Below are positions 1 to 64,000 of a DNA stretch of 64,000 nt, piece by piece (the stretch's first letter is position 1; every line of letters begins with the position of its first letter). The stretch spans positions 124,001 through 188,000 of the forward strand of contig JAQFWX010000065.1 of the NCBI GenBank assembly GCA_027605045.1, written 5' to 3'. The notes under the pieces were generated by a model. The model searched no databases, was not told the origin of the DNA, and saw only the letters and a list, made by a program, of their open reading frames with translations. A program made the translations under genes and the position numbers. This DNA comes from Phallus indusiatus (Eukaryota > Basidiomycota > Agaricomycetes > Phallales > Phallaceae).

Positions 1-61
1 CCATTACCCGCAGGTAATTACCCGTACCTGCAGGTATTTACCCGTGAGCATCCTTAATTTA

Positions 62-1960
62 TACCATATTTCTCCTTCCATTCCTGCATTCGTTTGGGTT
101 GGAGAAGTTCAGAAAGCTGGAAGAAATGTCCAACAACTGGTTTTTGTAATGTATTTGCTCTGGTTCAAGGTATAAGCACCTTGTACTGTTGCAAATAAAA
201 GAGCTGTTTAGAGGGAACCTAGTCTAGCAACAGAGGTCTTGTTATTGAGGGTGAGACAGAGCTTGCTGCTGCTGTTGAAGACTTGAGCTGGCTGCTACTG
301 ATAGTCTTGAGGTAGAGATAGAAAAGAGAAAGAAAAAGAAAAGAGAAAGACCAATTTAATTGGTAAGCACTATGGTGCACTAGTATAGATGATAAGGCAG
401 ATTGCTATTTACAAGAGAAATCAGCCCCTATTTATACACTTTGGGGCTGCTACAAATAAAGCAAAATATTAGTAATTAAAAGATAAGAAATTACTTAGAA
501 AGGAAATTAATTAGTAAAGGTGGAGTAGTAAAAATTATAGTGAAACATTATAGTGAGACAGAAAAATAAAAGTACCTGGAACTGAGTCATATGACTGTTC
601 CTAGAAAATAAACAAATAGAGATACACAAATACAAGCAAGAGCTCAAAAAAGAATAGTAAAAAAAACTGACATAATGTGGGCTTTTGTTGTTTATGTGCT
701 GTTTTTGGATTTAGTGGCTGTGCCTTTTGACTTGTTTTTGCTGAGCTGGGTAAAAGTGCCCTAGATACATGACAGTTTTCCTGGAGGACCGGGAGGTAAC
801 CTGTAGCCTATTATTCGTTTGAGTTAGTGAATCATAGACACGAATGAAAAACATGCGCCTTTCCTTTAGGAGGCTTATACTTTCGTCTTCGTAAAAGGTC
901 TACCCACGTCAGTACGAAGATTGTAGCGAGCACTGTGTGAACAAGCATATTGAAGGGTGTACTACATGGAAATTTTGCAGAATTTAAATAGCAAAATAGA
1001 ATAGTGTCCCACGACTGTTTTTAAGAGCTCTGTAAATAATTTTATTTTGAAACACATTGATAAATACAAACGTTTTGATCTTCTGTATTTGTAGAAGGTG
1101 AATCGACAGTGCGCACTATAACGGACAATGTCGGTAGAGATCAGACTCCGGGGGACACTTACGGACAATCTGTTAGGGCACGACCGTTCAGCGATAAGAC
1201 TTAAGGATCGGACTGCTACTATAACCCAGTAACCCAGTCTATAATAGCGCAAGGAACTACTCATGCGCGCACAGTTGTATATATACATGATTACGCTATC
1301 TCTAACCAATAGCTATCAGGTGCATTATCTACCAATAGGAGGAGCGGTAGCCGAGGACAATACGGATGACATAGAGAAAGAGGGAGATAGGGCAGAATGG
1401 AGCGAATGGAGAAACGGGGAGAGTTCGGAAGAATACGCGAGGGATAAACACGGACCGGTATACCGGGTACCGTATGACCGACGTAGAGCGCGTAGGCATC
1501 TAAGTAGGTTATACTATACTACGCTAATATACTAGAATGACCGTTAACCTGGGACGTACCCTGACACAATCGCAGGACGTTATTACGGCATGCATCTAAA
1601 TACCTGCTTCATGAACCTAATCATATGTGACCGTGTGTCGAGCATATCCATAATAAGCAAGACAAACAGGTGAAGTACAATTAATAGCTACCTTATGACA
1701 GGGAAGGCCTGCGGCGCGGCGAATTCCTAAGCTCCGACTCATCTCACGCTGTTTGCTAGAGTTTAGCAACGATAATGGTCCCTATGATATATTTGATAGC
1801 ATGCTATGAAGTTTTCAAGAACTCAAATTATTTGTCAATAATTATAGTCCGTCAGATGTGTTACGGCCTTATGAAAAGAAGTGCGATATTGTGGATTTGA
1901 AGCTTTAAGATCATTAGTATCCATCAAATAAATGAGCTATGAAACAGCCTACCTTACATG
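62..1960. repeat. Dispersed repeat DR1, copy 1 (interrupted)
   Basis: Segments near 62-140, 775-985 and about 1600-1950 match, in the same order, the uninterrupted stretch at 7545-8150. Shared words include cattcgtttgggttggag, ggaggaccgggagg and a tttcgtcttcgtaa block. Copy 1 is interrupted twice: by the solo LTR at 145-774 and by about 600 bp of unrelated sequence near 985-1600. No coding capacity was recognised. The later segments are more diverged than the first two. Confidence 0.6.
145..774 (-). mobile_element. Solo LTR (retrotransposon remnant) with 5 bp target duplication
   Basis: A 630 bp insertion begins TGTAATGTAT and ends ATACATGACA, giving the TG...CA ends and short inverted terminus of an LTR. 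It is flanked on both sides by GTTTT (140-144 and 775-779), a 5 bp target-site duplication. It splits dispersed repeat DR1, which is continuous in its second copy at 7545-8150. On the minus strand a TATAAATAGGGG box lies near 427-437, suggesting transcription toward lower coordinates. There is no internal region or reverse transcriptase, so this is a solo LTR left by recombination. The superfamily (Gypsy or Copia) cannot be told from the LTR alone. Confidence 0.75.
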
Positions 1961-2950
1961 AAAACATGCAGCCAACCTGATCTAGGTGTGGATGTATGAA
2001 CCTGATGCTAGTTCTTTCCGTTTGCTTTGAACCTCGGTAACGCCGTGAAATGATTAATTTGTAAGAAGTAGCACATAAATATAATCGGGCAGTGTAATCC
2101 TTCTGAATTATTATGTTAGTGGCGGCGGCTGCACTCCATTGTCCCCAGCCCAATGGCCCAGTGCAGAAAGCGATACCAGGTTTTCAAATGGATGTACTTC
2201 ACAGCTTACAGTAACTCCATTGTAACTGATTACACAGAATATGCTTCCGGTGGATCCAGAATGAGCCCTGTCGTGAGTTGATTGCATGTGAGTGCAACTA
2301 TAACTTCAGAGCTTCACATATACAGCTTACGGTTAGAGGTAAAGGCGTTTTCAATGCAGTTGCAACGGCGCTTACTAGGCGGTCACGACGGTGGCAGTTC
2401 TTGCCTCCGATGCCACATCTGAAGGCCTGAAGATAGGAACACCATCCAAGCCCAAATAAAGAAGAATATAGAATTGCATCGGGGAATAAGCAAAAAACAC
2501 TCGAAGTAAACTCCACTCAAGCAGACTCTTCCGAACCAGCACTACCATTGTCGCCCTTGCTTAGAAGTTGGAACGCAAGACGGAAACACGCTGTAACCCG
2601 AGCTATCTGCGACGATTCTGCATGAGTAATCACCTTACTCCCAGCCGTTAATACGCAAGAGTGCAATGTCAAGTCTTCCAGGGGCGGAACCTTGAGCATC
2701 CACCAAATTCAGCGCCTGTGGACAAACATTAAAGAAGGGAACGGTCCACATCCGATCATAATGTGGAATGATGACAGCGACGATGTATAATAATGCAAAT
2801 TTAATCTCGTGGGTCCCTAAGCATTATCTTTTTGGACAAGTTGACGACATGGACCGGTCAGTTTGGTCCACACTTTTTTTAATATATGAACCTTCGCCCT
2901 ACATCTCGTCATTCACTTCTACGGCATTATCCTTTCTTTTCTTTTCTAAA
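985..2950. other. No gene recognised
   Basis: Open frames here are short and show no familiar motif or consistent splice structure. Part of it (about 1600-1950) belongs to dispersed repeat DR1. The rest is AT-rich unique sequence as far as can be judged. Confidence 0.4.
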
Positions 2951-2957
2951 GTATAGC

Positions 2958-4854
2958 ATGGGCAAAAAAGTGTTTGTAGGCCAAGAAGAACAGTGGCTTC
3001 GTTCCAAACTTCCCGCATACTTTAGTCTACCGAATGACAAGTCCCATGGTGAATGGCTTGACAACGTCGCAAAGGAATTTCTACGCGTTTTTTCATACCC
3101 GAAGCCAAACGATTCAAAACCTGTCGAAAAATATCGTAAAGAGGTATGTAAGTCATATCTCTGAAAATAGCTCGAGTTTCCTAACATTCGTAGATCATTC
3201 CCCGTTGGTTTTACAACTCGCCCAAGAGGAAGGATGCCCATGTGCCGGTTTCAGTTGGTCTGGCGTCAAAGGACATCAAGAAACCGAAGGGCTTAGGTGC
3301 CCTTGGGGTTTCTCAGCGTGCACCCATCGCGCGCGAACTTTTCGGCCAGGATCACCAAAGCGCTATCAACGCCGAAGCACTAAGGTTACGCGAAGAAGCC
3401 GGTGCTAATCATCAAATGCATCCGAAATTCTGGAATCAGGCTTTAATAAAAGAATGGGATGCCCTACCTGAGGAAAAGAAGAAGGAATATCAGTCCCAAG
3501 TCAACGCTGCCAAAGAAGCTGCAAAGCAACCTCCCACTGTAGATCAGATTTATCGGTAAGTGGGTTTTCTGGATCACTGTCTTCCAATAGCTTATTATCC
3601 CAGAAATCAAGCTATACTTCAAGACGAAATCCGTAAATACCTACAAAGTTTAATTGGGTTTGAAACTCTGGGCCAAGTCGGGAACGCTATGTTTCATGTT
3701 CAGGCCGCTTATCGCGGAGAGGAGAATACAATCAAAACATTTTCGTAGGTTATATCACTTGGTATCTGCGATATTTTTCAAAGGTTATACTAGCTTCGTC
3801 GTCGATCCCGAAGACACGTCCTCTGAGGAAATATATAATGAATCAAAAGAGTATGAAGAAGTTCATTCGCGCACATGGAAAGAATACGTAGCAGAAACAT
3901 TGCCTGGTAAGTGTACTTCAAATAATGGCTTCATCTTAATTCACTATTCAGTAGAGCAATCCTATCCGTCAAATTCGATTGTATCGAAGAGTGCACGAGA
4001 TCTTCCCATGTTTGTATATGATGAAGATGGCACTCCGATTCTCCCTGTTATCAATTCGTCAGATGGAGGCACGGAATCCCTGCCGGAATTAATGACATTA
4101 TTCTTCGAAAAATGCTGGGGTAAGTAGTTTCTTTATAAAGATAGTAGATCACATGTTCAAAACTTTGAAGCGCACCATTGGAAAAACCAACCGGACGCGA
4201 AGGACACGTCGGCATTATTCTCCCGGAGTTTAACAGAACTCCTTGTTCCTGCTTGTATCCCACCAGATATTGTTTTGTCTAAGCCTTCAGCAATGTCCGA
4301 AAAGGATCTGCTATGTCTTTATCAGCATATTAGGAGTTTGCAGAAACGCAGAATCAAAGATGGCGAACCTCAAGTTATTTTTCGGCGGCATGCTAAACTG
4401 CGCTTGGTCCTCGAGGCGCCAGCTCCGTCAGTTGTTCAATCTTCCACGTCTTCCGACCTCAGCCCGTCAACTTCTTATAGAGATAAAATTCACAGAGTGC
4501 AGTCAAGCATTTCTGATATAATATCTTCCCCAAAAGTGACGCCGACGCCAGTCCTTTCGCTGCCTACATCCCGTAGTACTTCCGAAGAGGCAACTAATAC
4601 CGTAGCGTTTGACATCTCTGGAGAAAAGGGTAAGACATTGCCTATTCAATATTCGGGACTGAAATACTCAATTATGATTAGATGTTACGTTTTCATTATC
4701 GTTTTCTCCTCAACCTGATCTTGAGGATCCCTTTGAACTTTCCCCGAGAGATTTGGACCTTTCTCAGGCTGGTAGAAGTATGGCCGAACAGCAATCTCCC
4801 GATCCACGCATTGAAATCAAAGATATGGTGATAAATACCGAGAAGAGAAAGTAG
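2958..4854 (+). CDS. Basidiomycete hypothetical protein, HMG-box-like segment
   Basis: Seven exons join in frame: 2958-3143, 3194-3555, 3604-3744, 3794-3906, 3952-4119, 4171-4629 and about 4678-4854, all with GT-AG introns of 45-60 bp. The start is the ATG opening MGKKVFVGQEEQW. The middle, around HPKFWNQALIKEWDALPEEK, resembles the last helices of an HMG-box-like domain (FW..ALxxEWxxLxxxEKxxY), but the match is weak and done by eye. The C-terminal third is Ser/Thr/Pro-rich and probably disordered. The stop used is TAG at 4852-4854. A neighbouring frame from about 4857 to 4985 stays open and includes a basic PPSKRLRLR stretch, so the true C-terminus may lie further on through an unrecognised intron or a frameshift. 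Function unknown; a nuclear role is only suggested by the basic tail. Confidence 0.65.
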
Positions 4855-4989
4855 GTTGTCAGATGATGATATTTCTCTCACCGTTCTGACGAATGATCTT
4901 AGAATAGGATCAGCCGATGTATCTTTGCCTCCGTCCAAGCGTCTCCGCTTGCGTGTCAGTTTAACCAGACTCCAGAGTCCATAGAGACT

Positions 4990-5765
4990 AGACTTCATAA
5001 TCGATATGTACCAATGACGAATTCAGAAGGCTAAACATGATAACTAATAACCTTTCACGTGGAGATTTTTTTTCTTTTTTTGCCTAATTTTAGAATACAT
5101 TCCTATGCCTTTACATAATGAAAGCAAACTTTTATAAGGTCGACTTTCCTAAACCGCATTTCTTTATTTCTGACTCTCTTTTTATGACTCAAACGTTTTT
5201 CAAAAACCTATAAACTCTCATTTGTATGCCACAATTCCTCACTCAGACTTTCAAAATAACGAAGATTTACAACTCATTTGCTCACTATACCTAAGTTTTC
5301 ACGCCGTTTGCACTGGTTTCTATTACCGCAAAGTCGTTAGTTTATTCCAAAAATTCTTCTACCAAATTTACACAAATGTGGAACGTCGACCGATCAATGC
5401 ACATGGATTTCTTTTATGCTTGCCAAGTTTGAATAATCAAATTCCGATAATTGGGTGGGGTGACTGTTTTATATACAAGTATGATACCACTGTAGCTTAA
5501 TTTGTGTGAAGCACAAGAACGTCTCATTCTTTGATTGACTATTGGATCACATAGAAGAGGTTTATGTTGTATTTGAACAATCATTTAGAATTTTAAACAA
5601 CGGGCAAAAGGATATTTACTTAGGAAAGCAGAAAGTGACACAGCGCTAAAACATCGCGTCGCAAGTGTGTTCACGGACTCACTTGCTTAAGTTTCCTGAC
5701 TTAAGATGATGTCTTTTGCACGAAGAGAGCGAGGTGTGATTGAGCATTGAAACGGCACGGGTAAT
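4990..5765. other. Intergenic, no gene recognised
   Basis: A 92-codon plus-strand frame at 5222-5500 has no recognisable motif, no upstream promoter-like signal and no splice partners. The rest is AT-rich. Confidence 0.4.
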
Positions 5766-7560
5766 CTAGACACAAAACACCGTCAAACTGAGATAAAAGA
5801 TGAGCCTCTCAAATGATACTAACGGTAGAGCCGATTCAGTGATCTCATCAGAAACTGGTATATCTACTCCATCTTTGTCCTTCATTGGTGTGATGTCAAA
5901 TACCTTGAAAATCGAAGCAATTAAAAGGAAAATCGTAGTATCGGCGAAAAAACGACCGGGACACGTTCTATATTACGACGTTAAATTCAGTCTGGCTGCG
6001 CCGTGAGACGTTTGAAACACTGACCTTCGCCCAAACCCAAATTGTTCAGTTGGCAATTGAACACCAGGCTGAAAGAATCTTTCGGGATTGAAATCTTCCG
6101 GGTTAGGGCCATATTTTGAGCCACGCAATATTTGCCTGGTTTGAGTAAATTAAATGTGACATAAAGGCTTGGAATTGACACACACCATAAATCTGCAAAA
6201 ATGATGCTTCCCTTCGGTATGAAGTACTCTTTATATATACCATCCTCAAGAGCAGTATGCGCCACACCCAAGGGCGCACTTGGTCTCCAACGCATAACCT
6301 CGTGAACAAAAGCATTAACATAAGGCAAATCGGCTCGATCAGCCAATGTCGGAAGACGATCACCAAGTACCCGATCCAATTCCTCTTGTACGTTTTTCTG
6401 TGCTTCGGGATATAGCAACGAAGCTACAATTGCTTGTAGAGTGGCGGAAGACGTCTATGAGAAGTCAATTATTAAGGTCATTTCGCTCAGTGATAAACTC
6501 AAACCACGTACAGTGCCCACACTGGCACTATATGCTGAACCAGCCGCATTTTTTATTACTGTCTCGCTATCAGTACGTAAATCTCCGGAGGCTCGCAATC
6601 TCTCCAAAGAATTTGATACGAATGAATGGTCTAATTTCTCGCGATTCTGCTCATCGTGAGGTAAGAAGTGTCAATGATACTCTGTAGTATGATGCACAGT
6701 ACCTTCACAATATTGAATGGGATATCGCGAGCATTCCGAGTCGCTTGCTTATAGTGCTTGATATACCTATTTACCGTTATCCCGGGCACCCAACGAAGAA
6801 TATATTTTACTGAGACATAGCAATCATGTATGAGCAAAACGACATTGATCTAAGCACCTACATATTGGGAAAACATCTATAAGCCATATGCCCGGAATCA
6901 CGACCTGTGTGCCTCCTTCGAGAGCGAGGTGGATAGTATCAATAAGTTTGTCATTTTGTCGTTTGATATCAATGGCATATATTGTCTAACAGAAGGAAAT
7001 AAAGATAAGTAAGACGAATAGCGTTATTAGTGAGATATTAATTTACATCCACTACCATTCTGCTGATGCTAAACTGAATATGCTCCGAAAAATCAGCCGG
7101 ATTCTCGAGTAGATCTTGGAGAAGTAACCTATAGATGGATTAACCTGAGAGAATTACACATAAAATGCAATATAGCGTGCCGAAATGATTTCATTTGAAC
7201 GGGCTCAAGTATAGATACCGCTTTAGAGTTCAAGCACTGCTTCAGTACCTTTACATGACGTCTCCACCAGTCACCATAATGATGAAAGAGAAAATTGTAA
7301 TCCCATCCTAACCTTTATAATATGGGCCTTAATATATACATGAATCGAGAATATATTGGGACTCACAAGTCAGCCATGTGGAGAGTGGGCCTATCGGAAT
7401 AGATCATACCACGCTTTTCAAGCAGCTCTCGGGCAATTTCATCGGAGTATAGGAAAATTATTGGTATTCCGAAGGTGTTAATTGAGACAATGTCGCCTGA
7501 GAATGATGATAAGCAATCTTTCATTAGCAACATCGAATCATACCGTATTTTTCTCTCCAT
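5766..7560 (-). CDS. Cytochrome P450, 5'-truncated
   Basis: Haem-thiolate monooxygenase body in about eight exons. Visible signatures, N to C: GDIVSINTFG and IYSDRP (substrate-recognition region), WWRRHVK (C-helix WxxxR), AGSAYSASVGTTSS (I-helix), HEVMRW (K-helix ExxR), FNPERF and the haem loop FGFGRR-TCPGR. The cysteine loop is split by a 57 bp intron (about 5969-6025), so the axial Cys is present. The membrane anchor and proline-rich hinge are missing: upstream of GDIVSI the sequence runs directly into repeat DR1 (7545-8150), and the apparent ATG at 7560 lies inside that repeat. It may therefore be a recently truncated pseudogene, or its first exon lies beyond the repeat and was not recognised. 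The family resembles basidiomycete P450s that oxidise secondary metabolites. It points the same way as the repeat-peptide gene 1.4 kb upstream, so a former pathway role is possible. Confidence 0.75.
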
Positions 7561-8150
7561 TCATACATTCGTTTGGGTTGGAGGTTTTCAAAAAGCTGAA
7601 AAAAATGACCGACGACCGGCTTCCCCGGAGGACCGGGAGGCAGATTATAGCCTATTATCCGTTTCAAATTAAGTTATTGAATCAAGAAACGTGCGACTTT
7701 CCTTTGGGAGGTTTATATTTTCGTCTTCGTAAGAAATTTACGCATGCTAATGCGAAGATTGTAGCAAGGAGGGCGTGAGTGAGCATAATCGAAGGATGTG
7801 CGTGGATCCAGGAAAATTTCGGCTGATCCTTAAGTAACCGCTTCGTAAACCTAATTATGGAGCATCGAAATTGACCATGCTTGGCAGTTAACGGGAGAAG
7901 AAGTGTATTAAGTGCCCGGATTTTTTATGAACCAATAACAAATGTACGTTTGTATGGAGATAAAAATACCCATAGTGCTTTCGTCGACTTGATTCTCATT
8001 ATGCGTGCGATGAAGTTATCAAGAACTCACGTTATACAACTGATTAGCCCTTTCAATGTCAATGCGTTGGGATCTTGATTGAAAACAAGGGAGTAAGGTT
8101 ATGACCTTACAATTATTAGTATCCACAACAAAACTAAAAATGGCTCTTGT
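7545..8150. repeat. Dispersed repeat DR1, copy 2 (uninterrupted)
   Basis: About 600 bp matching copy 1 at 62-1960 in the same orientation. It begins at the ataccgtattt junction and continues past attagtatccaca. It abuts the 5' end of the truncated P450. No terminal repeats or coding region were identified. Confidence 0.6.
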
Positions 8151-8931
8151 AAGGAAATATATCCAGCCTTCTCTTCCTGAAACGGATCATTTTACTTCGA
8201 AGTTTGGGTATCTAAACCAATGAACTGTTTCCAATAAAGCAGGAACCGAACTCGTCTTTCACAAGAGGTTAGTATGCTTGATATAGTGCATGACCCATGA
8301 CTGCAATCCCATGATATAGGAAACTAACCTTTTTGAAACTATTACATAAAGCCACACGGTCGCACACCGTACACGTTTATTGTCTGACCCCCAGCTTCTT
8401 ACGTTTATGGCGCCGGCCATGGCCCAATAAACGATTTGATTTCATTGAGTATATCGCAGAGCTGATCACATAGACAATGCTTTCGATGAAAACAACCGAC
8501 CCCATCGCTATGGATTGTGCATGAGAGCGCATTGTTGAAGGTTGACGCGGACGCGTTGTTGCTCATCATCTCGTGGTGTGTGGCAGTGGCAGTGTGTGGC
8601 GCTAAACCGATCCGGCGCTTATACGCGTAAATTTTAAACTGACAGTCGTCTCGAGCTGTTAACACAACAACAAAGGTTTTTCTTGATAGACCTGGTTTAG
8701 GAACGCAACGTGTCAAGATCTCCATGCGATGGTGATCGTCTAGATTACTTTATTACTTCTACTGGATAACTTGTTGTATTATAGATTCACGAGCAACACT
8801 GTTGAGTTGTATTCATTCAATCAGCAGGAGACAAGATTTAACGTGTTCATTTAAGCTAAGATTTAGCAGAAATACAAACGGAAAACAAGACAGGAAGTTC
8901 TCTTCCGGGATACTAAGTTTAATTAGATACA
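8151..8931. other. Intergenic, no gene recognised
   Basis: A 106-codon minus frame (8405-8725) shows no motif and no splice partners. The sequence next to 8931 is the 3' flank of the repeat-peptide gene. Confidence 0.4.
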
Positions 8932-9502
8932 TCAGTTCGCAGAAGGAGTCAACGCCACTGCGTCACTCATAGGACCAAGAGCGGCTTATGTTTGGGGTCA
9001 GCGGAGAAAACAGCTCAATTCGAATAGCTTTATTTACCATCATCCGACGTGGGGGTTAAGGATACCGCGTCGGTAAGAGGACCAAAGGTAGAGTCTGCTC
9101 GAAATAAGCATTGGCATCAGGTAACTCAATGTCAGCAGACTAACCGTCGTCCGACGTAGGTGTCAATGCTACCGCGTCGCTCATAGAACCAAGGCTGGAT
9201 TCTACTAGAAAGTTAAAGAACGGACCCGATATTCAACCAATTATTATAACTACCGTCCGAGGTTGGGGTCAAAGACACAGCGTCGGTAAGTGGTCCGAGA
9301 GATTCTTTATGGAATTAGTATTGAAATGGGTCGCAATACTGATAAAATCACCTTCAGAGACTTCGTCTGAGAATTGCACGCATCAAAAACCAAGCACGCG
9401 TATTGGAATCTTGGAATACTCACTGGCGTCGCGCTTCAATAAAGGACTGCCCAAGACTGCGGCAATTTGTACGGAAACCAACAGAAGAGAGAGATATTTC
9501 AT
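8932..9502 (-). CDS. Secreted repeat peptide, candidate RiPP precursor
   Basis: Six exons on the minus strand (9424-9502, 9352-9366, 9254-9304, 9145-9201, 9038-9094, 8932-8984) join to 103 codons, and every intron is phase 1. Exon 1 encodes a signal peptide (MKYLSLLLVSVQIAAVLG) followed by SPLLKRDA, whose KR is a Kex2-type site. Exons 3-6 each encode one copy of a repeat about 14-16 residues long: GPLTDAVSLTPTSD, GSMSDAVALTPTSDD, GPLTDAVSLTPTSDD and GPMSDAVALTPSAN, so the L-T and M-S types alternate. Introns 2-5 are about 47-53 bp, with unrelated interiors. The protein has no transmembrane segment, no cysteine and no CaaX box. Architecture (signal, KR, tandem repeats) and neighbouring UstYa-like genes suggest a ribosomally made, modified peptide. 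Unlike classical dikaritins it has no KR between repeats and no Tyr/Trp in the core, so this is inference. It could instead be a secreted structural or effector peptide. Confidence 0.75.
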
Positions 9503-10236
9503 TTTGGAGACGCTTGATTTTGGAGTGAGGAAGTGAATGCAACTAGGCTGGGGAACTTCACAGAGTAAGCTACGACCTCTATTTATATTTCCTCAATGCC
9601 ATGACCCATTCACACGGTTGTTGAAGTTCTTTCCATATCTGACAGGGTTAGGAAATGTCCAATCTTCCGGCTTTGGAACGGACAAACTCAATTCGAAACA
9701 GTTTTTCGATTAGCCTTAGCCGAACAGCGCCGAGGACTAAAATGTCAATAATTGACAGATCATGCACTTGTGACTAGCTTGATCTTGTAGAAAAAGGTTT
9801 TATCAAGCTTAAACATGGATCTTTTACGGCGGGTTTTTCTCAGTGTCCGCAATTCCTTTTTTGGTTTGTATTAGTTGATTTGCCTAAGTGGTCTCAGGGT
9901 CATTAGACGTCTGAAAAGTGATTTTTAATCAATGGTTCCATTCCAACTAGCCCGACCTGAAAAACTCAAAATCCTTATCGTTCTTCCGTGTCAGGTGGAG
10001 CGTTGCTAATTTTGAGAATCATCCGAATAAACGTGGTTCGACAAAACATACATACTTGGCAGGCTACGCTCACTCGGAGCAATTCTTCTTCTTTTTTTTC
10101 GCCAAGTTCCGTTGATCACATTTGCCATTAAACCATCTCAATCTTAAGGACAGATCGCGGATACGTTCTACTTCTCAACCTTAACAACGATTGAACGTTT
10201 CACTGTGCTCCTCACGCTTTTGGACGGGTTTAGGCC
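9503..10236. promoter_or_regulatory. Divergent promoter between repeat peptide and But2-C-like gene
   Basis: A 734 bp intergenic region lies between two divergently transcribed genes. A minus-strand TATA-like tataaata lies near 9581-9588, upstream of the peptide gene, which suits strong expression. No specific operator was recognised. Divergent arrangement suggests co-regulation, but this is inference. Confidence 0.45.
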
Positions 10237-11262
10237 ATGCTGCAATTAAATCGAACTGCTCAATATCACAAACTTCCCGAAGATGAGGCCCTACTTGAAA
10301 AAGACGGTTAATTGCATATTCTTTATCATAAGTTACGCCCACTGACGTAGAGCTCGATACAGAATCCGGACTGGCTGAACCACGCCCAAAGCCTCGCAAT
10401 CTCATCGAATACGTGCTCAAAATTGCCACCGCTATCATACTTGTATGCGCAATTGTGGATGGAGCTCTTTTGGCCTACTTCGTCTCTCGTTCTAATAATA
10501 TGTCTTCTCGGGCAGCTTATGACATGCGAAATCTAGAAACCCCTAGTTCGTATGTTAGACTGGAGCGTCTGTATCGTCAGAAGCCTGTTACTGTGAAATT
10601 CCCTCCGATTCACAACCGTGCCCGGTATTTCATCCAAGTGTCCTCCAAAGAGCGCACCAAAGTTCATAGAATGTGGCCAACGGTCTCTCAGAGCAACACT
10701 GGCCAAGGACTTGTGCCCAACGCGAATAACTTTTTCCAAGTGACGGACGAGGTCAGCTGTTTTTTCCTTCGAAAGTTTTTACTCGCAAAATAATCTGACT
10801 TCGCGAACGTGTCAGATTTCTACCATTGTTCAATTCCGAACCATGGATTTTGGGATGGAAAACTGCAGTCTCTACATCGATTTTCCGTCCACGCCGAGGA
10901 CTGAGACAAACATCACGCGGATCTCAAGTTCCGAAGGCGAAACTGCCACACTTGATATATGGGCTTTGGAAAGCGAGAAAAGACTGAATCCCCGTCAGCT
11001 TACTTGGAACACCAAGCCTGCTCGCCGAAAGTATCTCGGTTCTACTCGGATCTCATTCGGAACAAAATCACTATTCTCTACGTTCAGTTGTAAATCAGGT
11101 TCTTATCAAACTTTCGAAGTCGGATGTTCCAGCAAGGCATGCAACGTCACCAGTACTGATTTCGAGTGGAACGGAGATGGTACGTGTTATTGTCCGTCGT
11201 GAGATTCCATTAATGACGATAATTCTCTAGTGTTCTATCTAATTCAGAACCAGTCGATTTAG
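10237..11262 (+). CDS. Membrane-anchored protein with But2-C-like domain
   Basis: Four exons (10237-10306, 10351-10751, 10816-11179, 11231-11262) join in frame to 288 residues. A short cytosolic N-terminus (MLQLNRTAQYHKLPEDEALL) is followed by a single hydrophobic segment around IATAIILVCAIVDGALLAYF, then a lumenal or extracellular domain. The C-terminal part (FGMENCSLYIDFPS, LDIWAL, FSCKSGSYQTFEVGC, C-terminus VFYLIQNQSI) resembles fungal proteins annotated as ubiquitin 3 binding protein But2 C-terminal domain. The last exon was chosen because it restores the aromatic/Q-rich ending typical of that family; read-through would give a stop at 11202. The type II topology is the same as the two UstYa-like proteins downstream, and the gene lies between them and the repeat peptide. 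Function unknown; participation in the same pathway is inferred from position only. Confidence 0.7.
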
Positions 11263-12006
11263 GTAGCAACAGATCACGTTTCCGATCCACCCTAAGGGTA
11301 TTTTCTTTTCAATTTTTTGCTCCTTGGAAACCGAGCAAGCACTGTAATACATCTAAGTAAATGTGATCCGTCTGTTCTAAATTTGTTTTTTTGTTGGACA
11401 TTGAATGTCAAACTTGTCAAGACCGACCCTTGAAGCTTGATTGAGCATCTAAGCATCACATATAAATTCAGACCGCGGGCTGTCTTAAACTCGACGCTCA
11501 TGATTGCCCTATTAGAAATGTATTGAAGGTATCAAATTGCCGCTAATTTGGACATATGTACGTACGTGCCTTTTTTACTTAGGTCAGTCGGTATAGACAA
11601 TGCGAAAGTCTACATACGTGTCAATACTACTGTGACAACTCGCGTAAGATTGAAGTGGTGCGTCGCCGTAGGTCGCCGTCGCAAAGATGATTACCTCACT
11701 TAATTAGCAAGCGATCCCTCTTTCTCATAATTCTTCAAGAGAATCGGATGGTATCGGTGGCGTGAATGGGATTAAACATACCAAAATCGGATATATTAAT
11801 TTCTGGCTTAAAGGCTTGGGATGCAACGTGCACCACGCGTAATCCCGATGGAAACATTCACACAAATTTCTGAATTTTTACCGTCGAAGTGGGGCCTTCA
11901 GGGTTAGGTTCTTTAATTGGGTTTATTTGATTTTGTTGACAAAGCAGCTTTTTGAAAATCTACGAACACACGCCATCGCTGCTTTGCTTCCTTTCTTCTT
12001 GCCAAA
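11263..12006. other. Intergenic, no gene recognised
   Basis: Contains the 3' flank of the But2-C-like gene and the promoter side of the first UstYa-like gene. No supported ORF. Confidence 0.4.
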
Positions 12007-12616
12007 ATGCATTTTACGCTCCCCGTGAAATTAGGAATCGTCGTTTCTGCAGTTGCGAAAGGAGCACTACTGATCGCGCTCTGGAAAGAACAATCCGGAC
12101 GTACGGTTTCGCAAGATCAACCCATATACTGTAAGTTAAACATGCCTTCAATCTGCGCAATGGAACCTTTGAATCAGATACTAACTTTCAACTTCATACA
12201 TGTATACAGTCTCTATGAACAAGGATGTTCCAAGTCTCCAAAAATTCCCAAATCGCCTCGTTAATATGAACATAGAGGATACCGTTCATTATGGAATCTT
12301 CGAGCCTGCGGCAGATGCAGAATGGGCCGAACTCGTTCCTAACGGTGGTCTGGTCGAAGTCGAAAATGAAACATACACCATTTCGTTGTTCCATCAATTA
12401 GGTTGCCTTGACATTATACGTCGAGCGTTGAGAGACCGAACGACACACAAGCCTGGTAATCTCGAGAGACATTGTCTTAATTATCTACGGCAGGCGTTGG
12501 TGTGCAGGAGTGACATCCATATGGAAATATTAGGAGGCCCTTTGAGTCACACCGAAGCTATTCAGGACACATTTGTGTGCAATGACTGGGAAAGGATGTA
12601 TAGTAATATCAACTAA
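12007..12616 (+). CDS. UstYa-like (DUF3328) protein, variant active-site motif
   Basis: Two exons (12007-12130, 12210-12616) give 176 residues; the intron is phase 1 after the QPIY codons. An N-terminal hydrophobic segment (VKLGIVVSAVAKGALLIALW) is a signal anchor. The catalytic region reads FHQLGCLDIIRRAL ... ERHCLNYLRQALVC ... CNDW. UstYa-family oxidases of fungal ribosomal-peptide and some non-ribosomal pathways carry HxxHC twice. Here the first motif is HQLGC, with Gly in place of the second His, while the second motif is reduced to RHCLNYLRQ, as in many family members. Activity may be altered, or the protein may act as a partner of the second copy. It lies 1.2 kb upstream of a paralogue on the same strand with the same intron position. 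Confidence 0.85.
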
Positions 12617-13818
12617 ACACTTATCAATTCAAGTTCAAGTACAATCTATTGTGATAACCATATAGTCAGTTGAAAATGGGGCATACGACGTGCAGTCTCT
12701 AGACTCTGACTTACATAAACTACTGAGGGAGTAAACCAACATCTTAGGGCAATGCCAGTGAATTAGCAACTAATGAGGTTGATGGCGGTTGATCAGCTTA
12801 ACTTCGATCAAATTACACGTTCAGGTAGAGAAAGTACAATGTATGCATTACTGCGCGAAACATGGGGAGTCATTGTTTGCCTCCGAATTCAGCCGGAAGT
12901 TTGAGTTGATTTGATGGATTCACTGGAGTGATCGAGTTTCTTTGCTTTGCTTGGCAGTTTAAGATTCCAAGGAAATTTCCGAATAGGCCGATCTGTCCTT
13001 TTGACTCACTCGGAGGCAATAGTTGGACTGTAGCAGGGGTTGATGCTTTGGACACTGCAGGGCCGAACCGCTCTCGCATAAAATAGTAGGACACCCGACC
13101 CTAATCTGCTGAAATGGAAATTAAACAATAGGAACCGCTGGAGACGGATCAATTCTGCTCAAAAGCAGGAATTCTGAGGCCAAGTAGAGCCAAGTCCACT
13201 GGGCAGGCCAGAGTCCGTCTGAACATTGCTACAGTTCGAGCACGTTTTCGAGTGATCGTCTACCCCACTTTCATGACTAATTTTCAGATTTTCTCGTTAA
13301 GCAGCTTTGCAATCATTTTACTAAAACTATCCGTGGTTTCCCATAGACACAATACCGGCTACCGCAGTGTATTGGATACATTGTTGGTAACCATGGACTC
13401 GAAGGCTCAAACTAAAAACAAAAACTACTAAATTGACATCGTAATTGTTGTTTATCTTTAGGGTCAACAAGAATCCGTGAGTCTAAAATGCCAATGTGCC
13501 TTGCACGCTGCAGAGGCCAATTCGCTGGTACACTGCTAAGCGAACCAAGCTAATACAATTGAGGCTATAATGTAGTTCCACCAAATAAAGTGTTTCAGCA
13601 GATCTTAAGCTCCTCATCAGGGATTTTCCGCGAGATCAAGTACGTATGTGAGACCCTGGTTTGTAAGGCAAATAAGGTCTTTCCTGTTTTGGCGAGAATG
13701 TGCACTCTCACGACTGTCAATGCTACTACATTGGCAGTCTCGCGAGTTTCGAATATATGTTCCACTCCGCTTAACTTTCTGTTTTGTTTCACTTTGTGTT
13801 CTACTCGAAAGAATAATC
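12617..13818. other. Intergenic between the two UstYa-like genes
   Basis: 1.2 kb without a convincing gene. A minus-strand frame (12870-13094, containing RFGPAVSKASTPATVQLLPP) is open but has no clear start or splice partners. A small additional peptide gene cannot be excluded. Confidence 0.35.
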
Positions 13819-14565
13819 ATGACCTCAGTCAAGTGGCAAACAGGAGCAATTCTTTCTATGTCCATTATATCGCTTCTCACTACATTCCAGCTGTTCCAAA
13901 TCGTCACCGTGCCTTTCGTCGAACAGGCCGTGAGGGAACACCCTCCAACGAGTATCTACGGTGCGTCTAACTATGTCATGTCCTTGGGTTTTTTTTTTTC
14001 AATCAGCCTTTGAATGATCATCTAGCATTTCAAGACGATGACTACGCTCCTTTTCTCCCCGTCCCGCCAGCCCCCCCTGTGCTGATGGATTTCGAAGAGA
14101 GTGTTCATTACCCTCTTACCTTAACAAACGGATTCGACGATGAGTGGTTATACAATTTACCTTTCGGGACAGGGAGTTATCGAGTAACGAGCGAGGACGG
14201 TCTTATTGTCACGGAAATTGCGACGTACCATCAGCTCCACTGTCTAAGGCTATTCATAAGAGATATGACTTCGCATAACACCAGTTTGGGTCACTCACGC
14301 CATTGTTTAAACTATTTGCGTCAAGGTTTTTTATGCGAAGCAGACAGTACGCTCGAACCGAAGGAGTTTTTCACGAAGAATGCTACCGGATATGACAACT
14401 ATCCCACTAGAGTTTGCAGAGATTGGACGACTGTGTATAACCTTATGGAAGAAAATTGGAGGGAGTGGCTTCGCTACCAAGCTCAAAATGCTTCAAGTGA
14501 GTTGTTCTCCCTCGTATGTGCTCTCATTCAGAAAGTAAATGTTCTTTTCTGTAGCAGCCAGCTAA
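13819..14565 (+). CDS. UstYa-like (DUF3328) oxidase, HxxHC intact
   Basis: Three exons (13819-13960, 14026-14496, 14555-14565) give 207 residues. The acceptor at 14025 was chosen because it keeps the frame and places the first intron exactly where the upstream paralogue has it, phase 1 after an Ile-Tyr. The N-terminal hydrophobic segment (AILSMSIISLLTTFQLFQIV) is a signal anchor. The motifs TYHQLHCLRLFIRDM and SRHCLNYLRQGFLCEADSTL match the UstYa family, copper-dependent-type oxidases that modify peptide side chains (for example cyclisation in dikaritin pathways). Its place 4.3 kb from the repeat-peptide gene makes that peptide a plausible substrate, though not demonstrated. The last few residues depend on a micro-exon and are uncertain. 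Confidence 0.85.
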
Positions 14566-15016
14566 ATACAGTATATCAAGGTGGAAACTGAAAAGCTGAA
14601 CATGTCAGTCTTTAAACAAAATTCATCATCATCTGTTTTGCTTCTCGTACACGAAATGCACTGCGTTCAAATGAAATGTAAAACAAAATACTAGTACTTC
14701 TAAATATGCCCTAGTGTCCTATTTCCCCTTTATTAATATGTAACGCTTCTCTTTGTCATTTTGAGTTTGAACAAACATCTTAACGTCGAGCGAGGCTCAT
14801 TAGTAAGGTCCGGATTTCGATCAGTAAAGGTTTTTTCAACTCGAACTTTAGTCCCGATTCCGACGCACTCGCACCGGAGGACTGTTGCAAGCTAATATAG
14901 ACAGATATGCAATCACCTCCAGTTGATTATTTAAATCTTATGTACACGAGTCACCTAATTTTACATTGAATTCGGAAGAAGGGGAAAAAGGAAACTTCTT
15001 TCAGGGTAGTTACCCT
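14566..15016. other. Convergent intergenic region
   Basis: 450 bp between convergent genes (UstYa-like on plus, MSS51-like on minus). AT-rich; no feature recognised beyond 3' flanks. Confidence 0.4.
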
Positions 15017-16982
15017 CTATGCTCCATTAGCCGTAGCTTCAGCCTGAGTCTCCGTCTGAGGATCGATGATTCTCCTCACATATGGTGTAACAATAAAAGT
15101 AAAACCATTCATAGAGGCGGGAAGACGACTCCAGGAGCCTCCCGTCTTCTGACCGGGCTTCATAAATGGATTAACATCACAGTCAAACTCATGCTTGATA
15201 CGCAAATTATTGGCACCGTCTTCGCCATACCTGACGTTTATGGTAAAAAAAATTAGATAATATGTTATGTAAAAGACCGAAAAAAATATTTGACGAACGT
15301 TTGCTTCATCCACTCACTCGCATCTTCCGGAAGATCGACCGTAAGATTCTTCACAAGTCCCTGATTCAATTCAAGACTCGCTTCCATAAACTCGGTAACA
15401 CCAAACGGGATACCATAAGCCCTACTCGACACGATACATGAATGCCACTCTTGATAAGCACCCAAGCCGGCATTCAGACCAACAATAGCATCAGGGAATG
15501 GAGCACCAAATCGCAAGACTTCTGGTGTCCAAGTTGGTCCACCTCCCCAAAGGACGATACGTATGGACCCCCCTCCTAGTGATTCCGGAGCGGTGTAGGA
15601 GTAAACACAATCATCTTTGGTTTTACTTTTGGAGAGAATAGAATCGGCCGACCCGAACTGTCTCCCGCTGTGCAGGAGCATGTACGGTGATTCGCCGAAG
15701 AAAATGAGCTCAAGGTTTGTGTTTGGAAGGAGGAGGGCTAGTTCACCAAAGCTATGTGTCATCAGCGGCGTGTTATGTCAATGAATAGGCCGTATCACTC
15801 ACATAGGTAAATAATCCAACTCTTCTTCAGCGCCGACATAATGCACTAAAAGAGATTTCTTCTCAGCACCGATTTTCATCCTCGTATCGTCAGGAGTCAA
15901 CTTCAGCTTCTTCAAAATTCTATATATGCTCAAAGGCCAATGAAGCAAAAGAGCAACAGGAGATTTGAATGGCAAATTTCTCCATTCGTAATAACTCTTC
16001 CAACTATCCTCGAATGAAGGTGGAAAACTAGGAACCTTGCCAGTTCCATTATCCGAGTCTGAGCCGTTGAACGTCAGCCAAGGTATTTCAGCATCTGGCA
16101 ATTTCCATCCTTCTTTCTCATCTAGAAAGTTATTCTGCATTAAAGAAGTTCCCCATTCGAAATTTGATAGACCATGTTCATCGCAGCAAGGTTCCTCAGA
16201 CCTTCAGGTAAATATATGCGATGAATATCTTTTCCATACTAGCGGTAAGGCTACACACCAAAACCCGAATTCTTTGCCGTGCCCAAGAATACCCCTCGAC
16301 GCTAAAAGAACCCGATGTCTGAATGTTCCGTCATTCTCGATCCTAGCCCACGGGAACTGATTAAGTATTTCTCGGAATATCGGTATTTTTGACATTTGTT
16401 CCTATCATACGAAGATTTATCACTCATCCACTTCAAGCGAGGAGAATCAAATCTCAATTTACCTTGTTCTGATCGCACATCAGTCCATGACCCGGAGCGA
16501 CACCCTAAGAAAAGCCAGTAAGCCATATCAACCTTTAGTCAATGACCGTGACGAAAGCTTACCCCGCTGGATTTATCAATGACTTTATCTTGCCAGCCTG
16601 ACCTAGCGCACTTGAATCCAAAATTAGGGTTGTGTACCTTCTCATGATTATAGAAAATGATTGAAATTACCTCTGCACTGCAGTACCAAATAGACTAATA
16701 TGCAGATTCGTTACACGCGTCCCGGTCATAATATCTCGTTACTCACTTCACAATTTCCACACAAAAGACTCTAATTATCTCTTTAGTATGTCATTTCCAA
16801 GTAAGCACGAATCACTTTGCAACACTCACCTTCGGATCCTCCTTTTTACAATACGCACACTCAATTATCTCGCTGAAATCCGGCTTCTCCACGCCATCCG
16901 AGGTCTCCACATCTTTCTTCGTCTCCACGGCAGCAAGCAATTTAGCTCGCTCATACTCATCGTTAAAGTGTACTATACCCAT
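15017..16982 (-). CDS. MYND zinc-finger protein with MSS51-like C-terminal domain
   Basis: About eight exons on minus. Exon 1 (16830-16982) starts MGIVHFNDEYERAK and ends CAYCKKEDPK. Small following exons supply SLLCGNCE, SIWYCSAE and CARSGWQDK, together a MYND-type zinc finger (CxxC...CxxC...YCSxEC...W). The C-terminal region (LLVHYVGAEEELDYLP, NLELIFFGES, IVLWGGGPTW, GLNAGLGAYQEW, GVTEFMEASLE, FMKPGQKTGGSW, GFTFIVTP) matches the domain shared with yeast Mss51 C-terminus-type proteins of basidiomycetes. Mss51 itself is a mitochondrial COX1 translation factor; the many fungal relatives are uncharacterised, so the role of this one is unknown. It appears intact. It sits at the border between the accessory cluster and more conserved genes. 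Confidence 0.8.
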
Positions 16983-17786
16983 TCAAGGAGAAAGTAGGAA
17001 AAGCAAACGTGTGGCGCGTATAATGATGTCCAAAAGCTGAGATTCAAGGTCAACCAGACCGATATCCCCACTATAACTAATTTATCCCACCCTTCCAACA
17101 AGCAAATTCTCTCACCCAAACAATTATCCCGCACATCACGTTTCTCACGCGGGGAGGAAAGAGGAAAAGGGAGAGGGAAAAAGAAGTTTCGAGGGGGTTT
17201 CAAGCCCATATCGCGTGCATAGCCGAATCAGGCCATTTGAGCCTGGCTGACTGGAGGTCACAAAAAAAGTTTCCGTAGGTCTTGAGGTTTCTCACATGAT
17301 ACATGACGCACTGGCAGGAACAATTTCACACTGGGAAGGGTTTCCCAGAACGCGCAACATTTCGCGAATCACGGGTTGGCTTGTTTGTTTTTCCAGCTCG
17401 AGTCTCGCAGGGATAGGAGTGTGCTCCTTGGATGGCTATTGGCTGCTGTTATACTTCAGTCGTAGCGGAGGAGATGCCGAGATTAGAGAATACTGGCAGA
17501 TGACTTTTAAAGATTTGAAAGGATCGGTTTTTGTTATCCGCATGCTTCTTTCATCAACAATAGAATAGCTCTAGAAGTTGGTAGAATGTTTGCTTGACGT
17601 GACGATGAATAATAAGAACGAACTAATAGCCATTAACCATTTCCCAAATACAATACAAAGATGCTTCAAGAGAAGAATAAATAAAAAGTTCTTTCAGGAT
17701 ATAATTCTATTTCTGCTTTTTTTTCCCCGAGGAGAAGAAGGTATACGTGATAAAACGGGGACGATCAAAAGAGAAGCATTTTATGA
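16983..17786. other. Intergenic, no gene recognised
   Basis: 800 bp between two minus-strand genes. It must contain the promoter of the MYND/MSS51-like gene. No other supported feature. Confidence 0.4.
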
Positions 17787-19529
17787 TTATAGAGTCGACT
17801 TCCAGCCAGCTTCACGGCATTTCGCGACGAGTTTTTTGACCTAAAAGATACACAATTATATATATAAGCCATATCGAACATAAAACGCTGAGACTTACTT
17901 CTTGACTTCGTGCACGCGTAGTGACGAGTAGAGCATCTTGCGTATCAACGATGACGAGGTCATCCACCCCTAAGCATGCCACCAGTCGCCCTGTGGCGGG
18001 AACGATGATACCTCCGGCTGTTTGTTCCGTAACGACTAGAAAATAGACGATCAAGATCGGTTAATATGCGCTCGAAACAGAGCGATATATATGTATGCTC
18101 ACCCATGCTAGAATCACCCAATACACGTGGTTGATTGACTTCAGCGGGGATCATTTCAGATAGAGAAGCAAAGTCTCCAACGTCATCCCAACCTTTCGAT
18201 AAAAGAATCAGCTCAGTACCGACCAAAGTCTTATTGTTGTTGGCGTACCGAATGTGGATGGTATAACAGCTACTTTGCCCTCAAGAGCAGCAGGTTCAGC
18301 AACAGCATGATCTATAGCGATCTTGGGTAACTTAGGCCAGATTTCAGCTAGTGCTTTCTCTCTAGCAATGTCGTCATCCCAGGCGTCAGCGATTCTCTCC
18401 AATCCGTTCGCAAGGTCCGGCTGATACGTCTTCAAGAGGTCCATCAAGCGCTGCGCTTTCACGACGAACATACCAGCATTCCAGCGATAATTACCGGTAC
18501 TAAGATAAGACGCGGCGGTCTTCGCGTCAGGTTTTTCTTTGAACTGGCTGACGAGTCGCGCGTTCGGTGCGTCTTGAATGTCGAGGCTGTCACCAAGACG
18601 GATGTACCCGAATCCAGTTTCGGGATGAGAAGGCGCAATACCGATAGTGACGAGTAGATCGCGGCGTGCGGTGACAACAGCTTCAGCAACGGCACTCAAA
18701 AAGGCGTCTGCACCGCTGATCATATGGTCTGCTGCAAAACTGCCGAGAATGGCATTAGGATCTCGACGGGAGAGTACAGCAGCTGCGAGTCCGATTGCAG
18801 CCCCGCTTTCTTTTGGGCTAGGCTCTGCGAGAAGGTTGTTCAGAAGAACATCTGGTAGTTGTTCGCGTACGGCGTCGCTGTGGAGTTTTCCCGTGACGAT
18901 CATCATGCGCGATGGAGTCGCGAGAGGGAGGAGACGATCCCATGTTGCTTGAATAAGCGATCTGCCGCGTAGTGTCAGGTCAAGAAGAAACTTGGGACAA
19001 CTTTCTCGGGATAGAGGCCATAAGCGTGTGCCTGCTCCACCTGCAGGAATGACTGCCCAGAAGTCTTTAATGTCCAGCGACTTTCTGAAAGGATAGACGG
19101 ATAGATCGGAAGAACCACCGAGCCTTGGAGGTACATAGACTGATGAAGGGCCAGAAGGTGCAAGAAAGGGACTTCTGGTAGCACGAAGTTGGGGAGACGG
19201 AGGAGCAGTGAGGTTTCCCGTCGTTCTTTGGCCGTTGCCGGGCTACATAACAATAAATCTTTCAGAGGAGTAAAGTCACGAAGTTGCAAATACATACAAT
19301 GCCATTCTCCCTGATATGCCTTTCTAAGATACCATTAGCTACTCTAAGTTCGTTGCATTCGTGTCGGAGTTCAGTAATCTCAAGATTCTAAGCAAAGAAG
19401 TGAGGCCGACGCAAAGCACAAATGACGGAATGACAGACGAACCGATTTTTGCACTACGGACATTATTTGAGAAAACATTTCTTCAACGCTAAGCCCATTG
19501 GAAGGGAGGCCATGTTTGAGTTTGTCCAT
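17787..19529 (-). CDS. Mannose-1-phosphate guanylyltransferase, bacterial-like, with N-terminal extension
   Basis: Six exons (19443-19529, 19298-19387, 18249-19242, 18103-18192, 17899-18035, 17787-17840) join in frame to 483 residues. The first about 110 residues are an extension: MDKLKHGLPSNGLSVEEMFS, a helical segment ITELRHECNELRVANGILER and a Ser/Pro-rich linker. The catalytic part begins FWAVIPAGGAGTRLWPLSR, the GxGxRLxPL nucleotide-binding signature of sugar-phosphate nucleotidyltransferases, followed by PKFLLDL, GSFAADH, GYIRLGD, FKEKPD, NYRWNAGMFV and GWDDVGD. The order and wording are those of bacterial (especially actinobacterial) ManC-type enzymes rather than the eukaryotic PSA1/GMPPB type. 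It would make GDP-mannose from GTP and mannose-1-phosphate in the cytosol. One exon of 994 bp carries most of the enzyme, with introns at both ends, compatible with transfer followed by intron gain. The upstream coiled-coil exons could be a separate capture. Confidence 0.8.
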
Positions 19530-19646
19530 TGTATGATGTTGTCGATGTTTCAGTGAAGTTTTTTTTGAACCGACACAGCAACTCAAAGCGCTTACATAAA
19601 ATAGCGACAATGACACGTCTGCGTTGCGCTTATAGTATATTTCTGC

Positions 19647-20198
19647 TTAATGATGTAAATACATTGTGTTAAAAAAATACGTTGTGAATACATGGGAAAT
19701 GGGAAATGCACAGAAAAACGGTTGGATCATGAAATTGTAGCGTTCGTGCTTTGTGGCTGGCGTTGGTTGGTCGCGTTCGCGTTCCGTGAGTTGCTTGCCA
19801 CGTTGCGCTGGGCGGCCGTCGCTGAAAGAAAAAACAGATAAATATTCATTTAGTGGCGAAGCAAACAAAGATAACTGACACCATGGTCGACGATCCATTG
19901 GACAGCACTGTTTTGACGCCGCCGTCCCAAGCCACTTTATGATACAATGCATATGAAAGACGTGACTACATTCACCCCACACTGTATGAAAACATTTAGT
20001 GATGAACCCATAAAGTAATAACAGCAACGGTGGCTTACTTAGTGGACAATCATCTCCAGGCATCTTACAGCTCGGACAACATCCCTCGAACGCGACACGA
20101 CAAATTCCACACACATCATCTTCTCCGTTCTCGTCATTTTGGCCTGTTTGCCATTTCCAGTATCCGATAGCGTGCCACGACTTGACAGTGATCTTCAT
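19647..20198 (-). CDS. APC11: Anaphase-promoting complex subunit 11 (RING-H2)
   Basis: Exon 1 (20039-20198) begins MKITVKSWHAIGYWKWQTG and carries CGICRVAFEGCCPSC; exon 2 (19882-19981) carries WGECSHVFHMHCIIKW and QCCPMDRRP. Together they form the RING-H2 finger of Apc11, which with Apc2 is the catalytic core of the anaphase-promoting complex ubiquitin ligase. Conserved family landmarks (WHAxxxWxW, CPLxW, HMHCxxKW, CPMxRxxW) are visible. The third exon is uncertain: the acceptor near 19820 gives a frame ending at 19647, but another frame (TAAQRNVAS..., stop at 19727-19729) looks more natural after the usual RPW. The extreme C-terminus and the 3' boundary are therefore doubtful; the RING itself is not. 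Confidence 0.85.
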   Translation of the reverse strand: MKITVKSWHAIGYWKWQTGQNDENGEDDVCGICRVAFEGCCPSCKMPGDDCPLSKPPLLLLLYGFITKCFHTVWGECSHVFHMHCIIKWLGTAASKQCCPMDRRPWCQLSLFASPLNEYLSVFSFSDGRPAQRGKQLTERERDQPTPATKHERYNFMIQPFFCAFPISHVFTTYFFNTMYLHH

Positions 20199-20945
20199 AT
20201 GAATCCGCGACGCGTGAAAATGTCTGGGTGGAAAAGTGTGTTTCCGTGACCGTGACAGGGTCCGAGAAATTTCGGACACTCGTCCTCCACTTTGCATCCA
20301 TCCACAAAGTAGTAGTCAGCGTTGTCGAGTTTGCAGTAAACAATGAGTAACATACTGACACATCTATGAGATTTTTCTCTGTGTACGATCATGGGAAATA
20401 CTGCTGCAACTCCGTTCTTTTTATTCCGAACCACCTCGCCAAACTTAAAGCTTAAAGCTTATTCGAATGCCTTGTACCACGTTCTTGGCAATTAGTATGG
20501 AGAGCTTAATATAAGTACATAACTGGCTTGAGCTTGAGCGGTTTGTTTTCACCCATCGTCCGCGCCCAAATTCCACTCTACATACATGCAGTTCGTCTAC
20601 TCTACTCTACATTCCAGATATATATATACTTCAAGAGCACTCCAGGTAAGCTACTGTGCTCCTAAACGGTGTCAAAGTTTGTACTAATTCAGTATCAGAT
20701 TGATACCCACTGAATGTCAAATTTCAAGATGGCAGAGCGCGGCTTCGCCACCCGTACCACCACTGCTTCAACAACAGATTTCAGAGTTTGCCCTATTCAC
20801 CGTTAAAAATCTTATACTACTGCCTGACTTTTTAAATGTAAGAGAAGTTATTTTCCCCGTTCGACCTGCCCATATATTTCCACGTGTACACAAGGGAAGT
20901 ATGTTGTCATTACAATGGTTGGCACTTCCGTATGGTTTCTAACGT
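20199..20945. other. Intergenic, no gene recognised
   Basis: Contains the APC11 promoter. Open frames at 20700-20942 (plus) carry no recognisable domain; they may belong to the degenerate gene that follows. Confidence 0.35.
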
Positions 20946-21780
20946 GTAGCTGTAGTGAAAAGATCGACATTTTCCGAGCAAGATCCTACTCTTGTCAACC
21001 AGGTTGGGGACTAGTCAAAAATTGATTCTATTCAGAATGTGATCCCTTTGCGGAAAGACCTTCACGCTGTGTGGGACAATGATGAATTAGGCGTCCGCGT
21101 TAACCCCGATGTGCGTAATCTATTTGTATGTCGTCTCCCGAGTCTAAGCATTACTCAAAGAGCCATATGGTTTTCACGGCGATACTCGAGAAACCCATCG
21201 TAATTTCCGACAGTAAACATTACGCCGCCCGCATTTCCATGGAGGTTAACTACGACATTACAAAGTTGAGGGCGTGAACGATGTACGTACTTCTCGAACT
21301 ATAGTCTAACGTGTATTAACCTGAATTCGTATTGTACAGATCCTCGTCTGTGGGGAAGACTATTGTCCGGGCATTTACACTCTGAAGATGCTCAAGTACT
21401 ATAACGTCCCCACCGATCGCTCCCGCCATAACAGGACCTTCCATGTTGCGGAAGGAACAACTATCGGTCGGTTAATTGATGAAGTTCTTATCAGAAAAAT
21501 GGACCGATTTTTGTTTTACATTTACACGAACGAAAAAAAATCTGTTCAAAGGATGTGGTCACCATCTGTATGTTGGTCTTTTTTTTCCCTGTCTGATCTG
21601 TCTCAATCCCGCCATTTTTCTCCTTGCCCTTTTCCTGTTATCGCTCTCTTTTTTTCATAGCCTTTCTGTCTTCACAGAAATGTCAACGAGAAAATTACCA
21701 TCGACAAAAATTCAGAAGAAGAGCCTGGAACTTCGCTGGCTGACAAGCTCGTCTACACCTTAATACGTCTCGGACAAGGG
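20946..21780 (+). pseudogene. HNH-nuclease-like gene remnant
   Basis: Short coding segments line up on the plus strand. One reads NVIPLRKDLHAVWDNDELGV (about 21037-21110), followed by VNPD, a pattern seen in fungal HNH-type proteins (xxLRxDLHxxxDxxxLGV). A second reads SHMVFTAILEKP (about 21172-21278) and a third GEDYCPGIYTLKMLKYYNVP (about 21340-21510). Frames between them do not join cleanly: the second ends at an in-frame stop and the third runs into a homopolymer-rich stretch. Either introns were misjudged or the gene is decaying. Function unknown; the HNH assignment is weak. Confidence 0.35.
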
Positions 21781-22130
21781 TGTCATTAAGAGGACCCATG
21801 CGCGTGTCGGGCGCGGAAGGTTCCTTCTGTGGGTGACAAGGAAGCATGAGTGGCTCTTCGACGACGAGATGTGGAGGAGTCGCGACGCCCTTGAACCGGA
21901 AAAGACTAGCACAACTGATCGTTTGTGTGTACTAGTTTTTCATGTTTTGAGAAATCTTCACTATGTAACACGATGTTTTGGTTGAACAACAAAAAGAGCG
22001 TGCTCCCATGCATTATGCCAAGTTCCAGCTAGAAGCGACATTGCTTACCACGCATATAAACCTACATACATATTTCCTAAAATCATCTAAAGAGCTAGGT
22101 GACAACATTTCATTGACATAAACGAAGGAT

Positions 22131-22582
22131 CATGATGAGTCTAATAATTCCGATGTGCGTAGTTATATGCTGTGAAATTTTCGTTTGTGAAGCGGAGAAT
22201 CACGCGTGGTGAGGTAAATTATAACTTCATATCAGCCTGGTCTATCTTACCGTCCGTCCCGATTTCAAAGGCGTCATCGATCCCACCGTTATTGCTCAGT
22301 CTCAGAATAACGAAGAAAACCAGATAGGACAGAGCCAAGCCCCGAAGGCGGATCCCAGTCTAGTTCACCGTGGAGTCGTAATATACACACGAAACATATT
22401 TGCTAATTTAGATTCTCGGGAGGAAAGGTCCGCCATGTCCATTGAAGAGAAGAAAGGTCTTTTCCGTGCGTTAGTGAATGTAGTCAAAAACACACCAGGT
22501 GATCCGAACAATGGTGCTATTATCAAACCCGCGACCGAGGTGTTGAAATGGATGGTGGAAGCTGGGATCAAGCTTCCCTTGT
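22131..22582 (+). CDS. Small hypothetical protein (uncertain)
   Basis: A frame open from about 22240 to 22582 reads VRPDFKGVIDPTVIAQ ... EEKKGLFRALVNVVKNTPG ... ATEVLKWMVEAGIKLPL and stop, with charge and codon pattern like a real exon. Upstream, ATG at 22131 begins a hydrophobic stretch (MMSLIIPMCVVICCEIFVC) that could be a signal sequence, separated by a very short possible intron ending TATCAG near 22234. Neither the intron nor the start is secure. No family recognised. Confidence 0.35.
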
Positions 22583-22868
22583 AATAATAGCGAATATGAT
22601 ATAACACTGCCTCTACTAATTGTAAATACATTGAACTGTTTTGCCACTTGGATGTCAGGAGTTTGTATGATATGAGTTAAACAAGACCTGAGGTACCACT
22701 CTTCTTGAGTGCTACGAAATTGTTGCATTAGAAGATGATCGGCTTTTCAACACGAATACAAACGAGCTTACTACTAGGAATGTGTGGTGCAATGGCGTTC
22801 TTCCAAACCGTATCGAAAGCGCTAATTATTATTTATTAGAAGATAGGCATATCACTATGCCAAAAGTC

Positions 22869-24734
22869 CTACCCTGGGGTGCCTTCGCTGGTAAGAGATC
22901 CAGGTTCGAGACTACCGGTATCAGGGCCACAGCATGCATCATCTGTACGCCAAACTGTCAAATGAATCAGGTGAATGAATGTCCACGCAGATAGCAAAAA
23001 ACTATACTTGGTCCAGCAGCCCATGCTAACCATCCGATGTATTCATCGTTTTCTTCCACATAATTGAGAAGATCGTTTACAAACTTAGAAAGCTTGTTCG
23101 AAACCAAACTAAAAATTCGGTCGTGTTTAGCTTACCTCGAAGCAGTTCTCGTTATTACCAGCACCGAATTCAGATATTACGGCTCTAAGAAAGTTGAGAT
23201 TCACGATCGAATATGTCGATGAAGTATGAAAGGAGGTACTTCAGATTATTTTTCTTCAGGAAACTCGTCAATCTAGCCAGGTTAGAAGGACCCGGTTGTG
23301 AGCAGACATTGTTGCGGCCAGAGAAGTCCGAGTCTTTGCGGGTGGAGTAAGGAAAATTGAGGCTGAGGCGTCGGAAAGAAAGAGAAATGATGCCACATAC
23401 CGAGGTACTGCGGCGGCGTTAGCAACTTGAAGCACACAAAATCTCACAACAAAGTGACTAACCTTGTGCACATCAATAGCGGTGTTGTTAAGCGGATCTG
23501 TGATAGATCCCAGGACTTCACTAGAGGGCTCGTCACCTTCCCCAGTGGTCATATTCCAAGAGTGTCCACCGGTAAAACCATTTCCGGGGGCCAAAATGAG
23601 TTGTTGTGCGCCAGTGGAGCGAATAGCGTTGATGGCAGCCTATACAAGTGTGAACAACTAACATAGATTCCGCATATACCTGGAAACATACTTGATCGTT
23701 CATCAAGATCCATTGTGTTGGCTACAAGCAACATTTTGAGTACGAAACAGTTGGGAATGTCTACCAGAAACTTACCATATCATGAGGCTCGTTATTTATT
23801 CCAAAAATGACCTTTTCGTTATCAACAAATCTGCCGGCAAGTTCTTTCCAAAATTCCGCAAAATCTGCCGTTGTTGCCGCATTTGGATCGGAAGTATTAC
23901 CTATGACCTAAGACTTTTATTAAATGCTGTTGTTTTGAGAGAAAAAAGTGGATTGAATTACACTGCCCGAAGACGGTTGATCTGAGGGATCGCTAAAAGG
24001 GACTGAGATAAAGCTTCGTCAGAAGAGTAATAAGAACGTGCTTGTATCTCATCTGCGAGCCAAGGATGAATGAAATAAATGGAATTTTTGAGGGATGAAA
24101 CTCACATAATTGTGCGGCTGTGAATATTATCATCAACACTAAGCAAGTTGTCCTTACAGAATAAACGTACATCAATTAGAGCATAGACCCCTTTTGTTTG
24201 AGTTATATAATTGATAGCGTCTTCATAAAACCCAAAGTACTATGATTGTTTCAGAAAAGGTAAAATACACATCAAATAGAATATAACCCACTGTTTCATT
24301 GAATGGACCAGCAAGACCTATTTTAAGTGTGAGAACCAGTTTGTAGGTAAAAACGTATATGATATATCCACACCGGTTTCAACAGGAGCCATCCGTTCCA
24401 TTAGAAACGTCACCCTGAATATGTTGACATGTTCTTGGTCAACGAAAATATCAATAGCACTCTTTTTGCTTTGTCAGAAAAGTGAGAACGGGCCATGAAG
24501 AGATTGAATACTTTGTTAATGAACTCATAGTCCACACCAAATCCCCCAGGCAAACCTCGGCCTTTGGCTCCAGATACGCCGAATTCGCCTCCAGACTGGA
24601 GAGAAGTCATAAATGAAGGATTAGAACACTCAAAATATCGAGAGACGTACCTCGTTTACACCTGCGTAAAGAATTTCAGCACAGACTTGGGTGGCCAAAG
24701 CAATCAAAGAGGTTAAGCGAGTAGAAAACGCCAT
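22869..24734 (-). CDS. GH5 endo-beta-1,4-glucanase, secreted
   Basis: About ten short exons on minus. The start MAFSTRLTSLIALATQVCA is a signal peptide, followed by the GH5_5 opening ILYAGVNE-SGGEFGVSG and GLPGGFGVDYEFINK. Later exons give NIFRVTFLMERM, ALID-PHNY, FWKELAGRFVDNEKVIFGIN-NEPHDM (acid/base Glu in NEP), AAINAIRSTGAQQLILAPGN, GFTGGHSW, DVHKYLDSDFSG and AVISEFGAGNNENC (nucleophile Glu in SEFG), then GWLAWAAGP and a C-terminus with GSLEPGS. These match fungal cellulases of the Cel5A/EG II type, which cut internal bonds in cellulose outside the cell. There is no cellulose-binding module; the signal peptide leads almost directly into the catalytic domain. Both catalytic glutamates are present. 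One or two exons in 23930-24110 (around PHNY) are not securely bounded. Confidence 0.85.
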
Positions 24735-25851
24735 TGTGGGTGTTCTAAAACCTTGAAAATAGGAGCACATTTTATAGGAACCATATGTGAGAGTTTATCG
24801 TTTGAAAATGGTTATGCCATAGCCGCCATGGGCTAGAATTACATCAAGAAGTATATTCATAGCTGCAAAACTGAATATGATGAAGACAACCTCGTGACAA
24901 AGATTGAAAACTGACGGATAGGTGTACTTTATCCAGAGCCAAGCGTAAGTTCTTATTTCGTATCAGTAGCTCCCTTTCAGTAAATGTCCCAATAGAGCCC
25001 AATAGCCAGCATCAGGCACCACGGGGCTATACCAACCTCTTGAATAGTCGTAACCGGTAGTTACCAATGCATAATAATAGAGTGTATTGAGCAAGGCCAG
25101 TAATTGCTAATAGTTTTGAATGGATTTCAATGGATTCCAACACTGCAATTCGAATTTAAGAAGACAGCCACAGCCCCTTCTTGCTCTATTCTTTCAAAGT
25201 CGATTTCGAGTCGCAAAAATCGAAAGTGCCTGATCTGGGCATATCCGGCCATAAGTCCTGTCAGACGCAGATCGAGAAATGGACAGGCTGTATCAGTCCC
25301 GGCCAATTCTCGTCAGATTTTGGCCTCCGCTGGATTGAACTGGCCGCGCGAAAGCATGCTACAGATGTCAGACAGCGAACTGATTCCACCAAGTACTGAA
25401 GTACTGAAGTACTGAAATTTGAAATGTGAACTCCGACAAGCGCTAATACGGTTAACTACGCACACCCCTCAAATCAGATTCTAGTGGTGTGGTAGTTTGC
25501 GCACATACTCAGCGAGTCAACCGTAACACTCTTTTCTCGAGTACAGGTTTCAACAGGTACCATAGTCCAAGGATGGATCAATTGGACTTAACTGAGCTTT
25601 CAACTCGAAACCTCAAATTTCAAATTTCAAACACGTGCCGGATTGAACAATATCGTCACAGATTTCGACATTCAGACTCGGCAGCACCAAGGCAGCACCG
25701 CTGGTCATGCCACTCACTTTCGCACGTAACATCATTGATTCTCCACTCAGTAACAGTGAGAGCCAATTCAGAACGTACACTCGTTTATATTTCGAAGGAG
25801 ACAGCATAATATTCTTGCGTTGACTAACATCCTCCCCTCGATCGCATATTA
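24735..25851. other. Intergenic with a small tandem repeat
   Basis: 1.1 kb between divergent genes (GH5 on minus, membrane family on plus). At 25391-25417 an agtactga unit is repeated three times, followed by aatttgaaa-type repeats. No gene recognised. Confidence 0.45.
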
Positions 25852-27414
25852 ATGTTTTCCCAAGTTGCAAGTTCTGACTTATGGCTCCCTTCTATAACGG
25901 GACCGCTCGCCAAGTCCTCTTGTCTGCTTTTCATCATCTACTTTCTGGGGTTCTTTATTGCTAGTTACGACGCCCTATGTGTTAGTGTTATTTTTTTGGA
26001 TATCTTAGCTGGATATGCTGACCCTCCTTTGACTCAAGCTTTATATCATAACTTGTCTCGCTACACCTTCAGCTTCTGAATCAACCTCCTCTGAAGAGCC
26101 TCAACCCTCGAAAGACAATTCGGAACCTACTAAACCTACAACTACAACCCCCGACACCGGAAGATGGCGTTTGGTTCTAGGGCTCTTCATTTTTTCGGGA
26201 TTGATCTCTCTTCAAGATATCAATTTTCGAAAGGATGACACTCAGTCTATTGATGAAATTATCCTTAACCATATGGGAACCTTGTTTTATATCAGCTTAG
26301 TGTATGTTGTAGGAAAGGTAAGTATATTCTACTAGTTGACAACCCAGTTTCCTTGACCGCCCACTACTAGGTGGCTATCTCATTAAATACTATGTGAGTT
26401 ATACGTCCATCCACTGGCAGAACGTACATTATTTTAGTAATTATTCGCTGAACATGAACATGCAAAGATTTGTGACGAGAGGCAACATAGTATCTTCGAG
26501 TTTCTTGATTATATCTTTGACTGGAATCATTGGCTATTTCGCTCTGGTGATGCCGCTGGGATTGTATGGATCAAGTAATGGACTCTCCGTTTGCGTCGTT
26601 ACATTGTCTTTAGTCTACCTTACATCTGGTTGGCCATCGGGAAAAAGTCCACGATGGAAACAAGTGTGCAGATATTGGGTTCTACACATGGTGTGGATCC
26701 TTCTCCTTGTTGACTTATCATCTTGAACTAACTCAGGTTGTACCTTTTCTAGCTCATAATTTCGGCACCTTGGTATGCTGTTATCCAATTAATTTCCATG
26801 ACAACCAAGTCCCAAGATGGAGAAGATATTTGGCCAAAACTCGCATTTCAAGGCATATACATAGCCTTTGTACCGGCCGCGTTGACTTCCTTTGGTCCGG
26901 GTAGCCTGATCGCGCGCATGCTTCGATTCGACTTCAAAACCCACCTTGACAGGGGTGGAATAGCTCTGAGACAAAGGACTCCAGAGCAGTCCTTGAATGA
27001 ACCCCAGTCCCGCTGGGTGATAATCAAAGTCGCAACCGATATATTCGCTCTTCAATTCCCTAAGCCTTATTTTACTATCTCCATCATAACATGGAGCTTC
27101 ATACGGATTGTAACCATCGGTTTATGTCTCTCTACGGGATTCCCAGCCAAGAGTCCGTTCGATGCTTGTTTTTATGCGGTTCTGGTAGAATCTCCGATCA
27201 TGATGGCTGTAATATTTTTATGGGGAGTAGTCAGAGGAGAAACCAAACTTTTGTCGAATTACGAGTGAGTTATCATTTTTTTTTGCTCCGGAGTTTTAGT
27301 TTTGATTTTCGTTTTCTTTTTCTTAGGGAGAATTGGACCCCCAAGTCTAGTAAGGGGACTCAGGCGGATGTAACGACGACTCAGAACGATGAGAAACTTC
27401 AACAAATTGTCTAG
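25852..27414 (+). CDS. Polytopic SPP-like membrane protein, copy A (catalytic Asp absent)
   Basis: Six or seven exons join in frame (first exon 25852-25978, stop at 27412-27414). The protein has about eight hydrophobic segments: LLFIIYFLGFFIASY, WRLVLGLFIFSGLISL, GTLFYISLVYVVGK, IISLTGIIGYFALVMPL and others. The C-terminal half reads IWPKLAFQGIYIAFVPAAL, FGPGSLIARMLRFDF, FPKPYFTISIITWSFIRI, VIFLWGVVRGETK, and a short Lys/Thr-rich tail. Spacing and wording resemble signal peptide peptidase (GxGD...PGxxxAxxLRFD ... KPYF ... RGExKxLxxYE). Where the GxGD aspartate is expected there is Thr (AALT), and no PAL motif is visible. It is therefore a probable non-proteolytic member of the presenilin/SPP fold. 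It appears intact, and is one of at least seven related copies or fragments in the window. Confidence 0.7.
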
Positions 27415-28939
27415 ATATATATACGTAAACGTCTAGTATACTAACTATTTTGAAACTGGAAACATGAAATCTTGAAATACATGAAAATGAAATGAATAGA
27501 TAGGAAATGAACAGTTCTGTGATAGTGGATTGTCAACGTATCAACACTGGAACCAACGCCGTTGAAGTAAGAACAAACATGTGATAGTATTTTGGCCAAT
27601 GAACTAACCGGCACGAAACATTCCCGAATCCCGAGCCCAAAGAAACTCCGCTCCCGCTCGGTTGAAACGGTTGAAACGGCCTTCAGCTTCAAGCTTCATA
27701 GAATCTTTTGTCCAAACAAAAAGATCAATCATCGCGAAAACATATTGATTTTCAGCTCTTTTCGGCCTCACAAAATGATATACGTATATCCAAACAGGTT
27801 CATGGATGACAAAGAACGACATTAGGATCAAATCTTGATCGTCAAATCCGATTTGGCGTCGGCGTCGCCATGTTCGTCTGAGGAAGTAACCAGGCTGTAA
27901 ATTCTAGCGTCTTCGCGTCAAAGTTCAGGTTCAAGTGCGAGAAATGATCGCTGTGGATATATGGTTAAACCACTGGAATCGAAGTTCATCTACAAATACC
28001 AGAGCTTTGGCAACGCAACGGAGGATCTGTCGTGACGACACAATTGGTAGGATCCGAGAGTTTAAACGTAACAATTGCGGTTCGCTTTCAAGTTAACGAT
28101 ACGTCAATCCTTCATATTGGAAACCCAGCCAAATCAAAGGTTCGTATCATTTACAGTTATATGTACTAATTACTTACGGGAATCATTTCCTTCTTACCCC
28201 TGGATCACAGGTTATCGCGTCGCTTAAAATAACCATCTCCGAAAAGATGCCTGTCAATTGTTAAGTACACATATCACAATCATTCATGTCGCACAATCCG
28301 AAATTTGAATGACATTCTGAGAAAAATATAATACTGCATGGTGCGAACGGCCATCATCAATCACAATTCAAACTAAATCGAGTTGGTTTTTCTCGATCCA
28401 TTTACCAGACATTCCCGACCGATATTGACCGAGCGATGTCGATGAAACGACGTATCAGTAAAAAACCGCATAACTATGTATGAATGCACTATGTTAGGTA
28501 TGGTCCTGGATTATCAATGTTTGTACCAACTACTAGAACGTTGATGATGCATTTGTTTTCGAATCAGACAATTTGGTTGCGGTACCAGCATGAAGCCAAC
28601 TCAGGAAGAAAGGGAATACCATGAGAGGCTATCATCCCTGCGCGATTTAATTAATCTTAAACATCTCCAGATCACGCTACTGAGGGGGAACCGCCACCGC
28701 TAATTTTGTTTTGCCATAGCATCATGGATGCGCTTGTTTTGTGAGTACATAGATACGTGTCATCAGTCTTGGCGGTTGACAGAGCGAAAAATGAACCACG
28801 AGATGTTTGATTCGGGACATAACATGACGAAATGCAAATATTTTTGGACAATCTCTATACCATGGCTTTACACGTGTCGATGATACTAGTAAGCAAAGAC
28901 TTTTTCAACATTTACATATGGTGATTCTCATAAACCGTG
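27415..28939. other. Gene-free stretch
   Basis: No supported ORF. A short tandem repeat of cggttgaaa occurs near 27658-27680. The rest shows no structure that could be recognised. Confidence 0.4.
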
Positions 28940-29500
28940 CAGAAGCTCTACCCTGTTCTACACGCGCAGCAGTGCGTCGAATTGGAAATTAACCAAAAAA
29001 CACTGCCACGTACCCAGTATCATAATGAATATTGGATCCGGGCACGACATTATACACTTAACGAGCCAATACGATGGACCAACGTTCAGCAGTAACAACG
29101 TCAGCGGCTCGTCCCACAACGGCGAATGTGTATGTCTTGTATGCAAATACGTGCGTTCGTGCCTCAACTTGTAGACCAGCCGCGGATGGTGCCTCACGGA
29201 TGAAGCTTGAAGCATCAACACTATGACGCGGATGCCTTATTCGTTTCGATAACTTAGAGTGACCCCTTCAATTCATTCAAATGGCAGCCGCAAAGCTAAA
29301 TATATACCAAAATGATCCTTATCATGGTCATCTCGGCGAGCGAGAAGCATTCCAGTGCAAGCCTGAAGAGTTCTAATGGAAATCGCCGTCGCAGTGCCGA
29401 GTCGGATAGGGATCCGGGAATAACACTCTTTTGACTTCGGATAAGCAAGTTGCTTTGAGCTTTATGATTTCGTCTTTGCTTATTTGACAAACACGTTATT
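28940..29500. repeat. Dispersed repeat DR2, copy 1
   Basis: Matches 31930-32500 in the same orientation. Shared words include ggaaattaaccaaaaa, agtaacaacgtcagcggc, tcgtcccaca, tccttatcatggtcatct and cggataagcaa. Identity is patchy with indels. No ORF; nature unknown (possible MITE or solo LTR). Confidence 0.65.
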
Positions 29501-29864
29501 TACTTATTTACTAGGCACTGTTGTTGAATTGTCGTTGAGCGTCAACAGACTAGAACGTTGCCAATTTCACTAACACCTCAGTCAAAACTCGTTTCTGTTG
29601 TACTGTGTCAACGTTTACTGTAAAAAAAAGAATGCCGGTATATGATCGGCGTCTAGCCAGTTGGTACAATCCCATTCAGCAAAATGAGATCGGTTTTTCC
29701 TTTGGGAAAAAGGAAATTGAACCGGTACATATATTCAGTAGGAAAAACATCCATTGTAACTAGCCTGACGTTCTAAATACACAATTTTTGAATTTGTAAA
29801 AGCAAGGAAATGAGCAACAAAATTGAAAAATTATGGACCGATAGTACTAGTTTATTGATGATAG

Positions 29865-30075
29865 TAGTTTTCTGGCTAAAAAAGCCGGAATGAGCTTGTG
29901 GGACATGAAGAAATAAAGCCCGGAAGTAAAGATGGCCATTAAGCGAGATATAGTGAGAACAGCGGCAATATTTTCTTTATAAAGTAGCTATTCTTTCTAA
30001 GTGAACAAAAAGAGATGTCTATCTACTAGGCTATTCATTACCTGCGGCCAAGAGGGGTAGTCGGATGGCATTGTG
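29865..30075 (-). pseudogene. Partial OST5 pseudogene
   Basis: On the minus strand a first exon MPSDYPSWPQ followed by GT (30050s) and, after an intron, a frame with YKENIAAVLTISRLMAIFTS and GLYFFMSHKLIPAF parallel the intact OST5 gene at 37348-37700 in exon structure and spacing (MADYASIE, then YETLPPFSPYLP and LLMTTFALGFYFS). The second half, including the conserved LLASVLAGFGV helix, is missing. It is a truncated, diverged copy, about 7.3 kb from the functional gene. Confidence 0.55.
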
Positions 30076-30579
30076 ATGCATGATGTACCGCAACACTGTC
30101 CATCGTCCTGTCCCAGTTACACATACACATAAAACACATGTTGTTCAGATCATGAGCATGCTGCATGACAAAAAACGGTGCGTTCAGTCCTTGTCCTACA
30201 TGGTGCCCTTATCGGAAGCTGCCAGTAGCTGAACAAGCTCAAAGTAGTGGCTGCAAGCTAGTTAAATTGAAAATTGAGCCGTTTACGCCCAGCAGTTATG
30301 GTCTCATAGACCACAATTTCAGCCGAAATAATGATCTCCGGATTGGATGGTGCAGATGTCCGACAGTACTGTTAATGTTGTCAATCAGTGGCTGCAGATG
30401 GTAATGACGTCGGGCTCGGCGCCTACGAGTGTCTCGAATAACAATCCACTCTCATGTGTAACGTGTTGTCCTCAACGGAACGGCTTTGAGTCGCATTCGT
30501 GCGTAGATTTATGTTTATGATTTCAAGTAGATGATCATTGCTAACACGAATTCATTAGATCCTACCAAAACCCGAGCCA

Positions 30580-31557
30580 ATGTCTTCAGATAATCCTTTT
30601 GTCGTCTGGGAGAAGGACATTATAGCCGCCTGCACCAAGCACGAGAATGACAATTTCAGTCGGATTGACTACAGACGCATGATCCGATTCGCCGGCTACT
30701 ATGTTAAATTTGGCGACCACGATATGTTCTCCTCCGAAGTCCAAATACAGCTACTTTGCCAACATTGCCCAATCGGACCCGACTGCACCACGCGTGGCCG
30801 TCATCCGCCACAGTTTTGAGCATGATTACCTCATGTACGCCGTTATAGAGCCTGTAGAGACGGTCCCCGTCATGAAAGACATCTTCATCCGGAAGATGGC
30901 CGAGGCCGTTCTTTGGATGCGTCGCCAGCCTCGCCCGGATGGTGTCGCCCTCGGTCCTTTGGGATCGGCTCCTATCCGACACACAATATTCGATCGTGGT
31001 CGTGCGCCATTGCCCTTTACGAGCGTTGTTGCGCTGGAACGATTCTTAAATACGGTCTGAACCCCATCTTTACTTCTATCTCTCCTGAACCAATTAACGC
31101 CAAGTACAGGTCATTTCGAAGCTGCGCAGGCTACGTCAGCCAAACCTGCCCTACGTCAGCATCTCTAATGAACGCGTCGTGCTCACCCAGTCCGATATGA
31201 ATCCCAGCAACTTCGGGGTCGATACCACGGGGAAGCCCGTCGTATTTGATTTTGACGGGATAGGGTGGCTGCCGGAGTCTCTCGCCAACTATACGCTCCT
31301 CTGTCGGGGATTCTACGGGACCGACGTTGCTGCACTCGTGTTCGGCGACGAGATTGACTCCGTGAGGGCAGCGTCCCATCTGAAGTCGCTGGGTGAGGTG
31401 AAGGTGTGTCTAATCACGGGATTCCAAACCACGCATGGTACGTCAAGCTGTTATGATTATTATCAAGATCAATGTTCACCAGGCAGTTCACCCCACTGCA
31501 GGTCTAGACAAGGACGGCAACCCGGTAAGCGAAAGCCAGTCGGACGCGAATGCGTGA
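30580..31557 (+). pseudogene. Aminoglycoside-phosphotransferase-like kinase with frameshift
   Basis: The start MSSDNPFVVWEKDIIAACTK runs to SSEVQIQ near 30752. From there the protein continues only in another frame (SYFANIAQSDPTAPRVAVIR ... YAVIEPV), so a one-base shift lies near 30740-30755. An intron (about 31055-31108) then joins to KLRRLRQPNLPYVSIS and the catalytic-loop region VLTQSDMNPSNFGVD, followed by VFDFDGIGWLPE (DFD, metal-binding). A second intron near 31439-31500 leads to GLDKDGNPVSESQSD and stop at 31557. The fold is the APH/choline-kinase type common in basidiomycetes, with unknown substrates. The usual catalytic-loop HxD is QSD here. The shift plus the His loss suggest a pseudogene or a divergent inactive member. 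Confidence 0.65.
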
Positions 31558-31929
31558 ACGGTCAAGCGTGAAAAGGTAAGTTATTTCAATAATAAGATAT
31601 TATGGCTTATAAGTTCAATACAAAAACAGGTTTCGTCTTGGCCTTCATCTCCGGACGTGATTTTGCCGTCATAAGACCCAATTTTGACCAAGGAGGAGCT
31701 CCAATTTCAAACATGAAGGAAAACGCCCACCACTGTTTTTGTTCTGCGAGTACTGTGCGCGTAATCATCCTTGACGATTGACAGAGGAAATATGATGATC
31801 ATCAAGGCGTCTAATTAGGGACACGACATGGAAGTGGACCGAATAAATTTAGAACAATGCCTGCATATTATTATCAAACCAAGGACTTCGTTAGTACTAA
31901 TAATTGACAAACTTTTCAAGACTTGCATA

Positions 31930-32520
31930 TGACGACCGATGCAGAAGCCCCACCGTGTTCTGTATGCGCAGCAATGCATCGAAATGGAAATTAACCAAAA
32001 ACCGCTGCCACGTACTGGTTCTACATATAATGAAAGATTGATGCATGCACACACATCCCAACAAGCCAATACGACAAAACGCCGTTCATCAGTAACAACG
32101 TCAGCGGCTCGTCCCACAGCGGGAGAACATATTTGTCTCGACCTCACTTATAATGCACGTGAATATCTATTTCGCGCGTTCATACCTCAAGACCGATGGC
32201 ATCGCGGATCCATTGACCCATGGAGTATCAATCATACTGTATTAAGTATGACGCGGATGCTTTATGCGACAAGAATATAACACCCCTTCTCCGAAGCTAA
32301 ACCAAGTATATATGGTATTGATCCTTATCATGGTCATCTCGGCGAGCGAGAAGCAACCTCAATGCAAACCCCGAAGGGGTTCTATTGGAAATTGCCGTTG
32401 CAGTGTGCCCTTCAAGTTTGCCGAGTCGGATCCGGATCCGGGACTAATGCTTTTCTGACTCCGGATAAGCAAAGTAAAGCAAGTTGCTTCGGTTTTTTTT
32501 GTTCGCCTTTTTGGACGGAT
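31930..32520. repeat. Dispersed repeat DR2, copy 2
   Basis: Second copy of the repeat at 28940-29500, same orientation; the two copies flank the kinase-like pseudogene and the OST5 fragment. It shares agtaacaacgtcagcggc and tcctta-tcatggtcatctcgg, and ends with a similar ggataagcaa...gttgctt block. Confidence 0.65.
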
Positions 32521-35500
32521 AGTGGGTACTGTTGCTAAGCATTGACAGCAACAACCAGAACGACGCCACTAAAAGTTAAGCCAAGCGAAATGGGTATGTA
32601 TTCCATTAGCGCCTCAGTCGAGTCTTGATTCGCAACTTGCAACTTTGAATGTAAGTGCGTTATCGGTGCGCTATAATAAGAAAAGAGCAAAACGGAAAAC
32701 CGTACTAAGCACACCTAGAATGGTATATATTTGATTGTAGATGTAGATGGATCTCTAAAAATCTCCTTTTTTGCAGGTTTTTCAGAACCTATTATAATAA
32801 TAACATAGCAGGAAGAAGCCCCCTTCCAAAAATATATCAACCAACCCCCCCTATTTTCCAATTGTGGTTAGCCGCGAACTTTTGACTTTCTTCTCTACGT
32901 CGGTGCCTGGGCGCTGAAAATCTGAAAAAAGCTGAACGTTGAACTGTATTGATGAAGTCAATAATGATGGTGATGGGGTGTAAGTGAAATTTTTACGCAG
33001 TATTGGACTCGTTTCGGACACGTTAACTGACATCAGTATAGGTTGTTTTATAAAATTTTCAGATTCCGGTATATGATTCATCTACGTATTGCCAAAATGA
33101 CGTGCATTGCAAGCCACACAAGTCAATTTAAAGATTTCTTGCCAGCACTGTCAGGACATCCTGGGAATCTATAGATATTTACTATGGGCTATGTAAATAG
33201 CTGGGTCTGGAGCCCAAAGCGGTGCCTTCAACTTCGTCCGTGAAACGTGCAAGATGTCAAACTTAAGAATCCCCAGTCATGACAGTTTATGCTGCGCATC
33301 CCAAGTATCCCTGACCTGAACCTCGAACCTTCTTTTCTTTCTTTTAACTGTCACAAAATTAATTCCGAATCTCAAGATAAACGCTTCAACTTTCACCTGA
33401 TTCTTCAAAAATTAATTAAATTGAGTTTTGCGCAGGAGGCCGCAGGGGTGCTGTTATCTTTTGAAGAACCAACACGAGATAGGTCTTTTGTTGAATTTTC
33501 GCAGTGCAATGCAATTCATCTTTCATCTTTTGACAAGGAACTACATGAACACAAACCCCTGACTGATTGTCCCTTCCTTCAGAATCAGTACACCGGGCGC
33601 CATCCAGTGTGAACGACGTCAAAAAAGATCGTGATCGTTCTTTTTCTTGGACATATTCAAGGTTTCTTTTTTGATTAAACCACAACAAACCAACAAACGA
33701 ATCAAAGATTGGCAATCCGGAGTGTACAAACAACCTGAATCAATGAACTCAGTTCCGGATCCGGAAAGTTATAAGACTCGTGTTTTTATAGAAAACGGAA
33801 TCCGTTTTCTGAAGGTTTCTTTCTGAATCTGGAATAAACTCCATTGGGTATTCGATCACACAAAACTAAGTATGTGTTTAGCACTTGGGGATGATCTCTC
33901 CGTTGATTACTATTGGTAAGACTGCCAGGCTGTGGACCTATGGTCGGCTCAGGTCCAGATTTCGAAACTTGGTTACTAACATATCAGTTACGGCAGCGGG
34001 CGTCGTTGTTGAACGTTGATCCCTTAGAACTTCTTTCAACGCAATCGCGGGGCGCCGCGATTCGCTAAAGAGGCGGAATTCGGATGAAATGTGACCAACA
34101 AAAAAAGAAGGTAAAGTCTGGCACCGCCGCTTCATCCGTCTTACTACCTCATATGCTATTTAACTAATGTGTTAAGCGATAATTGGAATGCCAGATTGTG
34201 AATTGTAGAATATCAGAATCAACACTATTGTGTTCGAAGTACGCACTTGAGATGCGGAGGTGTATGCTCTTATCACCGGATAAAGTACTAACTAGTACGA
34301 TGTAGCGTGGCACTGTCAGGTTGTCAGTCTAAAACGTTACAGTAGGCTCGCGCTTGTGCGAGGTAAAAGATTAGTGTATAATTGTGGCTGGGCACATCCT
34401 CATCACGGAGGAAAGTATGTCCTGTTTCCTATTTCAAATTCGAAAAAGATCATATAATACATATATCATACCGACCTTTTCTTCCTTTCGGGGCGCGCAG
34501 TCACTGGAGGCTGTGTTATTTAAATTGTGGTAGGTACAACATATACGTTGAGCGGATCTACATACTAGCTAGCCCAACAAGCCAAATAAAAGAACCAGAT
34601 CCAGGATTTTGAGCTTGAAGATCAACACAGACATACAAAACATACCCAGAAGTCCAGCACAGTGATTGATAGATAGGTGTGAAGACAGAGCAACGTGAAA
34701 AACCATTGATCCGGCAGTGTTGCGTCCGAGGTCGGAGAGCCAGGCCTTTAGGAAATGCGGCGCAGAAGATGCTGGACGGTTGTCCTTTCCTTTTAAAATG
34801 TTTTCTCCGGATCCGTGAGCATAGAAAAAAGATCCTGTCTTCTTTTGATTTCCATTAAATTATTTATCTCAAGGGGTCAAAGGGAAATAGAAAAAGAGAC
34901 CGGTGTATTAAGGGTCATGGAAACAAGTCTTGCAACTTAACACTGTATTGTTCCTGACTGCAATTCATCAAATCGGCGTGTATGGTTATAATACTGATCG
35001 ACCTACCAGTTTGAATACCACGAGCCCAAGATATTTAAATTGTGTAACGTATGTAAATATGTATGTATGTCATTATGATATAACGCTCAAGCGTTTCGCG
35101 TCCGGACTTATGTGGCTCCGGCGCATACAAACATAATACATTTTTCGGGTTCCTTCGTGGCGGTTGACATGATTTGTATTCAAATTTGACAGACAGGGAC
35201 AGACAGGGAAAGACGACGTCAACAAGTATATTCCTTTTCCTTCCTGCAATATTGATTTTTCTACGTAGAAGATGAGCATAGGCACAAACTTGAAATGAGT
35301 TCGATAATCCTCTAATTCAAAGTGACAGTGGTGAGCCGTGGACCTGTGGACTTGTGGAGTCCGAAGCTTTGGTCAGGTGCTTGAATTAAGAATTCGAGAA
35401 GTTTGTGGTTACCCCTGAAATTTTACAATAGTCGGTGTAATGCTTGAAATCACTTCAAATTATAATGTGCTAGAAAAACTCGCTGTTCAATATGATAAGG

Positions 35501-37347
35501 ATAAATCAATTGCTTCATTTGAATCATTGCTAATCGAAGCGGGGGTCTACAGCGCCAACCAACGGGACAAGAACATTCTGTAGTGTACATGCAACCCACC
35601 CGGTCTCGTTACCTCTCGTTCCGTAAAAGCCGCTGCGTCTCATGACATACAAATGGAAGAGAGAGAGAGAAGTCGAACGCCTCACGGTAGCCCGCCCTGC
35701 GCAGAATGCACCACTGCTGATACACAATAATTCAATATCCATTCAACCACTGGCAGGTGATGACCACTTACTTGAAACAGAAGACCCGTCTTTGCAAGAT
35801 TTAGAATATAAACAAAGAAGTAACCTAAAAATCACGTAGCACTAGTCAGACTAGCACCCCCCTTCCTTCCCCTCCGTCAAAAGTCATGTGAAAAGGCAGA
35901 AATTAAGAAGAGAACCCAACAAATTTAGAGAGAGATCCAAATCTAAGCTTCAAAAGAACCCCCCCTCCCTCAAAATGCTTTGCATTCTTTCACTATATGT
36001 AAACTTTCACCCGGAAAGATCTTATCGATATCCTCTCCTTCCTTCAAGCCTCTTCCCTTTCCCTTCCAATGGAACTTGTACATCGTATTCACATTCACGT
36101 TGTTCAGGGGGGAGTTTGTTAACCCCGACAAAGCCGAAGTTTAATGGAAAAAAAGGAAAGTGAATCTCACAATGCGCTCCACTTTTGACTCGCCTGACAC
36201 TTTGGCTTACTTGATGTGAATTTCCCCTTTGTTTTTTGAGAGAGTGATAGATCCCGGATTATGAGCACACCACGTATACTCGGTTAGCTGGTCTAGAGTC
36301 TGGACATTGAGGACTGTTCTGATAGGGAGCAAAAAGTGTGTAAGTCAGATGTTTGATACTAATGCTAATACTCACACTGATATGCACGCTGATTACTGAT
36401 ACGGATTCGGAGTGACCCAATAGTGAAAGGGCAAAAGTTAATTGATGCAGATGATCCAATAGTGACGATTCTGTGAATCCGAGTTGTCAGAACACTGCAA
36501 ACATCATGTTTGTTATATTATTTTGTTTTGATCACGGGTTCTTTTCAATTTGTGCGGGCGGATCTTGGGAGGAAGATCTTAAGCTCGAAGGAAGATATCT
36601 TTGTTATGGTTATTTTTGTGAGGAGCTTATTGGAACCTCAAACTTTGAATTGCCAAGTTACACGTATCGTGAGCCGCTACGTGTTTTGTAGGTTCGGTCC
36701 CGATAGCGGAAGTTGGTGACGATATTTGCTTAAAGGATCCGTGAAATGAAGGGACGTTGCTGTGGAGTCTGGATATCGGTGAGTTGGATCTCGATTCTGG
36801 GTTTCGAAAAAAAGTGCCGCAGTCGGGTTGGATTTTGGTTTGTTTACCGGTCTATCTATCTGCTGTGCGAGTCGGGGACAACCATTGGCACGAATACTGC
36901 TTTCAAATTAGTCCGATCAACCTCGCCCGAAATAAAGACACGCACATACACACATATATATACATCAGAGCAGATATTATTCTGAGACCCCTTTTATTTA
37001 ACTTCGAAATCAAACGTTGCTTTTGAAGCTAGAACTAGAAGCAACTTCGGGCTTGAATATAAGACGGGTACCGGTGTTTCGTACTAATATCGGTTAGCAA
37101 CTCTAATTTGATGGAAAGGAGTTCAAAAGGGTGGGCCAAGGGGGTTGGTGTATTTGACAGTACCCAAACAATCAGTTTTAACCAATACTCAGTGCTACAC
37201 ATAAGCTATACCATCATACTCCCCAAATGCCAAAAGGTAAAGTTTAACGATAAATAATATTTTTACACGCTAGAAGCGTCTCTTTTTTGTATACTGTAGG
37301 GTATTTTGTTTGCAGCGCACGTTGTTGCTCTGGTTTGCTTTTCCGGG
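32521..37347. other. 4.8 kb gene-free stretch
   Basis: Only short frames without motifs or splice partners. It contains AT-rich tracts, an inverted GC-rich word near 34043-34062 (cgcggggcgccgcg) and simple ga-rich runs near 35655. Nothing supports a gene. Confidence 0.4.
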
Positions 37348-37700
37348 CTATACATTAACGCCTACACTGCAGAAGAGAGTGACAACACCGAATCCGGCCA
37401 GTACGCTTGCTAGGAGTGCGACACCCAGTTCGTTTACTGGTATGGTTGCTTTCGGGAGTCTAGACGGTGTGATTAGGCTGTGAAAAGGAGATGGACGACC
37501 ACCGGTCAGTACATACGTAGAGAAGTAGAATCCGAGAGCAAAGGTGGTCATTAAGAGAATGAAGGCGAGGTAAGGGAGCGTGCTTGCTGGGAGGTATGGT
37601 GAAAACGGCGGTAATGTTTCATATAGTGCCTACAAGGTGTAAGTGAAATGAAGAAAGATGGTTTTTTGTTCATTACCTCGATAGAAGCGTAGTCGGCCAT
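37348..37700 (-). CDS. OST5: Oligosaccharyltransferase subunit OST5/TMEM258
   Basis: Two exons (37677-37700, 37348-37629) give 101 residues, the expected size. The protein has two hydrophobic helices: LPYLAFILLMTTFALGFYFS and VALLASVLAGFGVVTLFCSV. The second is the family signature (in TMEM258 and Ost5p the C-terminal helix has L-x-SLxAS-x-xxGFGxxxLxxxVGxxV). It is a small subunit of the ER oligosaccharyltransferase that N-glycosylates proteins. The first exon codes only MADYASIE, as in other fungal copies with an early intron. A decayed partial copy lies at 29865-30075. Confidence 0.75.
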
Positions 37701-37970
37701 GGTGCTTTTGCAACAGTCAGTCGATGATGTTACACGTACACGTTGTGTGTGTGCGCACTGACCCGGAAGATGCCGAGCTGAGTATAATACGTAGAGTGTG
37801 ACGCAAGCGGAGCGTCTCCCACTTTCTAGCGTCGTCTCCACCTAATTTTTTTTACCCAATCTCATTCCATCGTCATCGACATCACCTGTCGTAAATATAA
37901 AAAAGGAGGTATGTAAGGGGGAAAAGGAACACTATTTGCTCCTATCAATTCTCTGTATTGTTTAAAAAAA

Positions 37971-38730
37971 ATGACGACTCAATTTGTTGACCAGACGAAA
38001 ATGTCAGCACAGAAAATGCAAAGCCATCCTCTCGTCGTCCAAGCTCAGAATAAGGCCAACTTTTATCTTCAACAACTCGACAAGGAGGTAATCTCAAACA
38101 TTTTTTTCGAAGTATTAAATCATTTTGACCTCTTTTTTTTATCAATATGTAGTTAAGTAAATACCCTCTCTTGCTTCAGCTGGAGCAAAGAACCCAAGTG
38201 CCCAAAGCGTATGGAGTATTGGGCACGGTTGCTATCGTGACTCTTCTTCTTTTCTTCAACACTCTTGCTTCGTTTATTTCCAACACTATCGGCTTCGTAT
38301 TACCGGCTTACATGTCGTTCAAGGCATTGGAAACACCGCAACATCAGGATGACGTTCAGTGGTTGACTTACTGGGTTGTATACGGATTTTTCACTTTCCT
38401 GGAAAGCTTTGCCCTCCGACCTATCTTGTACTACATGCCCTTCTACTATCCAACCAAGGCTCTCTTCATTTTGTGGCTGCAGCTTCCCGCCTTCAAGGTG
38501 CGTGACTAATCGTCCACCCCCCCATCCAGCCAGAAAAAAGCCAGTTCTTAGTCAAAACTGACGAATCATGTTTTTCGCGTGTTGTATAGGGTGCGGTTAA
38601 ACTTTACGCGACCGTTTTGAGGCCTGTACTTTTAGGCGGCGCTGGCAACCGTGCCGTGACGACGACTACGACTAACACGGCCTCTGCAGACGAACTCCGC
38701 TCCAAAGTCAAGGAAGCGAACTCGTTGTAA
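37971..38730 (+). CDS. YOP1: ER-shaping reticulon-like protein YOP1 (DP1/REEP family)
   Basis: Three exons (37971-38087, 38180-38497, 38590-38730) give 191 residues, the normal length for Yop1. The TB2/DP1/HVA22 domain is clear: FVLPAYMSFKALETP, DDVQWLTYWVVYGFFTFLES, ILYYMPFYYPTKALFILWLQ and LLGGAGNRA. Paired hydrophobic hairpins shape tubular ER. The N-terminus reads MTTQFVDQTKMSAQKMQSHP. It is divergently arranged from OST5 with about 270 bp between starts. Intact. Confidence 0.92.
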
Positions 38731-39380
38731 AAAGGAGGAGAGGAGAGGAGGAGGAAAGGGTGGAATTACCCTTCCCCTCTTTTATAATACATAAATACAT
38801 TTATACGTGTCCTCAACCCCTCGTGGGATCAAATTTTCCTTTTCTGCTCTGAGTTTTGGATTTTTCCTCACTCTTTCATGATCAGCATGCCCCAATTTGT
38901 TTTGATTTTTTTTGTTTGTTTGACGTAGTTTAGTCTACATTCCTCCCCCAATTTATTTATTTTTAAAAATCCCAAAGAGTGATTTGCCCAGTCACAGTAA
39001 TAATAATATACTCTGGGTATGTACATTGTCCGCGATAACCGGGTATATAGAAATCTAAATTTGGGGGGAGACAGATTCGCTAGTTTCCTTCGCTTGTTCG
39101 GACCTGTTTGCGCCGGCTGTGCAGGCAAATAGGATGTCTAGGGCCATGTGAGGTGGCACTACCGTATAGTCATGTTATGACATTATGTTAATCTCTGCCA
39201 GACATTAGAATATAATATTACAAGTTCGCTTACAAATAATAAAAAATATATATATAAATAATTCTGGTAATCTTGTAATAATTGTCGTAATTCCCTAAGG
39301 TCGTGGATTACATTATCATCCTCTCCTCCTCGATCGCTTGGTTTGATGTGTGCCTAGCAGCCCTTCCTCTGCTTTCTTCT

Positions 39381-39411
39381 CTTCCTCCTCCTCCTCCTCC
39401 TCCTCCTCCTC
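39381..39411. repeat. (CTC)n microsatellite in promoter
   Basis: About ten CTC triplets, in a wider pyrimidine-rich region (39318-39480) upstream of the UNC93-like start codon. Pyrimidine tracts before the start are common in strongly expressed fungal genes. Confidence 0.85.
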
Positions 39412-39505
39412 ATTCCTATTTACATACCCTCTCCCCCATCCCCGGTATCCTTTCCCTCCTTCTCCTCCTCTCCTTCCGCTAAAGGTCTCGCCCACCTGAT
39501 CAGCG

Positions 39506-42500
39506 ATGGTTGTCGACTTTTACCATTCCGAGAGACCGAATGAGAAGGACAGCGGAGTCAGCGACGATTCATACGACCACGATAAAGGCAACCACAACGT
39601 CCACCATGATCACGCACCCGGTCCAGATCGTTCGCATTATCAGCCGGCTATTTACGAGCGGCCAAAGGGATTCAAAGGGTTCTACCAGCATCCGACTACT
39701 CAGGTCTGCTTACTAGGTGCGTTGTGTTTATCGCTGTGGGAAGAGAAGGATTTATCTTTAACGTTCCAATAACAGGCTTGACATGTTTCATGTGTCCCGG
39801 GTTGTATAACGCTCTCAATGGACTCGGACAGAATGGTCAGGATTCCAAAACACCAGCGAATGCTAATGCAGCTATCTACGCCACCTTTGCATTCGCTTCA
39901 TTCTTCGCCGGGTGCGTCTTCACACCAGCTATATATCGTCAACTCGGCATATTCATCTCCTTTTATTTCCAGTTCCGTCAATAACAAACTAGGAAGCAAA
40001 AGGACTCTTATTCTAGGCAGTCTGGCATACCCATTGTACATCGGAAGTTATCTGTACGTTCGTCACAACCCACGGCTACACTTTCATCCTAATCTTAATC
40101 CGGATCTTTATTTTCATCACACAAGGGCATTGGATATCCACCCAAACGCTGACGGATTCGTCATTGGAGGAGGTGCAATATTGGGCGTATGTGCCGGTTT
40201 ATTATGGTCCGCTCAGGTATGTCATTGACGATGCGAGTGTTTATGAATACTATATGCTAATTATCTTTTCTGCTTATCAGGGAAGTCTAATGCTCGCATA
40301 TCCAGTCGGTTCGTCCTCCCTTTATTACTCTTCCTTTCTCTCTTTACTCTTAAGCTAACAACTTCATAACACGATTTCTATCCAACTCATCGATTTCCGT
40401 TCACAATTACGTCGTTATCGAATTCCACTCTTACGTATTCGGTGTCATCGTGGTCTTTGAAACTTTCCCATTCATCCCTTTTTGTCCTGTCCCGTCTTCT
40501 TCAACGCACCATATCATACCACTAACTGCCCCTTACTATACCCTCTCTCACCAAACCATATACATCCGCGTGCCAAACACAATTACGCATGAATTGACTT
40601 CTGCACCATTCATTGACACGGAATGCATTTTTGCCATTGCCTTACCATCATCGCCGATCTAATCGACTCTGATCCCGCCCATCAAACATCTATAATGTCT
40701 TATCAACTTTTTTTCATTACAATTCATTTACAATTCATTCATTATATTCATTCTTCCTGTCCTGCTTGCTTCTTTCTCCTTTGACATTTCTTACCCGACG
40801 TCGACCCGATAATTTCCATTTCATCGCCTCCTGTAAACATACTCCGACTCGCGTTCCCCGCTCATGTGTCTTTTATGTTCTTGCTACTGACCACACAGAA
40901 AGCGAAAAGGGACTGTACATCGGTATATTTTGGAGTATATTCAATTTGGGCGGTGTCGTAGGCGCCGCAGTCTCTTTCGGAGAGAATTTCCAATTAAAGG
41001 TACATGGGGGCTCGTTTTTTTTTCCTCTCCTGCAACTATTTTTTACAACAACTGAACTGACATGCACACACCATTTTTGAGGGCAATCATGTCGCAAATG
41101 GCACCTACGTACGTATTAGATACATTATCGCCCTTCTATGTTTGACCCTTATCTCTCAACGAACGTACTACAGATCATCTTCCTCGTCCTAACCCTCACA
41201 GGCGTCCTCATCCCACTTATAATGACCGACCCAAACAAGATGATCCGTACAGATGGAACACGCGTTACGACACCACGTCATCCAAGCTGGAAAGTAGAAT
41301 TCTATTTCCTCTGGGTCGCGCTTCGCACAGATCCATTTATATTACTGCTATTCCCGTTATTTTTCACAAGTAATTGGTAAGAAATAAAACAGAATTCTCG
41401 CGTATCTTTATTTAACTGTTTTTTTTCCTCTCTTTTTGTAAAGGTTTTACACATGGCAGGTAAAAAAATCACGTTCTGTTCCGCTTTTCACACTTGTTAA
41501 ACGTGCTTTTGTTAGTTCAATGATTATAACGGAGCGCTATTCAACATCCGTACCCGAAGCCTCAACAACTTCTGCTACTGGCTCTCCCAAATCGTGGGCT
41601 CACTAGCCATCGGACTCTTACTGGACCAAAAACGTCTCACTCGGAGAGCTCGTGCATTTTTGGGATGGATCGTCCTTTTTGTTATGGTATTTGCTGTACA
41701 CACTTGGGCATACATTTATCAAAGGTATGCGTATCTCTAGTTTAAATTGTCTTAATATAACGCATTCGATCATTCCTTTGTTATTTTAGAGGATATACCC
41801 GCGCAACTGAGCCACTGTCAACAACTGATGATACTGGAAAAATGGACTTCCTAGATCCGCATTACCCACCTCGACTATGTTTGTACATCCTGTGTGGTAA
41901 ATTCATTCATCTTCTCGTGTATTTTTTTTTTAAAAAAAAATCGTCTCATTCTTCCTATTCAGGTTTACTCGATGCCATGTGGCAAACTGCCGCATACTGG
42001 ATGATGGTAAGTGTTACCTTAAAACCGGAATAATAGAATGATACGACACGACACGACACGACACGATGCAAAAGAAAACGTGTCCTTTTTTTTCTTCTCT
42101 GATACGAACTTTTTGAGAATCTGCTCTAACATGCTGTTTTAATAATTGTAGGGCGCAATGAGTAACGATCCTGCCAAATTGGCTTATTTTACAGGATTCT
42201 GTACGTCCGTCCTTCTTCCCCACTTTTTTCTATTCTCTTCTTGGTCTTGGCTGCATCTCGCCATGATCTTCCTTTGGATACTCGTTCTCTTTTATTTGGA
42301 CTTATCCTTTTTACTTACTTGCCCTTTTTAGATAAATCTCTTCAATCAGCTGGTGCAGCAGGCATATGGCGCGCAGACGCTGTTAATCTACCGTACGTGT
42401 TCCCTTTTTCTAAACCCCAAAGTTTTACATGTCTTGCTGTTTTCTTCTATTTTGATTCCGCGGCCAAGCTCATTTGAGCTCTTGTGGTCCTGTGGTTCAA

Positions 42501-44407
42501 TTCATTCATTTATTCATATGGTGGACGTATCAGGTTTTGGCCTGTTCGTTTCCAGCTTTCGGACTTCCTCTTCTTTGGGTTGTGCTAGGTTTGAGGTTAT
42601 GTCTGCAATGGTTGTCACAGTGCCCTTGTCTCATGAAGGGAAGGGGCATGTTGTATAACCAACCTCTCTCTCCCCCTATATTCTGCTCTTCTATTCTCAT
42701 CACCATCATTTCATATGTGAATATGGTTCGGATTCACCACGAGACCAATTTTTCCCCACCACCCATCAACCCACATTTCTTCATTCTTTTTTCGGCACTG
42801 TGATGTTCTACAGCACAGAACAAACCTCCCCCTTTTCTTCTCAACTGCTAATCCATCACGGATCTTTCTTTGTTTTCGTTTTTCGTTTTTATTTGGCTTT
42901 CGACTTTTTCTGTTTCAACTTCCATTTTTTCTCGCAATATTCATTATTCATACTCGTATCCAATATTCTGACGTTCTTTCTCTTTATTCCACAATCAACA
43001 GATACATGAGCATATTCGCTTCAACATGGGCTTTATTAGTTGCCGGACTCGTTTTTGCACTTCCTATGCTTTACTTGCGTGTACATGATACGACAACATT
43101 TGAGGAAGAAGTACTGTAAGTTATCGCATTATCCTGTTCATATACTTTTGATTTTTCCCTCTCCGCTTTCACCCGAGCGTTTTTCTTTCATCTTCATTAT
43201 TCGATACTTCTTCGTTCTTCCTGAATATGATCTTCTCATCTTGACATTCATGACACAAACCACATTCATGATCTATATTCCCTCCAACTTCCAACTTCTG
43301 TTTCAGCTTCTCGACACAAAACCCAAAACACAGCAGCTTTTTTTGCTCTTTCTTTTTTCCTTTCCTTTCCGTTTGGAGGAAAACCGCGCGCGCACGCCCA
43401 TCTGTTTCATTCATTTTAATACCAGTTTCACTTCTTTCACTTTTTCTTTTCCATTTTTTAATTCATCAAACGACATGACATGACATGACATACTGATCCC
43501 CCTCTTTCATGATACATGTAGTGCAAGAATGGACGATCACGGACATGTACAATCCATAACAGATTATCAAACCCGGTCTATCTCGGATTCAGAATTCACG
43601 ATGAGGGAACGACATTCACGACGTCGATATTCGGGGCATGGGAACGACGACGACGACAATAACAACAACATCAATGCACAATTACAGTTACAAGGAATTG
43701 AAGATGGAGTCGGAGTCGGATTCAGACATGTTTCTTCTAACGGCCTAGAACGTCCTCGTTTATCGGGCAATTTGAGCGATTCTATACAATATGCTGGTCG
43801 ACGGTATCACCACGATGAGGAAAATCTGGAGGATGAGGATTATGATGAAAAAACTGAAGAGTTGAGTGAGGATTACGAAGGAACAGATTACGACGATGGC
43901 GATGATGGTGAAGGTGGCGAGGACGGGAGGACTGATGACGATATTGAGAAAGCAAGACGGACGTGGAAGGTGCAGATTAATCATCATCACAAGTCAATGC
44001 CAGAAGGAAGTCGAACGCGGAGATCGTGGTCTGAGCCAGCGGTAATACAACGAGATCAAACGATTCAGCTTGAAGCAGGATATAGCAACAATAAACAACG
44101 TTCGCCTCCATCGTATCGACCGCATCCGCGCCCACAAGAACAACAGCAGTTTCAGCGGGTTATTTTGACACCGCCACGACTACCGGAACCTGCGCTGCGG
44201 CGACTACACAGTAGCGACGGTGCTGATGATATCGATGGTAGTTCCAGAGGATCGTCGCATTGGCATCATGCGAACAACGCCGCCACCACGACGGTTCGAT
44301 ATCCGGCTCCGGATGATTATAGAGTCCAACGGAGTAAACAGGATTGGAATCAAAGTAATATCGATAACTGGAGAGAGAAATATCGAGAAGGAGACTCGAT
44401 TCGATGA
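39506..44407 (+). CDS. UNC93-like major facilitator transporter with long acidic tail
   Basis: Begins MVVDFYHSERPNEKDSG. Transmembrane landmarks follow: CFMCPGLYNALNGLGQNGQ, GSKRTLILGSLAYPLYIGSY, ILGVCAGLLWSAQGSLMLAY, GLYIGIFWSIFNLGGVVGAA, DAMWQTAAYWMMGAMSNDP and FTGFYKSLQSAGAAGIWR. These are signatures of the fungal UNC93-like (DUF895) MFS group; substrate unknown. There are about twelve exons. Several introns are unusually long for this window (about 560 bp after 40310, about 610 bp after 42390, about 400 bp after 43118). The last exon, joined by CT|T at 43523, adds about 290 residues that are Asp/Glu/Gly/Arg-rich and disordered (DDGDDGEGGEDG). That tail could be a separate gene starting at MDDHGH (43529), but no promoter or gap supports this, and the splice joins in frame. 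Confidence 0.8.
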
Positions 44408-46038
44408 AAGTTTGGACCTTGAACTGGCTTGATTTCATCTTTATTCCTCTTTTTTTATTATTCGGTGCTGGCTCTCTCTCTCGGTCGTCTCTCTCTGTCT
44501 CAAAACTACAACCCCATTCTCAAAATACCATTGTAGAACATAATGGCATCTCGACTTTTTTGGTGACATCCTATTGTGCTTGTTTTGTCGACTTCTCTCT
44601 TTGTTTTTGGGCTCCTTTCCTTTTTTCTCCACCATTTCGCTTTCGACCACCACCACTACCACCGAACATAGGTCCTTACCCCCATCCCATCCTCTTACTT
44701 CGCCTACTTATCGCGCTGCATTCCATTCCGTCTGTTCATTTTTGTTTATTCTGATCGTATTCATATATCTCTTCTTTATCTCTTATCCTATTTTTTTACT
44801 ACTTATCATTGTGTTTTTTACCTGTTGGATTCCACTACGGTTTGGGGAATTTATAAAAAATCTGCTGTATGAATATCAAATTTTTTCTTCTGTTACCATT
44901 TTTTCGCGTTTTTTATCTTTCAATTTGACGACAACTTAACGCCCTTTTGTTTTCATCTTCTCTGTCATTATATCTTTTCTTATTCCTTCTCGGATGATGA
45001 TGATGATGTCAACTTATCGGGAATATGGAGCAGTCAAGCTCGCCACTTAAAACGTGCCTCAAGTTTACTGGACCGGACAATGCAGCGCAATCTAAAGCAA
45101 CCGTTAGGCCTTATCTTTCAACTCAACTCAACTCGGATCGCTTTCCGATATCCAAGGACTAACGGCACTTCGTTTCTATCCAGGCGTGTTCACACTAAAA
45201 TATGAAGCATGTACCCTTCCTAGCCGACAACCTCAGCAGGCTTCTCTTCTTACCCCTTGTAGAGATGCCGTACAGCCCACCGTCATCGTCCGTACACTCT
45301 CATAAGCGTTTTTTACGGTATATCGTACCGTATGTCGAACCATCGTATCGGGTGTAAAGCCGACGTCGTTTCACGCGCACGCGCACGGTCTCTCCCTTCC
45401 GCTCTAGTGTTGTCGTCGACAGTCCGACAGCTCAGCAACACTATCACTGACATACAATACTATCGCCTAAACGTTGCACGTCGTCCTTCCGTTTTTTCCC
45501 TTCCCTTCCCCTTTGCTTTCCCTTATGATTATCAATGAGATCTTATGTAGTATTTGTTTTTCTTTTCGAGCTAATTGCTCTCCTCTTGTGTGTATATACG
45601 TATATGTCGCATACCATTAAGATTTAGCAAATCTTTTGAAAAAAAGAATGTAATTGATTCCGAGTCATTTAAATTTCTTCCCGTTATTGCATTGTAGACT
45701 ATCCGTTTCATTACATTTGAATATACATGTTACTTCTGACAAAATGGTCAACAAAGTTTCCAAAGTGATTGAATAATCTATATAGTGCAAACAACGTGCA
45801 GTCGCTTTTACAGTTACAGGCATACAGGCGGTTGTACACTATATGACACGACATTGTTAGCTATCATCGTGGATAATTAACAGGACATGACAGAGGGCAT
45901 AAAGTTTCGTTAACATGATAGAGATATTCCTTTTTAAAACGAATAATAGGTATATATGTAGAGTAGGCATGCTTACTAAAAGAGCAACGCCGGATTATAT
46001 TCATGACTTCTCCAAAAGGTGAATTCTAAGCTTCCTCC
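44408..46038. other. Intergenic, pyrimidine-rich, no gene recognised
   Basis: 1.6 kb between convergent genes. Frames 44404-44939 are hydrophobic only because of T-rich sequence. A gat-repeat occurs near 44993-45008. No gene supported. Confidence 0.45.
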
Positions 46039-48082
46039 TCAAAAGATGGTATCCAAAGCATTTTCATCTTGTTCTTCAAGAGTTTGAGATGCAAGTTTCG
46101 CAACAAGCTGGTTAACGCCACTATTCTTCCCAAATGTAAATCCAACCCAAACACCTCGTCCGAACGATTCTTCTTTCTCCCTGACTTTTTCAACGTTACG
46201 TTGCTTTTCTTTGACTTCGGCGTATTTGGCCATGTCTTCTGCGGATGTGAAATCGTCGTAGTATCCTGTGTCGATTTCAGAGTCTAAGGCTGGGACGAAA
46301 GGTGCTTCTCGTCCTCGGGGGTTGTCCCATGGTACATTCTCAAAGAATGGATGAGCTTTGAGCTGTGCCATTGTGGAATATCGTGTGACTGAATGCGCGA
46401 TGAGTCTAGAAAGTTTGATATTGTCAGATATAGCGTATAGCTCCTTCGAAGGAAGATGAACTACGAACCTTGTAACTGCGTCCCATGCAACATCAGTCAA
46501 ATTGAAGATGAGATCTTCAGGTTTGTCATATTCGGGTCTTCTAAGTACCTTTGTCCAGTTCTTAAGATTAGTCCATGTTTCCTCGGGTGTTCCACCAGAA
46601 AAGGGCGGGAAGCCAGCGAGGAATTCAAAGAGGATACATCCAAGAGACCAGTAATCAACTGAATAGGTGTATGGTTTTCCACGCAGGACTTCAGGTGCCA
46701 TATAATCTGGAGATCCGACAATCGAGTCGGCGTATCTTGGGTCGGCCTGACGTATGGAACGGTATAATGACCGACGTTCGATGGTACTTCGTTGAATGAG
46801 TGGACTGTCTTTCACTTGGTCGAGCTTGAAATGAAGGTATGATCAGCTTTGATATAAAAGATCGTTGTATAGGTGGTGTGAAATCATACTTTGACTTTGA
46901 GTGATTCGATGCGTTTCGGGTTCAATGCACCCGTGGCCAAACCGAAGTCAGTCAGTTTGACGTGCCCAGTGCCGTCTACAAGAAAGTTCTGCAAGGCGGC
47001 ATACTCAATTACAGGAGAAAAAAGGTCAGATTGAATGCTTACTTCAGGTTTTAAATCTCTATGGATATAGCCCAATTGATGTAGCTCATTTACGCCCATA
47101 AACATCTCTGTGATATAAAATCTAGCATGTTCTTCCTTCAATACGCCCGAGTTGTTCAATAATGTTCGGAAATCGCCTCCTGGTACGTATTCCATTGCAA
47201 GGTAGACATGTTCAGGATCCTGGAAGGCATATAACAACTTGACTAGCCACGGGGTCTTTGTAGCAGTCAATATATCACGCTCAACGAGGACGTGACGAAT
47301 CTACCAAGAACAAGGTATGAGCACATATGACATGACTGAATGTGAACCCAATTATCGGACCTCGTCCATCTTAAAAAGTGTCCTTTTGCGCATTTTCTTG
47401 AGCGCACAGACTTCACCAGAGTCTTGCTTTCGGGCTAAAAACACCTCGCCGTAACCTCCTTGACCGACCTGGGCAATGATATGGAACTGATCGACTTTGA
47501 GTTTTGTACGCCGACGACGAAGTAGGACACGCTCTCTTCCGCAGTACGATTTAAATTCTGTGGCATACTCTTCTTCAGACAAGTCCCGAGCTTGAGTGTC
47601 GGCATCGAACCGCGCGCGGCGATCTTTTCTAGCAGCAAGATAGCCCAACGTTTGAAAGTAATAATCAAGGAAATCTGTAGATGATTTTTGTAAGTAATCA
47701 CAGCTATACAGGAGCGTAAAGCCGGAGGCAATGAAAACATACACAGCTGAGCTACAGTCGCTTTGCGTTTAACTTCTGAACTTTCGAGTAACTCCACCTC
47801 CCACAGCTGGAATTTGCTCGTCACTGTCGTTCCTCCACCTTGCACCGTCTCCATTCTAACATCATTCAAGGTCCTGTTACTAGGAAAAGGTAACCCGGCT
47901 ATGGCATTTCGAACGGTATGCATCTTTATATCTTTGATTGTGTTTTTGACTGTGTTCATATGAATGTCGTTGTCTACGACATAAGAAAGAGGGGAAGTTG
48001 GCAGCTGATTCGAGAGCCCCTTAGTCGGGGACGGGGGAGGAGAACGCTGTTGTTCAGCAGCCTGCATACGAGTGAGGATCAT
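46039..48082 (-). CDS. DBF2: NDR-family AGC kinase, DBF2/Sid2-like
   Basis: Several exons from MILTRMQAAEQQRSPPPSP (48082) to the stop at 46039. The N-terminal part is Ser/Pro-rich; an NDR-type helical region (FLDYYFQTLGYLAARKDRR) follows, where Mob1 binds. The kinase domain shows VGQGGYGEVFLARK (P-loop), ALKKM (VAIK Lys), HRDLKPENFLVD (catalytic loop), LTDFGLA (DFG), an insert before SIVGSPDYMAPEVL (activation segment with regulatory Ser), DYWSLGCILFEF, and an AGC tail ending FVGFTFGKN-like hydrophobic motif (WVGFTF). This is the mitotic-exit/septation kinase of the MEN/SIN pathway, active at spindle poles and division site with Mob1. It shares a divergent promoter with SPC25. Confidence 0.9.
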
Positions 48083-48280
48083 GGTTGTTGGTAGTGATCA
48101 AGAGATGATAAGTTTGTTTTACCTAATTCAAAATCAACTGCCGGCCGGTTGGGATGCGATTGAATTGTTGGTTCTATTGTAGGTGCGAAGTTGCGGGATC
48201 GATACACGTGTCACGTGAATCACGTGGTTTACGCGTCTCATTTGTTGTGTCCTGTTTGTTGTGCTTAACTCGCTCACGTC
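48083..48280. promoter_or_regulatory. Divergent DBF2-SPC25 promoter with E-boxes and MCB element
   Basis: 198 bp separate the two start codons. It contains three CACGTG palindromes in 22 bp (48205-48210, 48212-48217, 48221-48226); the middle one sits in GTCACGTG, the CDEI/Cbf1 consensus. ACGCGT (MluI cell-cycle box) follows at 48231-48236. MCB boxes bind MBF in yeasts to drive G1/S expression. Presence is seen; function is inferred. Confidence 0.6.
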
Positions 48281-49230
48281 ATGCACGCTACTCGAGCTCA
48301 ACATGTATCTCTCGCCAATATCCTCGCTCTTCCCAATCCAACTATCGATCTCAAGCTAGAAGAGTTTGAAAAAACATCCCAAAAGTTCCTTGCTGCTGTC
48401 AACGATTACACATCTCGTGCCATCGAAGAGATATTGCGGCGGAAAGACGCGGAGGCGAGTCGAATTCAGAAGGATGGAGAACGCAAAAGAGCTTTAGAAT
48501 TGGAGATTACAGAATACAAGGAGAAGGAGGTGCAGCTTTTGAAAGGTTCGCAGATCAAGATGGCAGACTAAAGCTTGCACTAACATCAAGCAGATCTTGA
48601 GAGAGAGCAGTCGGAGCGGAAGGATTCAGAAAGCTCAGTAAACGCCCTCAAGCGACAGCTTGCTTCAATCAAGGAGAATTGCAGTAAACTCGACGCTGAG
48701 ATAGACCAAGCCAAAGGGTCCATTGCCGCTCTAAGAAAAGGTTCGCCCAGACCCGTACCACGAAGTTCACTTGAATTGAAAACTTTTCCCAGAGCGCAAG
48801 AAGGAAGCCAGCATCCTAGAAAAGCATGACTCTCAGCAGAAACCAGAATTGAAAGCTTTGGAAAGTAAATTACATATGACGGTGGAAGGTGTACGACGTA
48901 TGTGTTTCGTTTGAAACTTCAAGTCTGATTTGATTTTTGACATGGGGCCTTCGTAGAGGATGTATTACTAGTGTTGTTTACACACATTGATCCTTCAGAT
49001 CATGAACGAGAATTTTATATTGTTATTGACGTGTCCAAGCCCATGTACGAAGGTGAGGAACAAACAGTGGCGAAAGCAGTAATAATAACTAACGTGTTTG
49101 ATTAGTCCCCTCATGTTCCCCCATTATACCAATGTTACCCCTCTTAGTAAGCGAGCTAAACGAAACACGGGAATTCTTTAAATTCATAAAGCAGATTCGT
49201 AAAGCCTTTGTGGAACTCGTTCGTATGTAA
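48281..49230 (+). CDS. SPC25: Kinetochore NDC80-complex subunit SPC25
   Basis: Five exons (48281-48545, 48594-48740, 48793-48897, 48957-49052, 49106-49230) join to 245 residues, the usual Spc25 length. A long coiled coil (IEEILRRKDAEASRIQKDGE, ALKRQLASIKENCSKLDAEI and following) leads to the small globular C-terminal domain: LLVLFTHIDPSDHEREFYIV, IDVSKPMYE, LPLLVSELNETREFFKFIKQ. These match the Spc25 RWD-like head that docks on the inner kinetochore with Spc24. Intact. Confidence 0.9.
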
Positions 49231-49288
49231 AATAGACTTTATATTATTTGTATTCATAACCCTTGGATGTAATGACTAAACTTTCGGA

Positions 49289-50774
49289 TCATTGTTTCTT
49301 CGTCGTCATCTCTTTGTCTAAATTGGAAGGCTCTCTTATCCAGCGCTCTCTGGAGTTGAATTGTCGAAAATCAGATTTTGGTAGTATGCGAGTAGAAAGG
49401 TTTAAGCTCACTCATATTTCCACAGACTTTTAGCCTCTCCTCTGATAACTCCCAGCAAAAATACGGCAGCCGTTATAGCCGGAAATTCTATAACAACCGC
49501 AACGAAACAGGCGTCATACAAGTTCTTGAAAGGAAAGCCGGCTACAAGGCATAATACAACCGTTGCAACGCGCACAAAACTCCAGGCCACAATGGCGGCA
49601 GTGAAATAAGGCTTAGGAAATGGTGTGCTGGGCATTATTATCACTTCTCGGGGTTCACCCGCCTTGTCGGTACATAGTTTCAACTCATCGACGTGATTCT
49701 GGAAGTCATATCGAAGCATACGGGCAATCAAAGCACCTGAATAGTACGACGACATTGCTGTTGGCAGATAGGACATGTTTAAATCCTGAAACGTGATCGC
49801 AAACCATGTATCTCCTTCTGGAGATTGGGTGAAAGTGTGCCTAATGTTATATACGATAAAAAGGACAGCGAGCTGATGAATGCTGGTCAGTTCATTTGAG
49901 CTGGTTTTTTCAATAAAAACAAGGAAATCCAACCGAATGATGAGCCCAGAATCCAAACATATGCCACCACTGTCGCAATTTACCCATGTTCCCTTCGGTT
50001 GCGAAGCAAACGAGTGCAAAGGCAACAACGCATACACAAGCTGTGTCATTTTGAAACGAGCCAACTGTTACCGAAACGAAGAAAAAGATGATGCACAGGT
50101 TGAGATTTGTAAACAAATTGCCGCCTTGCTCAGTACCAGCCTGAGACTGACTAAGATTTGAAAATCTTGAAGGGTTTTCTTATGAATTCGTTTGTTTCAA
50201 TATGATTTAGAACTCACGTATCGCACATTCGAAATGCAGACTAAGATTGAGTTCAGTCATTCAGGGAAATACAAAGCGAGTAGTGAAGTCTTACACTTAG
50301 CACAGCAAAGACCAGGCTTGTGACCATGCAACTTTCTGTAATATTCAACAGAGCCTGCTTCAATTGCCGATTCAATATGAGATTCTCCATGGGAAGGATC
50401 CATTGTAGAACACCAATTTCTAAGGATACTAATACCCGTAAATCAAGAAATATCTTGTAAGTCCAACTTTCAATGGATTTTGAATTGTGCTTCTGAGTCG
50501 AAGAGGGCTTGGCTGGAGCATCAACGGGATAATATCCATGTTTCCTAACTTCAATTGCAGAGCACTATTCCAGTAATCAAATACGTCAGATTATTTAGCT
50601 TTAGCAACTAATATATTTCAAGTTGAAACGACCCACTTGTAAAATCTCGTGACTTTTGAGGATAAACCCTAACAGATAGGGTACGTATAGCAGATATAAA
50701 GACTTGACAAATGACCTCAAAAGAGGGCGCCATAAACCAAGTTTTATCAGAATAGCAAAGTCAGATGAAGGCAT
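49289..50774 (-). CDS. SPP-like membrane protein, copy B
   Basis: Starts MPSSDFAILIKLGLWRPLL; hydrophobic segments include LYLLYVPYLLGFIL, LRVLVSLEIGVLQWI, SCMVTSLVFAVLS and LCIIFFFVSVTVG. The C-terminal half reads MSYLPTAMSSYYSGALIARM, LRYDF, FPKPYFTAAIVAWSFVRV, VFLLGVIRGEAKSLWKYE and, after the last intron, WIREPSNLDKEMTTKK with stop at 49289. It has the same exon plan as copy A (25.8 kb) but is the most diverged of the long copies. The position of the SPP GxGD aspartate is Ser (AMSS). No frameshift noticed. First of the 49-64 kb array. Biochemical function unknown. Confidence 0.65.
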
Positions 50775-52319
50775 GAATGGTGAACCTGAAGGTAAGTTGG
50801 AGAAACCTAGTTAATCTAACTTAGCCCTTTTGTACAAAATAAACCTGAGAGCTGGAACGGCACGCAGCAAACATGAGTGAATGCACAGCAGCCGAAGAAT
50901 TCCAAGACTTTTGAGATTCTGTTGAAGAACCAGGTTTAAACCCAGTTGAATCACCGTTCAACTGAGCGTTATCTGCACAAATTACGGTTACGATCTCATT
51001 ACGATAACCTTACCAAGGGTTTTCATGATTCCCATGTTCTACGCCAGAAGTCCATAGCAATCTGAGACTATTCCAAAATAACACTATGTATGGCACTGAT
51101 GAGTAGTTGATACTTGGTCGAATGGAAGTTACGGCGAACCTGGGGAGAAGATCACAGCTTTCCTTGTTTCTATGGATAACCAGAGGTGTATCGAGCATCA
51201 AACCCCTTCCATGCATTAGGAAAGCATAGCGAATACTAAATAGGCCCACCCAAGTGAATGTTTGGTTATTGAGATAATTTAAATGTTCGCAACGCCAGCC
51301 TCCATATGAATCGGAGTGTTTTTTGTTTCGTTTAAACCGACGATTCTAAAATGAACTCAGGCTGTGTTTTGAATATATCCACCTTGGTCGGATCCACACC
51401 CTTCTGCCGTTGTGGAAGAAGCACCTGTATGTAAAAGCTATTCCCCGGAAGAAGGGCAAGACATAAATGGTGTAAATTCCCGCACGTTTTCAAGCTGTAC
51501 AAGTTGTACAGCTTCCGCTGATTTTTGGACACCCGATATCGCGCTAGGTGTGCCGGTGAATTGGTCTTCTGCGAAGTGGCTTTAAGGGTATTCGGGCTAG
51601 CTGCCTCAGAAGATCTGAAGTTTTAGATTTGCACCACAGCATTCCAATTCAAACTCACCCACATGACAACTTAAATGGAAAATCGACATCACCCAGTTTC
51701 CCATCGTTCACGTATCGTCAGTAGTAGCAGGGTATAGTGTTGATAGCGTCCTCTCCAAACCTTCAGAATAGCCCTTCTTCATATGTGTAAGTACGATGCG
51801 TAGAGGTGGTGTATAATTCGCGTTTTATGGACCGTGAAACCCCGGTGATAATTTTGATACGAACAAATGCCTTGCGTCATCAGTTTTGCGATATTCTGAG
51901 AAACTCTTCACTCAGAAACACAGGATTCGCGTGTGTTAGATGAAAAATTGGAATGATTTCAGTTTTGCGGTGCCAAGGCGCGTATTCCGTCAACTGAGTT
52001 TATGTGGGTTTAGCGATGAGCCGGGTGCCGCTTCCGGCATCTATGAAGTTTTGGTAGGTGAATGCATTTGGAAAGAAAGTGTATTAGGTATCTATTACGG
52101 TAATTGAAAAGATTTTGTGTAGGAAAACGCGTTAGAGTCGAAGTTTAAAAGCGAAGATTAAAAAGAAGTTATGTGCCGAAGTTTGGCCGAGTGTTTGAAA
52201 GTCTAGTGAGCATATCATTTCTCCGACTCTTTCTCGAGCATGTGAACAGCGCAATATTTACATGTAATGCTGTCACTAATAGGTGTAATTTCCGTTGTAT
52301 TACGCTATGCCTATATGTA
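50775..52319. other. Intergenic in the membrane-family array
   Basis: 1.5 kb containing the 5' flank of copy B and 3' flank of copy C. The frames present (51010-51249, 51332-51532) have no family similarity that could be recognised. Confidence 0.4.
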
Positions 52320-52921
52320 TCAAACTTTCTCGTCATGTGCGGTCGTCGTTACATCCGCCGTCTTACTGTTAAGCCCGGACTTGGGGGCCCAATTCTCCCT
52401 GAGAAAAAAAAATAAATCAGAATCAAGTAAAATGCCGCAGCGAATGAGAAAAAAAGGGCTGGATCTCACTCGTAATTCCACAGTAATTTGGTTTCTCCTC
52501 TTATAGCTCCCCACAAAAACAATGCACCCATCATAACCGGAAATTCTACAAGAATCGCCCAAAAGCAAGCACCATAAGGACTCTTGGACGGGAAGCCGAT
52601 GAGAAGACATAAGCCGATGGTTGAAATTCGTATGAAGCTCCATGTTAAGATGGCGACAGTAAAGTAAGGCTTAGGGAATCTATGACTGAATAGATTGTAT
52701 CCGATATGAACTAGTACCCGGTCCAACAGAGTCTCAAGTTCGCTGCCAGATCTAATCAGAGAAAGCCCACATTTGTCAAGGTGGTTTTTGAAGTCGAATC
52801 GGAGCATACGAGCGATCAGACAGCCTGGGCCGAACGAGGCCATTGCAGCTGGTAGAAAGGTTACGTATATACCTTGAAACGTAAATCTTGGCCATATATT
52901 TTCTTCAGCTGGAGACTGCTT

Positions 52922-53122
52922 ACGGTGCCCGAGGAGTATCAGGTCACTTTTTTCGTCTGAATTGCAAATTGCTAGTGCCGCGCCTCGGTTAACAGCTGAG
53001 AAACACGTTATGTGACCACAATTGAGTCATACTAAGCCAAAACATTATACGGTTTGTAAGTCTTGGTAGCTTAGCGGGTAAAACCGCTGGTCTTTTTAGC
53101 AGCTCCGGAGTTCGATTTGTGC
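52922..53122 (+). repeat. Left terminal inverted repeat
   Basis: 201 bp arm, reverse complement of 53552-53752 with no mismatch seen. Confidence 0.85.
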
Positions 53123-53131
53123 CACTACCAC
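53065..53131 (+). other. tRNA-like segment in transposon arm (A-box and B-box)
   Basis: The arm contains TAGCTTAGCGGG (53067-53078), matching the tRNA A-box TRGCNNARNNGG, and GTTCGATTT (53110-53118), close to the B-box core GGTTCGANTCC, at tRNA spacing. GCTG/CAGC can form an anticodon-like stem around a T-rich loop. The acceptor and T stems do not pair properly, so this is not a functional tRNA. The mirrored copy in the right arm is at about 53543-53609 on the minus strand. Confidence 0.5.
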
Positions 53132-53551
53132 CTCTTTTACCCTGGGGTAAGGATCTACCTTTTCTTTTTGTGTGCTCTAAACACCTCTGATGCTGCAACA
53201 GAAGCAGAAATGAGCTTAAGATCACATTCTGTTTTTAGATACATAGTCATATTATATTATTTGCGTAACGACAACATGATTCACAAGCTTTTAAACTCTT
53301 CGTGTGTATGCTTGAACAACTCTTCACCGCTTCTGATACTCAATGACTGAATGAAAATAATAACAAAAGAGACACTGAGACAGACATTATATTACAATTT
53401 ACAAAATTCATCCTAGACTTACCAATTTATATTTATACTGTAATTCTAATCTCAACAATGTCCTAATTTAAAAAATACCTTTATTTAACAAATGGCATTT
53501 AGAGTACATACTACACCAGCAGGTACCCGCTTGATCCAAAAAGTGGTAGAA

Positions 53552-53752
53552 GCACAAATCGAACTCCGGAGCTGCTAAAAAGACCAGCGGTTTTACCCGC
53601 TAAGCTACCAAGACTTACAAACCGTATAATGTTTTGGCTTAGTATGACTCAATTGTGGTCACATAACGTGTTTCTCAGCTGTTAACCGAGGCGCGGCACT
53701 AGCAATTTGCAATTCAGACGAAAAAAGTGACCTGATACTCCTCGGGCACCGT
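53552..53752 (-). repeat. Right terminal inverted repeat
   Basis: 201 bp arm, reverse complement of 52922-53122. Confidence 0.85.
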
Positions 53753-54955
53753 ACTGCTTCTCGGCGTACCAAGCAATGAAATTAACCCCATTGGACCAAA
53801 CCTGGATCTAGAAAGAGATGAATTGTTTGATATATTTTGACAGCGATTAGAACCCAAACCATGTGAATAACCCAGACTAAGCACACTCTGGTCCATTGTG
53901 CACCTTTTCCCATTCCCCAACCAGATGCAAAGTGAACTATCGAAAATGTAATAACAAAAACGGAAATCTCAACGCTTGAGTTTGATCCGTACAAGCCCAG
54001 CGTCGACATGATAGCAAAATAAATGACGATTCCAGTCGAAACTATAGCTAAAGGACTTGTGAACGGTAGGTTGCCTCTCGTCAAAAACCTTGGATGCTTA
54101 TAAGTAACTAGTGCTGACACGATATTGGGGTGATCTATTGGCATAGTAACTTACGTGGTACTCAATGAACGAATGGCCTGATAAACAATAAACTGTCGAC
54201 TAAATTTGACTTACATTCCCTACAACAAAAACCAAGCTGGCATATAACAAAGTCCCCATGTGGGTTAGTATAATCTCGTGGAATTGGAAGGTATCCAATT
54301 GAAGAATAATATGTTGCAGGATGCCCAAGCCTATGAAAACCAGGAGTCCTCGAATCAAACGCCACCTGCGAGCGGGAGTAATAGGTTCGGTAGGTTTGGG
54401 ATCGTCTTTAGAAAGTTCAGGCTTCTCAGAACACACCGAAGGAGTGAGACAGGTTGTGATATAAACCTTCAATCTCAGGTTAGCATATCCAGTCGAAGTT
54501 TGTCAAAAATCAGAACTGACACTTAGGGTTTCATAACTAGCGAGAACGAAGCCTAGCAAGTATACGATAAAAAGTAAGCATGTAGATTTGATGAACGGTC
54601 CCATGAAAGGGTGCCATAAACCAGAATCTGTAAGAAAAAACATGTAGAGCTGAGCGCGGAGAAATTAGACTAGTGAAGCGTGTTGCCTTTTTTATTTGAA
54701 CGAGGACATTATTAGGCTATGAAGCAGCGCTCAATGCCAAATTCTGAGGTATCATGTACGGGTTCCGGTTACCCGGTACCATGCCACATGGTCGTGTTGT
54801 CAGCTGAATCTATAAAAAACGAAAATTCGTGCACTCCTGAGCAAAGAGCTCAGATGAGTTGCAAATTCAAGCGCAGTCTGACCTGATGGCACTGGTTTTT
54901 TGGTAGATGTTTCACAAGGGATTACTAAGATTGCTGTGTGGGTTTGCGTGCAGAC

Positions 54956-55420
54956 TCAATACTTAGACTTGACAGAAAAATTATGACTGATATCGCGACC
55001 TGTAAAATAAAATGCAATTGATATCTTGTGTCGTTCGAAGAAGACATTCACTAAGTTCACGATATAGCATTGTATCATTCCTTGCAGCTTCACCTCCCCA
55101 AAAGTCAAGCCAGCTGAGGAGGCATGAAGTACAGCCATCGTAACAACGCCGATTTATAATGTGTTGCCTGTCGCCAAAGCCTAAAATCGCCATAAAAGAG
55201 GCCAAAGATACATATCAGAATTTGGAGAATCCGGAATTTTCTTTTGTTGGAATGAGACTTGTGTGTACGTATCAGGTATGGATCCTGCAGTGAAACGGTG
55301 GACTAATCTGCTAATCTTCTCAACATATAAAACAACGTCATACCACCATTCTGTTTACGATGAACGACTCGTCTAGTTAGGCCAAACACGTTGCTTATGA
55401 GCTTAAGGCAGAAAAGTTGA
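54956..55420 (-). pseudogene. SPP-like membrane protein fragment, copy G
   Basis: The region parallels the middle of copies E and F (for example 63640-64000): it shares ggcatgaa.tacagcc.t, gttgcctgtcg, aaagaggccaaagata and the ttaggccaaa junction, in the same exon order. The C-terminal exons (LRFD, KPYF, RGE) and the N-terminal exon are absent; it ends abruptly upstream of copy C. A truncated duplicate. Confidence 0.65.
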
Positions 55421-56412
55421 ACAGGTTAAATTTGTAAGAAGTTGAATGGCGTATTTCAGCCGTGATAAGAAATAAAAACAGATGTATCGTGTTAAGTTGG
55501 AGATTTGAGATCAAAAAACCTTATCTGCGTATGTATATTTTCGTATAAGTACGTCCTCAAAGCAAATTCAAAAGTGAAGTCGGGAAACCCCGGCCGTGGG
55601 TGCCGAGGCGCCGAAGCTCCAAGCTGAATGTCAGAGTTTTATCCGCAACCAATGCCAGGTTGAACTTTGTCCAAAGACCTCGTCCACGGACTTCCACGGA
55701 TTGTCTACGAAATGTCTCTGCTTCTTCTGCTTAATTGCCAGCTCAATTCTTACCTCAATCTTTGATTTTTCAAGCCTGAAATCAACTTTGCTCGAACTGA
55801 CGTTTCCACATCCTGTTATAACCAAATTAACACGTTGAAGGGCACAATAGGTCACTAATCGCTATATTTAAATAGATGTGTGGTGGATGACAAGACCAAA
55901 TTTAATCTCGATTGTCGGGGATGTTTTATTGCTTAGTCGTTAGACCACTCATTGACACTGCCCTACGGTCAACCTGCCCTGTCACCCCACTACCCCGAAT
56001 TATTCTTCCTTATCCCAGTCGCAGGTGTCTTCGTCTTATTATTACAATTTAACTCTCGATTAGTCGACGGTGTTCTACTTACATGTGCATTTTTCGATTT
56101 TGACCAGGTAGGCCTTAGGTCTCAATTTGCCTCGTCCTCGGCACGGGCAGGGCCCTGAGGCCCCAGAGTACCAGAGATTAATAGTAATCCTTAACTTCGT
56201 GGAGCCGCGAGCGTCAAGTGGGGACATTTTAAGGACTCATGGGTGAGCCAAAGCACCTCAGACTCAAGGAGATTCGTCTGCACTATCAGAAGATCCCAGA
56301 CATCACGCATGGCTCGATCGTCTCCGCTGTCGTCTTTCGTACACCTTTTCTCGTCTTCCATTCACCAAAACTCTCTTGATCCATTTACAGCATCTTTGAT
56401 TGTCGACTTAAC
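55421..56412. other. Intergenic, no gene recognised
   Basis: 1 kb before the second P450, with a few short frames and no motif. Confidence 0.4.
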
Positions 56413-58546
56413 ATGCGGACTTGTAGGTTTCAGCCTGTCTTCCTGAAGCCTCTCCTATATCCTTGTAACAATGAATTTCAGCTTGCTCACGCATGGTTTC
56501 GAAAGTCTGAGCCAGACGATATGAAAAGCGGGTTTGTCCGACTAGCCGTCTTCGCAATCGCCCCCATCGCAACAGCAGTTATAAACCTCCCGTCGGGTCA
56601 GCCTTGGATAAATGGAATTTTACACTTCAGCCTTTATGCGAGTGCCTTGGTACTCTCCATCTTACTTTATCGTGTTTCCCCGTTTCATCCTATGGCTAAA
56701 CATCCCGGACCGCTGATTTGCAAATTATCAAAGTTCTGGATGGCTTGGAAGTTTCATAAAGGAAAGGTGCACATATACTTGAAGGAGCTACACGATCAAT
56801 ACGGATCTATTGTTCGAATTGGTAAATCCTCACATTCCATTTCCCAGAATTCTAACTCTCATGCTGTAATGTCATCGTTCATTTTACAAGGTCCAAACGA
56901 AATTTCTGTCGTAGAGGTCGACCTCATCCCCAACATCCTAGGACAACAAGGCATGCCCAAAGGCCCAATGTGGGAAGGCAGACATCCCACCTTCATTAAA
57001 AATCGGAAAACAGGCGGTAGTCTTGCGTCTTTGCGTGATTATGATCTCCACGCCAAGCATCGTAAACCATGGACTCGGGCATTCGGTCCTGGTCCGTTGA
57101 AAGACTACGAAGAATCCCTCGTTGCTCGGACGGGCGAAATGGTTGATCGTCTCAAAGAGAATTGCAGCAATTCTCCTGATGGGGTAGGAGACGTTGATAT
57201 GTCCCGGTATATTACGCTTTTCAGGCATGTGCTCCTCCTCAAACTCTTCAGGTTGGTTAATACCTGACTAATACAGCTTTGATGTTATGGGAGAGGTGGC
57301 GTGAGTCCTATGCACCCACCGGGATTTAGTATCTAGAACTGAAAATTCTTTTTTTTTTCGCAACTAGCTTTGGAGAAACCTTTAATGCCATGCGTGATGG
57401 AGACGAAGACGGATGCATAGATGGTATACTAAGAGCTGTCAAGTTAGTTTACCTCCGTAAAATCGATACTATTCTCTGCCTCTGCTTAATCTCTTATTAC
57501 CACTGGCAGATCTTCCGCAGTTCTTATGGTACTTCCATGGGCTACCGACTTCATGCGTTTCACTCAACTATTCGCCAGTAAAAGCACCAACGGACAGTTT
57601 AGCAGTCTAGCATATCAGTTAGCGCAGAAGCGGATCAAAAGCACCACGGAGAAACGAGATCTATTTTACCATTTGGTATTAATTTTTTTTTCCGTATTTA
57701 GTTCTCAAAGTTAACCATTGCTTCAGTCGGCAAACATGGATGTGCCCAATGAGAAATTAGTCGTGTCAAACGCAAGTTTCGCTATACTGGCCGGAATGGA
57801 TACATCCTCCTCCGTACTTTGCGGGATGCTTTTTTATCTGCTTAAATATCCTGAGTATATGCGACGCGTGCGAGAAGAGCTTGACGAGGCTTTCCCATCA
57901 TACGCCGATATTCAGATCGATAAGCTGGTTAAGTTGGAGTGGTTGAACGCCATAATGTCAGTGTGCACTCTGATTCACTGATCATGAATTCTCATTCTCA
58001 TTTTTTTCTTTCTCACTGTATTTTCAGAAACGAAACAATGCGCTTTCAACCGCCTGTTTCATCGTATTTGCAAAGAGCTCCACTTGAGAACACCGGAGGA
58101 AGACGTTTAGGAAATATGTACGCGTCTCCGTAGTTTTATTAACGAACCACAGAACTGAAATAAATTATTCTTTCACACATAAACGCAGGTTTATTCCTGA
58201 CCGAGCAACAGTAGTAGTCCCTCCTTACGTCCTGCACCGCGACTCTCGTTACTTCTTTCCAAATCCAAACCAATTTTGGCCTGAACGATGGCTCGCAAAC
58301 GCAAATGAAAAAGTGACCATAAATCGTGCCGCATATATACCATTTTCAACGGGACCGGCGAGTTGCGTAGGAAAACCATTGGCATGGTCGCAATTGAGAT
58401 ATGTAACCGCTTCTTTGGTTTATAATTTTGATTTTTTGTTTGGTCGAGAGTATAATCCGTCGCAGTGGAAGGAGGATTTGCTGGATAAGCTTATGATTGT
58501 TAAGGGTGTTCTGCCTGTTCAAATGAAGGTTAGAGTTCGGTCATAG
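56413..58546 (+). CDS. Cytochrome P450, membrane-anchored
   Basis: About nine exons from ATG 56413 (an alternative start is MKSGFVRLAVFAIAPI at 56521) to the stop at 58546. The N-terminus has hydrophobic anchor segments (FVRLAVFAIAPIATAV, FSLYASALVLSILLY) and the HPGPLICKLSKFWMAW hinge. Later come HRKPWTRAF (C-helix region), AGMDTSSSVL (I-helix, oxygen activation), NETMRFQPPV (K-helix ExxR), FWPERW, and the haem loop FSTGPASCVGKPLAWSQLR with the axial Cys. The GPxxCxGKxLA wording resembles CYP clans oxidising small aromatic or prenylated substrates. All signature residues are present. It sits inside the SPP-like array and is transcribed toward copy D. Confidence 0.85.
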
Positions 58547-58913
58547 GATGTCTATCGTGACCGTAAACTTTGATGCTATTTTCATGTGTTACGTTTTTAT
58601 ACTCATTTGCCATTGTAATTATTTATTGATTTATATGCAACTCCCTTCTTATATTTATGTACAATTCGCAAAAAATGCAGTCGATTACTGGGATTGTCCT
58701 GAGGGGCTGCTCCCGTATGAAGTTCGGTAGGCCGAAAAAGTTGTGTGCTTATTAAATTCAATATTTTGACTGGAACTCGAATAAAAGAGTGAACACGCGT
58801 GCGAACCGAAGTTCCGAGCTAGTGAGGATGGAACGTTCAGGCAGCACAATAAATAATTACATATAATTCTGCCGCCTTATAGGGATTGTTGTCATACAGT
58901 TTGTTTATATTTA
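58547..58913. other. Convergent intergenic region
   Basis: 370 bp between the P450 stop and the copy D stop; AT-rich, 3' flanks only. Confidence 0.4.
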
Positions 58914-60438
58914 TTAGAATTTCTCGTCACTTGCAGTCGTCGTGACATCCACAAGCTGTGCCGTCTTACTCTTAGACTCAGACTTAAGGGTCCAATTCTC
59001 CCTGAGAAAAAGAAAAGATAAAATAAATCAGAGCTACCAGCGAATTAAAAATCGGAGCTCACTGGTAATCTCGCAAGAGTTTGGTTTCTCCTCTGACAGC
59101 TCCCCATGAAAATATTACAACCATCATGATCGGAAATTCTACGAGAGCCGCATAAAAACAAGCATCGTACGGACTCTTGGCTGGAAAGCCGATAAAGAGA
59201 CATAAACTGATTGTTACAATCCGTATGAAGATCCATGCTGTTATGGCAACAGTAAAATAAGGCTTAGGGAATCCAATGGCAAACAGATCACTCCCGACTT
59301 TGATTAGTACTCCATGAGGCTGGACTTCATTAGACTCGTCAAGATATGTTAAAGTCAATCCACTCCTGTTGAGATAATTTTTGAAGTCGAATCGAAGCAT
59401 ACGAGCAATCAGGAAACCTGAACCAAACGAGTTCAATGCGGCCGGTATAAAGGCTACGTATATGCCTTGGAATGTAAGCCTTGGCCATATATATTCTCCA
59501 TCTTGGGACTGGTTTTTGGCGGAAAGATGAGTGAAATTATACCCGTGCATTGAAATCTGCATCTAGAGAGAGGTTTAGCTGGCAATGCTCGAGGCGGTCA
59601 GACGAGGAGAGGAACCAAACTGTATGTAGAACCCAGAATAACCATATGAACCCCCACTGTGTACCAGTCTTCCAGCCCCAACCAGATGCGAAATGAACAA
59701 TCGAAAATGTAACGAGCCAAACAGAGGGTTCGATGCTTGAGTTTGATCCATACAAGCCAAGCGTCGCCAAGAGAGCGAAATAAATGATACCTCCAGTCAA
59801 AAATATCACCAAAGGATTCATGAGCGGTACGTTGCTTTTCGTCAAAAACCTTGAATAATTATGAGTTTGGCGAAATGACGAGTGACGCGATGCATGGGAG
59901 TGAATTATAGCATAGTAACCCACATGGTACTTAATGAAAGAATGGCCTGGTAGACAGTAAAAAGAAAACAAGTTGTCTAATAGATTCGACTTACCCGTCC
60001 TACAACAAAAACCAAGCCGGTATATATCAAGGCCCCCATGTAGGCTAGCAGAATCTCGTTGATTCGGGCAACATTCCATGAAAGATTTGCCCATTGTAGG
60101 ACGAACAATACTGCGAAGAACAGAAGCGCTAGGATCAAGCGCCGCTTGTGAGCGGGGGTCAGATTAACAGGCCCAGCAGGTTTGGAATCGTCTTTCTCGG
60201 TTTGAGACTCGAGCTTTTCGGAGGAGGCCGAAGAAGTCAGACAACCTGTCGTGATATAAACCTTGAGTCTCAGGGTTAGTATACCCGGTCATAATTTTTA
60301 AGACTCAAAACTAACACTCAGGGCTTCGTAACTGGCGATAACGAACCCTAGTAAATATGGTATTATAAGAAAACATGTAGATTTTATGAGCGGTCCCATG
60401 GAAGGGTGCCATAAACCAGCATTCTCAAGGGAAAACAT
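58914..60438 (-). CDS. SPP-like membrane protein, copy D (possible frameshift)
   Basis: Start MFSLENAGLWHPSMGPLIKS; segments FLIIPYLLGFVIASY, TGGIIYFALLATLGLYGS and WVLHTVWFLSSS; C-terminal half IWPRLTFQGIYVAFIPAAL, FGSGFLIARMLRFDF, KPYFTVAITAWIFIRI, FSWGAVRGETKLLRDYQ; last exon ENWTLKSESKSKTAQ with stop at 58914. Close relative of A and C. Around 59565-59615 the exon that ends WFLSS appears one base shorter than the matching position in A and C, which would break the frame across the following intron (about 59565-59610). Unless splicing differs there, this copy may be a young pseudogene. The GxGD aspartate position is Asn (ALNS). Confidence 0.6.
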
Positions 60439-60851
60439 GTAGCACGTAGGGGGGGATGATTAACTTTGTGGAGCATGTGTGGCTTTTTGTATGAACGAAG
60501 GCATTGATATGAAGCAGCGCTCAAGATTATATTGCGTAATATCACGTAGGGATTCCAGTACAAGGGCTGTGCCGATTCAAAAAATTGGCCGGACCGGTAA
60601 AAAAGCGAGGACATATGCGACACTTGAGTGAGGAGCTCAGTTGAATTGCAAATCCAAGCACAGTCTGAGTCATGACCTGATGGCACTGATGTTTAGCTAG
60701 ATGTCTCAATAGGGATTCGGTGTGGGTTTGCGTACAGAGTGGTGCATAAATGCATGGATAACTTCTGTTCATTCAAAATTTGAAGTACGGGTGCTTGAAG
60801 CAGGAATTATACTACATATATTCTACAAAATCGCAAGACGAGATCACTAGA
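60439..60851. other. Duplicated 5' flank
   Basis: The upstream region of copy D resembles the upstream region of copy C (54660-54950): gaagcagcgctcaa, the ggcactg...tagatg block and tgtgggtttgcgt are shared. The duplication unit therefore included promoter sequence. Confidence 0.6.
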
Positions 60852-62345
60852 TTATAATGATATTGGCCCTTCCATCAGGGACAACTTCCAGGTTTCGCTG
60901 TCGAAGCAGTCAATGCACATATCCAAAGAGACGATCCAGAAAGACGTACTTATAATTCCATAGTGCTTTATTTTCCTTCCTGATAGCCGCAAATAATGAT
61001 AATACAGCGACAAGAATCGGGAATTCGAACAATAGCGCCATTGCACATACGAAATACGGATTTGATACCGGGAATCCAATTCCGAGGTTTAAGGCGATGA
61101 TTGTGGCTTGAATGATGCTCCATGTCATAATAGCAACCGTGAAATATGGCTTAAGGAATGCCCGAGGAGCCCTTTGAGGAATCAAGACACCCTCTACTAA
61201 ACCTTTCTTGAAGAAGAGATTGTCAGCAGTCGGCGCGGGGACGGTGGTTAAATCTATATCCTGATCCCAGTTAGGGTCGTCGAGATGTCTGGAATAATCA
61301 TAGCGAAGCATTCGAGCAATCAGGCCACCTGAAAATGCGGAACACAGCGCAGTTGGCACGAAAAGAACGTAAGTCCAGGTTGGAGAAGTTCGTAGCGCGC
61401 TGCCATGATCGATTTGATTTGAGTCAATGAAACGTTGCAAAAAAATGAGCGCTGTAATTGTGACCTGTAAGGAGAGACAGTTAATATGGTGTTCCTTAGA
61501 GAGAACATTTACTTACCACAATATATGTATAGTGCTGCATCATTTTTCTTATTGTTGTTCTCCCGAATGAAGAGGCAGAGGCAGCATGAACTACAGCCAT
61601 CGTAACAAGGCCGACTGATATTATATTGCCTGTCGTCGATAAACCCAAAATCACCAAAAAAGAGGTCAAAGAAATCAGAAGTGCAAATCCGGCATTCTCC
61701 TTGTTGGAGTGACACGGATGTTGACGCGTCAGGTATCCTGCACAGTGCACATAGAAACGATGAATTAGTCTTCTTGAAACCCCCAAAAAAACTTCATACC
61801 TCCATCCGGCTTACGATGGACAACCCTTTTCAGTATGCCCAACTCATTGTATATAAACTAGAAAAGTTTGAACAAAGATACGTTTGTGAGAGGGCTGCAT
61901 TACTTACACCGGCCGTAATAAAAAATAGACCGACGTATAGTGCGCCGTGTAAAATAGCAAGGGTTCTTTGAATGGGTTCGGGCGAAGAACTCTTGATTAT
62001 CAAGTTAAATTCAAGGATACACAGGATTCCTAAAGCCACTGTAGCAATAACAGTATGCCACTTCCTGCCACGGGACTTTCGTGTCTGGCCAGGAGAAGTA
62101 ACAAGTTCATCTGGGTTTGGAGCCGGTAACGCTTTCTTAAGAGCAATCCAGAGCTAAATTAAATGATCTAAGTATAATGTAGGACTAAAGATATAACCCT
62201 GAGTGCTTACGCGTAGCTCATTATAACTGGCGGATATGAATCCCAATAGATAGGGTACGAAGAAAACGGTCAAAGTCTCCGCAACGGCAGTGAAGTCTGA
62301 TGCTACTTTGTCAGTTACCGGCTCGTTTATCGTGGTTGAAAACAT
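60852..62345 (-). CDS. SPP-like membrane protein, copy E
   Basis: Start MFSTTINEPVTDKVASDF; hydrophobic segments FFVPYLLGFISASY, VIATVALGILCILEF, LHGALYVGLFFITAG, LTSFLVILGLSTTGNIISVG. C-terminal half: WTYVLFVPTALCSAFSGGLI, ARMLRYDYSRHLDDPN, PRAFLKPYFTVAIMTWSIIQ, FPILVAVLSLFAAIRKENKA, LWNYK; last exon ETWKLSLMEGPISL with stop at 60852. With copy F it forms a subgroup that differs from A/C/D by a longer loop (TVPAPTADN) between LRYD and KPYF. The GxGD aspartate position is Cys (ALCS). It appears intact. Confidence 0.65.
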
Positions 62346-62966
62346 GAAGAAGAATGAAGAAGACTAATCACCGTCGACAGCTCATCTAATATGCAATCTT
62401 GATGCAACCATCATCGGGCGCACGTAGTCAGTGCCATTGACTGCTTGCGTTGCCAGACCAAGCTTGACGCTGGTGCCTTAGGCCGATCACCCATTTAGCA
62501 AACGCCTGTCGGCCGTCGCTCGGTACCGGACTTTTGGTCTAAAGTCATTTGAGATTTGAAGAAAATATAATGCTAGACTCGAAGATACACAGACATACAT
62601 TCAGACATATATTATAGCGAGGAGACTAGGACAACAAGGACTGTCACAACGGTATTACGATAACCATAGAAAAAAAGAGGAAAGAGGAAAGTTACAATGC
62701 GTAGATTCATGAAGAAATTGTAAGGACCACCACGAAGTTATATCAATAAAGGAGAAAAATAATCTCAAAGGTTCTATCTGGTGAGGCGTGTTGATACTAT
62801 TGAGGCTTAGACTCGGCGCCCGCCCAAGAATACATAAGATGGTCCGCACATCTACACACAGTGTAGGTGCTGTTTGAGACACCTGAGGTCTGGTAATGAT
62901 CATTTTAATAGAAGGTTCTTACCGGATGAATTCTTGTTTTACTGACCAGGCTGTCACAGAGTAAAA
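62346..62966. other. Intergenic between copies E and F
   Basis: 620 bp without a gene; contains the copy E promoter and copy F 3' flank. Confidence 0.4.
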
Positions 62967-64000
62967 CTACAATACGATATCGTCGGATTTTAACGATATC
63001 GCCCCTTCCGTCGGAGACAGGTTCCAGGTCTCGCTATCGAAACAATTAATACACATATCTAAATAGACGATCTGATCAGAAAAGATGTACTCATAATTCC
63101 ACAATGCTTTGGTCTCCTTTCTTATGGCCGCAAATAATGATAATACAACCACAATAATCGGGAACTCGAGTAATAACGCAATAACACACATTAACGACGG
63201 GTTTGACATCGGATATCCAACTCCAGGGTGTAAGACAATGATTGTGGCTTTAATGATACTCCATGTCACAATAGCGACCGTGAAATATGGTTTAAGGAAA
63301 GCGCGAGGGGCCCGTTTAGGTATCAGGATTCCTTCTACTAAATCGTTTTTCTTGTATAAGAAACTGTCAGCAGTTGGCGCTGGAACAGTGACTAAATCCA
63401 TATCTTGGCCGCCGTTAGGATCGTCGAGATACCTTTGGTAGTCGAAGCGAAGCATTCGAGAAATCAGGCCACCTGACGAAGCGGAACACATCACGGTCGG
63501 TACAGAAAGAACGTAAAGCCAATCTGAACAAATCTTCAGCACGTTATCATAATCGATTTGCTTGAAATAAGTTGTGCGTGACAACGAAATGACTTGGACA
63601 ATGGCTGCCATTGCGATCTGTAAAACAACAAAATACGATTAATGTATTGTTGTGTTCGGAAAAGACGTCCACTGACTAAAATCATGACATAGCGCTTCAT
63701 CATTTTTTGCAATGTCACTTTCCCAAAGGTCGAGCTAGTTGAAGAGGCATGAACCACAGCCGTGGTAACAATACCGACTGATATTATGTTGCCTGTCGTC
63801 GATAAACCTAGAATCACCATGAAAGAGGCCAAAGATATCAGAAGGGACAACCGAGCATTTTCCTTGTAAGAACGAGACTTGTGTATACGTGTTAAGTATC
63901 CTGCAAGTGAACGGTGAACTAATCTTCTTTAACATCCGAAACAACACCATACCTCCATTCGGCTTGCGATGAACGATTTGCCTAGTTAGGCCAAATTTAC
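62967..64000 (-). CDS. SPP-like membrane protein, copy F (partial at window edge)
   Basis: The C-terminal part of a copy close to E; its 5' exons lie beyond 64000. Visible: SLASFMVILGLSTTGNIISV, WLYVLSVPTVMCSASSGGLI, SRMLRFDYQRYLDDPN, TVPAPTADS, FLKPYFTVAIVTWSIIKATI, VVLSLFAAIRKETKALWNYE; last exon ETWNLSPTEGAISLKSDDIV with stop at 62967. The GxGD aspartate position is Cys (VMCS). The opening part near 63900-64000 matches the same region in fragment G. Confidence 0.65.

Follow-up and report, generated by a model that had tools for sequence, protein, structure and literature searches.

Dikaritins (ustiloxin, phomopsin, asperipin-2a and victorin) are defined by a precursor of the KEP type together with UstYa/DUF3328 proteins (PMC10512285; PMC9769878; this and all further papers are cited from excerpts). 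DUF3328/UstYa proteins act in cyclisation, chlorination, hydroxylation and transacylation (PMC10880069; PMC10512285), and in phomopsins the formation of dehydro-Ile, dehydro-Asp and dehydro-Pro has been attributed to three of them (PMC10880069, by gene inactivations; PMC10512285). KEPs are defined by Kex2 sites between their repeats (PMC6339444; PMC9769878), and precursor surveys look for repeats with such sites between them (PMC6339444). Among basidiomycete KEPs, 103 of 1680 have a DUF3328 neighbour; UstYa-linked KEPs are thus known in basidiomycetes but few. Tyr was found in 65.6% of the repeats of DUF3328-linked KEPs and is common, not universal (PMC7329392). For Pleurotus ostreatus, 16 UstYa-like genes were reported, six of them developmentally expressed (PMC8893723).

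The window is the whole 64 kb stretch of DNA analysed here (C168:124001-188000, from an assembly of 67.2 Mb in 206 contigs). It contains a small repeat gene at 9502-8932 which is likely to be the precursor of a UstYa-modified, secreted basidiomycete RiPP whose core number has grown by exon duplication, and which is called the precursor gene below. An earlier note, made from the sequence of the window, had described six exons, five phase-1 introns, a signal peptide, a KR site and four repeats at this position, and all of these were recovered in a single open frame of 312 nt after splicing. The gene lies on the minus strand, a point missing from that note. Exon lengths are 79, 15, 51, 57, 57 and 53 nt, and the GT-AG introns, all in phase 1, measure 57, 47, 52, 50 and 53 nt; exons 2-5 are each a multiple of 3 (Table 1). 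The frame encodes MKYLSLLLVSVQIAAVLGSPLLKRDANEVSEESLGPLTDAVSLTPTSDESSLGSMSDAVALTPTSDDDSTFGPLTDAVSLTPTSDDAALGPMSDAVALTPSAN, a product of 103 residues with a predicted signal peptide, one KR and four near-identical units LGP[LM][TS]DAV[SA]LTPTSD. By a simple hydropathy rule the N-terminus is hydrophobic, as expected of a signal peptide. K or R occurs at residues 2, 23 and 24 only, with no dibasic site past residue 24, and the 79-residue chain after KR has a net charge of -15, is rich in Ser/Thr and contains no Y, W, H or C. In a six-frame translation of the window, DAV[SA]LTP was found at the four core exons only. The frame also stays open if the 15-nt exon 2 is omitted; this exon was retained because the paralogues described below carry a longer exon at the same place and phase. 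Intron 2 has TACTAAT near its acceptor, and the unspliced frame there holds a stop codon.

Table 1. Coordinates of the precursor gene and its neighbours in the window.
Feature	Position	Strand	Basis and remarks
Precursor exon 1: signal peptide, SPLL, KR site, DA	9424..9502	-	frame and donor GTGAGT; exon type also in three paralogues
Precursor exon 2: acidic spacer NEVSE, 15 nt, least certain	9352..9366	-	phase 1 at either boundary
Precursor exon 3: core unit 1 ESLGPLTDAVSLTPTSD	9254..9304	-	spliced frame
Precursor exon 4: core unit 2 ESSLGSMSDAVALTPTSDD	9145..9201	-	spliced frame
Precursor exon 5: core unit 3 DSTFGPLTDAVSLTPTSDD	9038..9094	-	spliced frame
Precursor exon 6: core unit 4 AALGPMSDAVALTPSAN and stop	8932..8984	-	spliced frame
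Membrane-anchored protein with But2 C-terminal domain (PF09792)	10237..11202	+	E 5.6e-12, 46.7 bits; exons 10237-10306, 10351-10751, 10816-11202, drawn by eye
Y1, UstYa family	12007..12616	+	PF11807 E 1.8e-11; first motif HQLGC, one His missing; exons 12007-12130, 12210-12616, drawn by eye
Y2, UstYa family	13819..~14591	+	PF11807 E 8e-14; HQLHC and HSRHC intact; exons 13819-13960, 14026 to about 14591, drawn by eye; 3' end uncertain, third intron possible
Cytochrome P450, candidate cluster member	5760..7500, approximate, by eye	-	PF00067 E 1.6e-22 on 5990-6454

The precursor gene shares with dikaritins the signal peptide, KR, near-identical repeated cores and an adjacent UstYa pair. Unlike them, it has no dibasic sites between the cores, no Tyr in the cores and one core per exon, and its locus lies in a basidiomycete host with a But2-domain gene as conserved neighbour. 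It resembles KEPs in general as a small secreted precursor with internal repeats, but its sole KR stands before the first repeat. As dibasic sites between the cores are missing, it was filed neither as a dikaritin nor as a KEP; surveys of the kind cited above would overlook it, since each core has a very small exon to itself and no Kex2 site separates one core from the next. SP7-like effectors of arbuscular mycorrhizal fungi, likened here by description, are secreted repeat proteins with a conserved intron before the first repeat, and the excerpt of that paper does not mention UstYa linkage (PMC11333574).

The earlier note was silent on the neighbouring genes. A But2-domain gene and two PF11807 genes, Y1 and Y2, lie within 5.1 kb of the precursor gene, the But2 gene beginning 0.7 kb from the precursor start codon on the opposite strand. 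Y1 and Y2 both score above the PF11807 cut-off, so that the UstYa neighbour which defines dikaritins is present. We take paired HxxHC motifs to be the signature of the UstYa family; in both Y2 motifs, His and Cys are invariant across 27 aligned sequences. The closest named relatives of Y2 (26 proteins of 78 candidates) come from mushroom-forming basidiomycetes, among them Lentinula lateritia (39% identity) and Neolentinus lepideus (38%), and the host is therefore probably an agaricomycete. Sequence searches against solved structures brought up nothing convincingly related to Y2 (best E 0.26) or to the But2 protein, and an AlphaFold model of Y2 was discarded (mean pLDDT 52.9, pTM 0.32). The candidate P450 gene of Table 1 lies on the opposite side of the precursor gene from the But2 and UstYa genes, and nothing among the open reading pieces from the remaining UstYa stretches matches it. 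A second P450 was observed at 58088-58543 (plus strand, PF00067 E 2e-23). C184:1064312-1064734, near another UstYa pair, is 28% identical to it, and P450 sequences near UstYa genes are therefore not confined to the precursor locus.

For the cores, the first 12 codons (36 nt) of each unit were compared. Between units 1 and 3, 8 changes are synonymous and 0 are replacements; for units 2 and 4 the counts are 6 and 2, and for the four cross pairs 4.5-8.5 and 4.5. Synonymous differences being many, and units 1 and 3 free of replacements, the core peptide is under selection. The introns are far less alike: pairwise identity among the five introns is 35-49% (ten pairs), compared with 27-31% for shuffled introns. 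All ten pairs thus exceed the shuffles, yet the introns are much more diverged than the cores; their residual likeness may stem either from shared splice motifs or from a remote common origin. The earlier proposal that selection acts on the peptide is borne out. That the alternating unit types arose by duplication of a two-exon block, as also proposed, fared less well. Exons 1 and 3 and exons 2 and 4 of the core series do pair (28/36 identical positions each, 23-27/36 in the other four pairs), but introns 3 and 5, which should match after such an event, are among the least alike (19/53 columns), so that block duplication is at best weakly indicated. Duplication of exons as such, as the way in which the core number grew, is supported by the paralogues, since they hold one core exon and the window gene four.

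These paralogues belong to a second cluster at C129:1769669-1777341, 78 kb from the first on that contig. It carries Y2, Y1 and But2 genes on one strand followed by three precursor genes on the other, in the order and orientation of the window, and its proteins are 71% (Y2), 72% (Y1) and 60-76% (But2) identical to those of the window. The precursor paralogues start at C129:1774705, 1775571 and 1777027. In each, an exon 1 of the window type ends at a GTGAGT donor in phase 1; a second exon, longer than that of the window gene, and a single core exon at the end follow, the core exons encoding ENELNGFLSEPDQLGFHDEVDE, GTKFDEALIDAIQLG and DMLNGPLEAAQQLGAAA, respectively. For the second exon, a later acceptor was rejected because it breaks the frame, and one lying more upstream was chosen, with which 3/3 genes are in phase 1. 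In the paralogue at 1774705, KC replaces KR and the core contains His. When the four window units and the three paralogous cores were aligned, they were alike around GPLxDAVxL with one invariant column, and homology of the cores therefore rests mostly on exon position and phase. The role as a precursor, proposed earlier, gains support from the three paralogues and from the conserved synteny with UstYa and But2-domain genes, though the precursor cluster and the second cluster are duplicates of each other and hence not independent witnesses.

Genome-wide, PF11807 gave at least 20 matches (20 candidates scored) and none in 14 control genomes (0/14). Grouped by locus they form five sets: the precursor locus, the second cluster (C129/C168), C184/C136, C70/C130/C140 and C122. 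The first motif of the Y1-type protein is HQLGC in the second cluster, HELRC on C184 and HQLKC on C70. Judged by their motifs, the UstYa pairs of the window, the second cluster, C184 and C70 each seem to consist of one complete and one incomplete member; the matches at C122 are interrupted by stops and could be fragments of a single gene. For the But2 domain, six of the seven candidates scored represent three loci in two copies each, all adjoining a UstYa pair, and the C184 counterpart is 34-38% identical to the window protein. That locus has a But2/UstYa trio and, on the minus strand at 1058896, a two-exon gene with KR and a phase-1 intron, which is a weak precursor candidate with a core unlike the others. 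No convincing candidate was seen in the 17-18 kb scanned around each of C70 and C122. A DNA pattern of exon 1 had four genomic matches, which are two loci present in two copies each, against 0 for the reversed control. Every match lies 3-6 kb from a UstYa pair, while a random place falls within 10 kb of any of the five UstYa loci with a chance of about 0.003. The count is a lower bound, because the pattern was written from known members and misses the paralogues at 1774705 and 1777027. In scans for signal exons, window starts at 1775, 8988, 8532 and 8505 were dropped as unlike the family, as was the start of the Y1 gene of the second cluster; a further scan led to the same decision for C70 row 68606, a pair of co-located C184 starts, three more window rows and, again, that Y1 start.

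Two further gene types were observed near three of the UstYa loci. One, absent from the window, lies at C129:1767070-1768344, C184:1059343-1060556 and C70:69086-69964 and may be a further cluster member; the other lies at C129:1777807-1778422, C129:1764562-1766401, C184:1053597-1054316 and C70:64475-66463. Two pieces tested of each had no Pfam match, and for the two types together two pieces tested had no convincing match among solved structures.

A second copy of the precursor region (97% identical) is present at C129:1697029-1697830. Window 18000-5595 is collinear with C129:1688678-1701043 (94.5%), and a further 327 columns (89.3%) extend to window position 5196. From their sequences, the C168 and C129 copies are taken to be two haplotypes of a single fungus. 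All six precursor exons recur in the other haplotype, where one inserted base in intron 2 leaves the frame unharmed. Alleles differ at 6/312 exon and 9/259 intron positions, numbers too small for a test. All three allelic amino-acid changes (A/T after KR, V/A in exon 2, T/S before core 3) are outside the GP..LTP cores. At C129:1701364-1702095, about 3.7 kb past the 3' end of the intact gene, the 3' half of the precursor gene and its flank recur as a broken partial copy (85% against window 9210-8444). The haplotypes are structurally different there, because collinearity stops at window 5196, where the partial copy starts. Rfam and tRNA scans of the window gave no matches.

The precursor had no Pfam family above its cut-off. 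Of the 332 candidates that it yielded against about 5.8 billion proteins, none reached E<=1; searching the protein database with five aligned precursor sequences gave 1599 candidates, of which none reached E<=10. These searches therefore add no support from another species, but are weak evidence of absence, because gene callers without splicing miss short multi-exon genes and because the closest UstYa relative (88%) sits on a contig of 4 kb. A DNA pattern of the core had 13 matches in the genome (control: 1 forward, 0 reverse). The core exons of both alleles account for eight of these and the partial copy for one; the other four (C34, C127, C143, C195) were set aside as chance matches, being single and without repeats around them. 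In the literature searched, which covered few subscription journals and was seen in excerpts, no UstYa precursor with one core per exon and no link between UstYa and But2 was described; the two were mentioned together in unrelated passages only. The earlier statement that the core belongs to no described family thus holds for sequence relatives, but the position of the gene in a UstYa cluster points to a known kind of system.

On the reading as a RiPP precursor, the gene probably serves as template for a modified peptide natural product not described before. In the secretory pathway, the leader up to KR would be cut off by signal peptidase and Kex2. Each of the four cores would be modified by the membrane-anchored UstYa pair, with the But2-domain protein as a possible partner. 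Because the sequence after KR lacks Tyr, Trp, His and Cys, the most likely modification is not a Tyr ether crosslink but desaturation, hydroxylation or acyl transfer. Asp, Val, Pro, Thr or Ser are the proposed modified residues; by analogy to phomopsins, Pro, Asp and Val of GP[LM]xDAVxLTP may be targets of oxidation. The usual release of cores by Kex2 is inapplicable, as no dibasic site follows residue 24; another protease might free the cores at the acidic linkers, or one chain of 79 residues might persist. Any bioactivity would be that of a presumed product. During evolution, a phase-1 core exon would have been duplicated from one core, as in the paralogues, to four. That the gene stands for a new class of basidiomycete UstYa RiPPs, with one Tyr-free core per phase-1 exon, no Kex2 sites between the cores, and a But2-domain membrane protein as obligate partner of the UstYa pair, is a tentative generalisation towards which we remain sceptical. 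Equally doubtful is the proposal that in such a class the copy number evolves by gain and loss of exons, may be tuned by splicing, and Pro, Asp and Val are oxidised.

Several observations count against a RiPP. The cores are free of Tyr, the paralogue at 1774705 has KC and a His-bearing core, and 2/5 of the UstYa locus groups (C70/C130/C140 and C122) have no convincing precursor in the stretches fetched. The gene might instead encode an unmodified secreted peptide or a small repeat protein, with a role in signalling or at the cell surface, and with the UstYa genes acting on something else nearby. Cores without Tyr or Cys and a strongly acidic, Ser/Thr-rich chain would suit such a product, and KEP-derived peptides of four Agaricomycetes were described as minimally modified in the excerpt available (PMC9769878). 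We nevertheless regard this as unlikely, since two clusters of diverged paralogues agree in how precursor, UstYa and But2 genes are ordered and oriented, and the genome holds no further match to the exon-1 pattern.

Skipping any of exons 2-5 (15, 51, 57 and 57 nt, with equal phase on both sides) preserves the frame, so that one gene could yield chains of one to four units, as would fit a secreted effector with a splice-variable repeat number. Such an effector would leave the UstYa linkage unexplained and shows no Pfam family over cut-off, and it appears quite improbable. The broken partial copy in the other haplotype would agree with repeats that are a decaying duplicate or a chance frame without function, but frame and splice sites are intact in both haplotypes and synonymous changes are in excess between the cores, which makes this the least credible explanation, hardly to be entertained.

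If the precursor reading is correct, mushroom UstYa genes that seemingly lack a substrate may have overlooked precursors, and the But2-domain protein becomes a candidate third partner for UstYa proteins. The precursor family shows the one-core and four-core states of exon duplication inside one genome.

Elsewhere in the window, a local gene expansion was observed. Six related stretches (26789-27265, 49411-49827, 52469-53026, 59062-59526, 60949-61371 and 63090-63518), of which three were tested and had no Pfam family over cut-off, encode a protein with multiple membrane spans and the pattern IWPxxxFQGIYVxFxPAA...LIARMLRFDF. Five of them are 40-62% identical to the stretch at 52469-53026.
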